Source: Verrucomicrobiia bacterium
GTDB lineage: Bacteria; Verrucomicrobiota; Verrucomicrobiia; Limisphaerales; DASXHY01
Direction of reading: 5' to 3'
Length of the DNA: 64,000 nt
NCBI GenBank assembly: GCA_035629175.1
Contig: DASPIL010000018.1
Coordinates: 1 to 64,000 of the forward strand
In this document: one piece after another, positions 1 through 64,000 of the stretch
Numbering within the stretch: the first letter of the stretch is position 1
Layout of the letters: every line of letters starts with the position of its first letter
The notes under the pieces: generated by a model
Database searches by the model: none
What the model was told of the DNA's origin: nothing
What the model saw: the letters and a program-made list of their open reading frames with translations, nothing else
Made by a program: the position numbers and the translations under genes

Positions 1-510
1 AACCTGGTTTTGCCGCCCGACGACAATGTCATCGTTTCGGTTCACTGTTACGACCCGTTTCATTTCACGCATCAGGGAACGTCCTGGGGCGGACCCGACG
101 TCAAGGTGACGGGCTTTCGCTTTCCCGGTCCTCCTGAAACACCGCTGACCATTGCCACCAACGTGCAGGCGGCTCCCTGGGTTCATGACCGTGTCAAGCA
201 GTACAACACGCAGCCCGCCGGAAACAATCCTGTGAGCGCGACCGCGTTTCGCGAAAAACTGCGTCAAGCCCGCGCCTGGTCAGATCACTACGGCCGCCCC
301 GTGCACATCGGCGAGTTCGGCTGCTATTACAAGGTGGACGCTGAATCGCGCACGCGATACTACGAACAGTTCCGAAAAACCGCGGAGGAATTGGGAATCG
401 GCTGGGCAATCTGGGATTGGAGCGCGAATTTTCGTTATTGGGATCGTGAGAAGCAGCAACCCCTTCCTGGAATGCGGGAGGCGTTGTTCGGGCAGCCGTC
501 GAACCCGTGA
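1..510 (+). CDS. Glycoside hydrolase family 5-type endoglucanase, C-terminal part (5' end outside window)
   Basis: The reading frame is open from the first base (codons N-L-V-L precede P-P-D-D), so the gene starts upstream of the window; about 169 C-terminal residues are visible. Motifs fit the C-terminal half of a GH5 TIM barrel. V-H-C-Y-D-P-F carries the His/Tyr pair near the substrate cleft. H-I-G-E-F-G carries the catalytic nucleophile Glu at the end of strand 7. W-A-I-W-D-W-S-A-N-F resembles the strand-8 aromatic platform. The enzyme would hydrolyse beta-1,4-glucan or a related beta-mannan; substrate cannot be fixed from this fragment. Secretion is expected for the family, but the N-terminus is not visible. 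It converges on pabC with only 12 bases between the stop codons and no obvious terminator. Confidence 0.85.
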   Translation, partial: NLVLPPDDNVIVSVHCYDPFHFTHQGTSWGGPDVKVTGFRFPGPPETPLTIATNVQAAPWVHDRVKQYNTQPAGNNPVSATAFREKLRQARAWSDHYGRPVHIGEFGCYYKVDAESRTRYYEQFRKTAEELGIGWAIWDWSANFRYWDREKQQPLPGMREALFGQPSNP

Positions 511-522
511 ACGCGAGCGGGT

Positions 523-1377
523 TCAGGAGCGGGCGCTAAGGGTTTCCTGGTTCACCCGTTGCCAGTAGATTTCACGCAGGTCGTTGATCATCGCATGTTG
601 CTTCAGCGGCACGCCATCAAGGGAGCCGGCGGCCACGATGCCAAAGGAACTTAGGGAAAGAAAAACACCATCGGATCCGCGCAGTTCTGAAGTGGTGACC
701 GCCTTCTCGCAGGCTTTCAATCCACGCTGGGCGCAAAGTTCCAGCACCACCGAGCGCGTCACACCCGCAAGGACGCCACTGGACAAGGGCGCAGTGCAGA
801 CACTGGCATTCTCCATCCAAAACAGGTTGCTGCTGCTGGCTTCCACCACGTTCCCGTCGGTGTTCAGGAGAAGCGCTTCCTGCGCTCCAGACGCATCCGC
901 TTCCGCGCGAGCCAGGACCTGCGGCAGCTTGTTACAGGTCTTGAACAGCGCGAGCGGCTCATTTGCTGGCAGGCGAAACGAAGAGGTGACGAGCTTCCAC
1001 GGCGTTTGAATGGCGGATCTGTCAGGTGCTGGGTGCACGGACATGACGAGTGTCGGCTTGTTGGCGCCGCTGGGCGAATAGCCGCGCACACCCACCCCGC
1101 GTGAAAGCGTGAGCCGCAGGAGTCCATTGGTCGTGCGATTGCGTTGAATCAGTTCATCCATATGCCGCCTGATCTCGGCGCCCGAATATGGCAGCACGAC
1201 CTTTAGGAACGCCGCGCCTGCAACGAGCCGTTCCCAATGCGCAGCAAACCGAAACACAACCCGGTTCGCAAAATACAGTGTCTCGAACAATCCGTCGCCG
1301 TACAGGAAGGAGCGGTCGAACACGGAGACAGTCGCCTGCTCTTCAGTTACGAATTGGCCGTTGATGAACACCTGCAC
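523..1377 (-). CDS. pabC: Aminodeoxychorismate lyase (class IV PLP aminotransferase fold)
   Basis: A 284-residue fold-type IV PLP enzyme starting with GTG. F-D-R-S-F-L-Y-G-D-G-L-F-E-T near residues 20-33 is the class IV N-terminal signature. F-K-T-C-N-K-L holds the probable Schiff-base region, and E-A-S-S-S-N-L-F-W is the phosphate-binding stretch. Class IV members include branched-chain and D-amino-acid aminotransferases and 4-amino-4-deoxychorismate lyase. The lyase call rests mainly on the neighbour pabB, which lies 64 bases upstream on the same strand and makes the lyase substrate. Together they would produce p-aminobenzoate for folate synthesis in the cytoplasm. A D-amino-acid transaminase role cannot be excluded from sequence alone. 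Confidence 0.75.
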   Translation of the reverse strand: MQVFINGQFVTEEQATVSVFDRSFLYGDGLFETLYFANRVVFRFAAHWERLVAGAAFLKVVLPYSGAEIRRHMDELIQRNRTTNGLLRLTLSRGVGVRGYSPSGANKPTLVMSVHPAPDRSAIQTPWKLVTSSFRLPANEPLALFKTCNKLPQVLARAEADASGAQEALLLNTDGNVVEASSSNLFWMENASVCTAPLSSGVLAGVTRSVVLELCAQRGLKACEKAVTTSELRGSDGVFLSLSSFGIVAAGSLDGVPLKQHAMINDLREIYWQRVNQETLSARS

Positions 1378-1441
1378 GGGAATGTTTTAACCGAAAGCCG
1401 GTTGCGCACTGAGTAAAATTTTCAGGCTGCTGACCCGGCTC

Positions 1442-2908
1442 TCAACCTGGGTTCAGCAATGGATGGGCGGCACAGGCACCCTGCCCGACGGCTTGAAAGA
1501 AACCGGCGGCCTTCGCCAGCGTCTCCTCATATTCGGCTTCGGGACTGGAGTCTGCGACAATTCCGGCACCGACATTGAAATACGCATTGCCCCCTTTGCA
1601 CACCGCCGTGCGGATCACGATGCTCAGCTGGGTTTCGCGATTGAACCCGAGGTATCCGAGTGCGCCTGTGTAAGGACCCCGCGCGAGCGGTTCCAGTTCG
1701 TCAATGATTTCCATTGCGCGAATCTTCGGCGCGCCAGTGATGCTGCCGCCCGGAAAGCACGAGGCAAACGCTGCAAAATGGGTGACATCGCTGCGAAGCC
1801 GTCCTTCTACCGTCGAGACCAGGTGCTGCACGTGGGCGTAGCGCTCCAGGCGCATCAAATCAGGAACCATTACAGTCCCGTATTCACAAACCCGGCCGAG
1901 ATCGTTGCGCAGCAGGTCTGTAATCATCACCAATTCCGATCGTTCCTTCGGACTCGTCTGCAGTTCGTATCCAAGTTGCGCATCCCGGGTGGGATCGTCC
2001 GCGCGCGGGCGTGTTCCCTTGATCGGACGCGTCCGGATGTGCGAGCCGCTCACCCGCAGGAACTGTTCGGGCGATGAGGAAGCAATTACGAAATCATCGC
2101 AATCAAGGTATGCGGCGAATGGAGCGGGCGAAACAGCGCCGAGTCGAAGGAACAGTTCCCATCCGTTGTTGCGCCACGGAACGCAAACGCGATGCGATAG
2201 GTTCACCTGATATATATCACCCGCGCGGATGTACGCCTGCGCGCGGGCAACACCTGACAGGAATTCATCCCGTGTGGAATGACTGTTCCATGTGGTTGCA
2301 CGATCATCGCCTGCCGTGCGCGCGATGTTCGGCGAGCAATTCCGCGCACGTTCCTTCCAGAATTCCAATTGCTCCCGCGCGCGCGCCTCGCCGCGAGCCC
2401 CATCGTCACCCATTCCCGTGGAGATCACCCACGTTGTTCCGAGCGAGTGATCGAACACCACCAGGCTGTCGTAGAAACCGACGTGGGCATCTGGCAATTC
2501 CATGTCGCTGGCCGCGCGCCGCGGCAGGCGTGGTTCCACGAAATTCTTGAGGTCGTAGCCCCAATAACCAAAACAGCCCCCCAATGGGAACGGAAGATCC
2601 GCTTCTTCCAGCAGTTCACAGCGGGCCATCAGGCTGTCCAGCAGGTGCCATGGATTTCCAAACTGCACCTGAAATGCGTCTCCTTTTCCGGCCCGGATCT
2701 CACAGCGTGAACCAAACGAGCGAAACGTCAGGAATGGGCGCGCCGTCAGGAACGAGTAGCGGCATGGTGTGGATTCCGGAACCGTTGTTGCCGCCGAACC
2801 GGAGGGTTCCAGGCTGCGCAACAACATGACGCCCCGTGTGTCATGCACGGCCGCGGCGAGTTGTTCGGGCGACCCGGCGAACGCAAGTGTCTCAATCAGG
2901 GAGCGCAT
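1442..2908 (-). CDS. pabB: Aminodeoxychorismate synthase component I
   Basis: A protein of 488 residues from the ATG at 2908. A longer in-frame start at 3028 exists but would overlap the upstream peptidase gene by 110 bases, so the shorter start is preferred. The C-terminal chorismate-binding domain is clear: A-G-D-I-Y-Q-V-N-L-S, R-P-I-K-G-T-R-P-R, and C-F-P-G-G-S-I-T-G-A-P-K. The Lys in P-I-K-G-T is the hallmark separating PabB from anthranilate synthase TrpE, which has P-I-A-G-T. It aminates chorismate to 4-amino-4-deoxychorismate using ammonia from a PabA glutaminase. No PabA domain is fused and no pabA lies in the window. pabC follows directly. The Trp-binding N-terminal half (residues 1-200) is weakly conserved. 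Confidence 0.9.
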   Translation of the reverse strand: MRSLIETLAFAGSPEQLAAAVHDTRGVMLLRSLEPSGSAATTVPESTPCRYSFLTARPFLTFRSFGSRCEIRAGKGDAFQVQFGNPWHLLDSLMARCELLEEADLPFPLGGCFGYWGYDLKNFVEPRLPRRAASDMELPDAHVGFYDSLVVFDHSLGTTWVISTGMGDDGARGEARAREQLEFWKERARNCSPNIARTAGDDRATTWNSHSTRDEFLSGVARAQAYIRAGDIYQVNLSHRVCVPWRNNGWELFLRLGAVSPAPFAAYLDCDDFVIASSSPEQFLRVSGSHIRTRPIKGTRPRADDPTRDAQLGYELQTSPKERSELVMITDLLRNDLGRVCEYGTVMVPDLMRLERYAHVQHLVSTVEGRLRSDVTHFAAFASCFPGGSITGAPKIRAMEIIDELEPLARGPYTGALGYLGFNRETQLSIVIRTAVCKGGNAYFNVGAGIVADSSPEAEYEETLAKAAGFFQAVGQGACAAHPLLNPG

Positions 2909-2918
2909 AAAGGGCCCG

Positions 2919-4181
2919 TCACATTCGGAGGATGCGATCCAACCCGGCCGCGCTCTTTGCAGGACTGACAAGCGCCAGGTTGAGGCGATCGGGTCGAAAG
3001 AAATCGCGCGCCGCGCTCCTGACTTCATTTGCCGTCACCCGCTGCAACGATCGCTTCGCCTCGCCCGGCCGGATCACGCGGCCGTAGCAGAGGACGTTCT
3101 CGCCAATCCAGTTCATCTGGTTGTCCGTGCTTTCGAGGCCAAGATCGTTTTGGCCGATCACGTAATCGCGCGCCCGCTGCAATTCCGCCTTGCCGGGGGG
3201 CTCATCGCGAAGCCGTTTCAGTTCACGCTGAATGAGCTTCAATGTCTTTTGGACGTTGTTGGCGTCCAAACCAACGGAAATCACCAGGTCGCCGGTTTCA
3301 TGAAAAAAACTGGGCGTGCTGTAGATCGAGTAGGCCAGGCCGCGGTCTTCGCGAATGATCTGGAACAGGCGCGAACTCATGTTTTCGCCCAGCACTGCAT
3401 TGAGCAGGCGAACCGCGTGACGCCGGCGGTCATGGCGCGAACAGGTGCGAACGCCGATGGCAATTTGCGTCTGCTCGGTTCTGCGGGTCGCAATACGCAC
3501 CTGCACGCCACTCTGCTCGATCCGCACAGGCAGAAATCCCGGACGCGGTGCCTGACGCATGCGGCGGCAGGCCCGCTGCACTTTCCTCACCACCTGCCGA
3601 TGCGACAACTTTCCCGCAGCGGCAATCACCGTGCTGCCCGTGACGTAGTTTTCCTTGAGAAAGCCAACCAACTGCTCGCGGCGCAAACCGTCCAAGGAAC
3701 GATTCGTGCCCGTGATCGGCCGGCCCAGCGGCTGATCCGGCCACAACGTTGCATTCAACAGTTCCTGGACGTGATGCTGCGGCTGGTCGAGATACATCGC
3801 CACCTCTTCCTTGATCACATCGCGTTCCTTCCGGATGTCGTCGGGAGAAAACGTTGAGCAGAGGAACATGTCGGTCAGGACATCGAGGAGATCATCAAAC
3901 CGGTCCGCACAGGCCCGCGCGTGAAAACACGTGAACTCTTCGCTGGTGAAGGCGTTGAGATATCCGCCGACGCCCTCGACCGATTCGGAGATTTCCTTGG
4001 GTGTGCGGCGGCGCGTGCCCTTGAACAGCATGTGCTCGATGAAGTGGCAGACGCCATTCAGCTCCCTGGCCTCAAAGCGGGAACCGACGCCTACCCAGAT
4101 TCCGAGGCTCACGCTTGCCATATGCGGCAATTCCGCGGTGGCCACAGTCAGCCCGTTCGGGAGGCGAGTCACCTGGTACAT
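2919..4181 (-). CDS. M16 family zinc peptidase (pitrilysin / processing-peptidase type)
   Basis: 420 residues from the ATG at 4181; a TTG nine bases upstream is also in frame, but the ATG gives the usual family N-terminus. The inverted zinc motif H-F-I-E-H lies at residues 46-50, within C-H-F-I-E-H-M-L-F-K-G-T, and an acidic third-ligand region follows about 75 residues later. The length and paired M16/M16_C organisation match bacterial single-chain processing peptidases of the PqqL/YmxG type, which usually act as dimers. The R/Y-containing C-terminal M16 domain (G-L-A-Y-S-I-Y) is present. Substrate is unknown. No signal peptide is visible, so a cytoplasmic location is likely. It lies between the LOG gene (9-base gap) and pabB (10-base gap) in one transcription unit. 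Confidence 0.9.
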   Translation of the reverse strand: MYQVTRLPNGLTVATAELPHMASVSLGIWVGVGSRFEARELNGVCHFIEHMLFKGTRRRTPKEISESVEGVGGYLNAFTSEEFTCFHARACADRFDDLLDVLTDMFLCSTFSPDDIRKERDVIKEEVAMYLDQPQHHVQELLNATLWPDQPLGRPITGTNRSLDGLRREQLVGFLKENYVTGSTVIAAAGKLSHRQVVRKVQRACRRMRQAPRPGFLPVRIEQSGVQVRIATRRTEQTQIAIGVRTCSRHDRRRHAVRLLNAVLGENMSSRLFQIIREDRGLAYSIYSTPSFFHETGDLVISVGLDANNVQKTLKLIQRELKRLRDEPPGKAELQRARDYVIGQNDLGLESTDNQMNWIGENVLCYGRVIRPGEAKRSLQRVTANEVRSAARDFFRPDRLNLALVSPAKSAAGLDRILRM

Positions 4182-4190
4182 GCGATTCAA

Positions 4191-4874
4191 TCAGGCCAGC
4201 GCCTTGGGCATGACTTCCGGCGGCCCGACCCGCCGCTTGTAATCGAGGATGATGTCGATGGCTTCCTGCGGGTCATCGGTCAGTGTGAAAAGGTTCAGGT
4301 CTTCAGGGCTGATGTACTTGTTAGTCTCGAGCTGGTCTTTCATCCATTGAATCACCCCTTTCCAGAACTCGCGCCCGAACAAGATGATCGGATATTCGGG
4401 AATCTTCTTTGTCTGGATCAGGGTCATGACCTCGAAAAACTCATCGAGCGTTCCCAATCCTCCCGGCATGTAGATGAACGCAATGCTGTATTTCACGAAA
4501 CAAACCTTGCGCGAGAAGAAGTAATGGAAATTGAGCGGGATATTGGCGTAACGATTGCCGCGCTGCTCATGCGGAAGCAGGATGTTGAGCCCCACGGATT
4601 TTCCCTTGGCGAGAGCCGCGCCCTTGTTGGCTGCCTCCATGATCCCAGGGCCGCCACCCGTGACAATGGCGAGATTGTGCGCAGCAAGCGCCTGGGTCAG
4701 GTCCACGCACGCCTGATAATACGGGTTGGTTGGAAGCATCCGGGCGGAGCCAAAAACGGTGACGCCGGGTCCAACTGTCGACAGGGTTTCGAAAGAATCG
4801 ACGAATTCCGCCATGATGCGGAAGATGCGCCACGGATCTTCCTTGATGAAAGCAATGTTGGTTTCTCCGTTCAT
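4191..4874 (-). CDS. LOG-family nucleotide 5'-monophosphate phosphoribohydrolase (TIGR00730 type)
   Basis: A 227-residue Rossmann-type protein with the two LOG signatures: G-G-G-P-G-I-M-E-A-A-N-K-G-A near residue 75 and P-G-G-L-G-T-L-D-E near residue 140, the latter being the PGGxGTxxE catalytic motif. Family members cleave the N-glycosidic bond of nucleoside 5'-monophosphates, including cytokinin nucleotides, releasing base and ribose 5-phosphate. In free-living bacteria the role is normally nucleotide salvage or degradation; cytokinin activation should not be assumed. It is the first gene of the minus-strand unit leading into the M16 peptidase and pabB. The 570 bases upstream carry no convincing gene, so the promoter should lie there. 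Confidence 0.85.
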   Translation of the reverse strand: MNGETNIAFIKEDPWRIFRIMAEFVDSFETLSTVGPGVTVFGSARMLPTNPYYQACVDLTQALAAHNLAIVTGGGPGIMEAANKGAALAKGKSVGLNILLPHEQRGNRYANIPLNFHYFFSRKVCFVKYSIAFIYMPGGLGTLDEFFEVMTLIQTKKIPEYPIILFGREFWKGVIQWMKDQLETNKYISPEDLNLFTLTDDPQEAIDIILDYKRRVGPPEVMPKALA

Positions 4875-5446
4875 GCGCGGAAGATACCAGCGGGATGAGG
4901 CCAGACAAGCAAAGGCGAAAATGGCCGAGTTGCCGCATTTTCAAATCGGCTGATTCAGGGCTCAGGCCCGGGGGAACTTCCTGGCAAAGCCGATCAATGC
5001 CTTAGCTTTCCGATCGGACGCGAATTTGCTTTTCGGGTGGTATTTCCCTGCTCTCCGTTTTGGCCCTGCGTGGTGCCGGTTTGATCAGGTTTTCCCCCGC
5101 TCGTTGCGTGGCTGCGGCGATTTGATTCCGCCCTTTTCGGGATTCCCGGTCCTTCTGTGCGCCGCCGGTTGTCGCGGCCGCGCTGCGCTGACGTTTCACC
5201 GCTGCGAGTGTTCATAGTCGCCTGTCGCATGCGAATGGGAATCCTGCAAGGTGGGAAGTGCGGGCGCATCGGTAGGGGGTGAGGGGTAAAACCTCAGCGT
5301 CGTTCACACACCCCTTGCTGTTCGGCTAGCAGTTCCCCTGGCCGGGCCTGCATTGGACTCTAACCAACTAGTCAGTGCGCCCTGGCGGGCGCACAAAAAA
5401 AGGGCCCGGGAAAACCCGGGCCCCGCGATAGAAAAAACCGATGGGG
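4875..5446. other. 572-base intergenic stretch without a convincing gene
   Basis: Two Arg-rich minus-strand frames exist (4994-5269, ATG; 5002-5199, GTG). They lack recognisable domains, overlap each other and look compositionally driven, so I do not call them. The third minus frame is broken by a stop at 5196-5198. The right edge holds the RRM terminator (5395-5424) and a second GC-rich hairpin with arms GTGCGCC and GGCGCAC (5375-5381 and 5388-5394). On the minus strand around 5355-5372 there is a short string resembling a tRNA D-loop, but no T-arm or anticodon stem can be folded. The stretch may hold promoters for the LOG gene or an unrecognised small RNA; I see nothing definite. Confidence 0.5.
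5395..5424 (-). terminator. Rho-independent terminator of the RRM gene
   Basis: On the minus strand a perfect 9-bp GC-only stem (arms GGGCCCGGG and its complement at 5402-5410 and 5415-5423, TTTT loop) is followed at once by seven T (5401-5395). It starts 23 bases after the RRM stop codon and is the strongest terminator in the window. Confidence 0.93.
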
Positions 5447-5788
5447 TTAGTGACGTTCGCGACGAGGACCGCCGCCGCCACCACCACCGCCGCCACCACC
5501 GAACCGACGCGCGCCGCCGCCGCCGTTGCCGGGACGTTCTTCACGCGGGCGAGCGATGTTAACTGTCAACGCGCGGCCGTCAACAGACTTGCCGTTCATC
5601 GCGTCAATGGCTTTTTGAGCTTCCTCAGGAGTGCTCATTGTGACGAATGCGAAGCCGCGGGACCGCCCGCTCATCTTATCCATCATCAGGTTGGCTTCGA
5701 GGACCGTTCCATGGGCGCCGAATGCGTCCTGGAGGTCATTTTCTGTGGTGTTGAAGGAAAGATTTCCTACAAACAATTTGTTATTCAT
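5447..5788 (-). CDS. Glycine-rich RRM RNA-binding protein
   Basis: A single RNA-recognition motif of 113 residues. RNP2 is L-F-V-G-N-L (residues 5-10) and RNP1 is R-G-F-A-F-V-T-M (residues 44-51), both with the exposed aromatic residues needed to stack on RNA bases. The tail from about residue 83 is Arg/Gly-rich (P-R-E-E-R-P-G-N, then a run of 11 Gly, then P-R-R-E-R-H), typical of bacterial RRM proteins known from cyanobacteria and some other phyla. Such proteins bind single-stranded RNA and are often cold- or stress-regulated. The gene is monocistronic, has its own strong terminator and a 281-base upstream region with palindromes. Nothing in the neighbourhood identifies an RNA target. Confidence 0.93.
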
Positions 5789-6069
5789 ACTCTATTCATC
5801 CGTCGCCTGCGCTGCTTTCTGAGACTGTTCCCGACTGCCGGGTCTAAAATCTCCACTGAACCTAGTTCACCTGAGGATTACCATGCCTTTGATTGCAATT
5901 GCTTGGACAGATTTGCGATACCTTGTGCTGTGCCGTTCCAGATAGCAATATCTATTTTGCTCGGAATAGGGGTAGGTATTTACCTACCGGGGCCAGGCGC
6001 TTTACCGGGGCAAGCGCCGCTTCGCAAGAATCGGGTGGAGGGAAATTCCGGGTGTGTCATGCTCGTCTC
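5789..6069. promoter_or_regulatory. Divergent regulatory region between the RRM gene and the Ada-like gene
   Basis: 281 bases separate two divergent starts. Two symmetric elements stand out: TGAAC-CTA-GTTCA (5857-5869), close to the RRM side, and an 18-base perfect palindrome with arms GGTAGGTA and TACCTACC (5971-5988) near the middle. Either could be a transcription-factor site. I could not assign a convincing -35/-10 pair. An in-frame extension of the Ada-like gene to 5893 is possible but would run through these elements and encode no recognisable sequence. Confidence 0.45.
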
Positions 6070-6915
6070 ATGCAACCAGCAGGGTTCCACTACCAGCGCA
6101 TCGCAAACGCTATTCGTTATCTGGACGAACACCAGGCCGACCAGCCCGATCTTGCCACGCTCGCTCGCATCAGTGGGCTGAGCAGTTTTCATTTCCATCG
6201 CCTGTTCTCAAACTGGGCGGGAGTAACGCCCAAGGACTTTCTCCAATGCCTGACGGCAGAGCGCGTGAAACGTGCGCTGCAGAACGGCAGCAGCGTGCTG
6301 CATGCTGCGCTGGACGCGGGATTATCAGGCCCGGGCCGCGCGCACGACCTCTGCGTCAGCCTTGCCGCAGCATCGCCGGGTGAATTAAAATCAGGCGGCG
6401 CCGGTTGGACACTGAACGGGGGATTTGCGCCAACCCCATTCGGCATCTGCCTCATTGCCGAGAGCCCCCGTGGTGTCTGTCATCTTCGGTTTGTGGAGCT
6501 CGGCGAAGAAACACTTGCGTGGGCGCAGTTGCAGGCGGAATGGCCTCATGCCGTCATCCGCCGCAACGACACGCGTGCCAATGAATATGCCGCTCATGTG
6601 TTTGCTCCCAAACCGGGCATCCATGCGACGCCGCAGCCGCTTTCTGTCTACGTTCGGGGAACCCCGTTTCAGACGCGCGTCTGGCAGGCGTTGCTTGCAA
6701 TCCCGGCCGGCCAGCTCACCACCTACAGCCGCCTTGCCCAACAGGTTGGCCATCCAAAGGCCGCCCGCGCAGTGGGAAGCGCCGTCGGTGCAAATGCCGT
6801 TGCCTTTCTAATTCCATGCCATCGCGTGATTCGCGAGACGGGCGTCATTGGCGATTACAGATGGGGACGGGATCGCAAACGTGTGCTGGTTGCGGCTGAG
6901 CTGGCTCGCGCATGA
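6070..6915 (+). CDS. Bifunctional AraC-type HTH / O6-methylguanine-DNA methyltransferase (Ada-like)
   Basis: 281 residues from the ATG at 6070. The first about 105 residues form an AraC-type helix-turn-helix pair (I-S-G-L-S-S-F-H-F-H-R-L-F then D-A-G-L-S-G-P-G-R). The C-terminal about 165 residues form an Ogt-type alkyltransferase ending in I-P-C-H-R-V, whose Cys accepts the alkyl group, followed by G-D-Y-R-W-G. The helix A-A-R-A-V-G-S-A-V-G-A-N matches the DNA-binding helix of the family. The N-terminal zinc-Cys phosphotriester sensor of true Ada is absent, so the activation mechanism must differ from that of E. coli Ada. It repairs O6-alkylguanine by suicide transfer and may regulate repair genes. 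It is monocistronic and upstream of stress-type genes. Confidence 0.92.
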   Translation: MQPAGFHYQRIANAIRYLDEHQADQPDLATLARISGLSSFHFHRLFSNWAGVTPKDFLQCLTAERVKRALQNGSSVLHAALDAGLSGPGRAHDLCVSLAAASPGELKSGGAGWTLNGGFAPTPFGICLIAESPRGVCHLRFVELGEETLAWAQLQAEWPHAVIRRNDTRANEYAAHVFAPKPGIHATPQPLSVYVRGTPFQTRVWQALLAIPAGQLTTYSRLAQQVGHPKAARAVGSAVGANAVAFLIPCHRVIRETGVIGDYRWGRDRKRVLVAAELARA

Positions 6916-6989
6916 TCGGCTGCGGGTGCGAGGCGCACGGGAGGCAAACACCTGATTGCAAACGGAGCCGGGATTTTCATTGTGGGCGC

Positions 6990-7175
6990 ATGCCAGCAAA
7001 ATCAAAACAACAGCAGAAAGCCGCAGGCGCAGCGCTTTCAGCCAAGCGCGGCGGAAAGAGCAAGAGCTCACTGAAAGGCGCGTCGCGCAGCATGTACGAT
7101 TCGATGAGCCAGAAGCAGTTGCGGGATCTGGCCAAAACGAAACGCAAGTCGCTTCCGCGAAAGAAAAAAAGCTGA
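6990..7175 (+). CDS. DUF3008 family small basic protein
   Basis: 61 residues from the ATG at 6990, giving the classic family start M-P-A-K-S-K-x-Q-Q-K-A-A-G-A-A-L. The middle S-S-L-K-G-A-S-R-S-M-Y-D-S-M matches the DUF3008 core, and the C-terminus is Lys/Arg-rich (R-K-S-L-P-R-K-K-K-S). Function is unknown. Family members are small cytoplasmic basic proteins frequently found near stress genes; nucleic-acid binding is a reasonable inference from charge only. An extended ORF reaching back to 6912 overlaps the Ada-like gene and adds unconserved residues, so it was not chosen. The gene lies 74 bases after the alkyltransferase and 122 before the DUF892 gene. Confidence 0.85.
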   Translation: MPAKSKQQQKAAGAALSAKRGGKSKSSLKGASRSMYDSMSQKQLRDLAKTKRKSLPRKKKS

Positions 7176-7287
7176 AGCCGTCCTGACGCCTTCATTTTCG
7201 CGAAAATCCGCGCGCCGTCCCCGGTATTCAACCCATTGTGACTCCCGCGCGCGACGCCGTATGGTGCGCGGACAAACCGTTAACCAT

Positions 7288-7293
7288 AGGAGA
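7288..7293 (+). promoter_or_regulatory. Strong Shine-Dalgarno of the DUF892 gene
   Basis: AGGAGA sits 4 bases before the ATG at 7298. It decides the start against the longer frame opening at 7238, and is unusually good compared with the weak ribosome-binding sites seen before most other genes here. Confidence 0.85.
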
Positions 7294-7297
7294 ACAT

Positions 7298-7822
7298 ATG
7301 AGTGATTTGCGCGAAACGTTCATTGAAGAATTGAAGGACCTGTACGATGCCGAAAAACAGATTACCAAGGCGCTGCCGAAAATGGCAAAAGCCGCTGAGC
7401 ACGAAGAATTGAAGGAAGCGTTCGAAACGCATCTCGAGGAAACCGAGGCGCAAATCGAACGTCTCGAACGCGTGTTCGAGTTGTTCGATGAAACGCCCAA
7501 GGGCAAGAAGTGCAAGGCGATGGAAGGCCTGATCGCAGAAGGCAAGGAACTCATTGAAGAGGAATCCGGCGATGCCGCCTTGATCTGCGCGGCCCAGAAG
7601 ATCGAGCATTACGAGATCGCTTCCTATGGTTCGCTCGTCTCCTGGGCTCGATTGCTCGGAGAAGATGAAGCCGCCGATGTGCTTGAGGAAACCCTCAGCG
7701 AAGAGGAGCAGACGGATGAAAAGCTCACGGATGTCGCGGAAAGCGCCATCAACGTTGAGGAAGCGGAAGGGGACGAAGGCGAAGAAGAAGAGGAAGCAAC
7801 GACTTCGCGCAAAAAGAAATAG
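7298..7822 (+). CDS. DUF892 ferritin-like protein (YciE/YciF family)
   Basis: 174 residues beginning M-S-D-L-R-E-T-F-I-E-E-L-K-D-L-Y-D-A-E-K-Q-I, the standard N-terminus of the YciF-type four-helix bundle. Repeated E-x-x-H and E-H-Y-E-I-A-S-Y-G motifs (around residues 100-115) supply the probable di-iron ligands. The core is about 150 residues; the end is an acidic, low-complexity tail (D-E-G-E-E-E-E-E) closing with basic R-K-K-K. YciE/YciF proteins are stress-induced ferritin-like proteins of uncertain reaction. It follows the DUF3008 gene, is preceded by a strong ribosome-binding site and ends in its own terminator, so it is probably highly expressed under stress. Confidence 0.9.
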   Translation: MSDLRETFIEELKDLYDAEKQITKALPKMAKAAEHEELKEAFETHLEETEAQIERLERVFELFDETPKGKKCKAMEGLIAEGKELIEEESGDAALICAAQKIEHYEIASYGSLVSWARLLGEDEAADVLEETLSEEEQTDEKLTDVAESAINVEEAEGDEGEEEEEATTSRKKK

Positions 7823-7847
7823 GCTGCAAAGCTTCTTTGGAATCCAC

Positions 7848-7873
7848 GGACAGGCGCGTTGCCTGTCCTTTTT
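7848..7873 (+). terminator. Rho-independent terminator after the DUF892 gene
   Basis: An 8-bp stem with arms GGACAGGC (7848-7855) and GCCTGTCC (7861-7868), a 5-base loop and TTTTT directly after it, 25 bases past the stop codon. It also separates this unit from the converging end of the division cluster. Confidence 0.92.
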
Positions 7874-7952
7874 CTTTTCCGGGAATGTCGCCGGGACGCT
7901 CCTCCAAGATGCCCCTGCGTTGTCCCGGGCTTGCTGGCAGTGATTTTAACCG

Positions 7953-9254
7953 CTAATTCAGCGCTATTCCGCGCCGAATGTAGGTCGGCACGTCCAGGTC
8001 TTCTCCCTTGTGAATGGTCGGTTCGCTCTTATCGAATCGGCCTTTCGAAACAATTTCGAGCGGCAACTGTGTCTGCCGCAGCCGGGGAGCTGACTTCCTC
8101 CCGCGGGACCCAGCCTGCGTGCTGGCGAGTTGTTCCATTCGCTCAGGGGACATGGCCGGTGGCGGCGGCACGAACCGCGATTGCGGCCGCGCCGTGGAAG
8201 CCCGATGCAGCTGGGTGTCGAACGGCATCTCCGTTGCGCGCGCAGTGGCGGGCGCTTCCGCCTCCGCCTGCGGCCGAAGCTCAGCGGGCGCGGCACGCCG
8301 CACGGCGACGAGTGTCACCGACATTCGATCTGCAAACCCCGGGTCAACAGCAGCGCCCATGATCACCTCGGCGTGCGTGCACTTGCCGTTAATGTGCTCC
8401 ATCACACGATTGATTTCCGCCATGGTAAGATCCGTCCCGGCAACGACGCTCACCAGCACGGCCGATGCTTCAGCGAGGGCCTTGCCGCTGTCGAGCATGG
8501 GGTGAACGAGCAGTTTGTCGACGACCTCCCTTGAACGCGTCGCGCCAGCACCTTCAGCCGTGGCGTAGCAACTCTCGCCCTGGCGTTCCCTCAGAAAATC
8601 ACAAAGGTCAGCGAAATGAATTTCGATCAGGCCTTTTGAAAGAACGAGCCGGGCCATGCCGCAGGCGCCCTCAGAAACGAGCTCATTGGAAAGCCTGAAG
8701 GTCTCCAGGACAGTCGCGTTCTCGTCAATCAGCTTGAACAACTTCTGGTTCGGCAGGCAGAGCACGCCGTCGGCCGCGGACTTCAATTCGTGCAGACTGG
8801 CGCGCGCCTGCTGGTGCCGCCTGTTGCCTTCGCAATCGAAGGGAAGCGTCGCGAACGCCAGCACGAGCGCTCCCGCCTCACGCGCCGTCCGCGCCAGCAC
8901 GGGACTGATCCCCGAACCGGCGCCCCCGCCCAACCCTGTGACAATGAACACCACATCCACGCCGGTGCACGCCGCCTTTAAGACCGCGACATTCTGTTCC
9001 GCCGCAGCGCGTCCACGCTCGGGGTCGCCGCCCGTTCCAAGCCCCCTCATCAAACGTGATTCGAGGCTGATCTTTTCGGGCGCCGAGGATCCCAGCAACG
9101 AAACGTTGTCGGTGTTCACCGATGCGAACTCTGCGCGGGTGGCGCAGCTTTTCATGACGTGTTCCAGGATGTTGAGGCCGGCATTGCCGACGCCGAAAAC
9201 TTTGATGCGAACGCCTTGCGGCACGGCTGGCCCGGATTGTTCAGGAGTTTCCAT
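7953..9254 (-). CDS. ftsZ: Cell division GTPase FtsZ, divergent catalytic motifs
   Basis: 433 residues, tubulin-like GTPase that forms the cytokinetic Z-ring. The nucleotide-binding half is recognisable (G-V-G-N-A-G at 21-26, V-N-T-D at 46-49, L-G-T-G-G-D-P-E at 72-79). The glycine-rich tubulin loop is G-G-G-A-G-S-G (109-115), not the usual GGGTGTG. The T7 synergy loop reads E-I-H-F-A-D (211-216), where E. coli has N-V-D-F-A-D, so the catalytic Asn and first Asp are replaced while the last Asp (216) remains. A variable linker (about 320-400) precedes a normal C-terminal peptide, D-V-P-T-Y-I-R-R, for FtsA binding. It is the last gene of the cluster, 4 bases after ftsA. Another FtsZ copy elsewhere cannot be ruled out. 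Confidence 0.95.
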   Translation of the reverse strand: METPEQSGPAVPQGVRIKVFGVGNAGLNILEHVMKSCATRAEFASVNTDNVSLLGSSAPEKISLESRLMRGLGTGGDPERGRAAAEQNVAVLKAACTGVDVVFIVTGLGGGAGSGISPVLARTAREAGALVLAFATLPFDCEGNRRHQQARASLHELKSAADGVLCLPNQKLFKLIDENATVLETFRLSNELVSEGACGMARLVLSKGLIEIHFADLCDFLRERQGESCYATAEGAGATRSREVVDKLLVHPMLDSGKALAEASAVLVSVVAGTDLTMAEINRVMEHINGKCTHAEVIMGAAVDPGFADRMSVTLVAVRRAAPAELRPQAEAEAPATARATEMPFDTQLHRASTARPQSRFVPPPPAMSPERMEQLASTQAGSRGRKSAPRLRQTQLPLEIVSKGRFDKSEPTIHKGEDLDVPTYIRRGIALN

Positions 9255-9258
9255 GGAA

Positions 9259-10482
9259 TCAGGAGCGTCGAAAGATTTGTCCGATAGTGCTCTTCAACCC
9301 GTCTGCAAGGCTTGGCTTGCCGCCGCGTTTGCGTTGTTGAAACGAGCCGAATTTCACAAGCCCGATCGCGGCTGCAAATTCCGGCTGATCCAGGGCCGAC
9401 TTCAACCCATTGATCGAATTGGCTTTGCCGATCGTGACGGGCATGTTCAACACAAGTTCCGCCAGCTTTGCAATTTGCGGAATGCGGGCGCCGCCGCCGC
9501 ACAGGAAAACCCCGGCCCGAAGATAATCAAGAAGGCCCGCCGATTCCATGTCTTGCGCGATCAGGTGGAACAACTCCTCCAGGCGCAGCGCCATGATGCG
9601 ACGCAGGTTTTCCAGGTTGATCTTCTTCATTTCGAGACCGATCTCGTTGCTGATGGTGATCGTCTGTCCCTTGCATGAATCGTCGACCAGCGCAGCGCCC
9701 TGTTCGATCTTCAATTGTTCAGCGCGACCGAGCGGAACCTTCAAGCCGTAAGCCAGATCGTTCGAAACGTGATCCCCCCCAACTGCAAGCACACCCACGT
9801 GCTTGATTACTCCGTCGGCATACACCACGTATTCAGTGGTCCCGCCGCCAATGTCGATGACCAGCGCGCCAAGCTCCTTCTGTTCGTTCGTAAGCAATGC
9901 CAGCGATGAGCCAAGGCCCGTAAAAACGATTTCATCAACTTCCAACTGCAGCCCTTTAACGGCGCGAATCGCATTCTGCAGGCGGTTCAAGTTGCCGTGC
10001 ACGACGTGAACATCCACTTCAACGCGAGATCCCAGCATGCCAACCGGATTCACAATCCCATCCTGGCCATCCACCAAAAAGTGCTGCCGGATGGCGTGAA
10101 TGACATGATTCTGAGCGGGCAAATTGATCGTCTTGGCGTTCTTCACGACGTCCTGGACGTCTTCTTCCGAGATTTCGCGGTCAGCTGAAACGATTGGATG
10201 AACGCCGCGATTATTGAACCCGCGGACATGGCCGCCCGTGACGCCCAGGTAAACACTGCGAATTTCAACGTCGGCCATTTGTTCCGCCTCCACGATCGCG
10301 TTGCGAATGTCCTCCTCCACCTTTGGCGCATCGCAAATCTCCCCCTTGCGAACGCCCCGCGAACGGGATTGTCCAAGCCCCACGACGTTGAGGGTGCCTT
10401 CGGAATTCATTTCGCCGACTACGGCGCACACCTTGGACGTGCCGATTTCCAGGCCGACAATGATGCTGGATGAATCAAACAT
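9259..10482 (-). CDS. ftsA: Cell division protein FtsA (actin-like membrane tether)
   Basis: 407 residues of the actin/Hsp70 ATPase fold. V-G-L-E-I-G-T-S-K-V near residues 9-18 is the phosphate-1 loop, I-D-I-G-G-G-T-T-E-Y near 205-214 is phosphate-2, and C-G-G-G-A-R-I-P near 330 is the adenosine motif. The SHS2 (1C) subdomain lies between the first and second blocks. The C-terminus is basic (F-Q-Q-R-K-R-G-G-K and I-G-Q-I-F-R-R-S) and would provide the membrane-targeting amphipathic helix. FtsA anchors FtsZ to the inner membrane and recruits late division proteins. The ATG overlaps the end of ftsQ by 8 bases, and ftsZ follows after 4 bases, so the three are translationally coupled. Confidence 0.97.
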   Translation of the reverse strand: MFDSSSIIVGLEIGTSKVCAVVGEMNSEGTLNVVGLGQSRSRGVRKGEICDAPKVEEDIRNAIVEAEQMADVEIRSVYLGVTGGHVRGFNNRGVHPIVSADREISEEDVQDVVKNAKTINLPAQNHVIHAIRQHFLVDGQDGIVNPVGMLGSRVEVDVHVVHGNLNRLQNAIRAVKGLQLEVDEIVFTGLGSSLALLTNEQKELGALVIDIGGGTTEYVVYADGVIKHVGVLAVGGDHVSNDLAYGLKVPLGRAEQLKIEQGAALVDDSCKGQTITISNEIGLEMKKINLENLRRIMALRLEELFHLIAQDMESAGLLDYLRAGVFLCGGGARIPQIAKLAELVLNMPVTIGKANSINGLKSALDQPEFAAAIGLVKFGSFQQRKRGGKPSLADGLKSTIGQIFRRS

Positions 10483-11434
10483 GTTTTCTTCTTTGGCGGG
10501 AGGGTTTGGCGGATTTGGGAGCCTCGGGCGGCAGCACGCTGGCTTCCTGCAGACGCAACGGCGTGTTCTCGTTCACGGCAAGGTCAAGCGACGCGATGCG
10601 CTGCTGGAATCGGGCGCATTCCTGATGCACCACATGCCACCGTCGCAACTGCCGGTCGAAATCGTTCAGCGAAAAGGTGATTTCACTGCCTTCGTCGGTG
10701 GTGGCGACCAGCACCTGCGGCATTGAAACATCAATCCTCTTCAACTCAACCAATCCTGCAAGGGGACAACTGGCGAATTCCTGGATGAGCCCAAGCGCGG
10801 CCGCGAGCTGTGGTGAATCCATCGAACGACCGGGCTGCAACTCGCTGAAGCTGATGCCCGACAACAACGGCAACTCGCTCCTGTAACCCTGCAGCGGAAT
10901 CGCACGCTGGCGCGGATCAAGCGGCAGCAGCACATAACCTTCAGCGTCCACATGAAAGACCGCGAACTCGAGGCCGTCGCCATTCGGGCGCGGCATGTTC
11001 ACCTGGGCGATGGGTTCCCGTTCCGAAACCCGTATGCGCAACGTGGCCGGAAGAATTCGTTCGAGCGAAACATGCTTGATGACGGGCGCCATCTCGAGAT
11101 CGCGTCTCACCTGCGCAAGGTCCAGCGAGAGAAGATTCGCCCCAATCTTCACCTTGGACCAGCGGCGCAATTGATCGGCCGAAATAACACCGTCGGTTTC
11201 AACATCAATGGTTTGAATGGCAAAGGATCGGTTCTCGTAAACCAGACGATTCAAAAGCCATTCCCCACCCGACCAGAGTGCGTACAGGCCGAGAATCGTC
11301 CCGCAAGTCACCCCCAGCGCTGTCGCCGCCATGCGGGCTCGCGCCTTGGCTGCGACGCTTGAGCGCACTTTGACATCAAGCACGTGCGTCCGTCCCAGCC
11401 GCCGATTCCTGACTTTTCGTTTCTTCCAAAACAC
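10475..11434 (-). CDS. ftsQ: Cell division protein FtsQ/DivIB
   Basis: 319 residues starting at GTG. A basic cytoplasmic N-terminus (residues 1-35) is followed by one membrane segment (about 36-60, T-A-L-G-V-T-C-G-T-I-L-G-L-Y). A POTRA domain follows (I-Q-T-I-D-V-E-T-D-G-V-I, about 75-145) and then the FtsQ beta domain. The tail beyond residue 290 is basic and proline-containing. FtsQ bridges FtsA/Z-ring events to FtsL and FtsB in the periplasm. Sequence conservation is low as usual for FtsQ; domain layout and position between ddl and ftsA carry the call. The ddl stop lies 6 bases upstream. Confidence 0.93.
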   Translation of the reverse strand: MFWKKRKVRNRRLGRTHVLDVKVRSSVAAKARARMAATALGVTCGTILGLYALWSGGEWLLNRLVYENRSFAIQTIDVETDGVISADQLRRWSKVKIGANLLSLDLAQVRRDLEMAPVIKHVSLERILPATLRIRVSEREPIAQVNMPRPNGDGLEFAVFHVDAEGYVLLPLDPRQRAIPLQGYRSELPLLSGISFSELQPGRSMDSPQLAAALGLIQEFASCPLAGLVELKRIDVSMPQVLVATTDEGSEITFSLNDFDRQLRRWHVVHQECARFQQRIASLDLAVNENTPLRLQEASVLPPEAPKSAKPSRQRRKHV

Positions 11435-11440
11435 GTTTTT

Positions 11441-12361
11441 TTAATGAGTAGTTTTTGAGCTTTTCTGACGCTGCAATGCCATGTCGACCATTCTCTGACA
11501 CAGCTCGGCATAGCTCAGTCCCGCCACTTTCGCAGCCTTCGGCAGCAAGCTGGTTTCAGTCATCCCTGGCAGCGTATTGACTTCGAGAACGACCGGGGCT
11601 CCTTCCGTCGTCACCATCACGTCCACCCGCGCGTAGTCGCGCCCGCCAATTGCTCGAAAGGCCGACAGCGCTGCCGTCTGGATGCGGGCGGTTGTTGAGG
11701 CATCGAATTCGGCGGGGCAAAAGTATTCGGTCGAACCTGGCGTGTACTTGCTGCGATAATCATACGAGCCGCACTTCGGCCGCACTTCCACCACTGGCAA
11801 CGGGGCGCCGCCCAGGATGCCGACGGTTGTCTCGCGGCCGATGATCCGCTCTTCCACGAGCACCTCGGAATCGAATTTCAAAGCAGACGAAACGGCGGCC
11901 GTCCATTGGTCCATTGAATCAACAAAATGCAATCCAACGCTCGATCCCTGGCGCACGGGTTTGACAACGAGCGGCGGCTCCCAGCCGTCCGGCCACGGCG
12001 CGGAGGGCGATCTGACCACGAACGACTTCGCTGTCAAAACATCCGCGGCAACGCAGCATTCCTTGGTCAGCACCTTGTCGAATGCCATCTGGCTCGCCTC
12101 AACTCCGCAGCCCGTGTAAGGCACGCGCAAGTTCTCAAGTTGCTGCTGCACGGTGCCATCCTCGCCATACGTTCCATGCAGAGCGAGGAACACGACATCG
12201 GTGCCCGGCGAAAGCACGAAGGTGCCATCGCGCGGATCCACCTCAGTGACCTCGTGTCCCAGCGTACGCAATGCCCCCGCCACGCCAAGCCCGCTGCGCA
12301 GCGACACCTCGCGTTCGGCGCTCGGGCCGCCCAGGAGGACCGTAATGTTGAGGCGTTTCAT
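11441..12361 (-). CDS. ddl: D-alanine--D-alanine ligase
   Basis: 306 residues, ATP-grasp fold. V-L-L-G-G-P-S-A-E-R-E-V-S-L near residues 8-21 is the N-terminal D-Ala-binding signature and A-L-H-G-T-Y-G-E-D-G follows near residue 60. V-V-K-P-V-R-Q-G-S-S-V-G holds the ATP Lys, and V-L-E-V-N-T-L-P-G-M-T carries the metal-binding Glu and Asn. The length equals that of the DdlB type. It makes D-Ala-D-Ala in the cytoplasm for MurF, whose gene is further upstream in the same cluster. Start and stop overlap murB in an ATGA quartet (12358-12361). Confidence 0.97.
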   Translation of the reverse strand: MKRLNITVLLGGPSAEREVSLRSGLGVAGALRTLGHEVTEVDPRDGTFVLSPGTDVVFLALHGTYGEDGTVQQQLENLRVPYTGCGVEASQMAFDKVLTKECCVAADVLTAKSFVVRSPSAPWPDGWEPPLVVKPVRQGSSVGLHFVDSMDQWTAAVSSALKFDSEVLVEERIIGRETTVGILGGAPLPVVEVRPKCGSYDYRSKYTPGSTEYFCPAEFDASTTARIQTAALSAFRAIGGRDYARVDVMVTTEGAPVVLEVNTLPGMTETSLLPKAAKVAGLSYAELCQRMVDMALQRQKSSKTTH

Positions 12362-13308
12362 GGCAATGAATGTTCCCCGATGATTTCCACTTCGGTGTGC
12401 AGTTCGATGCCTCGCTCAGCCGCTGCGCGTTGCTGCACTGCGCGGATCAAAGTCAAAACGTCGCTGGCTGTTGCGGTTCCGTCGTTCACCACAAAATTGC
12501 CATGTTCCTGCGACACCGAGGCGCCGCCCACGCGCGTGCCCTTCAATCCGAGCTCGTCGATGAGTTTTCCCGCAGAAATCGCCACTGGATTTCGGAACAT
12601 GCAACCCGCGCTCGGCGCGGCTGGCTGGGAATCCCAACGCTTCTGGCTGAAGACTTTCATGCGGGCAGCAATCGCATCGGGAGAGTCAACATTGCCAACC
12701 AACACCGCGGAGATCGCAATGTGCGCCTTCAAGGCGTCGCAATTGCGATAGGCCGCGCCCATCGCGGCAGGTTGCATTTCGACCGTGGTTCCATTGCGAT
12801 CCATCACGCGAACGCGCTCGACGAGCTGGAAAGTTTCGCCTCCCATGGCCCCGGCATTCATTCGAAGAGCGCCGCCCACGGTGCCGGGAATCCCCTCAAG
12901 AAATTCGAAACCCGCCAGGCCATTTCGCTTTGCGTCAACGGCCACCTGCTTGAGACGAGCCCCGGCCCCGCACGACAATCGTCGCCCGGAAATTTCAATC
13001 TGGCTGAAGACTGGATGCGCCAGGCTGATGACCACGCCGCGAAAGCCGCCATCGCGCACAATCAGGTTCGATCCACGGCCCAACACAAAAAACGGGATGC
13101 CGTTCGCCGCGCAGAATTGAACAGTTGCGGCGAGATCGTTTTCAGAGGCGGGTTCCACGTAGACATCAGCCGGCCCGCCGACGCGCAGCGTCGTACGCCG
13201 CGCCAGCGGTTCGTCGCGCCGGACAATGGCGTCACTGGACAAACCGGCGGTCAGCAGATCAGCGAAACTCGAGCGCGAGGGTGTCATGGTCCAGGCAGCC
13301 GCCGTCAT
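12358..13308 (-). CDS. murB: UDP-N-acetylenolpyruvoylglucosamine reductase
   Basis: 316 residues, FAD-binding oxidoreductase reducing UDP-GlcNAc-enolpyruvate to UDP-MurNAc with NADPH. R-R-T-T-L-R-V-G-G-P-A-D and L-G-R-G-S-N-L-I-V-R-D are FAD-binding blocks. F-L-E-G-I-P-G-T-V-G-G-A-L-R-M-N-A-G-A is the family signature. A-G-C-M-F-R-N-P occupies the catalytic-acid position, so a Cys stands where E. coli has Ser; this is common in the shorter MurB subtype. The ATG at 13308 overlaps murG by 4 bases; an internal ATG at 13287 is also possible. murC, usually the neighbour, is not here. Confidence 0.96.
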   Translation of the reverse strand: MTAAAWTMTPSRSSFADLLTAGLSSDAIVRRDEPLARRTTLRVGGPADVYVEPASENDLAATVQFCAANGIPFFVLGRGSNLIVRDGGFRGVVISLAHPVFSQIEISGRRLSCGAGARLKQVAVDAKRNGLAGFEFLEGIPGTVGGALRMNAGAMGGETFQLVERVRVMDRNGTTVEMQPAAMGAAYRNCDALKAHIAISAVLVGNVDSPDAIAARMKVFSQKRWDSQPAAPSAGCMFRNPVAISAGKLIDELGLKGTRVGGASVSQEHGNFVVNDGTATASDVLTLIRAVQQRAAAERGIELHTEVEIIGEHSLP

Positions 13309-14492
13309 CCCGCGCTCTCCATCGTTCGTGCGTGATGATCATGACCACAGGAACAGCAGTGGCCCGCGTTCGTTGCAGCGATTCTGTCATGCTCCCGCTG
13401 CACTTCAGAAAGCATCGTCTCCGCGATCCGTCCTGCAGCGTCGGGTGACTGCCATTTTTCCAGTGAGGCCTGGATGGTTGAGCGTGACCGCTCGTTCGAA
13501 ACCAGTTCTTCGGCCAGGGTGACGAGCTGTTCCGGCGTTGCCGTTTTCTGTTCCATCAAACGGGCCGCGCCGGTTTCCACAAATGCCAGCGCGTTATGGA
13601 GCTGATGATTGTCTGTCGCCGCGGGGTAGGGAACCAGGATTGCCGGGAGCCGCACCGCCGCGAGTTCCGCGAGCGATGATGCACCCGCGCGGCTGACGAC
13701 TGCGCTGGCGGCGCCAAGGGCCAGATGCATGTCGGCAAAAAAGGCGTGAACGATCGATTTCATCCCGCCACGCGCGCATGCTTTTTCGACGCGGTCGAAA
13801 TCGTGAGTTCCCGCCAGCCAGAACAATTGGAGTTTTGGCAGGGCACGTTCCAGGAGCGGCAACGCATTCAACACCAATTCGTTCACCCCGCTCGCCCCCT
13901 GGCTTCCGCCCGTCACGACCAACACGGGATGGTCGGGATCGAGATTCAGCGCCGTGCGACAGGTTGTCGGGTTGAGATTTTCGAAAGCGGGCCGAACAGG
14001 AGTTCCGGTTGTCGTGATCAGCCGGGTACGAAGGCGCTCCGCGGTTTGCGGAAAACCGACAAACGCCTGGTGCACGGCACGTGAAAGCCAGCGGTTCGCG
14101 CGGCCGGGAATCGTATTCGACTCGTGAAGGAATGTTCGCGCGCCCGCACGTTTTGCGGCGAGGATTGGCGGCGCACTGGTGAACCCGCCCATCGCAAGCG
14201 CTGCATCCACCCGCCTGGCACGAAACAGTTTTCGGGACGCCCGATAGGATTGGACGAAGCCGCGCAGAAACGCGAGGCGCCTTCCTTGCGTCAACCCGAC
14301 TGCTGGGAGCGTCACCACTTCCATGCCGTGTGCCTGTTGCACGGCGCGTTGATCCACTTCCTTCGGGGAAATCAGCAACGTCACCGAACAATCGCGAGCG
14401 GAAAGCTGCTCTGCGACCGCAAGCCCGGGAAACAGGTGTCCACCCGTGCCGCCGCAGGCGATGACAACGTGACGTTTTGCCGCAGCATTCAT
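13305..14492 (-). CDS. murG: UDP-GlcNAc--lipid I N-acetylglucosaminyltransferase with Cys/His tail
   Basis: 395 residues, GT-B glycosyltransferase converting lipid I to lipid II at the inner membrane. C-G-G-T-G-G-H-L-F-P-G-L-A near residues 13-25 is the acceptor-side glycine loop. H-E-S-N-T-I-P-G-R-A-N near 120 and V-T-G-G-S-Q-G-A-S-G-V-N-E near 185 are further MurG signatures. S-R-A-G-A-S-S-L-A-E-L near 265 carries the donor-binding region. The usual fold ends about residue 370; the last 20 residues form an unusual Cys/His-rich tail (C-C-S-C-G-H-D-H-H) encoded at 13308-13367, just before murB. It overlaps ftsW and murB by 4 bases each. Confidence 0.96.
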   Translation of the reverse strand: MNAAAKRHVVIACGGTGGHLFPGLAVAEQLSARDCSVTLLISPKEVDQRAVQQAHGMEVVTLPAVGLTQGRRLAFLRGFVQSYRASRKLFRARRVDAALAMGGFTSAPPILAAKRAGARTFLHESNTIPGRANRWLSRAVHQAFVGFPQTAERLRTRLITTTGTPVRPAFENLNPTTCRTALNLDPDHPVLVVTGGSQGASGVNELVLNALPLLERALPKLQLFWLAGTHDFDRVEKACARGGMKSIVHAFFADMHLALGAASAVVSRAGASSLAELAAVRLPAILVPYPAATDNHQLHNALAFVETGAARLMEQKTATPEQLVTLAEELVSNERSRSTIQASLEKWQSPDAAGRIAETMLSEVQREHDRIAATNAGHCCSCGHDHHARTMESAG

Positions 14493-15637
14493 GCGGTTTG
14501 CAGTTCCCGCATCGTGACTGTTTCGTCCGCCAGGGATTCCGTGACACGCGCCCGCCGCGCCACACTGAGAAGGACCCCAACGCAGGTGAGCATTGTCAGG
14601 AGATTCGACCCGCCGTAACTGATGAACGGCAGCGGGAGACCCTTGTTCGGAAGGGCACTTGTGACCACGCCTATATTGATTGCCGCCTGCAATCCTATGA
14701 GCAGCGTGATGCCGACGGCCAGCAACAGGCCGAACGTGTCACGCGCCCGATACGCGATGTAAAATCCGCAAATCACGAAGATGATAAATCCAGCAACCAC
14801 AAGCAGTGTCGCGATGAGGCCCAGTTCCTCGCCGATGATCGAAAGAATGAAATCCGTATGATGCTCCGGAACGAACCCGAGTTTCTGCCGGCCATTGCCC
14901 AATCCCAGTCCCAGCCAGCCGCCCGAACCGAGCGCCAGCATTGCCTGGTAAGCCTGATAGCCGACACCGGATTTGTTTTCCTCCAGGTAAATCCAGCTGA
15001 ATATCCGTTTCATGCGCATCGGATCGTGCCACAGCGAAAAGGCAAGGCCGGTTCCAGCGAGCAGCATGGGAGGAATGAAAAAACGCCAGCGCACGCCAGC
15101 CACCATCAGCATCGCGCCACTAACGGCCGCAAGCAGCACCGTGGTTCCACGATCGGGTTCAACAAAGATCAAGGCGAGCATCGGAACAATGATCAACGCC
15201 GGAAAAAAAATCCCGCGTTTGAACGTGCCCATCTGCCGCTGAAAGTGATCTCCATACCACGCGAGTGCCACAATCAACGCAAGCTTGCCAAGTTCTGATG
15301 GCTGGAGGTTCATCGGGCCGAGACTGATCCAACGCTGCGCGCCGTTGATGCGGCGGCCGAACTGCGGCAGGAGCACGGCGACCAGCAACACGATCGCCAC
15401 GCCCAGCAGCGCCCACCAATAACGCTTGAGAATGCGGTAATCGAGGGACGCTGCGACAACGCAGGCAACAAGCCCGGCAGCGCACCACACCAGCTGCATC
15501 AGGAGAAATCGCGCGCCCACCTGTGTCATGCTCGAGCTGTAAAGCATCACCATGCCGAGCGCCAGCAGGGCAGCGACACAGAAGACCAGCGTTGTAACGG
15601 CGACCTTCATCTGTTGGTTGGCGCCGGATTGAGGCAT
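14489..15637 (-). CDS. ftsW: SEDS peptidoglycan glycosyltransferase FtsW
   Basis: 382 residues with about ten predicted membrane helices, as in SEDS proteins. R-W-I-S-L-G-P-M-N-L-Q-P-S-E-L-G-K near residues 105-121 and E-E-L-G-L-I (the periplasmic catalytic-loop region) are conserved. N-I-G-V-V-T-S-A-L-P-N-K-G-L-P-L-P-F-I-S-Y-G-G-S is the SEDS C-terminal signature. FtsW polymerises lipid II with the class B PBP FtsI, encoded in the same cluster. The start at 15637 is taken; an alternative ATG at 15610 would remove nine residues. murG overlaps its end by 4 bases, coupling lipid II synthesis and use. Confidence 0.96.
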   Translation of the reverse strand: MPQSGANQQMKVAVTTLVFCVAALLALGMVMLYSSSMTQVGARFLLMQLVWCAAGLVACVVAASLDYRILKRYWWALLGVAIVLLVAVLLPQFGRRINGAQRWISLGPMNLQPSELGKLALIVALAWYGDHFQRQMGTFKRGIFFPALIIVPMLALIFVEPDRGTTVLLAAVSGAMLMVAGVRWRFFIPPMLLAGTGLAFSLWHDPMRMKRIFSWIYLEENKSGVGYQAYQAMLALGSGGWLGLGLGNGRQKLGFVPEHHTDFILSIIGEELGLIATLLVVAGFIIFVICGFYIAYRARDTFGLLLAVGITLLIGLQAAINIGVVTSALPNKGLPLPFISYGGSNLLTMLTCVGVLLSVARRARVTESLADETVTMRELQTA

Positions 15638-15652
15638 CCGGCGCCGGGAACA

Positions 15653-16447
15653 TCAAAACTGCCCGGGAGGCGTGAGACTCGGCGCTCCAGGCGCAGTTTC
15701 ACCCGCCGGCAACGGCGCGGGGGCTGGAGCCTTCGCAGGGAGGGTCAGTTTTTGTCCAACCCGAATTCTGTCCGTATTGAGATTGTTCGCGTTACGCAAT
15801 GCGCGCACCGTGGTGCCGTTCCGGCTTGCGATGCTCGTCAGCGTGTCGCCGCTCTTCACGGTATACGAGCGCTCGCCATTGCCGTTGGAAAACGCCCGCG
15901 CCGATGCCGATGGCGAAGGCGCCGCAGCCGCTGGGATCTGCAGCTTCATTCCGATGCGAAGGCGGGTAGGCTGCACAGAGGGATTCGCTTCCTGCAAGGC
16001 GCGGATCGATACACCCGGAAACTTCCGCGCGATTGATGAGAACGTATCCCCCTTCACGACGGTATATTCCTGCGTTGCGGAGTACTGCGGAACAGGATCC
16101 TGGATGACCGGCGCCGGTTCCGTGTACTGGTTCGTTGGTGGAACGTAGGTGGTGTTTGTTTCCACGTGTGGCGGCATTCCGGCTGGATCGTTCGTCGGCA
16201 AGTCCGGGGGCGCATAATTCGTCGGTGGATCAAGGACCGGCTGATCGTCGAACGTGTTCGTCATTTCAGGCGCGGGGATCGGATCCGGCTCGGGCGTGCG
16301 GCGGCATCCGTTTGTCAGCAGGAGCGCGACGAGTCCGGCGATGTGCATCGAGAGAATGCAGAACACCGCGAAACGAACGCGCTGGCGTCCCACGTTCTTC
16401 GGCTCGGAATCGGAGCTTTGCGGTTTGAAAGGGCTGGAATTATTCAT
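15653..16447 (-). CDS. Membrane-anchored protein with two LysM domains inside the dcw cluster
   Basis: 264 residues from the ATG at 16447 (a longer frame opens at 16507 without conserved sequence). A short cytoplasmic part is followed by one membrane segment (about residues 30-47, V-F-C-I-L-S-M-H-I-A-G-L-V-A-L-L), then a Pro/Thr/Asn-rich linker. LysM domain 1 begins Y-T-V-V-K-G-D-T-F-S-S-I-A and LysM domain 2 begins Y-T-V-K-S-G-D-T-L-T-S-I-A. The C-terminus is Pro/Ala-rich. No hydrolase domain is present, so it is probably a periplasmic peptidoglycan-binding division accessory rather than an amidase activator of the LytM class. It sits between murD and ftsW, where other phyla have no such gene. 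Confidence 0.88.
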   Translation of the reverse strand: MNNSSPFKPQSSDSEPKNVGRQRVRFAVFCILSMHIAGLVALLLTNGCRRTPEPDPIPAPEMTNTFDDQPVLDPPTNYAPPDLPTNDPAGMPPHVETNTTYVPPTNQYTEPAPVIQDPVPQYSATQEYTVVKGDTFSSIARKFPGVSIRALQEANPSVQPTRLRIGMKLQIPAAAAPSPSASARAFSNGNGERSYTVKSGDTLTSIASRNGTTVRALRNANNLNTDRIRVGQKLTLPAKAPAPAPLPAGETAPGAPSLTPPGQF

Positions 16448-16610
16448 TTTCAATGTCGCGCTGGCGCGCCGTTTTTTGAGGAATGGACAGGTGGTGATTC
16501 GCAGCACGGCTTTCCCTCAAAAAACCGCGCAACGAAAAATTCTCGCTTCCAGCGCCGTCAACACAGGCGCTGAAGTTTTGTCGTAATCTATCGCTCATAT
16601 AGGGGTGGCA
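16448..16610 (-). promoter_or_regulatory. 163-base gap between murD and the LysM gene
   Basis: One of the two largest gaps inside the dcw cluster, the other being the ftsL-ftsI gap. On the minus strand it has a 7-bp stem (arms at 16550-16556 and 16566-16572) with TTGACG in the loop side, followed after some 10 bases by TTTTT. It may be a weak terminator, an internal promoter for the LysM-ftsW-ftsZ half, or neither. Confidence 0.35.
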
Positions 16611-17990
16611 TCATACGGCACCACTACTAATTGATTTCACTGCAGCACAAAAGCATTCACCGCGTTCCTGATAGTCTTGAAACTGATCAAAGCTCGAACA
16701 AGCAGGTGAAAGCAAAACTACATCGCCGGGCACCGCATTTCTGGCCGCTTCTGTCACTGCTTCTAACAGTGAATCCATGAGGGTGCAAGGAGTAAACAGG
16801 CCCCACGCTGATCGAATCTTTTCACGCGCTTCTCCAATCAAAAATGCACCCTTCACACGCCGCGAAACCAGCGGGCTGAGCCGATGAAAATCACCCCCGC
16901 TGTCGCGTCCGCCCGCGATCACCCAGACGTTCGGTTTTCCCGCTTCACCAGGCCGCGCCGATTCCAGCGCGCGATGCAAGGCATCGGGATTCGTGGACTT
17001 CGAATCATCGATGAACTGAATGTCCCGCCACTCCCCTGCGATTTGAAAACGATGATCGGCATGTTCGCACTGCTTCAGCGTTTCGACCATCGTCTCGAGC
17101 GGCAGCCGCAGCGCGCGCCCGACAGCCAGCGCCGCCATCAGATTCTCGGCATTGTGCAATCCGCGAAGCTGGCATTGCTGCATGTCGAGCAGGGGTCCTT
17201 CCCAGTTGGGGAACCGGCTGAGAATCAGTCCACGGTCGAGAAACAAATCCGCATCCTGGTCCGCCCCGCTGAACGTGATGATTTTTCCTGGCGGCGTGAT
17301 GCCCGCCGACTGCAGCTGCTTCAGCGCCTCCAGTTGCACAATCGACCAGTCAAACACCTGTTGGTTCCGAAAAAGGTTTCCATACGCCGCCAGAAGATCC
17401 TCGTTCCCTGGGAAACGGCTGCCGTGATCGGGATACGCGTTCAGCAACACCGCTACCGCGGGCCGAAAAAATTGCGTTGCCTGCAGCTGCAAGGCGTTCA
17501 CCTGCAGGATCAGAAAATCCAGCGCCGCCGTTTGGTCGGCAACGCATCCGACTGGATTCGATCGATGTCCCGCCCGCACCGTGGTGCGATGATTCTGCAC
17601 GAGCATCTGCTCGATCAATCCCGCTGTCGTGCCCTTGCCATTGGTTCCCGACACCGCCACTGCAAGACACTTCGAAAGCCGCCATCCCAGTTCCAATTCA
17701 CCAATCATCGAAATATCGCGGTTCGCGATACCGGCCACTCCCGCAGACGCCGGCGCAGCCTCCGGGCTGAGCACAACCAGGTCAAAATGCCCGCGCAGGG
17801 CATCAGCGGTTCCGCGTTGAACCTCGATGCCTTGGCTCCGCAAATCATCAACCGTCGCGGGCGGAACGTCAGCTTCGTCGGCAGCGACCGCCACAACGCG
17901 CGCTCCGGCACGGCGCAACAAGCCCGCCGCGGCCATCCCGCGGGGGTCGAACCCCACCACCAGAACGTTTTTATCAGCCAGGTCGAGCAT
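16611..17990 (-). CDS. murD: UDP-N-acetylmuramoyl-L-alanine--D-glutamate ligase
   Basis: 459 residues, Mur ligase fold. N-terminal Rossmann-like UDP-binding domain (V-L-V-V-G-F-D-P-R-G-M-A near residues 9-20). Central ATPase domain with V-S-G-T-N-G-K-G-T-T P-loop near residue 113. C-terminal domain with D-D-S-K-S-T-N-P-D-A near 330, the MurD-specific block that binds D-Glu and places the reactive phosphate. G-G-R-D-S-G-G-D-F follows. It adds D-Glu to UDP-MurNAc-L-Ala, the product of the missing MurC. mraY lies 25 bases upstream. Confidence 0.96.
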   Translation of the reverse strand: MLDLADKNVLVVGFDPRGMAAAGLLRRAGARVVAVAADEADVPPATVDDLRSQGIEVQRGTADALRGHFDLVVLSPEAAPASAGVAGIANRDISMIGELELGWRLSKCLAVAVSGTNGKGTTAGLIEQMLVQNHRTTVRAGHRSNPVGCVADQTAALDFLILQVNALQLQATQFFRPAVAVLLNAYPDHGSRFPGNEDLLAAYGNLFRNQQVFDWSIVQLEALKQLQSAGITPPGKIITFSGADQDADLFLDRGLILSRFPNWEGPLLDMQQCQLRGLHNAENLMAALAVGRALRLPLETMVETLKQCEHADHRFQIAGEWRDIQFIDDSKSTNPDALHRALESARPGEAGKPNVWVIAGGRDSGGDFHRLSPLVSRRVKGAFLIGEAREKIRSAWGLFTPCTLMDSLLEAVTEAARNAVPGDVVLLSPACSSFDQFQDYQERGECFCAAVKSISSGAV

Positions 17991-18015
17991 CAGGTCAGGT
18001 CGAAGTTGAAGGTGT

Positions 18016-19200
18016 TCATCGGATCTTCAAGGTGCTCAGGGCCACCACCGCAAACAGAATGCAGAGGATGTAAAAGCGCATCACAACTTGTGATTCGTAC
18101 CATCCCATTTTTTCGAAATGATGGTGAATGGGCGCCATGAGGAACACGCGGCGTCCCGTGCCGAAGCGCTTGCGCGTGTACCGGAACCACTGGCGCTGCA
18201 CGATGACGGACACCGCTTCCATTACAAAAACACCACCGGCAATCACCAGAAGGAACGGCTGGTGCACGAGCACTGCCATCAAGCCCAATGCGCCGCCGAG
18301 CGCGAGCGATCCCGTGTCGCCCATGAAGACGCGCGCAGGATGACAGTTAAACCACAGAAACCCCAGCCCCGCGCCTATCATCGCGGCACAGAAAACCGTC
18401 AGCTCGCCCGCCCCCGCCACATAAGGAATCTGCAGATACTCTGCGGCCCTGTAATTCCCCGCCGCATACGTCACAATCAGGAAAACAAAGGAGACGATTA
18501 GCGTGCAGCCAATTGCCAGGCCGTCAAGACCGTCGGTCAGGTTCACCGCGTTCGAACTCCCCACGATGGCAATAGTCGTTAAAATCAGGCCGCCGATGGC
18601 GCCGATCTGAAGCGGGTATTTATAAAATGGCACCATGAGCACGCTGACCAGGTTGCTCGCAATCACATCGCGGCTTTCAGGAAACTTCAGCCAGCTCTGC
18701 GCTGGCAGCTTCCAGAGATACACCGCGACGAACAATCCCAGCGCCACCTGCACCCATAGTTTCACCTGCGGCCGGGTCCCGTGACCGGTCTGTTGCGTGA
18801 TCTTGGCGTAATCGTCATAGAACCCGAGCCCCGCGAGAACCAGCACGGATAGCAGCGTGAGTTCCACGAGCGGATTCCACGCCGTCCAAAGCAATGTCGT
18901 GCTGCTCAGCACTGCCACGATGAGAATTCCACCCATCGTCGGAGTACCTTTCTTGCTGATGATCCGCGTGTCGAATTCACCGTGTTGATCAGCGATGTCC
19001 TTATAGTCCTGGCCGAACTTCAGGCGTTGCAGCCAGCGGATGACTTTTGGCCCCAGCCACCAGCTCAAAGCGAGGGCCGTGACGGCCGCGCCGGCGCTGC
19101 GAACGCTGATGTATCGAAACAGCCGCAAAGCCGAGGTCTGCTCACTCCACGGCGTGCCTTCCGACCAGTCGATCAGTTTTTGGCTTAGGAAATAAAGCAT
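18016..19200 (-). CDS. mraY: Phospho-N-acetylmuramoyl-pentapeptide transferase
   Basis: 394 residues with about ten membrane helices. G-T-P-T-M-G-G-I-L-I near residue 86, D-D-Y-A-K-I (Asp-Asp pair near 130) and N-A-V-N-L-T-D-G-L-D-G-L-A near 215 are the MraY signatures. M-A-P-I-H-H-H-F-E near 350 contains the His cluster, with the Mg-binding D in F-M-G-D-T-G-S-L-A-L-G-G. It transfers phospho-MurNAc-pentapeptide to undecaprenyl phosphate, making lipid I. The ATG overlaps the murF stop by one base (TGATG), so translation is coupled. Confidence 0.97.
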   Translation of the reverse strand: MLYFLSQKLIDWSEGTPWSEQTSALRLFRYISVRSAGAAVTALALSWWLGPKVIRWLQRLKFGQDYKDIADQHGEFDTRIISKKGTPTMGGILIVAVLSSTTLLWTAWNPLVELTLLSVLVLAGLGFYDDYAKITQQTGHGTRPQVKLWVQVALGLFVAVYLWKLPAQSWLKFPESRDVIASNLVSVLMVPFYKYPLQIGAIGGLILTTIAIVGSSNAVNLTDGLDGLAIGCTLIVSFVFLIVTYAAGNYRAAEYLQIPYVAGAGELTVFCAAMIGAGLGFLWFNCHPARVFMGDTGSLALGGALGLMAVLVHQPFLLVIAGGVFVMEAVSVIVQRQWFRYTRKRFGTGRRVFLMAPIHHHFEKMGWYESQVVMRFYILCILFAVVALSTLKIR

Positions 19201-20591
19201 CAGCCCTTCCTCGTCTCGCCCCGCAACAACTCTGAAATACGCTCCAGTCGCGAAGACCTCGAGGCCTTCAACAACACGACATCCCCGGAGCGGACAAAAC
19301 TCTTGATCGCGTCGGCTGCCGGTTCCACGGCCTGGAATTCGAGCACGCGATTGAGCCCCGCCTCGCGTGCCGCCTGGGCCGTCAGCGTCGCCATCTTTCC
19401 GACGGTGAACAGTTGTTCCACCCCGAGCTCGGCCGCACGACGCCCCACTTCCGCATGCGCGCTCGCGGCGTGCTCACCGAGCTCCGCCATGTCGCCCAAC
19501 ACTGCAAGGCGGCGTCCATTGCATGGCACGTCACGCAAGGTTTCCAGCGCGGCCAGAACGGAATCGGCATTGGCGTTATAGGCGTCATCGAGGATGCGCA
19601 CACCGTTGAGGTCCCAAACCTGCAATCGCATTTTCGGCGCCTGGCACTCGGCCAGGCCGCCTCGGATTTCCTTTGGCCCAAGCCCGAGAGCGGCGCCCAC
19701 GGCAATCGCGAGCAAAGCATTCATCACCTGATGCCGCCCAAGAAGCTGGATGCGGTATTCGCCGGAGAAAATGGATTGACGGGATTGCACCTGGAAGGTT
19801 GCGCCGTCGCGATCCACCCGAACGCTGAGAGCACGCCAGTCATTGCCTTCGCCGAATCCCACCCGCACCACGCGCGCCTGCGTCCGCGCGATCAACTGCG
19901 GCGTCCATTCGTTGTCGCCATTCACAAACAACGTCCCATCAGCATGCAGGCATTCGGCGAGGATTCCCTCCTCGCGCACGACGCCGTCGAGATCTCCAAA
20001 AAATTCCAGATGTTCGCGACCGATGTTCGTGATGACGCCGAACGACGGCTGGATCATCCGCACAAGCGGCTGAAGTTCGCCGGGATGGTTCGTGCCCACT
20101 TCGAGCACAGCGACCTGGTGCCGCGACTCAAGCCGCAGCAGGCTTAACGGAACGCCAATGTCGTTGTTAAAACTGGCTTCGCTCCACAGCGTCGCAAGCG
20201 TCTGCCGCAACACAGACGCGATCAACTCCTTGGTCGTGGTCTTTCCGTTCGAGCCGCCGATCGCAACCAGGGGAACGGTGAAGTCAGCGCGGTATCGCCG
20301 CGCCATGGCGCCGAGGGCGAGGCGTGTGTCTTCCACTTCAACGATCGCGCAATCGGGCAGTTCAGGCACGATGCGCCCGCGGTTCACAGCCACCGCCGCA
20401 ATTCCCTTCAATGCCACGTCAGAAATAAAATCATGCGCATCGTGACGCTCGCCAACCAGCGGAACGAACAGATCGCCAGCCTGCGCCGATCGCGAGTCCG
20501 TGCAAACACGGCGGATCGGCATGTCAGGCAAACCCCGGCGCTCCCTGCCGCCACAGGCATCGACAAAAAATTTCAAACTGCGAACGTCCAT
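19200..20591 (-). CDS. murF: UDP-N-acetylmuramoyl-tripeptide--D-alanyl-D-alanine ligase
   Basis: 463 residues, Mur ligase fold. The N-terminal part carries D-S-R-S-A-Q-A-G-D-L-F-V-P (residues 32-44), shared by MurE/MurF. The P-loop G-G-S-N-G-K-T-T-T-K-E lies near residue 113. The D-D-A-Y-N-A-N-A-D-S block near 335 and G-D-M-A-E-L-G near 363 are MurF-type and distinguish it from MurE, which would have a DNP(R) diamino-acid motif. It adds D-Ala-D-Ala to the tripeptide nucleotide. It follows ftsI directly; murE, normally between ftsI and murF, is absent. Confidence 0.95.
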   Translation of the reverse strand: MDVRSLKFFVDACGGRERRGLPDMPIRRVCTDSRSAQAGDLFVPLVGERHDAHDFISDVALKGIAAVAVNRGRIVPELPDCAIVEVEDTRLALGAMARRYRADFTVPLVAIGGSNGKTTTKELIASVLRQTLATLWSEASFNNDIGVPLSLLRLESRHQVAVLEVGTNHPGELQPLVRMIQPSFGVITNIGREHLEFFGDLDGVVREEGILAECLHADGTLFVNGDNEWTPQLIARTQARVVRVGFGEGNDWRALSVRVDRDGATFQVQSRQSIFSGEYRIQLLGRHQVMNALLAIAVGAALGLGPKEIRGGLAECQAPKMRLQVWDLNGVRILDDAYNANADSVLAALETLRDVPCNGRRLAVLGDMAELGEHAASAHAEVGRRAAELGVEQLFTVGKMATLTAQAAREAGLNRVLEFQAVEPAADAIKSFVRSGDVVLLKASRSSRLERISELLRGETRKG

Positions 20592-20619
20592 ACTCAGTCA
20601 ACCATCTGATCCCGCATTT

Positions 20620-22509
20620 TCATTGGGTCACCGCGACTCGCGGCTGTTCGGTTTGTGTGATGGTCTCCGGCGTCGTTTTCTTCTCCTGGATGTCGGGTTT
20701 GATGTTTAGATAACTTGCCACACGCTCAGCGATCCTTCGAAACGCGGGCGCCGCAACCTGTCCCCCGTAATAGCCTTCCTTGGGTTCGTCGAGCACCACT
20801 GAGATGCACAATTCCGGGTTGCCGGCTGGAAAAAAGCCGATGAACGAGGAGATGTATTTTCCGCGCACATAGCGGCCATCCTCGACCTTCTGAGCTGTTC
20901 CCGTTTTGCCCGCCACCGTATAATGCGTGAGCGCTGCTTTCGGCGCAGTTCCGTTCGTCGATACCACGTCCTTGAGCGCATCCGTGATCTCGGCCGCGGC
21001 GTGTTCGCTGACAACACGGCGGATGACTTGCGGGCTGTAGCGGGCCACCACGTTTCCCTGATAATCCTCCAGCCGGTCGACGAGCATCGGGCGCATCAGT
21101 GTTCCCCCGTTTGCAATCGTGTTCATTGCCATCAGCATCTGCAGCCTCGTGACGGCAATGCCGTGTCCCATCGGAATCTGGGCGATCGTGACCTTGCTCC
21201 ACTTCTTGACGGGATGAACAATGCCGCGCACTTCGCCGGGCAGCGTGATGCCTGTGCGCTCGCCGAAGCCAAAGAGGCCGAGATATTCATAGAGACGATG
21301 TTCGCCCATTCGGATTCCCACTTTCGCTGAACCGATGTTCGACGACTTCATCACAATCTCGCGAACGCTCAGTGCGCCGTACTTTTCATGGTCATGCAGC
21401 ACGCGCCCGCCATAAAGGAACCGCCCGCGCTCACAATCGAACACGTCCTCAAGCCCGATGATTCCGTCGTTCAAGCCGCCTGAAATGACCAGTATCTTGA
21501 ACGTTGATCCAGGCTCAACGACGTCGCTGATGATCCGGTTCCGCCGGGCATCGGGCGGATACGCGCCGGGATTGTTCGGATCGAAGGTCGGATAAGTCGC
21601 CATCGCCAGAACCTCGCCAGTCTGGGGCCGGGTCACGATGGCGGACGCACTGATCGGCGTGTGCTTTTCCATCGTTTCGGCAAGAACCGATTCCACGACG
21701 TTTTGGATGAACGAATCAATCGTCAGAACCACGTTGATTCCCTCGCGCGGTTCAACATCCTGTTCGCGAAATGAAACGAGTTCACGGCCGCGCCGGTCAG
21801 TTTCAGTCAGGCGCCAGCCGGGAACTCCACTGAGCTTCGAGTTCATCATCAGCTCGATTCCGTCGCGCCCCTGGATTTCGTTGATCAGGTGTTCGTCAAT
21901 GCGGCGTTCGGCGGTGCTGGCGAATCCGAGCACATGGGCGGCAAGCGTCTGGTTGGGATAAACGCGAATCGGATAGTCCTCGCTGAACACCGACTTCTGC
22001 CGAAGGCTGCGATAGAACGCCTGCTCGTTGCGCGAAAGCGATCGCTCATCGATGCCCAGATTCAGATTGGTCATCGCCGCGCGAACGGCTTCCCATGTTT
22101 CGACAGGAACACGGGTTTTCAAACGCACGTAGGAGTTCGTGATCGTGAGGCCCTGGCTGTTGACCCGCGTGCGCGGAACCAATTTTTCGCCGAGCTCCTG
22201 CTCAGGAATCCCGAGCAGCGGCGCGAGTGCTCGCGCCACTTCCGGTGCGTGCGACCCGATCAACGTCGGGTCCGCACAGACCACCTTCACGTTGACGCTC
22301 GTGGCCAGCAGGTTTCCATTCGCGTCCAGAATATCGCCCCGTCGCGGCTCGAACAGGTATTCGCGATGGGTGTTCTGCTGGGCGAGCGCTTTGAGCCGGC
22401 CGTGGCGGAGCACCTGCAGGTCGACAAGGCGGTACGCGAGCGCCGCGAGGCAGAGCGTCAGGAGGAGCCCGAGCCCGAGCAACCGCTTGAATTGTAATTG
22501 CTTCGCCAT
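20620..22509 (-). CDS. ftsI: Class B penicillin-binding protein FtsI (division transpeptidase)
   Basis: 629 residues. A short cytoplasmic tail and one membrane helix (about 10-30, L-L-G-L-G-L-L-L-T-L-C-L-A-A-L-A-Y) precede the pedestal domain with R-G-D-I-L-D-A-N-G near residue 57. The transpeptidase has all three motifs: S-T-F-K (active Ser, near 335), S-S-N (near 390) and K-T-G-T-A (near 535). No PASTA domain is seen. It cross-links septal peptidoglycan in the periplasm with FtsW. It lies downstream of ftsL after an unusually long 191-base gap with repeats. Confidence 0.96.
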   Translation of the reverse strand: MAKQLQFKRLLGLGLLLTLCLAALAYRLVDLQVLRHGRLKALAQQNTHREYLFEPRRGDILDANGNLLATSVNVKVVCADPTLIGSHAPEVARALAPLLGIPEQELGEKLVPRTRVNSQGLTITNSYVRLKTRVPVETWEAVRAAMTNLNLGIDERSLSRNEQAFYRSLRQKSVFSEDYPIRVYPNQTLAAHVLGFASTAERRIDEHLINEIQGRDGIELMMNSKLSGVPGWRLTETDRRGRELVSFREQDVEPREGINVVLTIDSFIQNVVESVLAETMEKHTPISASAIVTRPQTGEVLAMATYPTFDPNNPGAYPPDARRNRIISDVVEPGSTFKILVISGGLNDGIIGLEDVFDCERGRFLYGGRVLHDHEKYGALSVREIVMKSSNIGSAKVGIRMGEHRLYEYLGLFGFGERTGITLPGEVRGIVHPVKKWSKVTIAQIPMGHGIAVTRLQMLMAMNTIANGGTLMRPMLVDRLEDYQGNVVARYSPQVIRRVVSEHAAAEITDALKDVVSTNGTAPKAALTHYTVAGKTGTAQKVEDGRYVRGKYISSFIGFFPAGNPELCISVVLDEPKEGYYGGQVAAPAFRRIAERVASYLNIKPDIQEKKTTPETITQTEQPRVAVTQ

Positions 22510-22700
22510 CTAAAAAGACCAGCCGCCCGCGGCGGTCGGTTCCTCAAACGACGGCGTCACGAGCGGCGGTTTAAAGTGTTTCATCAGCCTGGAGAGGGTT
22601 GGATCATCTGAGCTGCCAACCGCTCGTGGCTATCGGTTCCTCACGACAGCGCACGAGCGGCGGCAAAATCCATTCTCAAGTTTTCGTCATGCGTCGGTTT
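22510..22700 (-). repeat. ftsL-ftsI gap with imperfect direct repeats and alternative hairpins
   Basis: Two imperfect copies, 22535-22569 and 22632-22663, share CGGTTCCTCA and CACGAGCGGCGG. CCGCTCGTG at 22620-22628 is the exact complement of CACGAGCGG in the second copy (22652-22660) and also pairs with the same word in the first copy (22559-22567), giving two mutually exclusive stems in the mRNA. No ORF of note fills the gap. Confidence 0.65.
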
Positions 22701-23102
22701 TCAATGTTCCGCATATTGTTTGCCGGTGTCTGATTTCACGTGCTGCGCTTCCCCTGCGGGTTCCTTCAAAACCCATTTCTGCGACGGAACCGCTGGAACC
22801 AGCCCCAAATTCAATTCTTTGATCTTTGCTTCCAAAAACCGGGGCAGATGCATCATCGCAAGCTGGTTTCGCAGCTTCACGTTTTGCGCCTTCAAAGCAT
22901 CGAGCTCCTGCTCGCTCCGGCGAATTTGCAGCGCCAGTTCTTCGATCTGCCCCTTCTGCCATACGTATCCCACGCCCGAGCCGCCAATGAGCAGGCAAAG
23001 CAGGAACGCCTTGATTGCCGGTCCAAACCGGATCGCTGCCGTCTGCGTTCTTCTGTTTCGAGCCATGTTGCCAGCGGAGGCTGGTATTTGTGGCCCCGCC
23101 AC
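22701..23102 (-). CDS. ftsL: Cell division protein FtsL-like
   Basis: 133 residues, or 121 if the ATG at 23066 is used. Basic N-terminus (M-A-R-N-R-R-T), one membrane segment (about 30-50, A-F-L-L-C-L-L-I-G-G-S-G-V-G-Y-V-W), then a leucine-spaced coiled coil (about 52-85, I-E-E-L-A-L-Q-I-R-R-S-E-Q-E-L) of the kind that pairs with FtsB. The tail is Lys/Glu-rich. FtsL has almost no sequence conservation; topology, size and position between rsmH and ftsI support the name. It would activate FtsW/FtsI with FtsQ and FtsB. No ftsB is in the window. Confidence 0.82.
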   Translation of the reverse strand: MAGPQIPASAGNMARNRRTQTAAIRFGPAIKAFLLCLLIGGSGVGYVWQKGQIEELALQIRRSEQELDALKAQNVKLRNQLAMMHLPRFLEAKIKELNLGLVPAVPSQKWVLKEPAGEAQHVKSDTGKQYAEH

Positions 23103-23147
23103 ACCCAGCCATCCGTCATTCCGTTTCTCCGATGTTCCATCACTGCA

Positions 23148-24086
23148 TCAAACCAACCCGGCCTTCTCCATCACGCGCAGCTGCGCACTGCGGCTGCGCG
23201 GGTTCTCTGCCAGTTCCTCGTCACCCGGCAAAATCGCTTTTCGCGAAACCCATTTCAGCTCAGGCACCTTCGGCTGCCGCAGTTCGGGAACATCCACTTC
23301 GCCTGGAAACGTGTAGTCGCGCGCGTGCGTCCGCCCGAATTCCTTCACCACGCGATCTTCCAGCGAATGAAACGTGATCACCGCCAGCCGTCCGCCTGCC
23401 TTCAAGATCTGCAACGACGCTTCCAAACCGCGATTCAAAGAGCCGATTTCATCATTCACTGCAATTCGCAGGGCCTGAAAAACGCGCGTCGCCGGATGCG
23501 CCTTCTTCCCGTGCCGCGGTGCCAGCCTTTCGATCAGGTCCGCGAGCTGCCGCGTCGTCTCGAACCTGCGGGACTCCCGGTCATGGACGATTGCATGCGC
23601 GAATCGTCTCGATTGCCGCTCGTCACCGTATTCCCAAAAAATCCGCGCGAGCTCCTGGCCCCTCGCCGTGTTGACCAGTTCCGCCGCCGTCAACGCCTGC
23701 CGCGTGTCCATGCGCATGTCCAGCGGCCCGTCCTGCTGAAAACTGAATCCCCGCTCCGCGACATCCAGCTGCGGCGAACTCACCCCGAGATCCAGCAAAA
23801 CGCCATCGCATCGATTTGCAGGCAACCACTCTGTCAGTTCCGAAAAATTGCAGCGGCGCAGCTCGAACCGCCCCGCAAACCGGCTCAACCGCTGCCTGCC
23901 ATTCTCAATCGCGGCGCCATCGCGATCGCATCCATACAACCATCCAGTCGGTGAACTCCTGTCCAATATGGCTTCCGCGTGTCCAGCCCCACCGAGGGTC
24001 CCGTCGGCGTAGACCCCACCCGGCTTCGGGGACAGCGCGTTCAGCACTTCCGCCATCATCACCGGCTTGTGGACGAAATCGGGCAC
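23148..24086 (-). CDS. rsmH: 16S rRNA (cytosine(1402)-N(4))-methyltransferase
   Basis: 312 residues starting at GTG, giving the standard N-terminus H-K-P-V-M-M-A-E-V-L. Class I SAM fold: Y-A-D-G-T-L-G-G-A-G-H-A-E-A-I-L near residues 21-36 binds SAM. C-D-R-D-G-A-A-I, D-G-V-L-L-D-L-G-V-S-S-P-Q-L-D and F-Q-A-L-R-I-A-V-N-D-E are RsmH/MraW signatures. I-T-F-H-S-L-E-D-R-V-V-K near 245 is the catalytic block. It methylates N4 of C1402 in the decoding centre of 16S rRNA. As in most bacteria it follows mraZ, though one unknown gene intervenes. Confidence 0.97.
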   Translation of the reverse strand: MPDFVHKPVMMAEVLNALSPKPGGVYADGTLGGAGHAEAILDRSSPTGWLYGCDRDGAAIENGRQRLSRFAGRFELRRCNFSELTEWLPANRCDGVLLDLGVSSPQLDVAERGFSFQQDGPLDMRMDTRQALTAAELVNTARGQELARIFWEYGDERQSRRFAHAIVHDRESRRFETTRQLADLIERLAPRHGKKAHPATRVFQALRIAVNDEIGSLNRGLEASLQILKAGGRLAVITFHSLEDRVVKEFGRTHARDYTFPGEVDVPELRQPKVPELKWVSRKAILPGDEELAENPRSRSAQLRVMEKAGLV

Positions 24087-24104
24087 TTCGCATCGGCTCC
24101 TCGC

Positions 24105-24674
24105 TCAGGACCTGATCAGCTCAGGCGTTTCGGGCGATGGTCCCGCCGCAGGAGTTTCCGTTTTTTCCTGCACGGCAATCTTGACTGGAACCACCTCAAC
24201 ATCCGCCTCGCTCAGGTCGTTTCGAACCACGCGTATGCGTTCCAGCGAGAGCTCGCCCTGCACGGGACCTTTATCAAAGCGGGCAATCCCGGTGTGGTTG
24301 CGCGGCTGACGCCAGCTGAGCGGATTCAGGCGTTTGAAAAAACTTTTCCAGCGGGCGCCACCTTGTGGTTTCGCTGCTGTCACAACAGCCACGGGTTTCG
24401 TCACCGCCGCTGGCCCGCAAATCTCCGGCTTCGGCGGCATCGCGGTCTCCATCGCTTTTGGCAAAACTTCGTTGACGGGCCTCGACGCCCCGGTTTCGTG
24501 CGGCAGGCGGCGATTGAACTCCGCCTGGACCGCTTGCGAACGCGCGGACGTGAACGGATTCTTTTCCGAACCAAATTTTGGCAGCCGATTCTTCTCGCGC
24601 ATTGCGTAACGGCTCTCACCGTCGTGCAGCCCGATCAGGCTCTTTCCCGATGTCAACAATCGTCCAAGGCTCAT
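24105..24674 (-). CDS. Unknown protein between mraZ and rsmH
   Basis: 189 residues, not recognised. The N-terminus (L-G-R-L-L-T-S-G-K-S-L-I-G-L-H-D-G) is hydrophobic/glycine-rich but too short and polar to be a clear membrane helix. Residues 35-110 are polar with Pro/Ala/Lys. A compact basic patch follows (W-K-S-F-F-K-R-L-N-P-L-S-W-R near 108-121), then L-S-L-E-R-I-R-V-V-R-N-D-L-S-E-A-D-V-E-V-V-P-V. The C-terminus is Pro/Glu/Thr-rich. It is 3 bases after mraZ and 18 before rsmH, so it is fully embedded in the unit and presumably expressed with it. A division or envelope role is guilt by association only. Confidence 0.85.
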   Translation of the reverse strand: MSLGRLLTSGKSLIGLHDGESRYAMREKNRLPKFGSEKNPFTSARSQAVQAEFNRRLPHETGASRPVNEVLPKAMETAMPPKPEICGPAAVTKPVAVVTAAKPQGGARWKSFFKRLNPLSWRQPRNHTGIARFDKGPVQGELSLERIRVVRNDLSEADVEVVPVKIAVQEKTETPAAGPSPETPELIRS

Positions 24675-24677
24675 GGC

Positions 24678-25142
24678 TTACTCCATCATCTTGAATGCTT
24701 CCTGCGCCATGATGGCGTCAGAAGCACGAACACGGTCGTATCGCTCTGGATTCCAAATCTCAAAGCGGTCGAGCAACCCAACGAGGACGGCCTCGTCTTG
24801 AATCCCTGCCGCCTTCGCCATTCCTTCGGGCAGGCAAATGCGGCCGCCCTTGTCCAGCGTGACTTGTTCCGACTCGCTGCCGATGAACCGTTTGAGAACG
24901 ACCTTGTTCGGATCGCCATTGGGCATCGCATCGATGTCGCGCATGAGTTCCGCCATTTCCTTGGGAGGCAGGACTCGCAAACAGGGTCCTTCCTTCGCCT
25001 TCGGCCAGAGCATCAGTGTGAACTCAACACTCGCGTCGGCTGGCCGCCATTTCGCCGGGACCTGAACACGCCGCTTCTCATCCACTCCATGTCGATAGAG
25101 CGAATTGTAGTAAGTCGGTGCATTGATTGCGTCGTCGGCCAC
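24678..25142 (-). CDS. mraZ: Transcriptional regulator MraZ
   Basis: 154 residues starting at GTG. Two AbrB-like (SpoVT) halves: the first has V-D-E-K-R-R-V-Q-V-P-A-K-W (residues 20-32) and the second L-D-K-G-G-R-I-C-L-P-E-G-M near residue 95. Each contains the D-x-x-x-R motif typical of MraZ. Members form ring-shaped oligomers and bind short direct repeats upstream of their own gene, controlling the dcw operon. The N-terminal 15 residues before the first half are longer than usual. A promoter with four matching decameric repeats lies 33-72 bases upstream of the start codon. Confidence 0.95.
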   Translation of the reverse strand: MADDAINAPTYYNSLYRHGVDEKRRVQVPAKWRPADASVEFTLMLWPKAKEGPCLRVLPPKEMAELMRDIDAMPNGDPNKVVLKRFIGSESEQVTLDKGGRICLPEGMAKAAGIQDEAVLVGLLDRFEIWNPERYDRVRASDAIMAQEAFKMME

Positions 25143-25174
25143 TTATTCACAGCAGTTTGGCGAAGTGCAATTTC

Positions 25175-25214
25175 GCCCCACCACGCCCCACTTTAAACCA
25201 CTTCAAGCCACTTC
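25175..25214 (-). promoter_or_regulatory. Probable MraZ operator: four decameric direct repeats
   Basis: On the minus strand four repeats follow one another with an exact 10-base period: GAAGTGGCTT (25214-25205), GAAGTGGTTT (25204-25195), AAAGTGGGGC (25194-25185) and GTGGTGGGGC (25184-25175). The shared core G-TGG recurs on the same helical face. MraZ proteins are known to bind short G-rich direct repeats (TGGGN or AAAGTG type) upstream of mraZ, so this is the expected site. Confidence 0.85.
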
Positions 25215-25221
25215 GTGTCAA
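25192..25221 (-). promoter_or_regulatory. Putative dcw promoter
   Basis: Minus strand: TTGACA (25221-25216), 18-base spacer, TTTAAA (25197-25192). The first repeats of the MraZ operator fill the spacer and the third runs over the -10, so bound MraZ would block RNA polymerase. The leader to the mraZ GTG would be about 40 bases. Confidence 0.65.
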
Positions 25222-25330
25222 CGACATTCCGGAACGCTTATCCCAAAGTTATTAACAGTTCCGAGGAGCGGGTGGTAAAAAGCTGCGGGTAAGACCCCAA
25301 AACCCAGAGACCGTTCTGCCCTCCGCCGCT

Positions 25331-25385
25331 CTGCCCTTTGCCCTTTGCCCTTTGCCCTTTGCCATTTGCCATTTGCCATTCTCCG
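25331..25385 (+). repeat. Heptanucleotide tandem repeat upstream of queA
   Basis: About seven consecutive units of a 7-base repeat: four of TGCCCTT followed by three of TGCCATT, ending 26 bases before the queA ATG. On the plus strand the tract stays open in two reading frames, which artificially extends the queA frame. Slippage in such tracts could change the distance between promoter and start codon. Confidence 0.9.
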
Positions 25386-25410
25386 CCAGCAGCCTTTACC
25401 GTCCCGACGG

Positions 25411-26484
25411 ATGCGCACTGCGGATTTCGATTACCATCTGCCGCCCGAATTGATCGCCCAGGAACCCCCGCCCGAGCGCGATCAAGCCCGTCTCCTGCAG
25501 TTGCAGCGAAATCCGGAGGCGATCAATCACGGCGCAATCCGCGATTTCCCGCGATTTCTGCAGCCCGGTGACGTTATCGTTCTCAACAATTCAAAGGTTT
25601 TCCCCGCCCGCCTGCGTGGGCGCAACAAGGAAAGTGGCGGGGCTTTCGAAATCCTCTTGATCGAGGAGAACGCCCGGAACGACTGGTGGGTGATGCTCCG
25701 CCCGGGGCGCCGGGGCAGCCTCGGGACCGAAATCATCCTCCACGACACCACACCCCGCCCCACTTCCCTTTCCGCCCGAGTTGTGGAAATAAACGCAGAG
25801 GGCCATCGGCGCATGGTCTTCTCAGCCGCCGAAAACATTGCTGACATCGCGGAGAAAATCGGCGAAGCCCCCCTGCCGCCCTACATTCATCGCAAGAATG
25901 GCAGCGAGGCGGATGATCGGGAACGCTACCAAACGGTCTTCGCGAACGCCCGGGGCTCCGTTGCCGCGCCGACCGCAGGACTTCATTTTACCCAGGAATT
26001 GCTCTCGAACATTCGGCGGCGCGGCGTGGAAATTGCCTTTGTGACCCTGCACGTCGGTCTCGGAACTTTCGCGCCCGTGAAATCTGATCTCGTTTCAGAA
26101 CATCAAATGCACGAGGAGCGTTACGTTGTCAGCGACGCCACCGCCGCCGCCGTCAGCGCCGCCAGAGAACGCGGCAGCCGAATCGTTGCGGTTGGCACCA
26201 CCTCCCTGCGCGTGCTCGAAAGTGTCGCTGCTGCAAACGACGGAAAACTTGCAGGCGGATCGGGCCGCACACGCATCTTCATTCATCCGCCATACCGCTT
26301 TCAAATCGCGAATGCGTTGCTCACGAATTTCCATCTGCCACGCTCAACGTTGTTGATGTTGGTCAGCGCATTCGCGGCGCCAGGTGAAACGCGCGGCCGC
26401 GATCTGGTTTTGCGCGCGTACACTGAAGCGATCAAGGAACGCTATCGTTTTTTCAGTTTTGGCGATGCCATGTTCATTCAATGA
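25411..26484 (+). CDS. queA: S-adenosylmethionine:tRNA ribosyltransferase-isomerase
   Basis: 357 residues from the ATG at 25411 (M-R-T-A-D-F-D-Y-H-L-P-P-E-L-I-A-Q). Upstream in-frame starts lie in a heptamer repeat and were rejected. D-F-D-Y-x-L-P-x-x-L-I-A-Q-x-P, V-I-V-L-N-N-S-K-V-F-P-A-R-L, A-P-T-A-G-L-H-F-T and H-V-G-L-G-T-F-A-P-V-K are QueA signatures; T-N-F-H-L-P-R-S-T-L-L-M-L-V-S lies near the end. It makes epoxyqueuosine at position 34 of GUN-anticodon tRNAs. No other queuosine gene is in the window. It is followed after 40 bases by the RibD-like gene. Confidence 0.97.
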   Translation: MRTADFDYHLPPELIAQEPPPERDQARLLQLQRNPEAINHGAIRDFPRFLQPGDVIVLNNSKVFPARLRGRNKESGGAFEILLIEENARNDWWVMLRPGRRGSLGTEIILHDTTPRPTSLSARVVEINAEGHRRMVFSAAENIADIAEKIGEAPLPPYIHRKNGSEADDRERYQTVFANARGSVAAPTAGLHFTQELLSNIRRRGVEIAFVTLHVGLGTFAPVKSDLVSEHQMHEERYVVSDATAAAVSAARERGSRIVAVGTTSLRVLESVAAANDGKLAGGSGRTRIFIHPPYRFQIANALLTNFHLPRSTLLMLVSAFAAPGETRGRDLVLRAYTEAIKERYRFFSFGDAMFIQ

Positions 26485-26524
26485 CGTGCAAGAAAACTCG
26501 CATCCCGATCTTGAAGACCAATCG

Positions 26525-27235
26525 ATGAAACCGTTCGTGTTCATCAACATGGCGATGACTGCGGATGGGAAGATCGCGACCGCCAATCGCGCGATCTCCT
26601 CGTTCGGCAGCAAGGACGATCAGGATCACCTTCTCGAATTGCGCGCAACGGCCGATGCCGTCATGGCTGGCGCGCGGACTGTCGACTCAGCTGACGTGAA
26701 CATGGGCCCCGGACCTGCGAGATTTCGCGCGATGCGAATCAAACGCGGGCTCGCAGAATACAACCTTCGCATCATCGTGAGCCGCTCAGGGTCGATCAAT
26801 CCCGGCGCTGCAATCTTCAAGCATCCCTTTTCGCCCATCCTGATTCTCACCACGGATGCCGCACCGAAATCCAGGGTGAAGAAGCTGCGTGACCTGGCGG
26901 ATAAGGTTGAATCGTTCGGCGATCGGGAAATCGACTTTCCTGCTGCACTGGCGTGGCTGCACAAGCAATGGGGCGTCAAGCGTCTGCTCTGCGAAGGAGG
27001 GGGTGAATTGAACGACGCGGTTGTTCGCGCGGGCCTGGTGGATGAAATACATCTGACTGTCTGCCCGTTCATCTTTGCTGGCCGCGAGGCACCGACGATC
27101 GCTGATGGTGCGGGAGTTTCGAACCTTGCCAGTGCTGCGCAGTTCGAGTTGAAGAGCCGTCGCCGCGTCGGGGCGGAAATGTTTCTCGTTTATCGCGCCC
27201 GCGTCGCATTGCGGCCCCCGAACTCAGTTGCGTGA
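26525..27235 (+). CDS. RibD C-terminal-type reductase (dihydrofolate reductase fold)
   Basis: 236 residues from the ATG at 26525 (M-K-P-F-V-F-I-N-M-A-M-T-A-D-G-K-I-A). The family NADPH-binding fold is seen in M-A-G-A-R-T-V near residue 47 and C-E-G-G-G-E-L-N near 157, where the GG pair binds cofactor; V-D-E-I-H-L-T-V-C-P follows. Members reduce the ribose of the 5-amino-6-ribosylaminopyrimidine phosphate in riboflavin synthesis. The N-terminal deaminase half of bifunctional RibD is absent, so a partner deaminase elsewhere or a different substrate is possible. Its stop overlaps the end of the converging TPR gene by 12 bases. Confidence 0.85.
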   Translation: MKPFVFINMAMTADGKIATANRAISSFGSKDDQDHLLELRATADAVMAGARTVDSADVNMGPGPARFRAMRIKRGLAEYNLRIIVSRSGSINPGAAIFKHPFSPILILTTDAAPKSRVKKLRDLADKVESFGDREIDFPAALAWLHKQWGVKRLLCEGGGELNDAVVRAGLVDEIHLTVCPFIFAGREAPTIADGAGVSNLASAAQFELKSRRRVGAEMFLVYRARVALRPPNSVA

Positions 27236-29677
27236 TTGCAGGGCACGCAGATGCTGCCGCGCCACGGCGTTGTTCGGCGCGCGTCGCAAAACCTCCTCAA
27301 ACTCGGCTGCAGCTTCCTCACGCTTCCCCTGGTTCATCAGCGCAGTTCCCAAATTGATTCGCGCCTCGACCAACTCGGGCATGAGGCGCACGGCCGCCCG
27401 GAATTCCTCAACCGCCGCCTCTGCTTTGCCTTCCCGCCCCAGGGCAAGCCCGTGCAAAAAGCGCGCTGTTACAAGATCTGGTTTCAGCCGAACCGCATCT
27501 GCATAATACTGCGCGGCTTCCGTCCGCTTCCCCAGCTTCTCCAGGTTCTGGCCCGCTTCAATCCGCAGGGCTGCATCGCCAGGACTCAGCATCACGGCGT
27601 CCGCATAGTTGGTCGCCGCGGCAGCGAGCCATCCGCGCCCCTGGCAAAATCGAGCGAGGGTGGCGAGCTCGGAACCGCGGCGGATCCGATGCCGCAGCGC
27701 CTTTTGAAAACATTCCTCCGCACGATTGGTTTGGCCCGCTGACTCATACAGCTGGCCCAAACCCAGCCACGCGGTTCCGAATGCGGGCTTAATTCGCACA
27801 GCCCGCTGATACTCTTCAATCGCTTCCTCCCTGCGATCGAGTTTGGCAAGCGCTTGCGCCAGGTTTTGCAGGGCCCAGACATCCTGCGGTTCCCATGCGA
27901 ACGCCTGGCGAAACGCGTCAACTGCCGCTTCGAACTTCTGCTGCTGCGCGCGCGCGAACCCCAGCTGCGACCACGCTTCCGGGTTGCTGGGCCACAATTG
28001 GGCCGCCCGTTCGGAGGCATCTGCAGCGAGCGCGGCATCGTTGTTTTGCAAACGCAGAGCCGCCGCCTGCAGCCAGAGCCACGCGTCTTTCGGCGCCCCT
28101 TCAAGCGCAGTTTCGGTCTGCTTCAATGCCGCGGCCAGCCGTTCAGCTGAAAGGCTCGCCTGCTCCATCCGCGCGGCGAGCCGCTGCGATTCGACCGCGT
28201 ACGTCGACTGCTGGTTGAAGGGCGCGTCACTGAGGCGGTTCAGCATGTCTGACAACGCGGAATGGCGAGTGAATTCATTGTATCCCAAACGATTCGCACA
28301 GTCCGACAGGCCCGGCCATTTTCCAGGAACCGCACCCTCGCGCACGCTTGCGGGGAGCAAGGCCTCGATCTCCTTCACGATGGTTTCGGCGAGCAGGTAA
28401 TTGCCCTCAAACGTAAGATGCACGTGCTCGTAAAACAGCTCGTGTCCGGGAACACCACCGCCACTCGCTGAAGCAAACGCGCGTTCAGCGTCCGCAAGCG
28501 CAACACGATTGTCCGCCGCGACCCTGCGCGTGATCTCGTTCAACCTGGAATCACAACGAAAGCGCAAGGTGTCCAAATCGCGCGCAGCAGAAAAGTAAGC
28601 TGCGGCGTCGGGTCGATTCAGTTCCAGCGCGCAGGTTCCGGCCCGGAATTGCAGTTCAGCGATTGTTGGATCCTTCTCGATCGCCGTCTTGAAATGATCG
28701 AACGCCGCCTGGTGTTGCCCCGCGGCGTGTGCCGCCGAGCCCTGCTCCAGGAGATCGCGCAATTCCTTCGAAGAACCTTCGCCTGCACTTCCCTGCTTCG
28801 ATGCGAACGGAGCCGAATCGCGCAGGTTGACTGCAACGGTGCTGACTACAGTCTTCACGCCGGCCCGCTCGCCCGAGCGGATGATTGTGGAAAGGTTCTT
28901 TTCGAAGTTGCGATACACACGTTCCATGCGCTGGTCATCAGCCCCAACCTGTTGATCGAGAAACATGGTCATCCCGCCCCACTCTCCCTTTCCAGGTGGC
29001 GATTCCTGAAGCCGCTGCCTCAACGTATCGAGCGCCTGGCCAACGCGGGTTGCCTTCAATGCGATGCTGCTTCGAATCAGCGGCAATGGTGGCACTTGCG
29101 GGCCGAACACAGTTCCCGCTCCAAACGGCCCCACCACTTCGTTGTTGCCCATGTAAACCACCCAGATGTCCGCGTCCACATCCGCGCAATCACTCGCGAT
29201 GGGGACTATCACGTGTGAGTTGATGCCAGTCATCGCGGTGTTGATGACCTCGAATCGCGTGTGCGGATAACGGCCGCTCAACAGGGCTTCAATGCAACGG
29301 CTCACGCTGAATCGCGGCTGTGGATCGCCGAACGCCGCCGATTCCCCAAACACGAAGATGCGGATCGTCTTGGAATCCTTTTGTTCCGAGATCCAGAGAG
29401 GCTGCGGCGTGCGGGCCATTCGTTCGCCAAAAAATCGCCAGCCAAACCGGCTGTTCTGCACGAGCTTCACGCCTTCGCCGGTTTTTTTTCGAACCAGAAA
29501 GCTTGTTGGATAGCCAAAACCAATTGCCCGAAGAACCATTTCCACGACCAGGAGGAGCAGCAAGGGCACGGCGAACATCACGATAATTCGCGCCAGCCAA
29601 AGCCGGCGGCGCGAGCGCGGCGCTTGCGCTTCGATCGGGTTTGCGGCGGCCGAGAATTTCGATTGGCGTTTTTTCAT
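27224..29677 (-). CDS. Membrane-anchored SGNH-hydrolase-like/TPR protein
   Basis: 817 residues. Basic N-terminus and one membrane helix (about 28-50). Residues 105-430 resemble an SGNH hydrolase: V-F-G-E-S-A-A-F-G-D (Ser113 in a GES rather than GDS block), Y-M-G-N-N-E (block III Asn) and H-V-H-L-T-F-E-G-N-Y (block V His). Two TPR-like motifs sit inside the hydrolase at about 310-360. From about 520 to the end, eight or so TPR units follow (A-W-S-Q-L-G-F-A-R-A-Q and so on). SGNH proteins act as esterases or acyltransferases on envelope glycans; the TPR part would hold partners. It overlaps the upstream kinase gene by 4 bases (ATGA), suggesting a shared complex. Confidence 0.85.
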   Translation of the reverse strand: MKKRQSKFSAAANPIEAQAPRSRRRLWLARIIVMFAVPLLLLLVVEMVLRAIGFGYPTSFLVRKKTGEGVKLVQNSRFGWRFFGERMARTPQPLWISEQKDSKTIRIFVFGESAAFGDPQPRFSVSRCIEALLSGRYPHTRFEVINTAMTGINSHVIVPIASDCADVDADIWVVYMGNNEVVGPFGAGTVFGPQVPPLPLIRSSIALKATRVGQALDTLRQRLQESPPGKGEWGGMTMFLDQQVGADDQRMERVYRNFEKNLSTIIRSGERAGVKTVVSTVAVNLRDSAPFASKQGSAGEGSSKELRDLLEQGSAAHAAGQHQAAFDHFKTAIEKDPTIAELQFRAGTCALELNRPDAAAYFSAARDLDTLRFRCDSRLNEITRRVAADNRVALADAERAFASASGGGVPGHELFYEHVHLTFEGNYLLAETIVKEIEALLPASVREGAVPGKWPGLSDCANRLGYNEFTRHSALSDMLNRLSDAPFNQQSTYAVESQRLAARMEQASLSAERLAAALKQTETALEGAPKDAWLWLQAAALRLQNNDAALAADASERAAQLWPSNPEAWSQLGFARAQQQKFEAAVDAFRQAFAWEPQDVWALQNLAQALAKLDRREEAIEEYQRAVRIKPAFGTAWLGLGQLYESAGQTNRAEECFQKALRHRIRRGSELATLARFCQGRGWLAAAATNYADAVMLSPGDAALRIEAGQNLEKLGKRTEAAQYYADAVRLKPDLVTARFLHGLALGREGKAEAAVEEFRAAVRLMPELVEARINLGTALMNQGKREEAAAEFEEVLRRAPNNAVARQHLRALQSRN

Positions 29678-31923
29678 TCAGCAGACACGCGTGGCTCGAG
29701 CGCGGCGGATGGCTTCTGCAACATGGAGTGCGCCTCGCGCAGGAGATCGCGCGCAAACAACCAGTCGAACCAGAATCCTTCGTCGCGGCTGCCAGCGTCC
29801 AGTGATGACTCGAACCGCGTCGAAATGATCCGTTCCGCATTGGAGAATTCGGCCTGCGCGGATTCGTGCTGCCCGGCCCGATGCCGCAGCAGCACCAGCA
29901 GCGCGCGCGCAGTGGCGCTGCGCACTTCGTTGTGGTCGGAACATGCCAGCGCCTTGAGGCACCATTTCTCGGCACGGGCGAAATTGCCGCGGCGATATTC
30001 AAAAAGCCCAAGCGAGACCGAAGCCCACGCCGTGCGGAACGAATCTTCATACGTCCGCATTTCCGAGTTGGAGAAAGTCCGATCCGCAAAATCGGCAAGC
30101 GGTTCCAAAGCGGACATCACCACGTCGTCGGGAGGGAAGAGCAGGCTGATCTTCAAAATCCGCTCCGCCGCCACCGCGCTCGCCGTCCCGCCAAAACGTT
30201 CAATCGCACCCATGCGAAACCGGTTGTAGGCCGCCGTATCCTTCAACTCGACCAGCGCAGATCCGCACCCCAGGTAATCCAGGGTGGAAACATCCCAGCC
30301 ATCGAGCTGGTTCACCTGCAGCAGAACCGTGTAACGCTGGGCCGCGTTGCGCCAGTCACCCTTCATCGCATGCCACTCTGCCAGCGCGCGAAAAACCGAG
30401 GCGCCTTCCATCGTCACAGGAGTCAGCGGAATCTCCGCGATGACCCTGTCGGCCTCTGCAAAGCGATCCTTGCCCATCAGCGCCGCCGCCTGCGTGATTT
30501 TCTCCCGCGCTTCGGCCTGCCGCCGCGCTAGTGTTTCCGTTACCCGCGCCCGCTCGGCACGCTGCTCCGCCTCCACCGCAATCCGCCGCGCTTCGCGTTC
30601 CTTCAGGAAGAGAATCAATGATGTGCTGAACCCGGCGATCAAAGCCGCAGCCACGGCGGCTGCCGCGCCGCACACCACCTTGTTCCGTCGCACAAGTTTC
30701 TGAAACCGATACAGGCGGCTTGGGGGACGCGCCGCAACGGGCTCGTGCTGGAGGTAACGTTGAATGTCCATTGCCAGCCCATTCGCCGTTTCGTACCGCC
30801 GCGAACGATCTTTCTCGAGCGCCTTCATCACGATCCAGTCCAGATCGCCCTTGAGCAAGGAGATGAGCTTGGGCGGCTCCGCCTGGCGTTCACGCGCGGT
30901 CGTCAATAACTCCTGCCCCTGCATGGTCGTCACCATCGTCGACGGCCGTTGCGGCTCCCGCTCGCGCAACGTTCGGCGCATTTCATCGAACCCCGACTGC
31001 ATCAGCTTCGCGGGATCGAAAGGCGTCTTGCCCGTGAGCAATTCATAGAGCAACACACCGAGGCTGTAGATGTCGCTGCGGGTGTCAATGTCCAGCCCGC
31101 TCATCTCCGCCTGCTCCGGGCTCATGTAAGCGGGCGTGCCGATGAACTGCTCGTACGCCGTGAACAGCGTCTTGTCTGTCAGCCGCATCTCCGTCGCCTT
31201 CGCAATACCGAAGTCGATCACCTTCGGCACAGGCACGCCGTCATGCAATGTCACAAGAACGTTGGACGGCTTGATGTCGCGATGAATGATCCCTTTTTGA
31301 TGGGCATGCTGGATGGCCTGGCAAATCTGGATGAAGAGATGCAGACGCTGGCTCGTGTCCTGATGCGCCTGATTGCAATAATCCGTGATCTTGAGCCCGC
31401 GGACCAATTCCATCACGAAATAAGGACGGCCTGTCTCCGTCGCCCCGGCGTCAAGCACCCGGGCGATGTTCGGATGATCCATGAGGGCGAGCGCCTGGCG
31501 TTCGGCTTCGAACCGGGCGATCACGCTCTTGGTATCCATTCCGAGCTTGATGATCTTGAGCGCCACGCGGCGGCGCACCGGCACCTCCTGTTCCGCCATG
31601 TAAACCACGCCGCACCCGCCCTCGCCAATCCGCTGCAACAGCTTGTAACGCCCTATGCGCGAGCCCGGGCCTTCACTAACCCGCGACTCGCCCAGCCCGT
31701 CGGCAGACGTTTTCGATACGGCCGCTGCGCTTTCCGCAACTGGCGCGGCATCGTCGAAAAATGCATTCGCCGCCGCAGCGGCCTCCAGCAATGAATCGAT
31801 CCGCTTCCGCAACGCATCGTCGCCGAGGCACGCCTGGTCGAGAAAGGCACGTTGCGACCCGATGCTGTCGAGCCTGCGTGCTGCGTCGAACAAGGCTTCT
31901 TCCCGCTCTCGCGTTCGCGTCAT
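29674..31923 (-). CDS. PknB-like transmembrane Ser/Thr protein kinase
   Basis: 749 residues. A leader of about 90 residues precedes the kinase domain (about 92-370). The glycine loop is I-G-E-G-G-C-G-V-V-Y, the Lys is in V-A-L-K-I-I-K, the catalytic loop is H-R-D-I-K-P-S-N-V and the metal Asp is in D-F-G-I-A-K; G-T-P-A-Y-M-S-P-E-Q lies in the activation segment. All catalytic residues are present. One membrane helix (about 427-447, A-A-A-V-A-A-A-L-I-A-G-F) separates it from a 300-residue, mostly helical, TPR-like sensor. This is the typical PVC-type kinase. The ECF sigma gene lies 48 bases upstream, and the SGNH/TPR gene overlaps downstream. Confidence 0.95.
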   Translation of the reverse strand: MTRTREREEALFDAARRLDSIGSQRAFLDQACLGDDALRKRIDSLLEAAAAANAFFDDAAPVAESAAAVSKTSADGLGESRVSEGPGSRIGRYKLLQRIGEGGCGVVYMAEQEVPVRRRVALKIIKLGMDTKSVIARFEAERQALALMDHPNIARVLDAGATETGRPYFVMELVRGLKITDYCNQAHQDTSQRLHLFIQICQAIQHAHQKGIIHRDIKPSNVLVTLHDGVPVPKVIDFGIAKATEMRLTDKTLFTAYEQFIGTPAYMSPEQAEMSGLDIDTRSDIYSLGVLLYELLTGKTPFDPAKLMQSGFDEMRRTLREREPQRPSTMVTTMQGQELLTTARERQAEPPKLISLLKGDLDWIVMKALEKDRSRRYETANGLAMDIQRYLQHEPVAARPPSRLYRFQKLVRRNKVVCGAAAAVAAALIAGFSTSLILFLKEREARRIAVEAEQRAERARVTETLARRQAEAREKITQAAALMGKDRFAEADRVIAEIPLTPVTMEGASVFRALAEWHAMKGDWRNAAQRYTVLLQVNQLDGWDVSTLDYLGCGSALVELKDTAAYNRFRMGAIERFGGTASAVAAERILKISLLFPPDDVVMSALEPLADFADRTFSNSEMRTYEDSFRTAWASVSLGLFEYRRGNFARAEKWCLKALACSDHNEVRSATARALLVLLRHRAGQHESAQAEFSNAERIISTRFESSLDAGSRDEGFWFDWLFARDLLREAHSMLQKPSAALEPRVSAE

Positions 31924-31971
31924 GCGTCAATGGTTGTCATCGGATTCTTCCAAGTTCACTCCAGTCCGCCC

Positions 31972-32529
31972 TTACTCCTGCGCCCGGATCGAATGGTAAA
32001 TCCACGCCTTTGCATACGCCCATTGGCGTTCAACAGTGCGTTCGGTCACTCCCAGGCTTTCCGCCACTTCCTGGTTGGTGAGGCCTGCGAAAAATTTCAT
32101 CACGACCACCTTCGCGCGATCGGGATCTTCCGCCCGCAATTTTTCAAGGGCTTCGTCAATAAGGAGAACCTTGTCGTCCGGAGTCGATTCAGCGAGGTCG
32201 ATGGAATCAATGTCGAGCCGGGCCAGCCCGCCGCCGCGCTTCAGCCGTGACTTTCTCCGCGCGTTCTCGATCAATATCCGGCGCATGGCTTCGGCGGCCG
32301 CGGAAAAAAAGTGTGCGCGGTTTTGCCATGAATGTCCGCCATCGGCGACCAGTCGCAGCCAGGCTTCGTGAACAAGCGCGGTGGGTTGGAGCGTCTGTCC
32401 CGCAGCTTCATGCGCCATGCGGGCGACCGCAAGGCGGCGCAACTCCTCGTAGACCAACGGAAGCAAGTCATTCGCCGCCTTCCCTTCTCCCCGGCCGATC
32501 GCCTGCAGAACCTGGGTGATGTCGCTCAT
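31972..32529 (-). CDS. ECF-type RNA polymerase sigma factor (TIGR02999-like)
   Basis: 185 residues. Region 2 covers about 15-85 (L-L-P-L-V-Y-E-E-L-R-R-L-A, then R-A-H-F-F-S-A-A-A-E-A-M-R-R-I-L). Region 4 covers about 125-180 (F-F-A-G-L-T-N-Q-E-V-A-E-S-L-G-V-T-E-R-T-V-E-R-Q-W), with a clear helix-turn-helix. The A-L-V-H-E-A-W-L-R-L motif is typical of the ECF family that PVC and Acidobacteria encode beside Ser/Thr kinases rather than with an anti-sigma factor. No anti-sigma gene is adjacent, so control by the downstream kinase is likely (inference from this family context). It would direct RNA polymerase to unknown promoters. Confidence 0.93.
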   Translation of the reverse strand: MSDITQVLQAIGRGEGKAANDLLPLVYEELRRLAVARMAHEAAGQTLQPTALVHEAWLRLVADGGHSWQNRAHFFSAAAEAMRRILIENARRKSRLKRGGGLARLDIDSIDLAESTPDDKVLLIDEALEKLRAEDPDRAKVVVMKFFAGLTNQEVAESLGVTERTVERQWAYAKAWIYHSIRAQE

Positions 32530-32695
32530 GCAAATGGAACTTGTCGGCGAGATCGTAACAGGAACCGGGGAAAAAGTGCAAAGCGAGAAAGCCCGCGCCG
32601 ATGGCTTCTAATCTCCGCACAACCAGCCGCTCTGGGCGGCGATTGGAAAGACAGGTCTAAAGAGTCGGACCTCTTTGCCACGAACACCTGCCGTG

Positions 32696-33679
32696 TCAGG
32701 TCCCTTCGTACAGGCGCGCCACCTCAAGCAGCAGCTTCTCGAGCAACTGATAGTATTCGTCCTCGGCCATCGCGCTCTTCCGCTCACGCAATGCATTCAA
32801 TTCACTTTCCAGAAAGTCCCGCCGTGCGCGCTGCCCGGATGTCAATTGCCTTTCTTCCGTGCCACGCACCAGGTTCAGCTGATGCGCGCGGAGGCCATCG
32901 ATCGCCTTTCCCGTTTCGGGCTTCTTCACCGCGCGCACGCCGACAAACCATTCCGCTGGCGTCCCCAGCCTGTCACCGTTGTCATCCAACAACGCATGCT
33001 CCGTCGCCAGACGCCCCGCCTCCCGATAAAACTGGTCGACCTGGCGCGACGCCATCAAATACGCCTCGAGAAGAGATGTCTGCCCATCCTTGTCGAGATC
33101 GGCCTCAGGATCTGCAACCGCCTTCGCGAAGTAATCACCGAAACGCGTCACATTTAATTCGTAGCCGCTGCGCGTCGCCGTGATGATCACCCTTCCCGGG
33201 CCCGACAACGCATTCAGAAAAGGTCCGCTCGCCGACGCGCAATTGATAACCGCAAGCGGACGCTGTGTGGCCTTCAAATGGCTGGCGAGCTCGTCCGCAG
33301 AAAGATCGGGGCCGCGCAAATTGAACTTCGCCACCTTGCCATCGAACGTACCATGACCAATCAACACCACCCAGAGTTCCCCATCGCCGATAGACTCATT
33401 CGTCAACGCAGTCAGAAACAGGGACCGATCCACCACGGCATTGTTCGTCTGCTCGCCGATGATCGAAATCTTGAACCCTCCTTTCGCCGCGGCAGCCTTC
33501 CACAGTTCCGCCGATTCCCCGAATTGCCTGCCCCATTCCTCCTCCCCGGGCGCACCCACCACAAGGATCAATGTTCGGTTCTCATTCGTTTGCGCAAATC
33601 CGCATGAGGCCGACAGCATCAAGCAGCCAAGGACAACGCACCAGCGCACGGCATGGAAACCGAACGTCTTCAAGGCCAT
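32696..33679 (-). CDS. Secreted caspase-like (clan CD) cysteine peptidase
   Basis: 327 residues from the ATG at 33679; an ATG at 33703 adds 8 residues and a larger overlap. A signal peptide is visible (R-W-C-V-V-L-G-C-L-M-L-S-A-S-C-G-F-A-Q, residues 12-30). The catalytic dyad of clan CD peptidases is apparent: W-V-V-L-I-G-H-G (His109) at one strand end and L-A-V-I-N-C-A-S-A-S-G (Cys147) at the next, each after hydrophobic beta strands as in caspase/legumain folds. The motif D-P-E-A-D-L-D-K-D-G could bind calcium. The C-terminal 100 residues are charged and helical. It is the last gene of the MoxR operon and overlaps the VWA gene by 10 bases. Target unknown. Confidence 0.72.
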   Translation of the reverse strand: MALKTFGFHAVRWCVVLGCLMLSASCGFAQTNENRTLILVVGAPGEEEWGRQFGESAELWKAAAAKGGFKISIIGEQTNNAVVDRSLFLTALTNESIGDGELWVVLIGHGTFDGKVAKFNLRGPDLSADELASHLKATQRPLAVINCASASGPFLNALSGPGRVIITATRSGYELNVTRFGDYFAKAVADPEADLDKDGQTSLLEAYLMASRQVDQFYREAGRLATEHALLDDNGDRLGTPAEWFVGVRAVKKPETGKAIDGLRAHQLNLVRGTEERQLTSGQRARRDFLESELNALRERKSAMAEDEYYQLLEKLLLEVARLYEGT

Positions 33680-36105
33680 CCTTTCCAGCGTCGCAATCCC
33701 CATTCACCCATGAGGCACGCGAGCGCGAACAACAATATTTCCGGCCGATGCCACATCGGTGAACTCGTTGATTCCATGACTGGAGCCCTGCGCGACGGAA
33801 GCTGACGCGTGAATTTCTCCAGGCCGGCGAGTTCAATGACTTCGCCGCCCGTCCGTTTGGCCAGCGTCTCCAAAACCGCGCGATTCAACTCCAGGGAACG
33901 AAACTCCTCGGCGTCGGGTTCAGAAACCCAGCCAGTCGCCGCGCTGACAATGGCCGTTCCATCGCTACCCTTGACTGACGCTTCCACCAGATACGCTCCC
34001 GCCTCGCGCGCGATGAATGTCGCTTCATACGTTCCCGGATCTCCCGGCGCCAACTCCGCCGGCAGTTGCACGTAATCGCCAATCCCATTCGCCGCCCCCG
34101 TCGAGCCACTCCGTTTCACCTGCCGGACCGCAACGGTCACGCTCACAGCGTCAAGCGGCTTGAATTCGGCGTCACGAGCGCGCACGCGCAAAAGGATTTC
34201 GGAAGCGCTCCCGGAGTTCGCGGGTTCCGCAGAAACACTGATTGCGGACGGCACATCCGCAACAAGCCAGCGCACCAATTGGCGCCACGATTTGCCGAGA
34301 TCCTTCTGCATTTCCTCGTCGCGCAATCCCCACCGCCAGAAGTCGCCAATCGTCAGAGCCGCCGACCGGCCCAACCCAAAGCGCTGGACCACAAGCGCGG
34401 GATACTTTCGCTCGTCGGGATCAGAAACGGTCGCCAGCACGCTGGCGCCGGGCTTGATGTCGCGCACAGGATTGAAGACTTCAAACGCGGGCAACGCCTC
34501 CAGCCTCGTCCGCTCCTCGGATTCCGTCGGACGCAGCCGCGCCCACGGTTGCAGCCAGCCTTCACGGGTCAACGTGAGCCTCAGCTGCGATGGCAGTTCC
34601 ATTTCGACCGAGCGATCGACATAAACCGGCAGCAGCGTCGCGATTGCAGTTCCAGCGTAATTGCCTTCGCGAAACGACTCCGCGCCGCCCAGCATGAGGA
34701 ATCCCCCGCCGCGTTCAGAAACGAACCGCTGCAGGAGGCTCATCTGGTCACGGGTGAAAAACTCCGCTTCGACATCGTCCAGCACGACCGCGTGATACTG
34801 AAACAACTCCTCCGCGGTTTTCGGAAATCCCCCGCGCAATTCCAGTTCATCCCTCGTGTTCAGCCGAACCAGCACAGGCTGGTCGTAACGCGCGGTTTCC
34901 TCAGATTTTTCGTCGAACCCCCGAAACAGCGGATTGCTCGATTCACCTGCGCGCCCCTTAAACTCGAACTTGGGTTCGCGTCGGGCCACGCGGATCAGCG
35001 ACACCATGTGAACCTGGTGATCCTCCTGGATCGCGCGGTTGAGAAACTTGTATTCCCAATTGGGGCGGCCCGCCACGTACAGGACGCGGAACGGCTCCTG
35101 TCCACGATCAACGAGGAGGAGCCGCCGATTGTTCACCAGCGTGGCCTCCTCGCTGCCCCCCGCCTGTCGCCAATCATCACGGCTTCGCACCTCCATCTCA
35201 TAAAGGTGCATTCCGGGTTTGTCGGGCTGCACTTGAAATCGGAATGCCGCATCAGCCGCATCGCTTCGGGCGCGCTGCGTGGCTTCTGCAACAACGTTCG
35301 ATACGCTCGTGAAGGGGACGCCGGGCGTGCTGCGATTGGAAGTGCCGAGGGTCTGGACGGCGACCTCGGTCAGGCGCGCAACGATCTCGTCGCCATTGTA
35401 GCCATGCGCCTTCACGTGCGCCTGGAACGTGACCGGGGCATCCTCGAACGCCGTCTGGCTGACCGCCGCCTTCTCGAGCGCCACGTCCTTGACGCGTGCA
35501 TCGACGCTGGACACGACGGGATAAATGGGCGGCCCATCCTCCAGCGCGGAAAGTTCGCCCGACCAATCCGTCGCGTTTCCATCGGTAAACAACAGCACGC
35601 CCGCCACAGGCTGTCCACGCCACTGGTCGGCCGCGGTTGCGAGCGCATGCGTTAAGGCTGAAGCGCGTCCTTCAAACGTGAGCGATTGGAAATCCCGCGT
35701 GTGTTCCAGCCGCGCATCGAACGTGTAGCGTCGCACCTGGAAATGTTCCTCCAACGCCGTTTGCCATGCCTGCCGCTCCCCAGTCAAGTGGGCGCGCATC
35801 TGCTCGCCGCGCGAAGCTGCCGCGGTCGCGTCCTTGATCTTCATGCTCTGGCTGTTGTCGGCAATGACGCCGAAAACATTCGCGCCCGGGCGTGCCTTGC
35901 GGCTCACCCACAACGGCTCCAGCAAGGCGAGCAGGAGCAGCGCGACGGCTAGTATCTTCAGGGCCGAACCTGCGCTGCGGATTCGCCGCCGCGGAATGTT
36001 CCCGCCAAACGACCATAATACTGCGAACACAATCACCGCGAACAGCACGACCGCCGGCGCGATCCAGTCGCGGCCGGCAAAAACAATGGAGGCAAGGTGC
36101 GTCAC
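33670..36105 (-). CDS. Large membrane VWA / class I glutamine-amidotransferase-like protein
   Basis: 811 residues starting at GTG. Two N-terminal membrane helices (about 14-34 and 45-65). A VWA-like domain follows (about 78-245), with MIDAS D-N-S-Q-S and L-L-F-T-D-G-N-A-T-D. A beta-sandwich-like region follows, then a GATase1-like domain with V-L-D-D-V-E-A-E-F-F-T and G-G-G-F-L-M-L-G-G-A-E-S-F (about 435-475), lacking an obvious catalytic Cys. The C-terminus has one more membrane segment (W-H-R-P-E-I-L-L-F-A-L-A-C-L-M-G). This architecture recurs in MoxR operons of Planctomycetes and Verrucomicrobia. It couples by GTGA overlap (36102-36105) to the gene upstream. Confidence 0.85.
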   Translation of the reverse strand: MTHLASIVFAGRDWIAPAVVLFAVIVFAVLWSFGGNIPRRRIRSAGSALKILAVALLLLALLEPLWVSRKARPGANVFGVIADNSQSMKIKDATAAASRGEQMRAHLTGERQAWQTALEEHFQVRRYTFDARLEHTRDFQSLTFEGRASALTHALATAADQWRGQPVAGVLLFTDGNATDWSGELSALEDGPPIYPVVSSVDARVKDVALEKAAVSQTAFEDAPVTFQAHVKAHGYNGDEIVARLTEVAVQTLGTSNRSTPGVPFTSVSNVVAEATQRARSDAADAAFRFQVQPDKPGMHLYEMEVRSRDDWRQAGGSEEATLVNNRRLLLVDRGQEPFRVLYVAGRPNWEYKFLNRAIQEDHQVHMVSLIRVARREPKFEFKGRAGESSNPLFRGFDEKSEETARYDQPVLVRLNTRDELELRGGFPKTAEELFQYHAVVLDDVEAEFFTRDQMSLLQRFVSERGGGFLMLGGAESFREGNYAGTAIATLLPVYVDRSVEMELPSQLRLTLTREGWLQPWARLRPTESEERTRLEALPAFEVFNPVRDIKPGASVLATVSDPDERKYPALVVQRFGLGRSAALTIGDFWRWGLRDEEMQKDLGKSWRQLVRWLVADVPSAISVSAEPANSGSASEILLRVRARDAEFKPLDAVSVTVAVRQVKRSGSTGAANGIGDYVQLPAELAPGDPGTYEATFIAREAGAYLVEASVKGSDGTAIVSAATGWVSEPDAEEFRSLELNRAVLETLAKRTGGEVIELAGLEKFTRQLPSRRAPVMESTSSPMWHRPEILLFALACLMGEWGLRRWKGWP

Positions 36106-38534
36106 CGCGTGGTTCCCAACTGTTCGTAGTACTTGCGCACCACCTCGGCAAAATTTTCAGGAACGGGATCGCGATCGAGGGGCGCGAGACCCTGCGGGTT
36201 TTCGCGACGCGCGAGTTCCTGCCGCAACCACACGCGCACCTGGGTGAGCGGCGCCACGACCTGCTGTTTCAAAACTTCGTCGGATGGCTTGCGGCCCGAT
36301 TCGCGATACTCCCCGCGCAATGCCCCGACGCGTTCGCGAACGTTTGCCAGTTCGTTTCGAAGGTCGTCCTGGTCGAGAACCCGTTCCACATCCCGCAAGC
36401 GATCAGCCCAGTTCACGTATTCTCCTCCCGTGATCGGGCCGCCATTCCATGCGCCATCACCGCCACGTCCCAGTTGCTCAACCATTTCGCGCAATCGAAA
36501 TCCGCCATCATCGCCGCCGCTGGAACCTCCGTTGTTGTTTGCCCTTCCCCCCCCGCCCTGCGCGACATTCCCACTCTGGCCGCGCTCGCTCGCGCTGGGC
36601 TGCTCGCCGCCCCGCTGGCCTCCCTGGCCGCGGTTTCCGGCTTGCTGGCCTTCACCTGGCTGCTGGCCTTCACCCGGTTGATTGGCGCTTCCATCTTGCG
36701 GCTCGCTCCATGCCCGTGCCACATCTGCCTGGCCCTGGCCCTGACCCTGTCCGCGTTGATTTCCCTGTCCGGGTTGGGCGCCTTGGCCTTCCTGCTGTTG
36801 CTGCCCGCCCGCCTGACGCTGGCCCTGGCCGCCCTGCGCCTGCTGCCCGTCGCGACCCCGTCCGCCGCCTTGGCCAGGTTGGCCGGCTTGTTCCGCCGAA
36901 GCCGACTGCTGCGATTGCTGCTGCTGTTCGCCGCGTTCGCCCTGGGTGCCTGAGCGTCTTTCGCCACCCGATCCCGATGCTGAGGCAAGAGTGTTCGTTC
37001 CTTGGAGGGATCTTCCCCCGTTTCGGCCCGATGCATTATTCGTCCCGGCGCCTCCCGCGGCCAACTCGCGTTCCACCTGCTCGCTGAGTTCCTCGAGCTC
37101 CCGCTGCGCGTAACGAAGCGATTCGGCTTCATTGCCGAGCACGCTTTCAGCCGCGCGATCCACGCTCCGTCGCAGGTCGTCGATGTTCCGCCGAACCGAA
37201 CGTTCCGCTTCGCTCGCCTGGGGCAGGAAGCCGCGGTCGGCCAGCTGCGACGACATCTCCATGAGTTCCTCGGTGCGGGCCTGGTCGGCGCGGCGCAACG
37301 TTTCGTAAAGCTGGCGCGACAAAAGGGGCTCGGTGCTCTCTGATTGCTCGGTAATGGCGCGCATGCTGCCAAGCAGGTTGGTCAAGGCATTCTGCTGGCG
37401 CTGCATCTGGTCAACGATCTGGCGGCGCTCGCGCGAAGTGTCGAGCGAACGCTGTGCGCCGTTCTCCAACTGATCCAGGCTTCGCGCAATCTCCTCCTCG
37501 CGTTGAGCAAGCTCGCGGGCCTGGCTGCGCAATTCGCGCATCTGCTCCGAAAACTCGCTTGAAGCCTCGCGCCGCAAATCGTCGCGAAGGTCCTGCATGT
37601 TCTGCTGGGCCCGCGTACCTGCAGCCAGCGCCTCGGACGGTGATTGGCTCTCCATGCCTTCTGCCGCGCGCTGCATGTCGTTGCGCGTCTGCTCGAGTTG
37701 CTCGCGCGCATCAGCCGTCGCGTTCGAGCTCTGTTCCATCTGCTGCCGCAGTTCATCCACATCGGCAAGCATCTGCCGCTGCTCATCGCGCAGCCGTTTC
37801 AATTCGCGCCGCAACTCCTCGCGCTCGGCCTCGGTCCGCGCCGCTTGCAACGCAGTCTGCAGTTCACGCAGGCGCTCGTTGACGTCCTGCTGCCGCTGTG
37901 CCAGTTCGCGAAGGCGATCGGCGGTCTGGGTCTGTTCGCGCTGTTGGGCGTTGGGCTCGGCCTGCGCCTGGCGTTCCGTTTCGTAACGATTCTCCTCGCG
38001 GTTCATCTCCAGCTGCTCCATCTGCTGCCGCTGCGGTTGTCCGGATTGTCCGCCCTGGCCCTGACTGCGCTGTCCGCGGGTCATCCGAAATTCCCGCGGC
38101 ATCCCCTTGAGCAGCGCCTGATACGCGTTCTGCTGCGCGGCAAGCGCCGCGGGAAGTTTCTCCGGCGATTTTTCAGCTTCATCCAGCGCCGATGCGGATC
38201 GTTCCATTTCCTTGATGGCGGTTTGCAGCGTCGCGCGCTCGCGATCGCTTTCGACCTGCTGCAACAGCTCGCGCGCCTGCTCCAGCGCCTGTCCCTGAGC
38301 TTCACGAATGACGACCAGGTTGGAACTGAAACTGGCGGTCGAAGGGGCGGTCCGAATTGCAAGATTGGGCGCACGCTGGGCTTCAGCCGCGCAACACCAG
38401 GCCGCGCAGCATCCGGCCAGCAGCCAGGAATGGATGCGGCGCCAGGGGCGCGCGTCGAATCGCGAATCCCGCGGGAGCAACCGCGCGAAAATCATTCCGC
38501 GCGATAACAGACAGGTTGGGGGAAAAGTTTTCAT
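36102..38534 (-). CDS. Exported coiled-coil protein with Gln/Gly-rich region
   Basis: 810 residues from the ATG at 38534, which overlaps the upstream gene by 4 bases (a longer frame to 38585 is not needed). Residues 1-35 look like a long signal sequence (W-L-L-A-G-C-C-A-A-W-C-C-A-A-E-A). About 60-500 is heptad-rich, charged coiled coil with many Q, E, R (R-L-R-E-L-A-Q-R-Q-Q-D-V-N-E-R). About 510-700 is low complexity dominated by Gln and Gly. The last 120 residues are folded-looking (W-A-D-R-L-R-D-V-E-R-V-L, V-R-V-W-L-R-Q-E-L-A-R-R). It probably lies in the periplasm, as a scaffold linking VWA partners on either side. No enzyme motif is seen. Confidence 0.8.
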   Translation of the reverse strand: MKTFPPTCLLSRGMIFARLLPRDSRFDARPWRRIHSWLLAGCCAAWCCAAEAQRAPNLAIRTAPSTASFSSNLVVIREAQGQALEQARELLQQVESDRERATLQTAIKEMERSASALDEAEKSPEKLPAALAAQQNAYQALLKGMPREFRMTRGQRSQGQGGQSGQPQRQQMEQLEMNREENRYETERQAQAEPNAQQREQTQTADRLRELAQRQQDVNERLRELQTALQAARTEAEREELRRELKRLRDEQRQMLADVDELRQQMEQSSNATADAREQLEQTRNDMQRAAEGMESQSPSEALAAGTRAQQNMQDLRDDLRREASSEFSEQMRELRSQARELAQREEEIARSLDQLENGAQRSLDTSRERRQIVDQMQRQQNALTNLLGSMRAITEQSESTEPLLSRQLYETLRRADQARTEELMEMSSQLADRGFLPQASEAERSVRRNIDDLRRSVDRAAESVLGNEAESLRYAQRELEELSEQVERELAAGGAGTNNASGRNGGRSLQGTNTLASASGSGGERRSGTQGERGEQQQQSQQSASAEQAGQPGQGGGRGRDGQQAQGGQGQRQAGGQQQQEGQGAQPGQGNQRGQGQGQGQADVARAWSEPQDGSANQPGEGQQPGEGQQAGNRGQGGQRGGEQPSASERGQSGNVAQGGGGRANNNGGSSGGDDGGFRLREMVEQLGRGGDGAWNGGPITGGEYVNWADRLRDVERVLDQDDLRNELANVRERVGALRGEYRESGRKPSDEVLKQQVVAPLTQVRVWLRQELARRENPQGLAPLDRDPVPENFAEVVRKYYEQLGTTR

Positions 38535-40159
38535 GGCTGCGCCAAGGCGCCACTGGCGCCTCCTTTCTCGCGTTGCATTTTCCACGTTGCTATCACTATC
38601 TGCTTCTGCAGTTCAGTCAGGCGCGTCGCCTGGCCTCCGCCTCCGCCGCCCTCCTGACCCTGTTGCCCCTGCTCCTCGCCGCCGCCGGATTGGTCCGGAC
38701 GAAAGATCTCCTCGAAGGGGCGAACTTCAGCAAAGAACATATCACTGTAGGTGCGCCTCGGCTCTCCGCCTGGACCGTAATCGTCAGCCCAGACGAAATA
38801 CGAGAGCACCTGGTCCACCTCGACACCCAGTTTCTCAACGTCAATGAGCTGCTGCAGCGGCCGCTTCTCGTTCGCGGCGGCGCCAGCCCCCAACTCAAAG
38901 AGGCGTGGCTCGTCGCCCGCGACGCCATAGCCGATCCCATATTTCAACAGCCCAAAGTCATCAGCGACCTCACCTTCCAGCCGCAGCTCCTGCAGACGCG
39001 AAATGCGCTGGTCGCCGCGCGGGAAGGTCAGCTTCAGTTCAGGCGAGCGATTCGGCAATGCCTGGAACACGAATTCAGCGGAACGGCGGTTCGTGCGGCC
39101 CTCGGCATCCCGAAGGTGCAGCGAAAACTTCGCGCTGTTTGTCAGGACAAATGCGTCGAGCGTCACGATCCCGTTGCTTCCGATATTCAAGGGGATGGTC
39201 GAATCCTTTGAAACCAGGCGCGCCTCCGAAACAGGCTTGTTCAACTGCAGCGCGTAATCGAGCCGTGAACCTTCGACGGCCGAAATGCGGAGCGTGTCGG
39301 GAATGCTCTTGTTGGTCTGGCCTGTGTATTGCGGGAACGACAGCTCCGCGTCAGCGCGCACCAGCGCCGGGAACTCAAACACCTTGATCGAATACTCGCG
39401 CGTAGATTTCTCGCCATACTCGATCTGGTAGGTGGCGCTTTCATTGATTTCGCGCAGGCTCGTTCCAAAAACTGGATCCGCCAGGTGGCGCTCGAGGGGA
39501 ATTTTCTTTTCGGCCGCCTCGCCCTTGATCACAAGCGTCGCGCCAGCTGGCGGGTTCCGTTCGAATTCAATGGTCACAACAATGCTGCTGCCTTTCTCCA
39601 CCTCGACATCTCCTGGCTCGACGGCAACTGATTCGATGAAGCGCAGCCTGTGGGTTGCAGTCTTCTCGGCGGCGGCGGGTGTGAACCAGGCAATCGCAAT
39701 GACGACACCGAGCGCTGCAAGGTTTCCAAAGTTTGCCCAGCGGGACTGGCTCTCCAGGCGACGCTGAACCTGCCGTTGTTTCGGATGACGCAGGACTTCG
39801 CGAACAACGCGGGTTTGCAGGAAGTTCCACTCGCCCGACTGCGGATCGGGCTTCTGCTCCAAAGCCGTGGACAACAGCGGCCGCAATTCGGGATGCTCCC
39901 GTTCCAGCCGCAGCACGAGAAGCTCGAAATCATCTTTGCGGCGCCGTTCCCACAGGCGAATCACCCAGGTCCCCAGCAGCCCTGCGATCAAAACGAACGC
40001 TGTCACCCGCATGGGTTCGACAGCTGGCAATGTCAGACGAAGAACCGGAATCACGACGGCGATGCAGCCCCACCAGGCCATGAGGAGCCATCGCAGGCGT
40101 GTCCTGCGATGCACTCGTTCGAGGCCGGACAACAGGCGATGCAGGCGCGGTTCGATCAT
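38531..40159 (-). CDS. DUF4175-like membrane protein
   Basis: 542 residues from the ATG at 40159, whose ATGA overlaps the previous stop; a longer frame to 40318 would run into the neighbour. Three hydrophobic segments: about 20-42 (W-L-L-M-A-W-W-G-C-I-A-V-V), 50-67 (V-T-A-F-V-L-I-A-G-L-L-G) and 126-146 (L-A-A-L-G-V-V-I-A-I-A-W-F). The remaining about 350 residues are beta-rich and probably periplasmic (for example V-E-V-E-K-G-S-S-I-V-V-T-I-E-F), ending in a Gly-rich stretch and a Lys/Gln-rich helix. Its order and partners match the large DUF4175-type proteins of MoxR operons. No catalytic motif is seen. Confidence 0.75.
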   Translation of the reverse strand: MIEPRLHRLLSGLERVHRRTRLRWLLMAWWGCIAVVIPVLRLTLPAVEPMRVTAFVLIAGLLGTWVIRLWERRRKDDFELLVLRLEREHPELRPLLSTALEQKPDPQSGEWNFLQTRVVREVLRHPKQRQVQRRLESQSRWANFGNLAALGVVIAIAWFTPAAAEKTATHRLRFIESVAVEPGDVEVEKGSSIVVTIEFERNPPAGATLVIKGEAAEKKIPLERHLADPVFGTSLREINESATYQIEYGEKSTREYSIKVFEFPALVRADAELSFPQYTGQTNKSIPDTLRISAVEGSRLDYALQLNKPVSEARLVSKDSTIPLNIGSNGIVTLDAFVLTNSAKFSLHLRDAEGRTNRRSAEFVFQALPNRSPELKLTFPRGDQRISRLQELRLEGEVADDFGLLKYGIGYGVAGDEPRLFELGAGAAANEKRPLQQLIDVEKLGVEVDQVLSYFVWADDYGPGGEPRRTYSDMFFAEVRPFEEIFRPDQSGGGEEQGQQGQEGGGGGGQATRLTELQKQIVIATWKMQREKGGASGALAQP

Positions 40160-42294
40160 GCGAACTCCTCCTGCCGCGCGGGTGTGGACTCTGCGGGCTT
40201 GCCGGTGGGAGTCAGATTCGCCGGGTTGTGAGCTCGGGACTCCCGCCGCGCGAGCCACCCACTCAGCAGCGATTCTGTCAGGATCATGCCGAGCGCTCCG
40301 ACGAGGCACCAGCGCCACAGTTTTTGTTCATTCTCCAGCTCTGCGCGCTGCGTCGAAAGAACCCGCGCGCGCCGCTGCGCCAGCGTCATCTCAACGCCGC
40401 TTCCCATCGGCACACCCAAACGCGCCAGAACGTCGAGAGGCATGGGCGCCGTGCGACTTTCATCGGCGGGAAGATTCACAGCGAACACACGATCCTTTCC
40501 TCCTGCCGTTGCACTGTAAAAGCCTGGCACTTCCGCAATTAGCGAGCTCTCTGGCGTGCCCGTTTCCGTTTTGCCATTTGGCAGCCGCCATTGAACCGGG
40601 TTTCCCGCGGGCGCAGGCGAAGGGATTGCATCACCCGTGATGAATTGATGGCGCGAAGGCGCCACCGCGCGGGCCCAGGCGAGTGTGGTTTGCATGAGCG
40701 GCGCAAACTTGCTTGCCACGGCCAGCTGGCTGTCGGCGGGATTCCAGCCTGATGTCCAAACGAGCAGTGCGCCTTTGCCGACTGTGAACTCGATCAGCGC
40801 GGGCGACTCGTCATCGAACTTCGCCAGCACGCGCGCGGTTGAGCCGGCGGGCAGGTCGAGTCGGCGATGCTTCCAAAAGTGGATTCGCGTAAAATCACTA
40901 AACCGAGGGTCGGCAAACGGCACGAAGAGCGGATGGCTGAAGTTGATGCCGCTCAGCAAGGAGTAGTTGCCCGACGCCTCACTGACACGCGCCGCCACTC
41001 CACTCAATGCTGATACCGTTTCGCCCATTTGATCATCCGTCAGAACGAGCAATCCAGAACCGCCATTCGCCAGCCATTCCCTGACCACTCCTGTTTCCGC
41101 CGCATTAAGGCTGCGCGGAACGACCACGAGCGGCGACTCATCGAGTTGCTCGCGTGTCACGGGTTCGTTGTTGCCAACGGCCGCAACTTCCACGCGCTCT
41201 CGTGCAGTGGCCGGAAAGGCGCGTTCAAAGTAGAATCGCAGCTTGTCTGGATCCGTGGCGCCCTCCACTCCAAGCCAGGCAATCCGCACGTGCTGCGCTT
41301 CGGGAAGGACGAACCACGCTCGATTGTCAAAAATTTCCGGGTCGCCCGCCAGTTCGACTTCCAATTGGCGGACGGCGTTTGAGGACGGCCGGGTGAGAGT
41401 CCTGATCTGGCCGGGGGGAACATAGGCTTCGATCCATTCGGAAGTGTTGCCGCCCGATGCCTTCCAATGAACGCGAAACCGTTCTCCTGAAGAATCCCGG
41501 CTATTGACGAGGCGGGCCGCGGTTGTCATCGCATCGGGGCTCTGTCGATTGTCCAGCATCGGAGCGATTCCTGCATTGCCCACCCGCCGCGGGGCTGCCG
41601 TTTCAACCACCACGTTCATTCCAGCCGGCCAGTCGTAACCTTGCAATCCATCGAGCCGCCCGCCTTCCTGCAAATCAGAGATCAGCACGATTTCACGTTG
41701 CGAAGCCGCATTGCCGGCGAGGGCAAGCGCGCGGAATTGTTCCGCAGAGAACGTCAGCGCAGGGCCGAGACGCGTTCCTTTCCATCCGGGTTCCAGCGAA
41801 GAGAGGCGCTCGCGCGCAATGCCTTCCCGCTGTTCCACCGGCAATGTTTTCCATTCCTCGAAGCTCAACACCGTTCGCGGCTCCCGATCAAACGTGACGA
41901 TCGCCAGCTCATCCGACGCGGAAACGCGTGAAAGCTGTGCCGTCGCAACTGCGCGGACTCGATCCCAAACGCCATCGCGCTGCATGCTCGCGCTGGTGTC
42001 CACGAGCAGGAGAATTTGCCGCGCCTCGTTGCCGATTGGCGGCAGAACGGCATTGCCGCGAAGGAACGGGCGCGCGAACGCCAGCGCAATCAAGAGAATG
42101 CACGCGCAGCGCAGCAACAGCAGAATCCAGTGCTGAATCCTGCGACGGCGCGTGACCTTGGGCGCCACAGGGCGCAGAAACCGCGTCGAGCTGAAGAGCA
42201 CGCGATCGCGTGTGACGCGGCGAATCAGGTGGAAGAGAATCGGACCGGCGATTGCAAGACCACCGAGCAGGAACCATGGTGCGAGGAAACTCAT
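40156..42294 (-). CDS. BatA-like VWA membrane protein
   Basis: 712 residues from the ATG at 42294 (overlap of 4 with the DUF58 gene). N-terminal BatA domain: F-L-A-P-W-F-L-L-G-G-L-A-I-A-G-P-I-L-F-H-L, then a second helix (I-L-L-L-L-R-C-A-C-I-L-L-I-A-L-A). The VWA domain has MIDAS D-T-S-A-S near residue 88 and a later I-V-L-I-S-D-L-Q-E-G. Beyond it is a long beta-rich region with a degenerate amidotransferase-like segment (L-L-V-L-T-D-D-Q-M-G), and a C-terminal membrane helix (W-C-L-V-G-A-L-G-M-I-L-T-E-S-L-L). Bat proteins hang a metal-dependent adhesion domain at the membrane and are driven by MoxR ATPases. Confidence 0.88.
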   Translation of the reverse strand: MSFLAPWFLLGGLAIAGPILFHLIRRVTRDRVLFSSTRFLRPVAPKVTRRRRIQHWILLLLRCACILLIALAFARPFLRGNAVLPPIGNEARQILLLVDTSASMQRDGVWDRVRAVATAQLSRVSASDELAIVTFDREPRTVLSFEEWKTLPVEQREGIARERLSSLEPGWKGTRLGPALTFSAEQFRALALAGNAASQREIVLISDLQEGGRLDGLQGYDWPAGMNVVVETAAPRRVGNAGIAPMLDNRQSPDAMTTAARLVNSRDSSGERFRVHWKASGGNTSEWIEAYVPPGQIRTLTRPSSNAVRQLEVELAGDPEIFDNRAWFVLPEAQHVRIAWLGVEGATDPDKLRFYFERAFPATARERVEVAAVGNNEPVTREQLDESPLVVVPRSLNAAETGVVREWLANGGSGLLVLTDDQMGETVSALSGVAARVSEASGNYSLLSGINFSHPLFVPFADPRFSDFTRIHFWKHRRLDLPAGSTARVLAKFDDESPALIEFTVGKGALLVWTSGWNPADSQLAVASKFAPLMQTTLAWARAVAPSRHQFITGDAIPSPAPAGNPVQWRLPNGKTETGTPESSLIAEVPGFYSATAGGKDRVFAVNLPADESRTAPMPLDVLARLGVPMGSGVEMTLAQRRARVLSTQRAELENEQKLWRWCLVGALGMILTESLLSGWLARRESRAHNPANLTPTGKPAESTPARQEEFA

Positions 42295-43253
42295 ACAACG
42301 CGCCCTGGTTGCGAGTTGCGGCGCTGCCACTTCCCCCGCTGGCTGCGGCTGCGCAACAGCTCAGTCAATGCCACGTCGAGGGACTGGCTGGTCAGCAAAC
42401 GATGATGAGCGACGCCGAGTTTGCGGCAAATCTTCTCCGCCGCTTCGCAATGCGCGTCGAGTTGATGCCGATAGTCCGCGCGCATGGCCTCGGGATTCAG
42501 TTCCAATTCGCGCCCGCTTTCCATGTCTTCAAGAACCGTTCCCGAGTTGAACTCAAAAGCCAGTTCGTTGGGATCAAGGATCTGAAAAAGGATGAGCTCA
42601 TGTCCTGCAGCAGTGAGGCGCGCAAGGCCTTGTTCCATGGCGTCAAGCGGTGTCAGGAGATCGGAGATCAGGACGATCATTCCCCGCTTCCGCACAATTT
42701 CCGCAACGCGGCGCAGCAGCTCTGGAAGGTTCGTGTCCCTGCCTGGGTTGCCCCGATCCAGCGCCAGCATCAACTGGCGCAGGTGTCCGTGCCGATTGCG
42801 GGCAGGAAGGTATTCCCGCACCTGCTCGGCAAAGGTGAACAATCCCACCGCGTCGCCCTGCCCATGCAAAAACCACGCAAGCGTCGCCCCAAGCGTTCGC
42901 GCATAATCCGCCTTCGAGAATCCTGTCGAGCCATAATCCATCGAGCGGCTCTGGTCCACCAGCAGATGACATCGCAGGTTGGTTTCGTCTTCGAATTTCT
43001 TCAGGTAATAGCGATCCGACCGCGCGAACAACCTCCAGTCAAGGTAGCGGGTGTCATCGCCGGGTGTGTATTGCCGGTATTCGGTGAACTCCACGGAGAA
43101 CCCGTGGTACGGGCTGCGATGCAATCCGTTCCAGAAACCTTCAACGACCGCGCGGGCGCGCAGCTCCAGGTTGCGAATCGCCATCAAGGTTTTCGGGTCG
43201 GCGAAACCGTGACTCAGGCTGCGGGCGGCAGGAATGGTGGAACCGTCGGGCAT
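42291..43253 (-). CDS. DUF58 domain protein (MoxR partner)
   Basis: 320 residues from the ATG at 43253. The DUF58 signature Y-H-G-F-S-V-E-F-T-E-Y-R-Q-Y-T-P-G-D-D-T-R-Y-L lies near residues 48-70 and D-W-R-L-F-A-R-S-D-R near 71-80. A VWA-like MIDAS follows (L-L-V-D-Q-S-R-S-M near 100). No membrane helix is apparent, so it is probably cytoplasmic. DUF58 proteins are near-constant partners of MoxR ATPases. It lies 96 bases downstream of moxR and overlaps the BatA-like gene by 4 bases. Confidence 0.93.
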   Translation of the reverse strand: MPDGSTIPAARSLSHGFADPKTLMAIRNLELRARAVVEGFWNGLHRSPYHGFSVEFTEYRQYTPGDDTRYLDWRLFARSDRYYLKKFEDETNLRCHLLVDQSRSMDYGSTGFSKADYARTLGATLAWFLHGQGDAVGLFTFAEQVREYLPARNRHGHLRQLMLALDRGNPGRDTNLPELLRRVAEIVRKRGMIVLISDLLTPLDAMEQGLARLTAAGHELILFQILDPNELAFEFNSGTVLEDMESGRELELNPEAMRADYRHQLDAHCEAAEKICRKLGVAHHRLLTSQSLDVALTELLRSRSQRGKWQRRNSQPGRVV

Positions 43254-43349
43254 GCAACTACTTCGCAAGGTTGCGCAGCTTTCCCGTGCGCGAATCACGC
43301 TGGCGTGACACATCCGACGGGCGAGCTGCGGTAGGGTGGCGCATCGTGT

Positions 43350-44360
<1,011 letters not shown>

Positions 44361-44364
44361 TCGA

Positions 44365-45291
44365 TTAGTGCGTCATCGCGTAAAAGATGATGTTGATGCC
44401 AAGGGGGAAGGCGATGTTCTCGGAAAAGCGGTGAAAGAAAAAATCATTCTCGCCTTCGCGCTCCCAGCCGTCGCCGTTGTCGGTGTTGTGAAGGGCAAGC
44501 ATCATGATCCTTCCCTTGTCGTCGTAGATTGCGCGGATGTGAACCTCGGCGCAGGCTTCGCCATCGTGCCCTTCATAGGTTGGACCGCCGTACTGAGTGC
44601 GGATTGCCGTCCGCGCATTCGGGATCTGCAGTGCGTTCTTCGGCCCCTTGATCGGAAACACGCAGTTGAAGATGGGATGATCCATCGGGACATCCACGAA
44701 CCCGCGATCGGGAAAGACCTGCTTCACCTGCTGCTCGAAATTCCACCATTGCAATTCACCCCAGAAATCATCCGCGACCATGAACCCGCCGTTCAAAAGA
44801 TACTTCCGCAGCATCAGCACTTCGTCTTCCTCCAACTCGAGGCGGCCCGGTTCCACCATGTAGATCCACGGATAGTTGAAAAGCTCGGGATCGGTCAGCC
44901 GAAGAATGCGGCCGTTCGGATCCACCTTGATCGATGTCATCTGTTGGAGCCGAAAGGAAAGGTTCAAGTCGCTGTCAGGAAAATCCGTTGTCCAGCTTCC
45001 AGCCGATCCCGAAAGATCCCCTTCGAAACTTCGCTTGTAGATGATCCGAACGAACGTGAAGGCGTCGGGCGTGAAGGCGGGCGGGTTTGTCCAGTTGGGT
45101 GTATCGGTGCTGTGCGATGCGACCTCGCGCGCAGTTCGGACGCGGGTTGTATCCACGGTGATCCCGCCTTCAGTCCAGGCGACGCTCCGCTCGTCCCCAC
45201 CGCCGCGCATGCGCCATCCGCCGCGCCGCTGGCCCCAGACTGCCCCCGCCACGAGGAGCAGAATGATCACGACAAACAAAGGGCGCTTCAT
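44365..45291 (-). CDS. DUF4159 domain secreted/anchored protein
   Basis: 308 residues. An N-terminal hydrophobic segment (P-L-F-V-V-I-I-L-L-L-V-A-G-A-V-W-G) acts as signal or anchor, followed by Arg/Gly. DUF4159 covers about 75-300: F-T-F-V-R-I-I-Y, E-L-F-N-Y-P-W-I-Y-M-V-E-P-G-R, L-R-K-Y-L-L-N-G-G-F-M-V-A-D-D-F-W and M-D-H-P-I-F-N-C-V-F. The fold is flavodoxin/amidotransferase-like. Biochemical role unknown; the family is found beside MoxR, DUF58 and VWA genes in PVC and related bacteria. It lies 3 bases after the peptidase gene. Confidence 0.9.
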   Translation of the reverse strand: MKRPLFVVIILLLVAGAVWGQRRGGWRMRGGGDERSVAWTEGGITVDTTRVRTAREVASHSTDTPNWTNPPAFTPDAFTFVRIIYKRSFEGDLSGSAGSWTTDFPDSDLNLSFRLQQMTSIKVDPNGRILRLTDPELFNYPWIYMVEPGRLELEEDEVLMLRKYLLNGGFMVADDFWGELQWWNFEQQVKQVFPDRGFVDVPMDHPIFNCVFPIKGPKNALQIPNARTAIRTQYGGPTYEGHDGEACAEVHIRAIYDDKGRIMMLALHNTDNGDGWEREGENDFFFHRFSENIAFPLGINIIFYAMTH

Positions 45292-45294
45292 GAA

Positions 45295-47853
45295 TCAGGG
45301 GTTTTGTGAAACAGGGGTCTGCAGCCGCAGGAGCAGCTCCTGTGCTGCGCGATAACGGGGCGCTTCCTCTAGCGCCTGCAACACGTGGCGCCGCGCTTCG
45401 GCCTTTGAATTTTCCCGCGCGTGGAGCAGCTGGGCCAGTTGGAAGTGTGTCTCAGCCGGATCGGCGGGCCCAAGCAGCAACAAGGCCCGATAAGCTCGAA
45501 TCGCGTGGTCCTTTTCGCCCAGCTCCATCGATGCCCTTGCAAGAGAACGATGCGGCAGCGATATCAGCGGGTTCACAGCGAGAAGCCTGTCGGAATATTT
45601 CGCCATTGCAGCCCAATCCCCCCGCTGCTCCGCAAGCTCAATGAGGCGTTGATACAGATCAACGAAATCTGCATCGCGTTCGGCAAGGCGCTCCAGCACG
45701 GCCAACTCGGCATTGGTATTGCCCAGGTGGCGCTCAGTCACGGCAAGAAGCCACAGGGGATTCTCATGTCGGCTTTCCCCCGCATACGCCTGCGAAACCG
45801 CCTCCAGGATCGGCTTTGCGTCAGCCCATTGCTTCGACTCCATCAAGCCCCGCGCTTTCCGCATTTGCCTGTAATAATTATTCGGATGGCTCGCTTCCCA
45901 GATCATCATGCTCGATTCCATCGCGGAGCCTTCGGGCGGCTTGGCGAGATCGATGCCAGAAGCCACCGCGTCAGCCTTCGCACGACAGTAAGCGGCGAAG
46001 TCTTTTTCCAAGCCGCTCATCACAGTGGTCCGCGCTTCAATCGCGGGATTGATCTCTTTACCCTGGCGCAGATCGGCGAGGATCAGCTTGATCGCTTCGA
46101 GCCCAAATTTTTGAACAAGGTATTCCACGGCCAGAGATGATTCATAATACGCGAACATGAGATGCTGCCCGCTCTTCGGGGTCAGGAACGCGCCGCTCAG
46201 CTTGCTGAGGGGAACGAAGTCCTCACCGAGGATCATCTCGCGATAGGCGAGATTCATGTTCTCGCCCCAGGCCGGGTTCGCCAGCCGCTCCTCGTAAACC
46301 GAAATGCCCTCGCTCAGCCAGCGTGGCATCCGATTCTTCGTCGCATTCAGCGTCACCACATGACAGAACTCATGCCACAGCACGCTCTCCCAGTTCGCAG
46401 GATTTGGCGCCTGCGACGCGGGACTGTTCGCAGTGATCACGGAACCGAAACAAACGCCGAGATAACCGGGATTGCCCGGCATGCCGAAGGTTCGAACCTG
46501 GAAATCCTTTTGTTCCGGAAAGATTTCCACGATGGTCGGCTGCTCCAGACTCACGCCGTACTTGTCGCATAATGAGGTCTTCGCGCGTTCCAGCAACGAG
46601 AGCACACGATCGCCATAAACCGCGGCCTCGCGTTCCGACATGCGCACGATGAAGTGTTCGTTGGTGAGCGTGCGGAACTTTACCATTTTGTCCCGCAGGA
46701 CCGTCAGGTTGTAGGCCGTGACGTCGTACTCGTCACGCTGATGAACCGCTTCTGCAAGGCGCCAGCCTTCCTCCGTCAATCCAAGCCGCAGCAGATCCTC
46801 AGCGAGCTGGCGCTGCGCCGGAATGTAATCTTCCTGCAGGCTCAATGCGCGACGCTGTGCGGCCGCACCTTCAGCGAACCGATATTTTTGTGAAAGCTTG
46901 CGGCCGATCAGGTGATCCACCTCGGGATTGGCCGGCCAGTGCTTCAACGCGGCGGCGCGAAACTGCGCCTCGGCCGATGCGTCGTTGCGCAGATGAGCCA
47001 TGACTGCGCGAAATGCCAGCGCCTGATGCTGGTGCGGGTTCACCTTCAACACGAGCGCCGCCTGCTTCTCAGCCTCGTCATATTGTTCGCTGTCGACGAG
47101 GTGATCCGTCAGCAGCAGCAGGCTGGGGATGTGGTTCGGATTGATTTTGAGTGCGCCTTCGATCGCGGAAATCATTTCCTTGCGATCCCCGGTTTGAAAC
47201 GCGTGCGCCAGTCCGCCGAGCAGGTCGGGGTCGCCGGGAAATTTTTTCAATCCCGCGCGGAAAGTCTCGGCCGCAAGTGCGAAGTCACGCTTCTCCATGC
47301 TGAGCCTCCCCGTGGCGAGGAACGCCTCGCGCGGCGGAGCACTCATGCGTTCAGCGCGGCGAAAACAATTTTCAAGGACGAGCCGAGGTTCAACTCCCAG
47401 GAGCAGCAGCGCCTCCCCGGCCGCGACGAGCCCGTCCCCATCCTGCGCAGCGAGACCGCGGCGCTCTATAATCATCCGCATCTCCGTCACGCGCCGGCTG
47501 GCTTCGATCGCATCGTTGGCAAAGAGGGCCGATTCGCGCGCCAGCAACAGCACGCGCAAGTCCATGGGTGAATATTCAAAGGCAACCTTCGCCCGCTGCC
47601 GCGCCTCAGCGTACTGTCCCGTCATCATCAACGACTTCACGAACAACACGTGCCAGTCGGTGGAGAGACTATTCGAACGCCCCTGCGCGGCCTTGATGAC
47701 CGCTGCGTAGTCGCCTCTTAAAAACAATTGCTGCGCTTCATTGAGCGTTTGCGCGGCCAGGGAAAAAACCGCGAGAAAACAGACACCCGCAATCAACCGA
47801 AGCGACTTCGGCAGAAGACACATCACCGCCTGAAAGGTCTTCGAACTGGGCAT
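45295..47853 (-). CDS. TPR protein with gluzincin (peptidase MA-like) domain
   Basis: 852 residues from the ATG at 47853; the frame opens at 48051 but the extra part is unconserved, and an ATG at 47823 is also possible. A signal peptide (L-R-L-I-A-G-V-C-F-L-A-V-F-S-L-A-A-Q, about 18-35) leads to TPR-like repeats (about 36-380). A metallopeptidase domain follows with H-E-F-C-H (His494, Glu495, His498) and the downstream S-E-G-I-S-V-Y-E-E ligand region, as in peptidase MA and related gluzincins. A further TPR block lies at about 660-850. It should act in the periplasm and is the first gene of the MoxR operon. Substrates are unknown. Confidence 0.88.
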   Translation of the reverse strand: MPSSKTFQAVMCLLPKSLRLIAGVCFLAVFSLAAQTLNEAQQLFLRGDYAAVIKAAQGRSNSLSTDWHVLFVKSLMMTGQYAEARQRAKVAFEYSPMDLRVLLLARESALFANDAIEASRRVTEMRMIIERRGLAAQDGDGLVAAGEALLLLGVEPRLVLENCFRRAERMSAPPREAFLATGRLSMEKRDFALAAETFRAGLKKFPGDPDLLGGLAHAFQTGDRKEMISAIEGALKINPNHIPSLLLLTDHLVDSEQYDEAEKQAALVLKVNPHQHQALAFRAVMAHLRNDASAEAQFRAAALKHWPANPEVDHLIGRKLSQKYRFAEGAAAQRRALSLQEDYIPAQRQLAEDLLRLGLTEEGWRLAEAVHQRDEYDVTAYNLTVLRDKMVKFRTLTNEHFIVRMSEREAAVYGDRVLSLLERAKTSLCDKYGVSLEQPTIVEIFPEQKDFQVRTFGMPGNPGYLGVCFGSVITANSPASQAPNPANWESVLWHEFCHVVTLNATKNRMPRWLSEGISVYEERLANPAWGENMNLAYREMILGEDFVPLSKLSGAFLTPKSGQHLMFAYYESSLAVEYLVQKFGLEAIKLILADLRQGKEINPAIEARTTVMSGLEKDFAAYCRAKADAVASGIDLAKPPEGSAMESSMMIWEASHPNNYYRQMRKARGLMESKQWADAKPILEAVSQAYAGESRHENPLWLLAVTERHLGNTNAELAVLERLAERDADFVDLYQRLIELAEQRGDWAAMAKYSDRLLAVNPLISLPHRSLARASMELGEKDHAIRAYRALLLLGPADPAETHFQLAQLLHARENSKAEARRHVLQALEEAPRYRAAQELLLRLQTPVSQNP

Positions 47854-48004
47854 GCCAGAGAATTCATACGCCCATTCATGCGACGACGCAATTGGAGTTT
47901 GACAAAGACGCGCAACGGTGCGCAAAAGCTGCGCAGACCAGCGCCAATACGCGATCAAATGACTGCATCGCGGTCGATAAAAATGCGGACGAATTTCGGC
48001 TGCG

Positions 48005-49075
48005 TCAGATCCGAACCGCGAATTTTTCGCCCGCCTTGACGGAGTGGACAAATGCCGCCATGAGTTCCGGAATCTGCTCCAGATCCTTGAGGCTCACGAG
48101 TTCCACGGGTGAATGCATGTAACGGTTGGGAAGGCTGATCAATGCGCTGGCGATGCCGCCGCGCGTCCAGAAGATCACGTCCGTGTCAGTGCCGCTCGTG
48201 GCGGACATTGCCTCATGCTGCAATGCGATGTTCTTCGCTGCAGCCACCTCCTCGATTCGCGCCACCACATCAGGATGATTGCAGCCGCCATGGGTGAGGG
48301 CTGGGCCTTTTCCGATCCGGATATCCCCGTGCTGGCACTTGTTGACCGTTGGATAATCCGTTGCGTGGGTGACGTCCACGACAAGGGCAATGTCGGGCTT
48401 GAGGGAATAGGCGATCTGGCGGGCACCGAGCAGTCCGACTTCCTCCTGCACGTTGGAAACGACACATACCTCCGCGGCAAAACCCACGCCCGATTCCTTC
48501 AACAGTCGCGCGGTCTCGGCGACGGCAAACGTGCCAATGCGATTATCAAAGGCGCGGGCAACGGCCAGGTCATTCCGCAACAGGTCGAACTCGTCAGTGA
48601 GCGTGATGGGATCACCAACGCGCACGAGCGACTCGGCCTCCTTGCGCGAACTCGCGCCGATGTCGATGAAGATCTCGTGGATCTTGGGCAGTTTCGGTTC
48701 GCCGTCCTGCTTGCACAGGTGCGGCGCGACGTTTCCGACGACGCCTTTCACGGAACCATTGCGGGTGTGAATGAAAACCCGTTGCGCCTTCGAGATGGCG
48801 GGATCGATGCCGCCCATTTTGCGAACGTAGATGAATCCGTCCTCATTGATGAAGTTTACCGCCATCGCGATCTCATCGGCATGCGCCGCGATCATGATCC
48901 GCGGGGAACCGCCCTTGTTCGCGACCCCGACGCAATTGCCGTAGGCGTCGGAGAACGTTTCATCTGTGAAGGCGCGGACGTAATCGAGCCATACTCGCTG
49001 GCCGCGGACTTCGTGCCCGACGGGACTCGGAGTGTTGACGAGTGTGCGTAAAAAATTCAGGGATGCTTCGCGCAT
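48005..49075 (-). CDS. M42 family metallo-aminopeptidase
   Basis: 356 residues from the ATG at 49075 (a frame reaching 49189 exists but adds Arg-rich sequence). Binuclear zinc ligands are recognisable: A-A-H-A-D-E-I near residue 60, the Asp in F-D-N-R-I-G, V-Q-E-E-V-G-L-L-G-A-R near 217 (catalytic Glu pair), D-V-T-H-A-T-D near 237 and a C-terminal His in the last third. Members form dodecameric tetrahedral aminopeptidases (FrvX/TET type) trimming peptides in the cytoplasm. It is a single gene, 151 bases from the next gene's start, on the other side of the repeat-bearing divergent gap. Confidence 0.93.
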   Translation of the reverse strand: MREASLNFLRTLVNTPSPVGHEVRGQRVWLDYVRAFTDETFSDAYGNCVGVANKGGSPRIMIAAHADEIAMAVNFINEDGFIYVRKMGGIDPAISKAQRVFIHTRNGSVKGVVGNVAPHLCKQDGEPKLPKIHEIFIDIGASSRKEAESLVRVGDPITLTDEFDLLRNDLAVARAFDNRIGTFAVAETARLLKESGVGFAAEVCVVSNVQEEVGLLGARQIAYSLKPDIALVVDVTHATDYPTVNKCQHGDIRIGKGPALTHGGCNHPDVVARIEEVAAAKNIALQHEAMSATSGTDTDVIFWTRGGIASALISLPNRYMHSPVELVSLKDLEQIPELMAAFVHSVKAGEKFAVRI

Positions 49076-49246
49076 GCGGGAAGCTAGTGGGAAACCCTGG
49101 ACGCGGCAAAGCGCATTTCGCCGCCCGCCGCCTGCTGGCCTTGCCGCTGTTGCTACTCCCCTACCCGGGCTCTCGCGCGGCTCGTGCATCGCAGATGAAA
49201 GGGAAAGATTGTGCTGTGTTATTCAGAAGAAGCATCGGATTGGTCT

Positions 49247-49277
49247 CCCTCTCTTCCACTCGGAGTGGAGGAGAGGG
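49247..49277. repeat. Palindromic element A (REP-like)
   Basis: A 14-bp stem with one G-T pair: arms CCCTCTCTTCCACT and AGTGGAGGAGAGGG with a 3-base CGG loop. It is followed by GCCGGGGAGAGG. The same word, in reverse orientation, occurs in element B, implying a dispersed repeat family. Confidence 0.8.
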
Positions 49278-49324
49278 CCGGGGAGAGGAGGAGCGCTTGA
49301 GCTTGGAAATGACAGCGCCCGCAG

Positions 49325-49378
49325 AGCACCCTCTCCCCCGGCCCCGCTCCCGCTCCTGCGTCGCAGGCGAGGGGAGAA
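49325..49378. repeat. Palindromic element B, inverted relative to A
   Basis: Reads CCCTCTCCCCCGGCCCC on the plus strand, the reverse complement of the flank of element A, and contains its own small hairpin (CCTGCG-T-CGCAGG). Together A and B can form a long fold-back. Confidence 0.7.
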
Positions 49379-49468
49379 CGACAAGAACAGTGCCGGAATT
49401 CCCCGCATCCGCTGGCGGGTGCTTTCTGTCTTTGCGCATCCATCGAATTTCGTTAGCGTTCCCCTCGC

Positions 49469-50836
49469 ATGTGGTGGCTTGAACTGCTCCATCTCAAGTC
49501 CAGTAACCCCGAGACTCGCCTGCAGGCCGTGCACCGCCTCGCGGAATCCGGCGGCGCGCGGGCCGTGGACGCACTGATCCAGGCGTTTCGCGACGAAAAC
49601 CCGGAGGTTGCGTCGGCGGCAGCGCTTGCCCTTGGGAAGTTTCGCGACGAGAAGGCCACAAACTTCCTGCTGAACGCATTGCAAACGGCGGGTCCGGAAA
49701 TGCGCCAGGTCGCTGCAGACGGCCTGAAGGAAAACACGGACGAACGGGTGACGCTCGCTTATGTCGGTGCGCTGCGCGATATCGACGCGGCCGTGCGGGG
49801 CCGGGCCGCGCGTTACCTGGATCGCCGCGGTTGGAAACCGGCGAACACGGCCGAACAAGTCTGGCTGTTCGTTGCCAGAGGGCAGATGCACGAAGCCGCG
49901 GCGTATGGACCCGAAGCCATTGAACCGCTGCAGATCGTGTTGCAAACCGCGCAATACAGCCTGCAAATCGCCGCCATTCACGCTCTCGGCAGCATTGCGG
50001 ATGAACGCGTCCTGAACCTGCTGATTCCAGTCCTGCGAACTCCTGATCACGCCGTATGCGTTGCGACAATTGAAGCCCTGACGAACACAGGCGGACCCAA
50101 GGCATCCGAAGCCGTGCTGGGCACCCTGCAAAACCCCGACCATCGGGTGCGCGTCGCGGGTGCCGAAGCCGTCGCCCGCCTGGAAACGCGCGGTGCCGCG
50201 GAAGCACTGACGGAGCTTCTGAAGGATTCCATGTGGGATGTGCGGCGCGCTGCCGCGAATGCGCTTGGGAAACTTCAGGACGCCAAAGCAGTGGACGGGC
50301 TGATCGTTGCGCTCCGCGATTCCGATCCGGATGTGCGGGAGTCCGCAGTCGCTTCGATCGGGCGTCTCCGCGATCCGCGGGCGCTGGGTCCCCTCATCCT
50401 GGCATTGGTCGATCCTGAATCGGGAGTCCGCCGCGCCGCGACCTACACGCTCCCCATGATCGATCCCCGTTGGGCGCAATCAGACGAAGCGCGCCGCGTC
50501 ATCCCGGAGCTGCGTGTGGCCGTCAATTCTGATTCGTCGTCCGTTCGATACGCTGCGACAACGGTGCTGAAGCAATTGGGCGAATCCGCAACGCAAACCG
50601 GCGGCATTGAAAGCGCGAATGTATTGACCACGGCGGGGTATAAACAGCGGCGCGTGTTCTCCGTGTTCATTGAGTTGATGCGCGATTCCGACGGCGACGT
50701 GCGCCTCGCAGCGACGGAAGCGCTCGGACGGCTGGGCGACAAGCGCGCGGCATCGGCATTGATGACGGCGCTTTCGGATCCGGACGACGCGGTGAAACAG
50801 GCCGCCAGCAAGTCTCTGGAGGCGATGGGAACGTGA
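49469..50836 (+). CDS. HEAT/PBS-lyase repeat protein
   Basis: 455 residues almost entirely of tandem alpha-helical HEAT-like repeats of about 31 residues. Typical units carry A-V-D-A-L-I-Q-A-F-R-D-E-N-P-E-V-A-S-A-A-A-L-A-L-G-K and V-D-G-L-I-V-A-L-R-D-S-D-P-D-V-R-E-S-A. D-x-x-x-x-V-R-x-x-A-x-x-A-L-G recurs at least ten times. Such solenoids are protein-binding scaffolds, cytoplasmic in the absence of a signal. It overlaps by 4 bases (GTGA) with the response-regulator gene, so the three genes 49469-52211 form one unit. Confidence 0.9.
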   Translation: MWWLELLHLKSSNPETRLQAVHRLAESGGARAVDALIQAFRDENPEVASAAALALGKFRDEKATNFLLNALQTAGPEMRQVAADGLKENTDERVTLAYVGALRDIDAAVRGRAARYLDRRGWKPANTAEQVWLFVARGQMHEAAAYGPEAIEPLQIVLQTAQYSLQIAAIHALGSIADERVLNLLIPVLRTPDHAVCVATIEALTNTGGPKASEAVLGTLQNPDHRVRVAGAEAVARLETRGAAEALTELLKDSMWDVRRAAANALGKLQDAKAVDGLIVALRDSDPDVRESAVASIGRLRDPRALGPLILALVDPESGVRRAATYTLPMIDPRWAQSDEARRVIPELRVAVNSDSSSVRYAATTVLKQLGESATQTGGIESANVLTTAGYKQRRVFSVFIELMRDSDGDVRLAATEALGRLGDKRAASALMTALSDPDDAVKQAASKSLEAMGT

Positions 50837-51870
50837 GCGAGACCGCCACCCTCAAACCGCGCGCCCGGCAGATTCTCATTGTCGATGACGACCAGGACTT
50901 CGCGCAGATGTTCAAGGATTTTCTGGTGTCGTATCGCCCGGGCGCGTGGATTGTTCATACTGCCGATCATTACGCCCCCGCACTTACGGCGATTAAAACC
51001 CATTCCATCGACCTCGTCATCCTCGACCTGAAGATGCCGATCATGGACGGGCTTCAACTGCTGCCGTTGTTGAAACGCACGCACCCCGAACTGCAAGTGA
51101 TTGTGCTGACGTCCGCGGCGCTCCCGGAGAATCGCGCGTTCTGCCTGCAGAATGGCGCCGCACTGTTCTTCGACAAATCCGAGGTGGCAACCGGATTCGA
51201 CCGCATCTACGCCGCTCTGGAAGCCGTGGCATCCGCGCCAGCCGAAGGTTTTCGGGGAATGCTCCGCCAGGTGGGTCTGACAGAGGTGCTGCAACTCGAG
51301 TGCCTCGGCCGCAAATCGTCGATCCTTGAGATCTCCGCCGCGGGCGCCGTGGGCCGGATTTACATTCACGACGGCTCCATTCTCCATGCCGAGGTTGAGG
51401 AGAAGGCGGGCGAAGCGGCTTTGTTCCAGTTGCTGGGATACAAAGGCGGCGAATTCCAACTGAAGCCTTACACCAAACCGCCGCGCCAGACGATCGACGG
51501 CCATTGGGAATCGCTGATGATGGAGGCGGCGCGAGTCAATGACGAAGCTTCCGCTGGACCGCTCGACGCGCACGGAAACGTCATTGCACCTCCCGAGCCG
51601 GAACCCGTTGCCGCTGCGGAACGAACCATCCAGGAAATCATCCTTTGCTCAACCAGCGGCGAACTGCTCTACGAATGGCAGGCCCAGCGGATCGAAAAGC
51701 GCATTCAGTTCATGGACGAAATGCAAAACGCGGCGCATAGAATCGGCGAGGCGCTCGACTGGATTCGCGGGGATCGGCTGGAAATTCAATTCGCGCAGGA
51801 ACGCATGGTCCTGCTGTTTCAATCCGATCGCAAACTGCTTGTTCGCTCAGTCTCGGGAGGATCGAAGTGA
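50833..51870 (+). CDS. Response regulator with DUF4388 (PATAN) output domain
   Basis: 345 residues starting at GTG. Receiver domain residues about 14-125 with acidic pair D-D-D-Q-D near 19-23, phospho-Asp in V-I-L-D-L-K-M-P near 61 and Lys in D-K-S near 115. DUF4388 (about 130-240) is shown by F-R-G-M-L-R-Q-V-G-L-T-E-V-L-Q-L-E and G-R-I-Y-I-H-D-G-S-I-L-H-A-E-V. The remaining 100 residues are a second helical/beta part ending in V-L-L-F-Q-S-D-R-K. Receiver-PATAN proteins modulate signalling complexes, for example in motility control. No DNA-binding domain is present. Confidence 0.92.
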   Translation: MSETATLKPRARQILIVDDDQDFAQMFKDFLVSYRPGAWIVHTADHYAPALTAIKTHSIDLVILDLKMPIMDGLQLLPLLKRTHPELQVIVLTSAALPENRAFCLQNGAALFFDKSEVATGFDRIYAALEAVASAPAEGFRGMLRQVGLTEVLQLECLGRKSSILEISAAGAVGRIYIHDGSILHAEVEEKAGEAALFQLLGYKGGEFQLKPYTKPPRQTIDGHWESLMMEAARVNDEASAGPLDAHGNVIAPPEPEPVAAAERTIQEIILCSTSGELLYEWQAQRIEKRIQFMDEMQNAAHRIGEALDWIRGDRLEIQFAQERMVLLFQSDRKLLVRSVSGGSK

Positions 51871-52211
51871 CGAATCCTGTCGATCAATGGCTGCAGCAGG
51901 CAGCCCGCACCCGGGGAATTCTGGCGTGCGGCGTGCGGCTGTCCGATCAGTCGCTTCGGGTGCGCGTGTGCCGCGAAGATATTTCGAAGGCTCGCGTCGA
52001 GGAAGCGATGAAACGAATTGCCGCGACGGTGGGAACGATGCAGACCGCGCAGGGCACAGCTGAACTGCTGCGATGGGTGTTTGAGAGCGGCGACATCGTT
52101 TGCGCGCTTCGGCCGGGAGGCGCCATGGCGGTGTTGCTCGTGAATCGCGACCTGGCCGCTGCAGACAAAATCAAGGCGCTGATGCAGACTTTCGCCGAGA
52201 CAACCCTCTGA
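51867..52211 (+). CDS. Small roadblock/LC7-like protein
   Basis: 114 residues starting at GTG (overlap GTGA with the upstream gene). A-R-T-R-G-I-L-A-C-G-V-R-L-S-D-Q-S-L near 13-30, a helical stretch V-E-E-A-M-K-R-I-A-A-T-V-G, and the strands L-L-R-W-V-F-E-S-G-D-I-V-C-A and G-G-A-M-A-V-L-L-V-N-R follow the beta-alpha-beta-beta-beta-alpha order of roadblock proteins (MglB type). Such proteins regulate small GTPases such as MglA. No MglA-like GTPase lies in the window. The family assignment is from pattern only. The stop codon abuts the stop of the converging decarboxylase gene. Confidence 0.6.
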   Translation: MTNPVDQWLQQAARTRGILACGVRLSDQSLRVRVCREDISKARVEEAMKRIAATVGTMQTAQGTAELLRWVFESGDIVCALRPGGAMAVLLVNRDLAAADKIKALMQTFAETTL

Positions 52212-53345
52212 TCATTGGTTCACGTGCAGCACCTTCGCCGGCGGAAATCCGTTGAAATATGTTGCCGAGGCATTGCTGTACGCACCGATCTTTTCTGAAT
52301 AAACGAGGTCATCGATTTCGAGCGGCGGCAGCGGTTCCGACTGCGAAATCGTGTCCAGCCCATCACACGTCTGCCCAAACACCGCGCTGATTTCCGCTTT
52401 GCCGCGGCGGAAAGACCGAATCGGATAATGGCAATGGTCGAAGATGATGCCGCTGTATGTGTGATAAACGCTGTCATTGATGTAATAACACATCTTGCCA
52501 TCGCGGATCGCCTTGCCAATTACGCGCGCCACACTCGTCGCTGCTGACGCAACGAGGAAACGTCCTGGCTCGGCAACGATCTGGATGTCGGGGGCGAAGA
52601 GGCGCTCGATTTCGGTGTTGATGACACGTGCCAGTTCGCGGAACGGACGGACATGCTTGTTGTAATGGGCGGGAAAGCCGCCGCCGATATCCAGGATCTT
52701 CAACACGTGACCCCGCCCTGCTGATTCCTTCATGACGGCCGCGGCGGTATTAAGCGCCTGGACGAAGTTTTGGAAGTTGGTGCATTGGCTGCCCACGTGA
52801 AAGCTCAAGCCTTCGACAACGAGCCCCCGATCGAAGGCGGCGGCGACGAGATCCGCGGCTTCGCCAGGTGCGCAGCCAAACTTCGACGACAGCTCGCATT
52901 GCGATCCCGTATTGTCGACACGCAGTCGCAACACCACTCCGGCCTTTGGCGCATACCGCTGGATTTTTTCCAGCTCGCCGGCGTTGTCGTAGGTCACCAG
53001 CGGCTTGTATTTATCCAGCGCCAGCAACGTCTCCTTCGGCTTGGTTGGATTCGCGTAGATGATCTTGTCCCAGATAAAATCCTGCTGCTGTTTGGCAGGC
53101 AGTTTCCTGACGTTGTCGTAAACCGTGAGGAACTCGGGCAGCGACGCGACGTCAAAGCTGGCGCCGGCCTTGTAAAGCGTGCGCACGATCTCGGGCGCCG
53201 GGTTCGCCTTGACCGCGTAATAAACCTGCACCTTCGGCAGGTGCCTGCGGAACTCCGCGTAGTTCTTGCGGATCACATCATGATCAATGATCACGATGGG
53301 CGTCCCATGCTGGGTGGCCAATGATTGAAGCTCTTTTTGTGTCAT
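52212..53345 (-). CDS. Ornithine/lysine-type PLP decarboxylase (fold type III)
   Basis: 377 residues, alanine-racemase-like TIM barrel. The PLP Lys is Lys46 in Y-Y-A-V-K-A-N-P. The glycine phosphate loop is D-I-G-G-G-F-P near residue 223, and A-E-P-G-R-F-L-V binds phosphate. The C-terminal signature G-Q-T-C-D-G-L-D near 320 has the catalytic Cys that points into the neighbouring subunit's active site in ornithine decarboxylases. Short length (377) matches the compact bacterial ODC type rather than arginine or carboxynorspermidine decarboxylase. It makes putrescine (or cadaverine) in the cytoplasm. It follows the SDR gene by 66 bases on the same strand. Confidence 0.88.
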   Translation of the reverse strand: MTQKELQSLATQHGTPIVIIDHDVIRKNYAEFRRHLPKVQVYYAVKANPAPEIVRTLYKAGASFDVASLPEFLTVYDNVRKLPAKQQQDFIWDKIIYANPTKPKETLLALDKYKPLVTYDNAGELEKIQRYAPKAGVVLRLRVDNTGSQCELSSKFGCAPGEAADLVAAAFDRGLVVEGLSFHVGSQCTNFQNFVQALNTAAAVMKESAGRGHVLKILDIGGGFPAHYNKHVRPFRELARVINTEIERLFAPDIQIVAEPGRFLVASAATSVARVIGKAIRDGKMCYYINDSVYHTYSGIIFDHCHYPIRSFRRGKAEISAVFGQTCDGLDTISQSEPLPPLEIDDLVYSEKIGAYSNASATYFNGFPPAKVLHVNQ

Positions 53346-53411
53346 GATGGTCGCGACCGCTTACGCTGTTTCAGGTGGGAGCACAAGTCAACTTGCGCGC
53401 GAAGCCGCACG

Positions 53412-54221
53412 TCAAATCGTCTGGCTCAGGTAGCCGCCGTCCACCCGAAGATCTGTTCCCGTGACGAACCCGCTCGCCTTTGAGCTGGCCAGGAAAACTG
53501 CAGCCCCAATCAGTTCGGAAGGATCGCCGAAACGATTCATGGGCGTGTGGCCAAGAATGCACTTCGTGCGCGCGGTGGGGGAACCGTCGTCGTTGAACAG
53601 CAGCTTGCGGTTTTGTTCTGCGGGAAAAAACCCCGGCGTGATGGTGTTCACGCGGACTCCCTTCTGCGCCCATTCACGGGCGAGGAACAGCGACAGATTC
53701 AGGACCGCGGCCTTCGCTGCAGAATAGGTCACCACCCGCGAGAGTGGCAGATGGGCTGACACGCTCGCAATATTGATGATGCTTCCCTTCCCGCGCGCGA
53801 CCATGGCCGGGCCAAACTCCTGGCATGGGAGAAACACGCCGCCCACGAGATTGAGGTCAAAGTTCGAGTGCCAGGCTTCCAACGGAATGTTTTCGAATGG
53901 ATTATCCGCAGTGACGGTTACCTTGGGATCATTGCCGCCAGCCGCATTGACAAGGATTGTCGGCGCGCCAAAAGTCTTCACGATCGCATCGTGTGCGGCT
54001 TTCAGACTGTCGCGCTGGATGGCATCGGCGCAGAAGAACGCCGCCTTGCCCTTCTTGGCTTCGATGGCTTTGACGCGTGATTCGCCTCGTTCAGCGTTGC
54101 GACCCATCACCGCCACCGCGGCCCCGGCCTGGGCAAGGCCTTCAGCAATTGCGCCCCCAAGGGCACCCGTGGCTCCGATGACAACCGCAACTTCGCCGGA
54201 AAGATCAAATAAGTTCGTCAT
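53412..54221 (-). CDS. SDR-family dehydrogenase (D-mannonate oxidoreductase-like)
   Basis: 269 residues. Cofactor loop G-A-T-G-A-L-G-G (residues 16-23), N-A-A-G-G near 90, catalytic Ser in I-N-I-A-S-V-S and Y-S-A-A-K (Tyr/Lys near 167-171), P-G-F-F-P-A-E-Q near 195. D-G-G-Y-L at the C-terminus completes the classical SDR. The stretch T-P-G-F-F-P-A-E-Q-N-R-K-L resembles SDR-type D-mannonate/D-fructuronate reductases, which would point to uronate use, in line with the GH5 enzyme; this assignment is tentative. No uronate operon is around. Confidence 0.85.
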   Translation of the reverse strand: MTNLFDLSGEVAVVIGATGALGGAIAEGLAQAGAAVAVMGRNAERGESRVKAIEAKKGKAAFFCADAIQRDSLKAAHDAIVKTFGAPTILVNAAGGNDPKVTVTADNPFENIPLEAWHSNFDLNLVGGVFLPCQEFGPAMVARGKGSIINIASVSAHLPLSRVVTYSAAKAAVLNLSLFLAREWAQKGVRVNTITPGFFPAEQNRKLLFNDDGSPTARTKCILGHTPMNRFGDPSELIGAAVFLASSKASGFVTGTDLRVDGGYLSQTI

Positions 54222-54286
54222 GGGCGGCGATTGTGGGAGAAAGGCCGCCGCGGTTGAAGCTAATTTGTCGCCTTCGGCGGCAGGTT

Positions 54287-56575
54287 TCAGGAACGCGATT
54301 CCTGCAACAGCCGGATGATCAACTCGGCTCCATCCCTCATGTCGTACGGCTTCGACAGCACGCTCGCCTTCAATTCGTCCAGACGCGTGCGCGCCACGTC
54401 ATCCAGGTAGCCTGAAGCCAGCACGATCTTCATGTGCGGCCAGCGCTGGACAACCTGCTCGATCAGCTCAATGCCGTTCATTCCCGGCATGCTATAATCC
54501 GTGAACAACAGGTCGACGGGCTCGGGGGTCGATTCAAGCACACTCAGGGCTTCAGCGCCGCTGCTGGCGACAAGGACTTCGAACCCTGCAGCCTGCAGGA
54601 AGCTGCGTGTGAAATCGCGCAGCAGGTCCAGGTCATCGACCACCAGCACGCGCCCGGTACCCTGCGCCAGTTGCTGGTGATTTGGAGCCGGCGTGTCTGC
54701 AACTGCCTCACGCACCACGGGAAAATAGAGGTGAAATGTCGTGCCATGACCGGGAACGCTGTCCACTTCGACAAACCCTCCCGCTTCCGTGAGGACACGC
54801 TGAACGATGGATAAACCGAGGCCCGTCCCCCGCCCTTTTTCTTTGGTCGTGAAGAACGGCTCAAAGACGCGATCGAGAAGTTCGCGCGGAATTCCTGAAC
54901 CCGTATCGCTGACATTGCAGCACGCAAACTCAGCATCCTCCGGCAGTTTGTGCTGCTGGCGCTGGGCCGCGGAGAGTTGCACCACCGTGTTTGTGATCGA
55001 CAGCCGCCCGCCGTCCGGCATTGCATCCTGCGCGTTCACGCAGAGGTTCAGCAAGGCCTGGTTCGCGCGGGTGGGATCAATCTTGATTGGAACCGCCTCG
55101 GGCGAGGGCACCAGTTCAAGCGTGACATTTCCCCGCAGGGTCCGGCGCGCAAGCTGGCTCGCTTCGTGAATCACCTGGTTCAGGTCGATCACCGAATTCT
55201 TCTCCTCGGTGTTGCGGCTGAACGTCAGCAACTGCTGCGTGATTTCGGAAGCGCGGGAGGCGGCAATACTGATTTGCTCCGCACAGTGGTGAAGTGCCGG
55301 CGTTTCATGGAGCTGCAGCAGCAGCAGCCCAACGTTGCCGCGAATCGCCTGCAGCAGGTTGTTGAAATCGTGCGCCACACCTGCCGCAAGGGTGCCGATG
55401 ATCTCCATCTTCTGCGATTGAAACAGCTGGCTCTGCAGCTGGTGATAATGCGTCTGGTCGGAAATGCTGCAGATAAGCCCGCGGACTTCCCGGTTGTGGA
55501 CGAGCGGCGAAATCTTGAGGATCCAGTGCCTTTCATCGGGCGAGGCATACTGATCCTCCTGCGCCTCTCCCGTCGCAAGCACCTGCCTGAACAGGCCCTC
55601 CAGCTCGGCCCGCCGTTCTGGCGCAGGCACGTAGTCGAGCAGCAGGCGCCCCATCTCCGGAGCACCCTCCACCCGGATCCCGCCATGCTCCTCCGGCATC
55701 CGCCGCCACCCATCATTGGCGTGGGTCAGGCGGAACTCGCGGTCCACGGTGTAGATCGTCGAATCGAGCGACGTCAAAATGCTGTGGATGAAATCGGATT
55801 CCAGCCGCAGTTCCTGCTCGAGCCGCAGGCGGTCGGTGATGTCACGCTCACACGCCACATATCCCATGAACCCTCCCGCCATGTCAGATATGGGCGAAAT
55901 CGTCGCTTCAACCGGGTAGCGCGTACCATCGTGACGCACGTTCGAGAGAACGCCCATCCACTCGTGTCCTTCTCGAACCGTCTCCTGGTAACTTGCAATT
56001 TTCGATTGCTCTTCGGGAGCTCGCAGAAAGGCGTCGCTCCGGCCCAGCACATCTTCAATGGAATAGCCGGTGTGAATCTGGAAAGCCGGGTTGACGAATG
56101 CGATCCGGCAGTCTGCGTCCGTGATGAAAAAAACCTCGGGCGTTGAATCGATTGCGGTAACAAGGCGCCGTACGTGAGATTCCAGCCGCATGCGGCGGCT
56201 CGCATCGCGGAACACTACGAGAAGCCGCCCATCCTCAAGGGGTGTAAGTTCCAGGTCGATCGGGCTGCAACTCGCGCCGCCCGTCGCAATCAACACCGAG
56301 TAAAGCATCTCGGGTTGCGGAAACGAACGCGCGGTGAGCTGTCGAATGTGTTTTTCCGCCGCCGCCGAAACAATGTTGAAGAGGTTCAACGCGGCGGCGT
56401 CGGCCGCCTTCAGCAGGCGAACCGCGCGGGGATTCAGAAACTCGACCTGTCCGTCGTGACGGCAGACCATCTGGGCGTCCTGCGAGGCATCGAACAGATT
56501 CTTCCACAGGTGTGCTGAGGAATGGGGCGCGGATTTTCCTTCCGCAGAACCCGGGATTGAAGCCGGCGAATCCAT
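54287..56575 (-). CDS. Hybrid PAS sensor histidine kinase
   Basis: 762 residues from the ATG at 56575 (a TTG nine bases upstream is an alternative). No membrane helix. Three PAS-like domains: about 22-128, 137-255 ([16 protein letters not shown]) and 262-385. The HisKA H-box is [12 protein letters not shown] (phospho-His near 402). HATPase has [12 protein letters not shown] and [10 protein letters not shown]-terminal receiver (about 640-755) has V-V-D-D-L and [10 protein letters not shown]. All key residues are present. It lies 2 bases after the HD-GYP response regulator gene and is the last of a three-gene signalling run. Confidence 0.94.
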
Positions 56576-56577
56576 GT

Positions 56578-57864
56578 TCAGCAATAGACCACGAGCGATT
56601 GGGTGATTGGCTGCACCCGGTTGTGATTCAGCAGTTTCTCGATGTAAGTCGCGTTCAGTTGCTGTCCTTCGGGAACGAGGAGAAGCCCGTTTGCCGTGTA
56701 GATTCCCCGTGCCAGGACCATGCCAGGCCGCAGTTCCGAGAGCAGGATTTCGCGTTCCTTTCGGGGCAGCGGCGCAAGTGGAATGGCTTTGAGCAACGCC
56801 CGTACTGCTTCGGGATCAAACGCGGAGCCCGATTGCACCTTGATTTCCTCCAGGGCATCGCCGCGGTTCAGGTCGCTCGATTCAAAAGCAACGGCCACAT
56901 TCAACAGCCGCGCAAGCCACGGAATATTTTCGCCCGCCAACTCGTCGGGAAACCCGGTGCCGTCAAAACGCTCGTGATGGGCGCGAATCACTTTGCCAAT
57001 CTCCTCCGTGCCGTGGCCCAGCGCAGTGAGTTCCTGTCCCAGGATCGGATGCTGCTGGATGAGCGCGCGTTCGCCAGGATCCAGCGAGCTCGGATTATCC
57101 TGCCACCGCCGGATCAACTGGCGCGATAACCCGACCATTCCAATATCGTGAAGAAGCGCGGCAGCATCCAGCACCCGCCGCTCGTCACTCGACAGATTTG
57201 CAGCCGTCGCCATCGAGCGGCACAACTGCGCCACTCGGCGCGCCTGATTTCCCAGCGTGGGATAAAACGTCTGCATCGTGTGCAGGCTCAGTTCCATCGA
57301 GCGCAGCAGCGTGGCCTCCAGCGCCTGGTTCATGCTCGTGAGCTGCTGGTTCTGCTGCGCCACGAGCTTTACCTGCTGCTCGAGCGAACGATTCAATTCA
57401 ATCAATTGTTCGTTCATCGCCTGGGTCGCGGCATTCAGGCGTGCGTTCTGCCGTGTCAGGTCGTATCGCTGAACCGCGTTCTTGATGGTCACCAGCAGTT
57501 CCTCGCGAAGCCACGGCTTGACGATGAACCGATAAATTTCCCCTTTGTTAATCGCCTCGATGACTGTGTCCAGGCTAAGCACCGCCGTGATCAGGATCCG
57601 CGACGCGACAGGCTGGATCTCCCGCGCCTGCGCCAGCAAATCCAATCCCATCATTCGAGGCATCCGCTGGTCGGAGATGATCACCGAGAATTCCTTCCGC
57701 CGCAGCTCAGCCAGTGCCTCTTCGGGATCCGACGTCGTGACGACATCATAATTTTCGCGCCGCAACGTTTCAAATAGCGCCACCAAAATGATCTCCTCGT
57801 CGTCGATGACCAGGATGCGATGCTGTTCGGGCGGCGTTTCCTGTGGTGCTGCGGGGTGATTCAT
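56578..57864 (-). CDS. Response regulator with HD-GYP-type output
   Basis: 428 residues. Receiver domain about 14-130: I-D-D-E-E acidic pair, phospho-Asp in V-I-I-S-D-Q-R-M-P near 61. A coiled-coil linker runs at about 135-195. The HD domain has A-A-L-L-H-D-I-G-M near 235 and H-H-E-R-F-D-G-T-G-F-P near 300; the canonical motif is H-H-E-x-x-D-G-x-G-Y-P, so Tyr is replaced by Phe. HD-GYP proteins hydrolyse cyclic di-GMP and thereby favour motility; activity here is likely but not certain. It lies between two PAS kinases, downstream of the flagellar genes. Confidence 0.93.
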   Translation of the reverse strand: MNHPAAPQETPPEQHRILVIDDEEIILVALFETLRRENYDVVTTSDPEEALAELRRKEFSVIISDQRMPRMMGLDLLAQAREIQPVASRILITAVLSLDTVIEAINKGEIYRFIVKPWLREELLVTIKNAVQRYDLTRQNARLNAATQAMNEQLIELNRSLEQQVKLVAQQNQQLTSMNQALEATLLRSMELSLHTMQTFYPTLGNQARRVAQLCRSMATAANLSSDERRVLDAAALLHDIGMVGLSRQLIRRWQDNPSSLDPGERALIQQHPILGQELTALGHGTEEIGKVIRAHHERFDGTGFPDELAGENIPWLARLLNVAVAFESSDLNRGDALEEIKVQSGSAFDPEAVRALLKAIPLAPLPRKEREILLSELRPGMVLARGIYTANGLLLVPEGQQLNATYIEKLLNHNRVQPITQSLVVYC

Positions 57865-57870
57865 GAAAGG

Positions 57871-59856
57871 TCAGGTGCGCGCCAGAACGGATCGGATGCG
57901 CGAGATGACTTCGTGCGTTTGGAGGTCGTGCGGCAACATGGCGTCAACCTGCTGCAGCATGGCTGTGTCGAACTCATCCTGATTGCAACCGAGGATCGCA
58001 AGGAAGGTTTTGACGGGCAGTTTCTCGAACTGGATGCGCTGCAACAACGCCGCGTCCTCCCGGCGCATGGCCGAGGAAAGCAGGATTACCCCGCTGAATC
58101 CGTAGTCGGGCGAGTGAAGGGCTTCGACGGCGTCGTATTCCGATGCAGCCGGAACCGCGTAAAAACCATTCGATCGGAGCAATTCCTCGAACCGCCGCCG
58201 CGCTTCGCCCGGCTGGCCCACAACGAGCATGGTATGGCGGGTGGCCGGCGCGGCCTCCTGCACCTGCTGCGTCTCTGAAAAGTCCGCCTGTGAAAACCAC
58301 AGGTGAAACGTTGTTCCTCCTTGATCGCGGGTTTCGACTGCTATTGCAATTCCGTGGCGCTCGACGAACAACCGCGCGTTGTAGAGCCCGAGGCCTGAGC
58401 CTTTTCCCAGCGGCTTGGTGGTGAAGAACGGATCGAAAATGGAATGCAGATAACATCCGGGAATCCCGGCGCCAGTATCCTGGACGGAGAGACAAACAAG
58501 CGGTGCGCGCGGAAAATCTCCCACCATCGGCCGCATGCCCGCCGGCGCCTCAGCGTGCGTGGTGGTCCGAAACGTCAGCGAGCCGCCGTTGCTCATGGCA
58601 TCGGCCGCGTTCAATGCGAGGTTCACGATCACCTGGCGCAACTCGACCGCATCGACGTAAATTGGCAGCTGCCCTTCCGCCAGTTCCGAACCAAGCCGCA
58701 CGCGCCGGCTCAACACCTTCTGCAGGACCTGGCTCAATTCGTTCACCACCTCGTTGAGATCGTGGTAGTTGCGGTCGCCCGGCTTGCCCTGGTGCAGCTG
58801 CCGAATCCGATGCGCGAGATCGCTGGCTTGTCCCGCAGTGCTTCGGATGAGGCTCAACCCGCTGCGCAGCGATTCGTTGCCGCCAAACTCCTGTTCGAAG
58901 GTTTCCGATAACGCAACGATCCCGGTCATGATGTTGCAGAAATCATGCGCCAATCCCATCGTGAGCGTGCCCAGGTTTTCCTTCCACGACATGTTCAGCA
59001 ACCGCCGCTCCGCGATCGTTTGCCGCGTGATGTCGAGCCAGATGCCTTCAAACCCCAGAAGCAGGCCGTTGTCGCTGTGAACCGGTTGTCGATGTTCCCA
59101 AAGGTAGGTGACGCGGCCGGTTTCGATGTGGCGGATGCGATACGTGCTCGTGATGCCCGCGGGATTTGCGTCAATGTTCGCGAGCCGTTCCATCAGGGCA
59201 TCCGTGTCGGCCTCATGCACCACCTGCCAGAAATATTTTGAGGAACGCCGCCATTCCGGCGCGGGCACGCCCGTGAGATCCTCAATCTTGGGGCTCACGA
59301 ACGCGAAGCTGAAGTCGGGCCGCTGGCTGAAGATGATGCCGGGCCAGCGGTGCATCAGGTTATCGAGCTGCGCTTCGGCGCGCACGAGGCGGTTGAACAC
59401 GGCGTGCGTCGCGGCCCGGCCCCACAAGGCTTCAGGAAACGCTTCCTCAAGATCCCGCACAGGCGGGAGCACGGATTCCAGCCTCACAAACCGAATCGCC
59501 TCGTGGCAGGCCACTTCAATCCCAATGCGTTGGGCGCCAATCGCGGTGCGGGCGGAGAGTTCAAGCCGATCAAACGGCTCCTGCCGCGAAAAAAATTGTT
59601 CGAGCGGCGCTTTCCAATCGGGAAAGTGGCGTCCGATGCACCGCGCAAGGCTGTCTCCTTTCAACTCGTTCGCACTCGCGCCAATCCAGAGCGCCAGTGA
59701 TTCGTTGATCGAAAGGATTCTGCCAGATGCGTCCAGCGTGGCGGCTCCCGCATTAAGCCATTGAGGCTCTGAAACATGGGCAGGCGCAGCGATTGTTTCT
59801 GCGGCTTCGGGAGAAACGGCGGGTTCGTTCTGTCGAGTACAATCGGAGACGCTCAT
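57871..59856 (-). CDS. PAS histidine kinase with degenerate receiver-like C-terminus
   Basis: 661 residues from the ATG at 59856; a TTG start at 59868 is in frame but weaker. PAS-like domain 1 about 30-130, domain 2 about 160-285 (F-A-F-V-S-P-K-I-E-D-L-T-G). H-box G-L-A-H-D-F-C-N-I-M-T-G (His near 304). N-box L-N-A-A-D-A-M and G-S-G-L-G-L-Y-N complete the HATPase. The last 120 residues have the shape of a receiver, but the acidic pair is replaced (V-V-G-Q-P) and the phospho-Asp position reads I-L-L-S-S, so it cannot be phosphorylated. It starts the signalling run, 6 bases upstream of the HD-GYP gene. Confidence 0.92.
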   Translation of the reverse strand: MSVSDCTRQNEPAVSPEAAETIAAPAHVSEPQWLNAGAATLDASGRILSINESLALWIGASANELKGDSLARCIGRHFPDWKAPLEQFFSRQEPFDRLELSARTAIGAQRIGIEVACHEAIRFVRLESVLPPVRDLEEAFPEALWGRAATHAVFNRLVRAEAQLDNLMHRWPGIIFSQRPDFSFAFVSPKIEDLTGVPAPEWRRSSKYFWQVVHEADTDALMERLANIDANPAGITSTYRIRHIETGRVTYLWEHRQPVHSDNGLLLGFEGIWLDITRQTIAERRLLNMSWKENLGTLTMGLAHDFCNIMTGIVALSETFEQEFGGNESLRSGLSLIRSTAGQASDLAHRIRQLHQGKPGDRNYHDLNEVVNELSQVLQKVLSRRVRLGSELAEGQLPIYVDAVELRQVIVNLALNAADAMSNGGSLTFRTTTHAEAPAGMRPMVGDFPRAPLVCLSVQDTGAGIPGCYLHSIFDPFFTTKPLGKGSGLGLYNARLFVERHGIAIAVETRDQGGTTFHLWFSQADFSETQQVQEAAPATRHTMLVVGQPGEARRRFEELLRSNGFYAVPAASEYDAVEALHSPDYGFSGVILLSSAMRREDAALLQRIQFEKLPVKTFLAILGCNQDEFDTAMLQQVDAMLPHDLQTHEVISRIRSVLART

Positions 59857-60094
59857 AGGTTTGCGCAACCTGGCCGACTTTCTGCCAACATAAGCAGTAA
59901 CATGGCACCTGGCTATGCCACGAGCACCCCAGGACTACGAGTGCGGCAATTGCGCCGGCCGATTCTCTGAACTGGCGCTGTAAAGACTTATACAGAGGCC
60001 GTTTGCATGGAAGCAAGAGCAAAGCCGGAAGCGGAAAGGCGGCGTCGGTGATGGCCTGATGCCGCAGTCTCCCGGGCATCAAAGCCGCGTGGGA
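59857..60094. other. 238-base gap before the signalling genes
   Basis: Between the FliT-like stop and the kinase start. It has several inverted words, for example TGGCA and TGCCA at about 59902-59920, and further complementary pairs, suggesting RNA structure in the kinase leader. I found no match to a riboswitch consensus that I trust, and no convincing gene. Confidence 0.45.
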
Positions 60095-60487
60095 TCAGGA
60101 GAACGAGGTCCACGCCGAACCGTGAACGGGCGCATAGGAACGTTGAACCTGCCGCAGGGTGGCTCCAGCCTGTTGCATCGCCGACCATTCAGAATCAGCG
60201 GCGGCGCGGACCTCCCCAAGCCATGAACTGTTTCTCCGCTCAAGCTCAATCAGCTCGCCAATGACGGAGCGCAGGCTGTTCTCCTGGCCAGTCAGGTCTG
60301 GGCCTGCCAGGTGCCATTCGGCCCGGGCTTCCTGGGTCCAGCGGATGATCTCGGGTTGCAGGGCTTGCAAGGCCTCCTGGCAGCGCTGCACGCCTGTCCA
60401 ATTTGCCGCACGAATGGCTTCACCTTCCTGTTCCGCCAGGTGACGCCACTTCTCGTAGCCTTGAAACAATAGATCCTCAGCGCTCAT
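60095..60487 (-). CDS. FliT/FlgN-like helical protein
   Basis: 130 residues, predicted almost wholly helical (L-L-F-Q-G-Y-E-K-W-R-H-L-A-E-Q-E-G-E-A-I, then L-R-S-V-I-G-E-L-I-E-L-E-R-R-N-S-S-W). Size, composition and position right behind fliS fit a flagellar export chaperone of the FliT/FlgN type, which protects hook-filament or cap proteins. No sequence signature proves it. The start codon lies 7 bases after the fliS stop. Confidence 0.5.
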   Translation of the reverse strand: MSAEDLLFQGYEKWRHLAEQEGEAIRAANWTGVQRCQEALQALQPEIIRWTQEARAEWHLAGPDLTGQENSLRSVIGELIELERRNSSWLGEVRAAADSEWSAMQQAGATLRQVQRSYAPVHGSAWTSFS

Positions 60488-60494
60488 GAATCAT

Positions 60495-60929
60495 TTACGC
60501 AGTTGCCAGCGCGGACGTCTCTGACGCACCGATGGAAACGTGGGCCTGCCCGCTGAGCATGGCTGCCCAGGCGTCGCGCAGCACGGTGATGTGACGGATG
60601 ACTTCGCGCACGCCGTCGGGCTGCTTCTGGAGATTGCTTTCCCAGAGGCGGCGGTCGAAATACTCGTACAGATCGCGCAACGTGTTCGCAAACTCACCAC
60701 CGCCCTCCATGTTCAACGCCAGGTTCAGTTCACGGACAATTTCAAGGGCGCGATGAATGTTGTTGTGGACGGTCATGTTTGACTGGGCGGGGTCATCGAT
60801 TTGAAAACCGGCGAGCGCCTGTTCCAGGAACCGCAGAGCGCCATCGTAAAGCATCAGCACAAGCTGGCCGGGAGGAGCGGTTTGGGTTGCAACTTTGCGG
60901 TACGACTTCCAGGGATTGGCTACATGCAT
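60495..60929 (-). CDS. fliS: Flagellar secretion chaperone FliS
   Basis: 144 residues. Y-R-K-V-A-T-Q-T-A-P-P-G-Q-L-V-L-M-L-Y-D-G-A-L-R-F-L near residues 10-34 is the FliS signature; the second and third helices follow (I-H-R-A-L-E-I-V-R-E-L, Y-E-Y-F-D-R-R-L). It binds the disordered C-terminus of flagellin in the cytoplasm and prevents premature polymerisation, delivering it to the type III export apparatus. The flagellin gene lies at the other end of this cluster. It is 15 bases after the small FlgM-like gene. Confidence 0.95.
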   Translation of the reverse strand: MHVANPWKSYRKVATQTAPPGQLVLMLYDGALRFLEQALAGFQIDDPAQSNMTVHNNIHRALEIVRELNLALNMEGGGEFANTLRDLYEYFDRRLWESNLQKQPDGVREVIRHITVLRDAWAAMLSGQAHVSIGASETSALATA

Positions 60930-60944
60930 GGAACAAAAACCGTC

Positions 60945-61202
60945 TTATCTAAGTTTAAGAGCGAGCAGATGTGCGAGGCTGCGAAGGACCTGCTCAGGCG
61001 GATACTGCAAATCTGCGACCAGCATCTTGGCTTTTTCCACCACTTCAGGGCGAACGTCAGGGGCGGCTTTCAACTGGGCTTGCAATGAATCGGACTGCAA
61101 AACCGCAGCGTCTTCTGGCGCCTGCCGGACCCCGCCCGCTTTCGATGCGGGTTGTCCCGGATCGGGTTTCCCGATTCTGTTCATGTTGAACTCTATTTCC
61201 AT
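60945..61202 (-). CDS. Small FlgM-like protein (candidate anti-sigma-28)
   Basis: 85 residues from the ATG at 61202; an internal ATG at 61184 would give the more usual M-N-R-I-G-K start. The N-terminal half is disordered and Pro/Gly/Ala-rich; the C-terminal half, V-R-P-E-V-V-E-K-A-K-M-L-V-A-D-L-Q-Y-P-P-E-Q-V, resembles the FlgM core (V-x-x-x-K-x-x-I-x-x-G-x-Y). FlgM binds sigma-28 and is exported when the hook is complete. Its place beside fliS and fliD supports the idea, but the match is modest. Confidence 0.5.
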   Translation of the reverse strand: MEIEFNMNRIGKPDPGQPASKAGGVRQAPEDAAVLQSDSLQAQLKAAPDVRPEVVEKAKMLVADLQYPPEQVLRSLAHLLALKLR

Positions 61203-61281
61203 TCGGATTCACTCCATCTGGCAGGCTTCGTTTGTTGATTCGCAATCGGGTCGGCAGGCATGCAACTTGAGCAAAATATGC

Positions 61282-61962
61282 TCAGCGTTGAGGCAAGGTT
61301 TCGAGCAACTGTGCCACCGTGAACTGACCGAAAAGTTGCGGCGAATTGCGCATCGCCCAGCGTCCGTCCGTTGCGACATGATGAAGGTGTTCCTGCTGAT
61401 ACCGGTGCGCGCCTTCGAGCACTGCTTCCTTGCCCCCGTCGAATACTTCGTCGCACGCCCAGAGCACGGTTTGCGTCCGAACATCCACCAGTTTCATCCG
61501 CCAACCCACTGCAAGCGGAGCGTGACCTTTGAAGACAGTAAGTTGCGCAAACAGCACGGCGTCACAACCCGTAGCCTCCTGCACCGCGGTGAAAAAATGG
61601 TGCGGAAGCCATTCCTCGGCCGTCCATGCCGCCTGACCCGTGCGGGCGCGACACACATTGGGCTCCAGCAAAACCGGCTCGAATTTCCCAGTCTTGGCCA
61701 GTTCGGACAAAACCGTGGACCCCAGTTTCTCGCGCCCGTCCAGAAGTGACGGATCACTGGAGGACGACGCAATCGGCAAAACGGCCACACGACGGATTGT
61801 CTCGGGCAGGACGGGAGCTGCTGAATAGATGTTGTCCGGCTTCTCCATCGGGCGTGACAAACCCGGAAGTGATCGACATCCCATGGCCGGGGTTAGGAGA
61901 CACAACAAAGCGATGGTCCACACTCGAGGCTGCAATCGGGATTTCAGACGGACGCTCATCAT
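61282..61962 (-). CDS. Secreted lipoprotein within the flagellar cluster
   Basis: 226 residues. A lipoprotein-like signal peptide ends at T-P-A-M-G-C (Cys near 29). The mature part begins with a flexible segment, then I-R-R-V-A-V-L-P-I near 57-65, a strand typical of CsgG/GNA1162-type and FlgT-like assembly proteins, with G-C-D-A-V-L-F-A-Q-L and W-R-M-K-L-V-D-V-R-T-Q-T-V-L-W following the same fold pattern. It is probably anchored at a membrane. Its ATG overlaps the fliD stop by 4 bases. A role in an outer-membrane ring or in cap or filament assembly is speculative. Confidence 0.75.
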   Translation of the reverse strand: MMSVRLKSRLQPRVWTIALLCLLTPAMGCRSLPGLSRPMEKPDNIYSAAPVLPETIRRVAVLPIASSSSDPSLLDGREKLGSTVLSELAKTGKFEPVLLEPNVCRARTGQAAWTAEEWLPHHFFTAVQEATGCDAVLFAQLTVFKGHAPLAVGWRMKLVDVRTQTVLWACDEVFDGGKEAVLEGAHRYQQEHLHHVATDGRWAMRNSPQLFGQFTVAQLLETLPQR

Positions 61963-63680
61963 GAACTGAAATTCTTCAACAGATACTGCAACTGCTGATT
62001 GATCTTCGCCTGGGCGGTTTCCATCGATACGAAACTTGCCGTCATCCGTTCCTTGTTCGCCTGCACCAGCCGTTCCATGTCCAGGATCTGCTTGTCAATG
62101 TCACTGGCCTGCTTGGTGAGACGGTCCTGATGGTCTACGAGCGTTCCCTTCTCCCCGATGATCTTGGTCATGTATCCATCCAGCTTTGTCGCCAGTCCGG
62201 CGGACTCCGACGAAAACAGGTTTTTGACGGTATCAAGACTGGTGGAGAGTGCGCTGTCCAGAACGGCTGAATCCTCGAGCTTCAGGCTGTTGTCGTTTCC
62301 GTTGCTGACGATGCCCAGATCGGCGAGGCGTTTGATCGTCCCGGCAGTGTCAGGCAGCGCGGCAAATACTGAGGAACGAAGCCGGGAGGCGATCTCTTCG
62401 ATGTCACTCTCGCCCGATAAAACTCCCGCGGTCACCACGCCATTTGCGTCCGTGCTGCTGGCCGTTTGTGAATCGATAACCGACTGCACCTTGTTGTAGG
62501 CCTCGATGAAGTTTTGAATCGCGCCCTTGATGGCTGCCGTGTCTGTGCTTGCCGTGACCGTCACCGAAGCATTCTCCTTCAATGCAGTGATCGACAGGCC
62601 TGCGATGCCGGAACTGGCCTCGGTAATCGTGTTCGAGCGGCTCCTGAGTTCGTCGCCACCGTTCACGGTGTAGGTCAAGTCCTTGCCCCGTTCCAGATTC
62701 GTTGCAGCGTCGGTATTCAAGCCCGCCGCCGCGAGAAAATTGCCCGTGACATCTTCGAGCGCGATTCCGATGTCACCCGTAGCCTTGCTGACCAGTTGAA
62801 ACCGATCATTGACTGAATCGTAGGTGGCTGTGACCCCGGCTTCGGAATTATTGATGCGGTTGAGGACTCCTGAAACAGTGTCCGTCGACGCGTTAAATCC
62901 AATCTCCACGCCGTTGATTTTGAACTTCCCCGCACCCGCACCGCCATCATTGACCGCGGTCCCGAAGTTGGCGGCATTCAAGGTTGCACCCAATCGAACA
63001 CTACCCAGCGCCAGGCTGCTAGAGACCGTGTTCGTGTTGTTGTTCATCAGGCGTGCTGCCTGAAGGAAGTTGCTCGTGTCGGTGCCGCTGCCCAGAACAA
63101 TTGTCCCGGAACCTGTCAGGCGAATTTTGTCCTCAGCCGCGTCATACTCGGCTGTGACATCGCCGCCTGTAGCGCTCGAAATCTTCGTGAACACCGACTC
63201 GAGGGTGTCCGTTGTTGCGACCGACACCTGCTTGCCATTGACGGTAAAAGTCCCTGCGGTGATCGAAACCGGAAAGCCCGCCGACGAAAGAGTAACCGAC
63301 GCCGGATCGCCATCTGGACTGAGGGGTGACGCAACGTTGCCGGAACCGAGCTTTCTCGAGGACGTGGCGAGTTGGGTGATTTTGAAGATATAGGAACCCT
63401 GCGCTGCGCCGGTTGAAACCGTGGCGGAAGCAACTGAGGCATCGGACGTTTTGACGGCGCGGCTATCAAATAGCGAGGGATTTTTCAGGGCAGCAATCCG
63501 CGATTGCAGCGCAGTCAGCTGCGACTTGACGTTCGTATACGCGGAATTGCGCTGGTTCAGCAGGTTCTGATCGCGCAGCAGCCGCTGGGACGGAGCGCGT
63601 TCCACCTCGACCAGCTGGTCAACCACGGATTTCCAGTCGAAACCGGATGCCAATCCTGACAGTGATAAATCCATCGCCAT
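61959..63680 (-). CDS. fliD: Flagellar hook-associated protein 2 (filament cap)
   Basis: 573 residues. N-terminal FliD_N domain (L-S-G-L-A-S-G-F-D-W-K-S-V-V-D-Q-L-V-E-V-E, about 6-26) with coiled coil to about residue 70. The middle has beta-rich repeats with many Ser/Thr/Asn/Gly residues. The FliD_C block near 390-560 includes F-I-E-A-Y-N-K-V-Q-S and G-S-E-S-like E-S-A-G-L-A-T-K-L-D-G-Y. The C-terminal helix ends Q-Q-L-Q-Y-L. It caps the filament and helps flagellin to fold on export. It begins 111 bases after the flagellin stop and its transcription must pass the flagellin terminator or start in that gap. Confidence 0.96.
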   Translation of the reverse strand: MAMDLSLSGLASGFDWKSVVDQLVEVERAPSQRLLRDQNLLNQRNSAYTNVKSQLTALQSRIAALKNPSLFDSRAVKTSDASVASATVSTGAAQGSYIFKITQLATSSRKLGSGNVASPLSPDGDPASVTLSSAGFPVSITAGTFTVNGKQVSVATTDTLESVFTKISSATGGDVTAEYDAAEDKIRLTGSGTIVLGSGTDTSNFLQAARLMNNNTNTVSSSLALGSVRLGATLNAANFGTAVNDGGAGAGKFKINGVEIGFNASTDTVSGVLNRINNSEAGVTATYDSVNDRFQLVSKATGDIGIALEDVTGNFLAAAGLNTDAATNLERGKDLTYTVNGGDELRSRSNTITEASSGIAGLSITALKENASVTVTASTDTAAIKGAIQNFIEAYNKVQSVIDSQTASSTDANGVVTAGVLSGESDIEEIASRLRSSVFAALPDTAGTIKRLADLGIVSNGNDNSLKLEDSAVLDSALSTSLDTVKNLFSSESAGLATKLDGYMTKIIGEKGTLVDHQDRLTKQASDIDKQILDMERLVQANKERMTASFVSMETAQAKINQQLQYLLKNFSS

Positions 63681-63730
63681 ACGGATATGTGTCGGACGTT
63701 TGCGCCCGCGGTTGAGGCATCACTTCAGCA

Positions 63731-63762
63731 AAAAGCTCGGACGGCGCAAAGCGCCGTCCGAG
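63731..63762 (-). terminator. Rho-independent terminator after the flagellin gene
   Basis: Perfect 12-bp stem, arms CTCGGACGGCGC (63736-63747) and GCGCCGTCCGAG (63751-63762) with a 3-base loop. On the minus strand it is followed by CTTTTTG (63736-63730). It lies 29 bases past the flagellin stop and would limit read-through into fliD. Confidence 0.9.
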
Positions 63763-63791
63763 TGAATCACCAAACCCAGTTGCCGGGCTCC

Positions 63792-64000
63792 TTACGAGAG
63801 GAGCCGGAGGGCGGACTGAGGTGTGGCGTTTGCCTGCGCCAACATCGCCGTGCCTGCCTGGACGAGGATGTTGTATCGGGCAAATTGCGTGCTCTCTTCG
63901 GCAACATCCACATCTTTGATGCGGCTGTTTGCGGCCGAGAGGTTGTCTTTCAACACACCGAGCTGTTCGCTGTACATCGACAGGCGGGAGATGTTTGCAC
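63792..64000 (-). CDS. Flagellin, C-terminal end (5' part outside window)
   Basis: The frame is open to the window edge: A-N-I-S-R-L-S-M-Y-S-E-Q-L-G-V-L-K, then D-N-L-S-A-A-N-S-R-I-K-D-V-D-V-A-E-E. It ends A-N-A-T-P-Q-S-A-L-R-L-L-S. This is the conserved C-terminal D0/D1 helix of bacterial flagellin, which polymerises as the filament and interacts with FliS. About 69 residues are visible. The gene begins beyond the window, so no size or variable region can be judged. A strong terminator follows. Confidence 0.95.
   Translation of the reverse strand, partial: ANISRLSMYSEQLGVLKDNLSAANSRIKDVDVAEESTQFARYNILVQAGTAMLAQANATPQSALRLLS

Follow-up and report, generated by a model that had tools for sequence, protein, structure and literature searches.

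In alpha/beta-tubulin, the interface loop T7 carries one key acid (alpha Glu254) at the position of Asp212 of E. coli FtsZ, and the N-x-D before it is kept. The canonical T7 (synergy) loop of FtsZ, N-V-D-F-A-D, contains a pair of acids. In S. aureus filaments, the top subunit contributes Asp210 and Asp213, which hold the attacking water, and Asn208, which binds K+ and also touches the Mg2+ shell; the site is completed by Asp46 and Gln48 of the neighbouring subunit, and Arg143 stabilises the transition state (PMC8936486). Conservation between species is reported for these T7 residues, and assembly of S. aureus FtsZ is abolished by any one of the substitutions N208L, D210N and D213N (PMC8936486). 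In E. coli, the D212A protein retains 7% GTPase activity (PMC8142252), hydrolysis-deficient FtsZ(D212G) was reported to be functional in division, and D212A filaments produce septa when extra FtsA is present (PMC4383033). Similarly, B. subtilis expressing D213A shows reduced turnover and thick yet constricting rings (PMC8079713). Within the Verrucomicrobiota, accelerated ftsZ evolution is known for M. infernorum and Prosthecobacter, the former being devoid of Min and FtsEX (PMC2474590).

The window, i.e. the whole stretch of 64,000 nucleotides analysed, contains an ftsZ gene in the order ftsQ-ftsA-ftsZ (Table 1). The encoded protein matched the Pfam domains Tubulin (PF00091; 2.9e-34) and FtsZ_C (PF12327; 2e-14), and nearly all of its 53 PDB sequence matches were FtsZ. 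It was the single PF00091 match in the genome (5.4 Mb, 96% complete); hence, the second FtsZ considered in the initial annotation, or any other tubulin, is excluded as far as this completeness allows. Single copy and dcw synteny indicate orthology. A neighbouring ftsA and a C-terminal FtsA-binding tail containing DLDVPTYIRRG are present. An AlphaFold2 monomer model (mean pLDDT 71.6; core mostly 70-96; T3 and tail lower) predicted the FtsZ fold, with Foldseek E-values of about 1e-24 to solved FtsZs and TM-scores, normalised to the target, of 0.71-0.81. The protein scored below the equivalog cut-off of NCBIfam TIGR00065 (252.6 vs 295.2 bits). Orthology and fold thus make the protein an FtsZ, but one lacking both the T7 motif N-x-D-x-x-D and the tubulin signature. 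Elsewhere in the window, murC was missing from its usual slot between murG and murB (12358-14492), its best match being located on a different contig (G000:C67:131394-132743) with a score below the cut-off (296.5 bits). By reading only, the open reading frame at 5893-6915 resembles an AraC-type regulator fused to an Ada/MGMT-type alkyltransferase.

Table 1. Features of the ftsZ locus (window coordinates; Ec, E. coli; Sa, S. aureus)
Feature	Position	Strand	Remarks
ftsZ	7953..9254	minus	433 aa; FtsZ/tubulin-family gene, single in the genome
ftsA	9259..10482	minus	adjoins ftsZ upstream
C-terminal FtsA-binding peptide GEDLDVPTYIRRGIALN	7956..8006	minus	strongly conserved among relatives
T7 (synergy) loop E211-I-H213-F-A-D216	8607..8624	minus	canonical N-V-D-F-A-D; translation and alignment
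Asp216 codon	8607..8609	minus	retained acid of the canonical T7 pair (Ec D212, Sa D213)
T4 G-loop GGGAGSG, residues 109-115	8910..8930	minus	Ec T108 -> Ala; T110 -> Ser
T5/H5 E142-G-N-R-R146	8817..8831	minus	Glu = Ec E138; Arg = Ec R142, Sa R143, transition-state arginine
T2/H2 D49 and V51	9102..9110	minus	D49 (Ec D45, Mg-water ligand) retained; V51 for Ec Q47

The T7 and G-loop sequences given in the initial annotation were exact by coordinates and translation. Alignment with E. coli FtsZ, the numbering of which is used below for homologous positions, placed Glu211 at Asn207, His213 at Asp209, and Asp216 at Asp212. The tubulin signature [SAG]GGTG[SAT]G, as quoted in PMC1845146, is broken by a Thr to Ala replacement; since serine at position 110 is ordinary in Verrucomicrobiota, T108A is the actual change in the G-loop. 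The rest of the fold, the FtsA tail and the dcw location had been considered normal, but the rest of the active site is not entirely so. Val51 occupies the position of Gln47, a K+ ligand of the neighbouring subunit (Gln48 in S. aureus), and the T1 loop has the sequence GVGNAGLN in place of GVGG[GA]GxN. Compared with the S. aureus site, the first acid, the asparagine and the glutamine have thus been replaced (His213, Glu211 and Val51), whereas the equivalents of Asp213, Asp46 and Arg143 are kept. Asparagine was found at positions 24, 165 and 186, which we take to be the guanine-contact positions of FtsZ, so that GTP binding is expected from the sequence; all three positions vary among those relatives that carry His209. 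In summary, the window FtsZ shares the fold, a glycine-rich G-loop, Glu138, Arg142, Asp45, Asp212, the FtsA peptide and the dcw location with the E. coli and S. aureus proteins, but differs from them by N207E, D209H, T108A, Q47V and a score under the NCBIfam FtsZ cut-off. It resembles alpha/beta-tubulin in having one acid in the interface loop, although, unlike in tubulins, this acid is not preceded by N-x-D.

The window genome was the sole representative of its genus and family in the comparison. In its order, the Limisphaerales, 185 of the 196 sampled genomes had a match. In an alignment with E. coli FtsZ, many relatives showed [QE]-[IV]-H-F-x-[DE], other lineages having the canonical N-V-D-F-A-D. 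When the T7 columns were left out of the tree, 58 Limisphaerales FtsZs, including that of the window, formed a clade (support 0.998) without an acid at position 209. Of these 58 sequences, 46 have histidine at position 209 and most carry Gln, Glu or Asp at position 207, the loop mostly reading [QE]-[IV]-H. The occurrence of the motif in dozens of independent genomes rejects an assembly error, which the initial annotation had named in advance as a possible refutation. The ancestor of the clade would have lost Asp209, and Asn207 is missing as well in nearly all members. The prevalence of His209 with Gln, Glu or Asp at 207 may also reflect a re-engineered site, in which His213 would act as a water-activating base or metal ligand and Glu211 (or Gln) as a cation ligand, with possibly normal turnover. 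T108A, A112I, G61E, D84Q/N and K140N accompany His209, and Q-I-H apparently arose independently in a different order of the class (L195 and L199; P-M-Q-I-H-L-[SA]-D), both of which speak for such a redesign. However, most of the co-variation comes from a single clade, and elsewhere in the phylum position 209 is Gly, Ser, Thr or Pro and position 207 is Arg, Pro or His, indicating that no particular replacement is needed; from the sequences, a re-engineered site seems rather unlikely.

The ftsZ genes of the His209 group are under strong purifying selection, dN/dS being about 0.03-0.15 in close pairs. This value, together with the conserved FtsA-binding tail and the presence of one intact ftsZ copy in nearly every sampled genome, disfavours relaxed constraint or decay in a lineage dividing partly independently of FtsZ. 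Such decay could account for the lower identity of FtsZ compared with FtsA among variant members of the order (65% vs 73%), and M. infernorum, with its accelerated ftsZ evolution and without Min and FtsEX (PMC2474590), fits it as well; yet, such decay is very improbable, also because ftsZ is essential in Verrucomicrobium spinosum (see below). Among Limisphaerales pairs (L032-L058 and others), mean identity was 53-66% for FtsZ vs 68-74% for FtsA. A Limisphaerales-like FtsZ fragment (L059; 51% identity) was also present on a 3 kb contig filed as Candidatus Omnitrophota, which is probably mis-binned.

The initial annotation had treated this FtsZ as an odd single protein. The oddity is real, but it represents one case of repeated loss throughout the phylum. 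The T7 loop was readable in 270 Verrucomicrobiota FtsZs, just 65 of which retained the canonical N-x-D-x-x-D; position 209 was non-acidic in 128 and position 212 in 63, corresponding by parsimony to about 21 and 23 changes, respectively. For example, the T7 region of the family with genus code g109, probably the Akkermansiaceae, reads L-Q-V-G-L-D-D. Conversely, a large family, probably the Opitutaceae, combines an intact N-L-D with Thr, Ala or Ser at position 212 (NLDFATL group). The latter is the natural counterpart of the E. coli D212A and D212G mutants, which resemble the window FtsZ in missing one T7 acid and in forming filaments with reported support of division (PMC4383033), but which have lost Asp212 and kept Asp209, the reverse of the situation in the window. 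Glu138 was retained throughout the sample, with one Gln as exception, and Arg142 was found in 232 of the 243 members of the class; in half of the 30 FtsZs from outside the class (L250-L286), Arg142 was replaced by Lys, Asp, Ile, Val or other residues. Furthermore, 152 of the 188 class genomes missed the curated NCBIfam FtsZ cut-off and 36 passed it, as did all 13 control genomes with a match. This indicates divergence across the phylum and is not evidence of another protein family. In family f68 (L242-L247), probably the Methylacidiphilaceae, the FtsZ profile matched the N-terminal half only, with E-values as weak as 2e-6.

The losses at positions 209 and 212 largely exclude each other. Both acids were missing in only six of the 270 FtsZs, as compared with 30 expected under independence. 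Two of these six have an Asp one residue away (L150 and L233), three come from very divergent families in which the alignment is doubtful (L240, L242 and L245), and L082 (LIPVGFSTL) is the one clean exception. In Pagel's test of correlated evolution, run like the other correlation tests on FastTree gene trees, the two positions gave a likelihood ratio (LR) of 30.9, with the loss of one acid being six to nine times slower once the other was gone. Eleven other pairs of positions gave LR values of 0.7-7.4, and no signal was found for coupling of Gln47 with Asn207 at the K+ site (LR 4.6). When 236 variable core positions were scanned against position 209, position 212 ranked first (LR 29.0; next 20.1; 99th percentile 18.3). 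Chi-square p-values are optimistic for all of these tests, including that of about 3e-6 for positions 209 and 212, the median LR of the scan being 5.5 vs a chi-square median of about 3.4; the empirical rank, first among 236 positions, is the fairer measure. Separate tests on the Limisphaerales (p 0.02) and on the sequences from outside this order (p 4e-4) both showed the signal. It was stronger with Asp and Glu pooled and weaker when Glu was not counted as an acid, indicating that the carboxylate is the conserved feature. The conservative independent-pairs test pointed in the same direction but, with too few pairs, was not significant (median p 0.22). As to the compensating residue that had been proposed, the scan yielded no single universal one; position 212 was the only clear partner of position 209, followed by Val37 and Ser246.

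The near-constant retention of one T7 acid argues against a simply dead GTPase. An FtsZ that assembles on GTP as a non-hydrolysing scaffold, its turnover being driven by other factors, would allow division without hydrolysis, by analogy with the E. coli proteins D212G and D212A with extra FtsA (PMC4383033), the latter mutant being reduced to 7% activity (PMC8142252). Were hydrolysis dispensable, the two acids would be expected to disappear freely, but they are lost together in the six sequences mentioned above only, and Arg142 and Glu138 are kept in the class, which makes such a scaffold quite unlikely. Alternatively, the retained acid could serve the filament interface instead of the chemistry, one negative charge in T7 being needed there or for metal binding. 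The assembly defects of S. aureus D210N and D213N show that T7 acids are required for assembly too (PMC8936486). By sequence, a structural acid and hydrolysis by one acid give the same pattern, but by itself a structural role leaves the retention of Arg142 and Glu138 unexplained, and we consider it improbable as the sole role.

The analysis also covered the cultured relative V. spinosum. When the ftsZ sequencing primer published for this species (PMC1845146) was compared with 68 genomes from a single family, its one exact match lay within an FtsZ, which we take to be that of V. spinosum; its signature, GGGTGSG, agrees with the one in PMC1845146. The T7 loop of this protein reads G-I-V-R-M-G-I-A-D-L, i.e. 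Asn207 is replaced by Arg and Asp209 by Gly, and Asp212 is retained. V. spinosum FtsZ was called canonical in the 2007 paper (PMC1845146) and listed among the most divergent in a 2025 transposon study, in which ftsZ was found to be essential by TraDIS and the cells to divide by symmetric binary fission (PMC12283558). This indicates that a cultured bacterium depends for its growth on an FtsZ lacking the same two residues as the window protein. The two proteins are thus alike in the loss of Asn207 and Asp209 and the retention of Asp212, the V. spinosum protein being an essential division FtsZ (PMC12283558), but they differ by R-M-G for E-I-H, by a long C-terminal extension and by the GGGTGSG G-loop of V. 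spinosum.

On balance, we favour, with some reserve, a functional one-acid division FtsZ for the window organism. This sole division FtsZ would most likely still form head-to-tail filaments, and GTP would be hydrolysed at the subunit interface by one T7 carboxylate, Asp216, assisted by the equivalents of Glu138, Arg142 and Asp45. Turnover would be changed and probably slower; the slow turnover suggested in the initial annotation is plausible from the sequence. The loss of assembly in S. aureus N208L, D210N and D213N counts against this reading, as it indicates that a canonical FtsZ does not tolerate such changes. For the phylum, the simplest account of the either-or pattern is that one carboxylate at either position may activate the water. 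A one-acid T7 loop would then have evolved repeatedly, either Asp209 or Asp212, but not both, being dispensable, with a single, positionally interchangeable carboxylate sufficing and N-x-D-x-x-D not being required for division; this broader rule is put forward tentatively, the chances for and against it being nearly balanced.

Accelerated ftsZ evolution was already known in this phylum, and no report of T7-loop loss in Verrucomicrobiota or of mutual exclusion of positions 209 and 212 was found in the open-access papers searched. Three quarters of the sampled FtsZs of the phylum are without at least one T7 residue, usually as the single copy, and such a protein is essential in one cultured member. 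These variants provide natural experiments on the amount of GTP turnover that division requires, and the either-or rule for the acids makes a concrete prediction about how catalysis works. A division motor with one acid would be testable in a cultured relative, and the pattern may bear on the loss of FtsZ in neighbouring PVC phyla.
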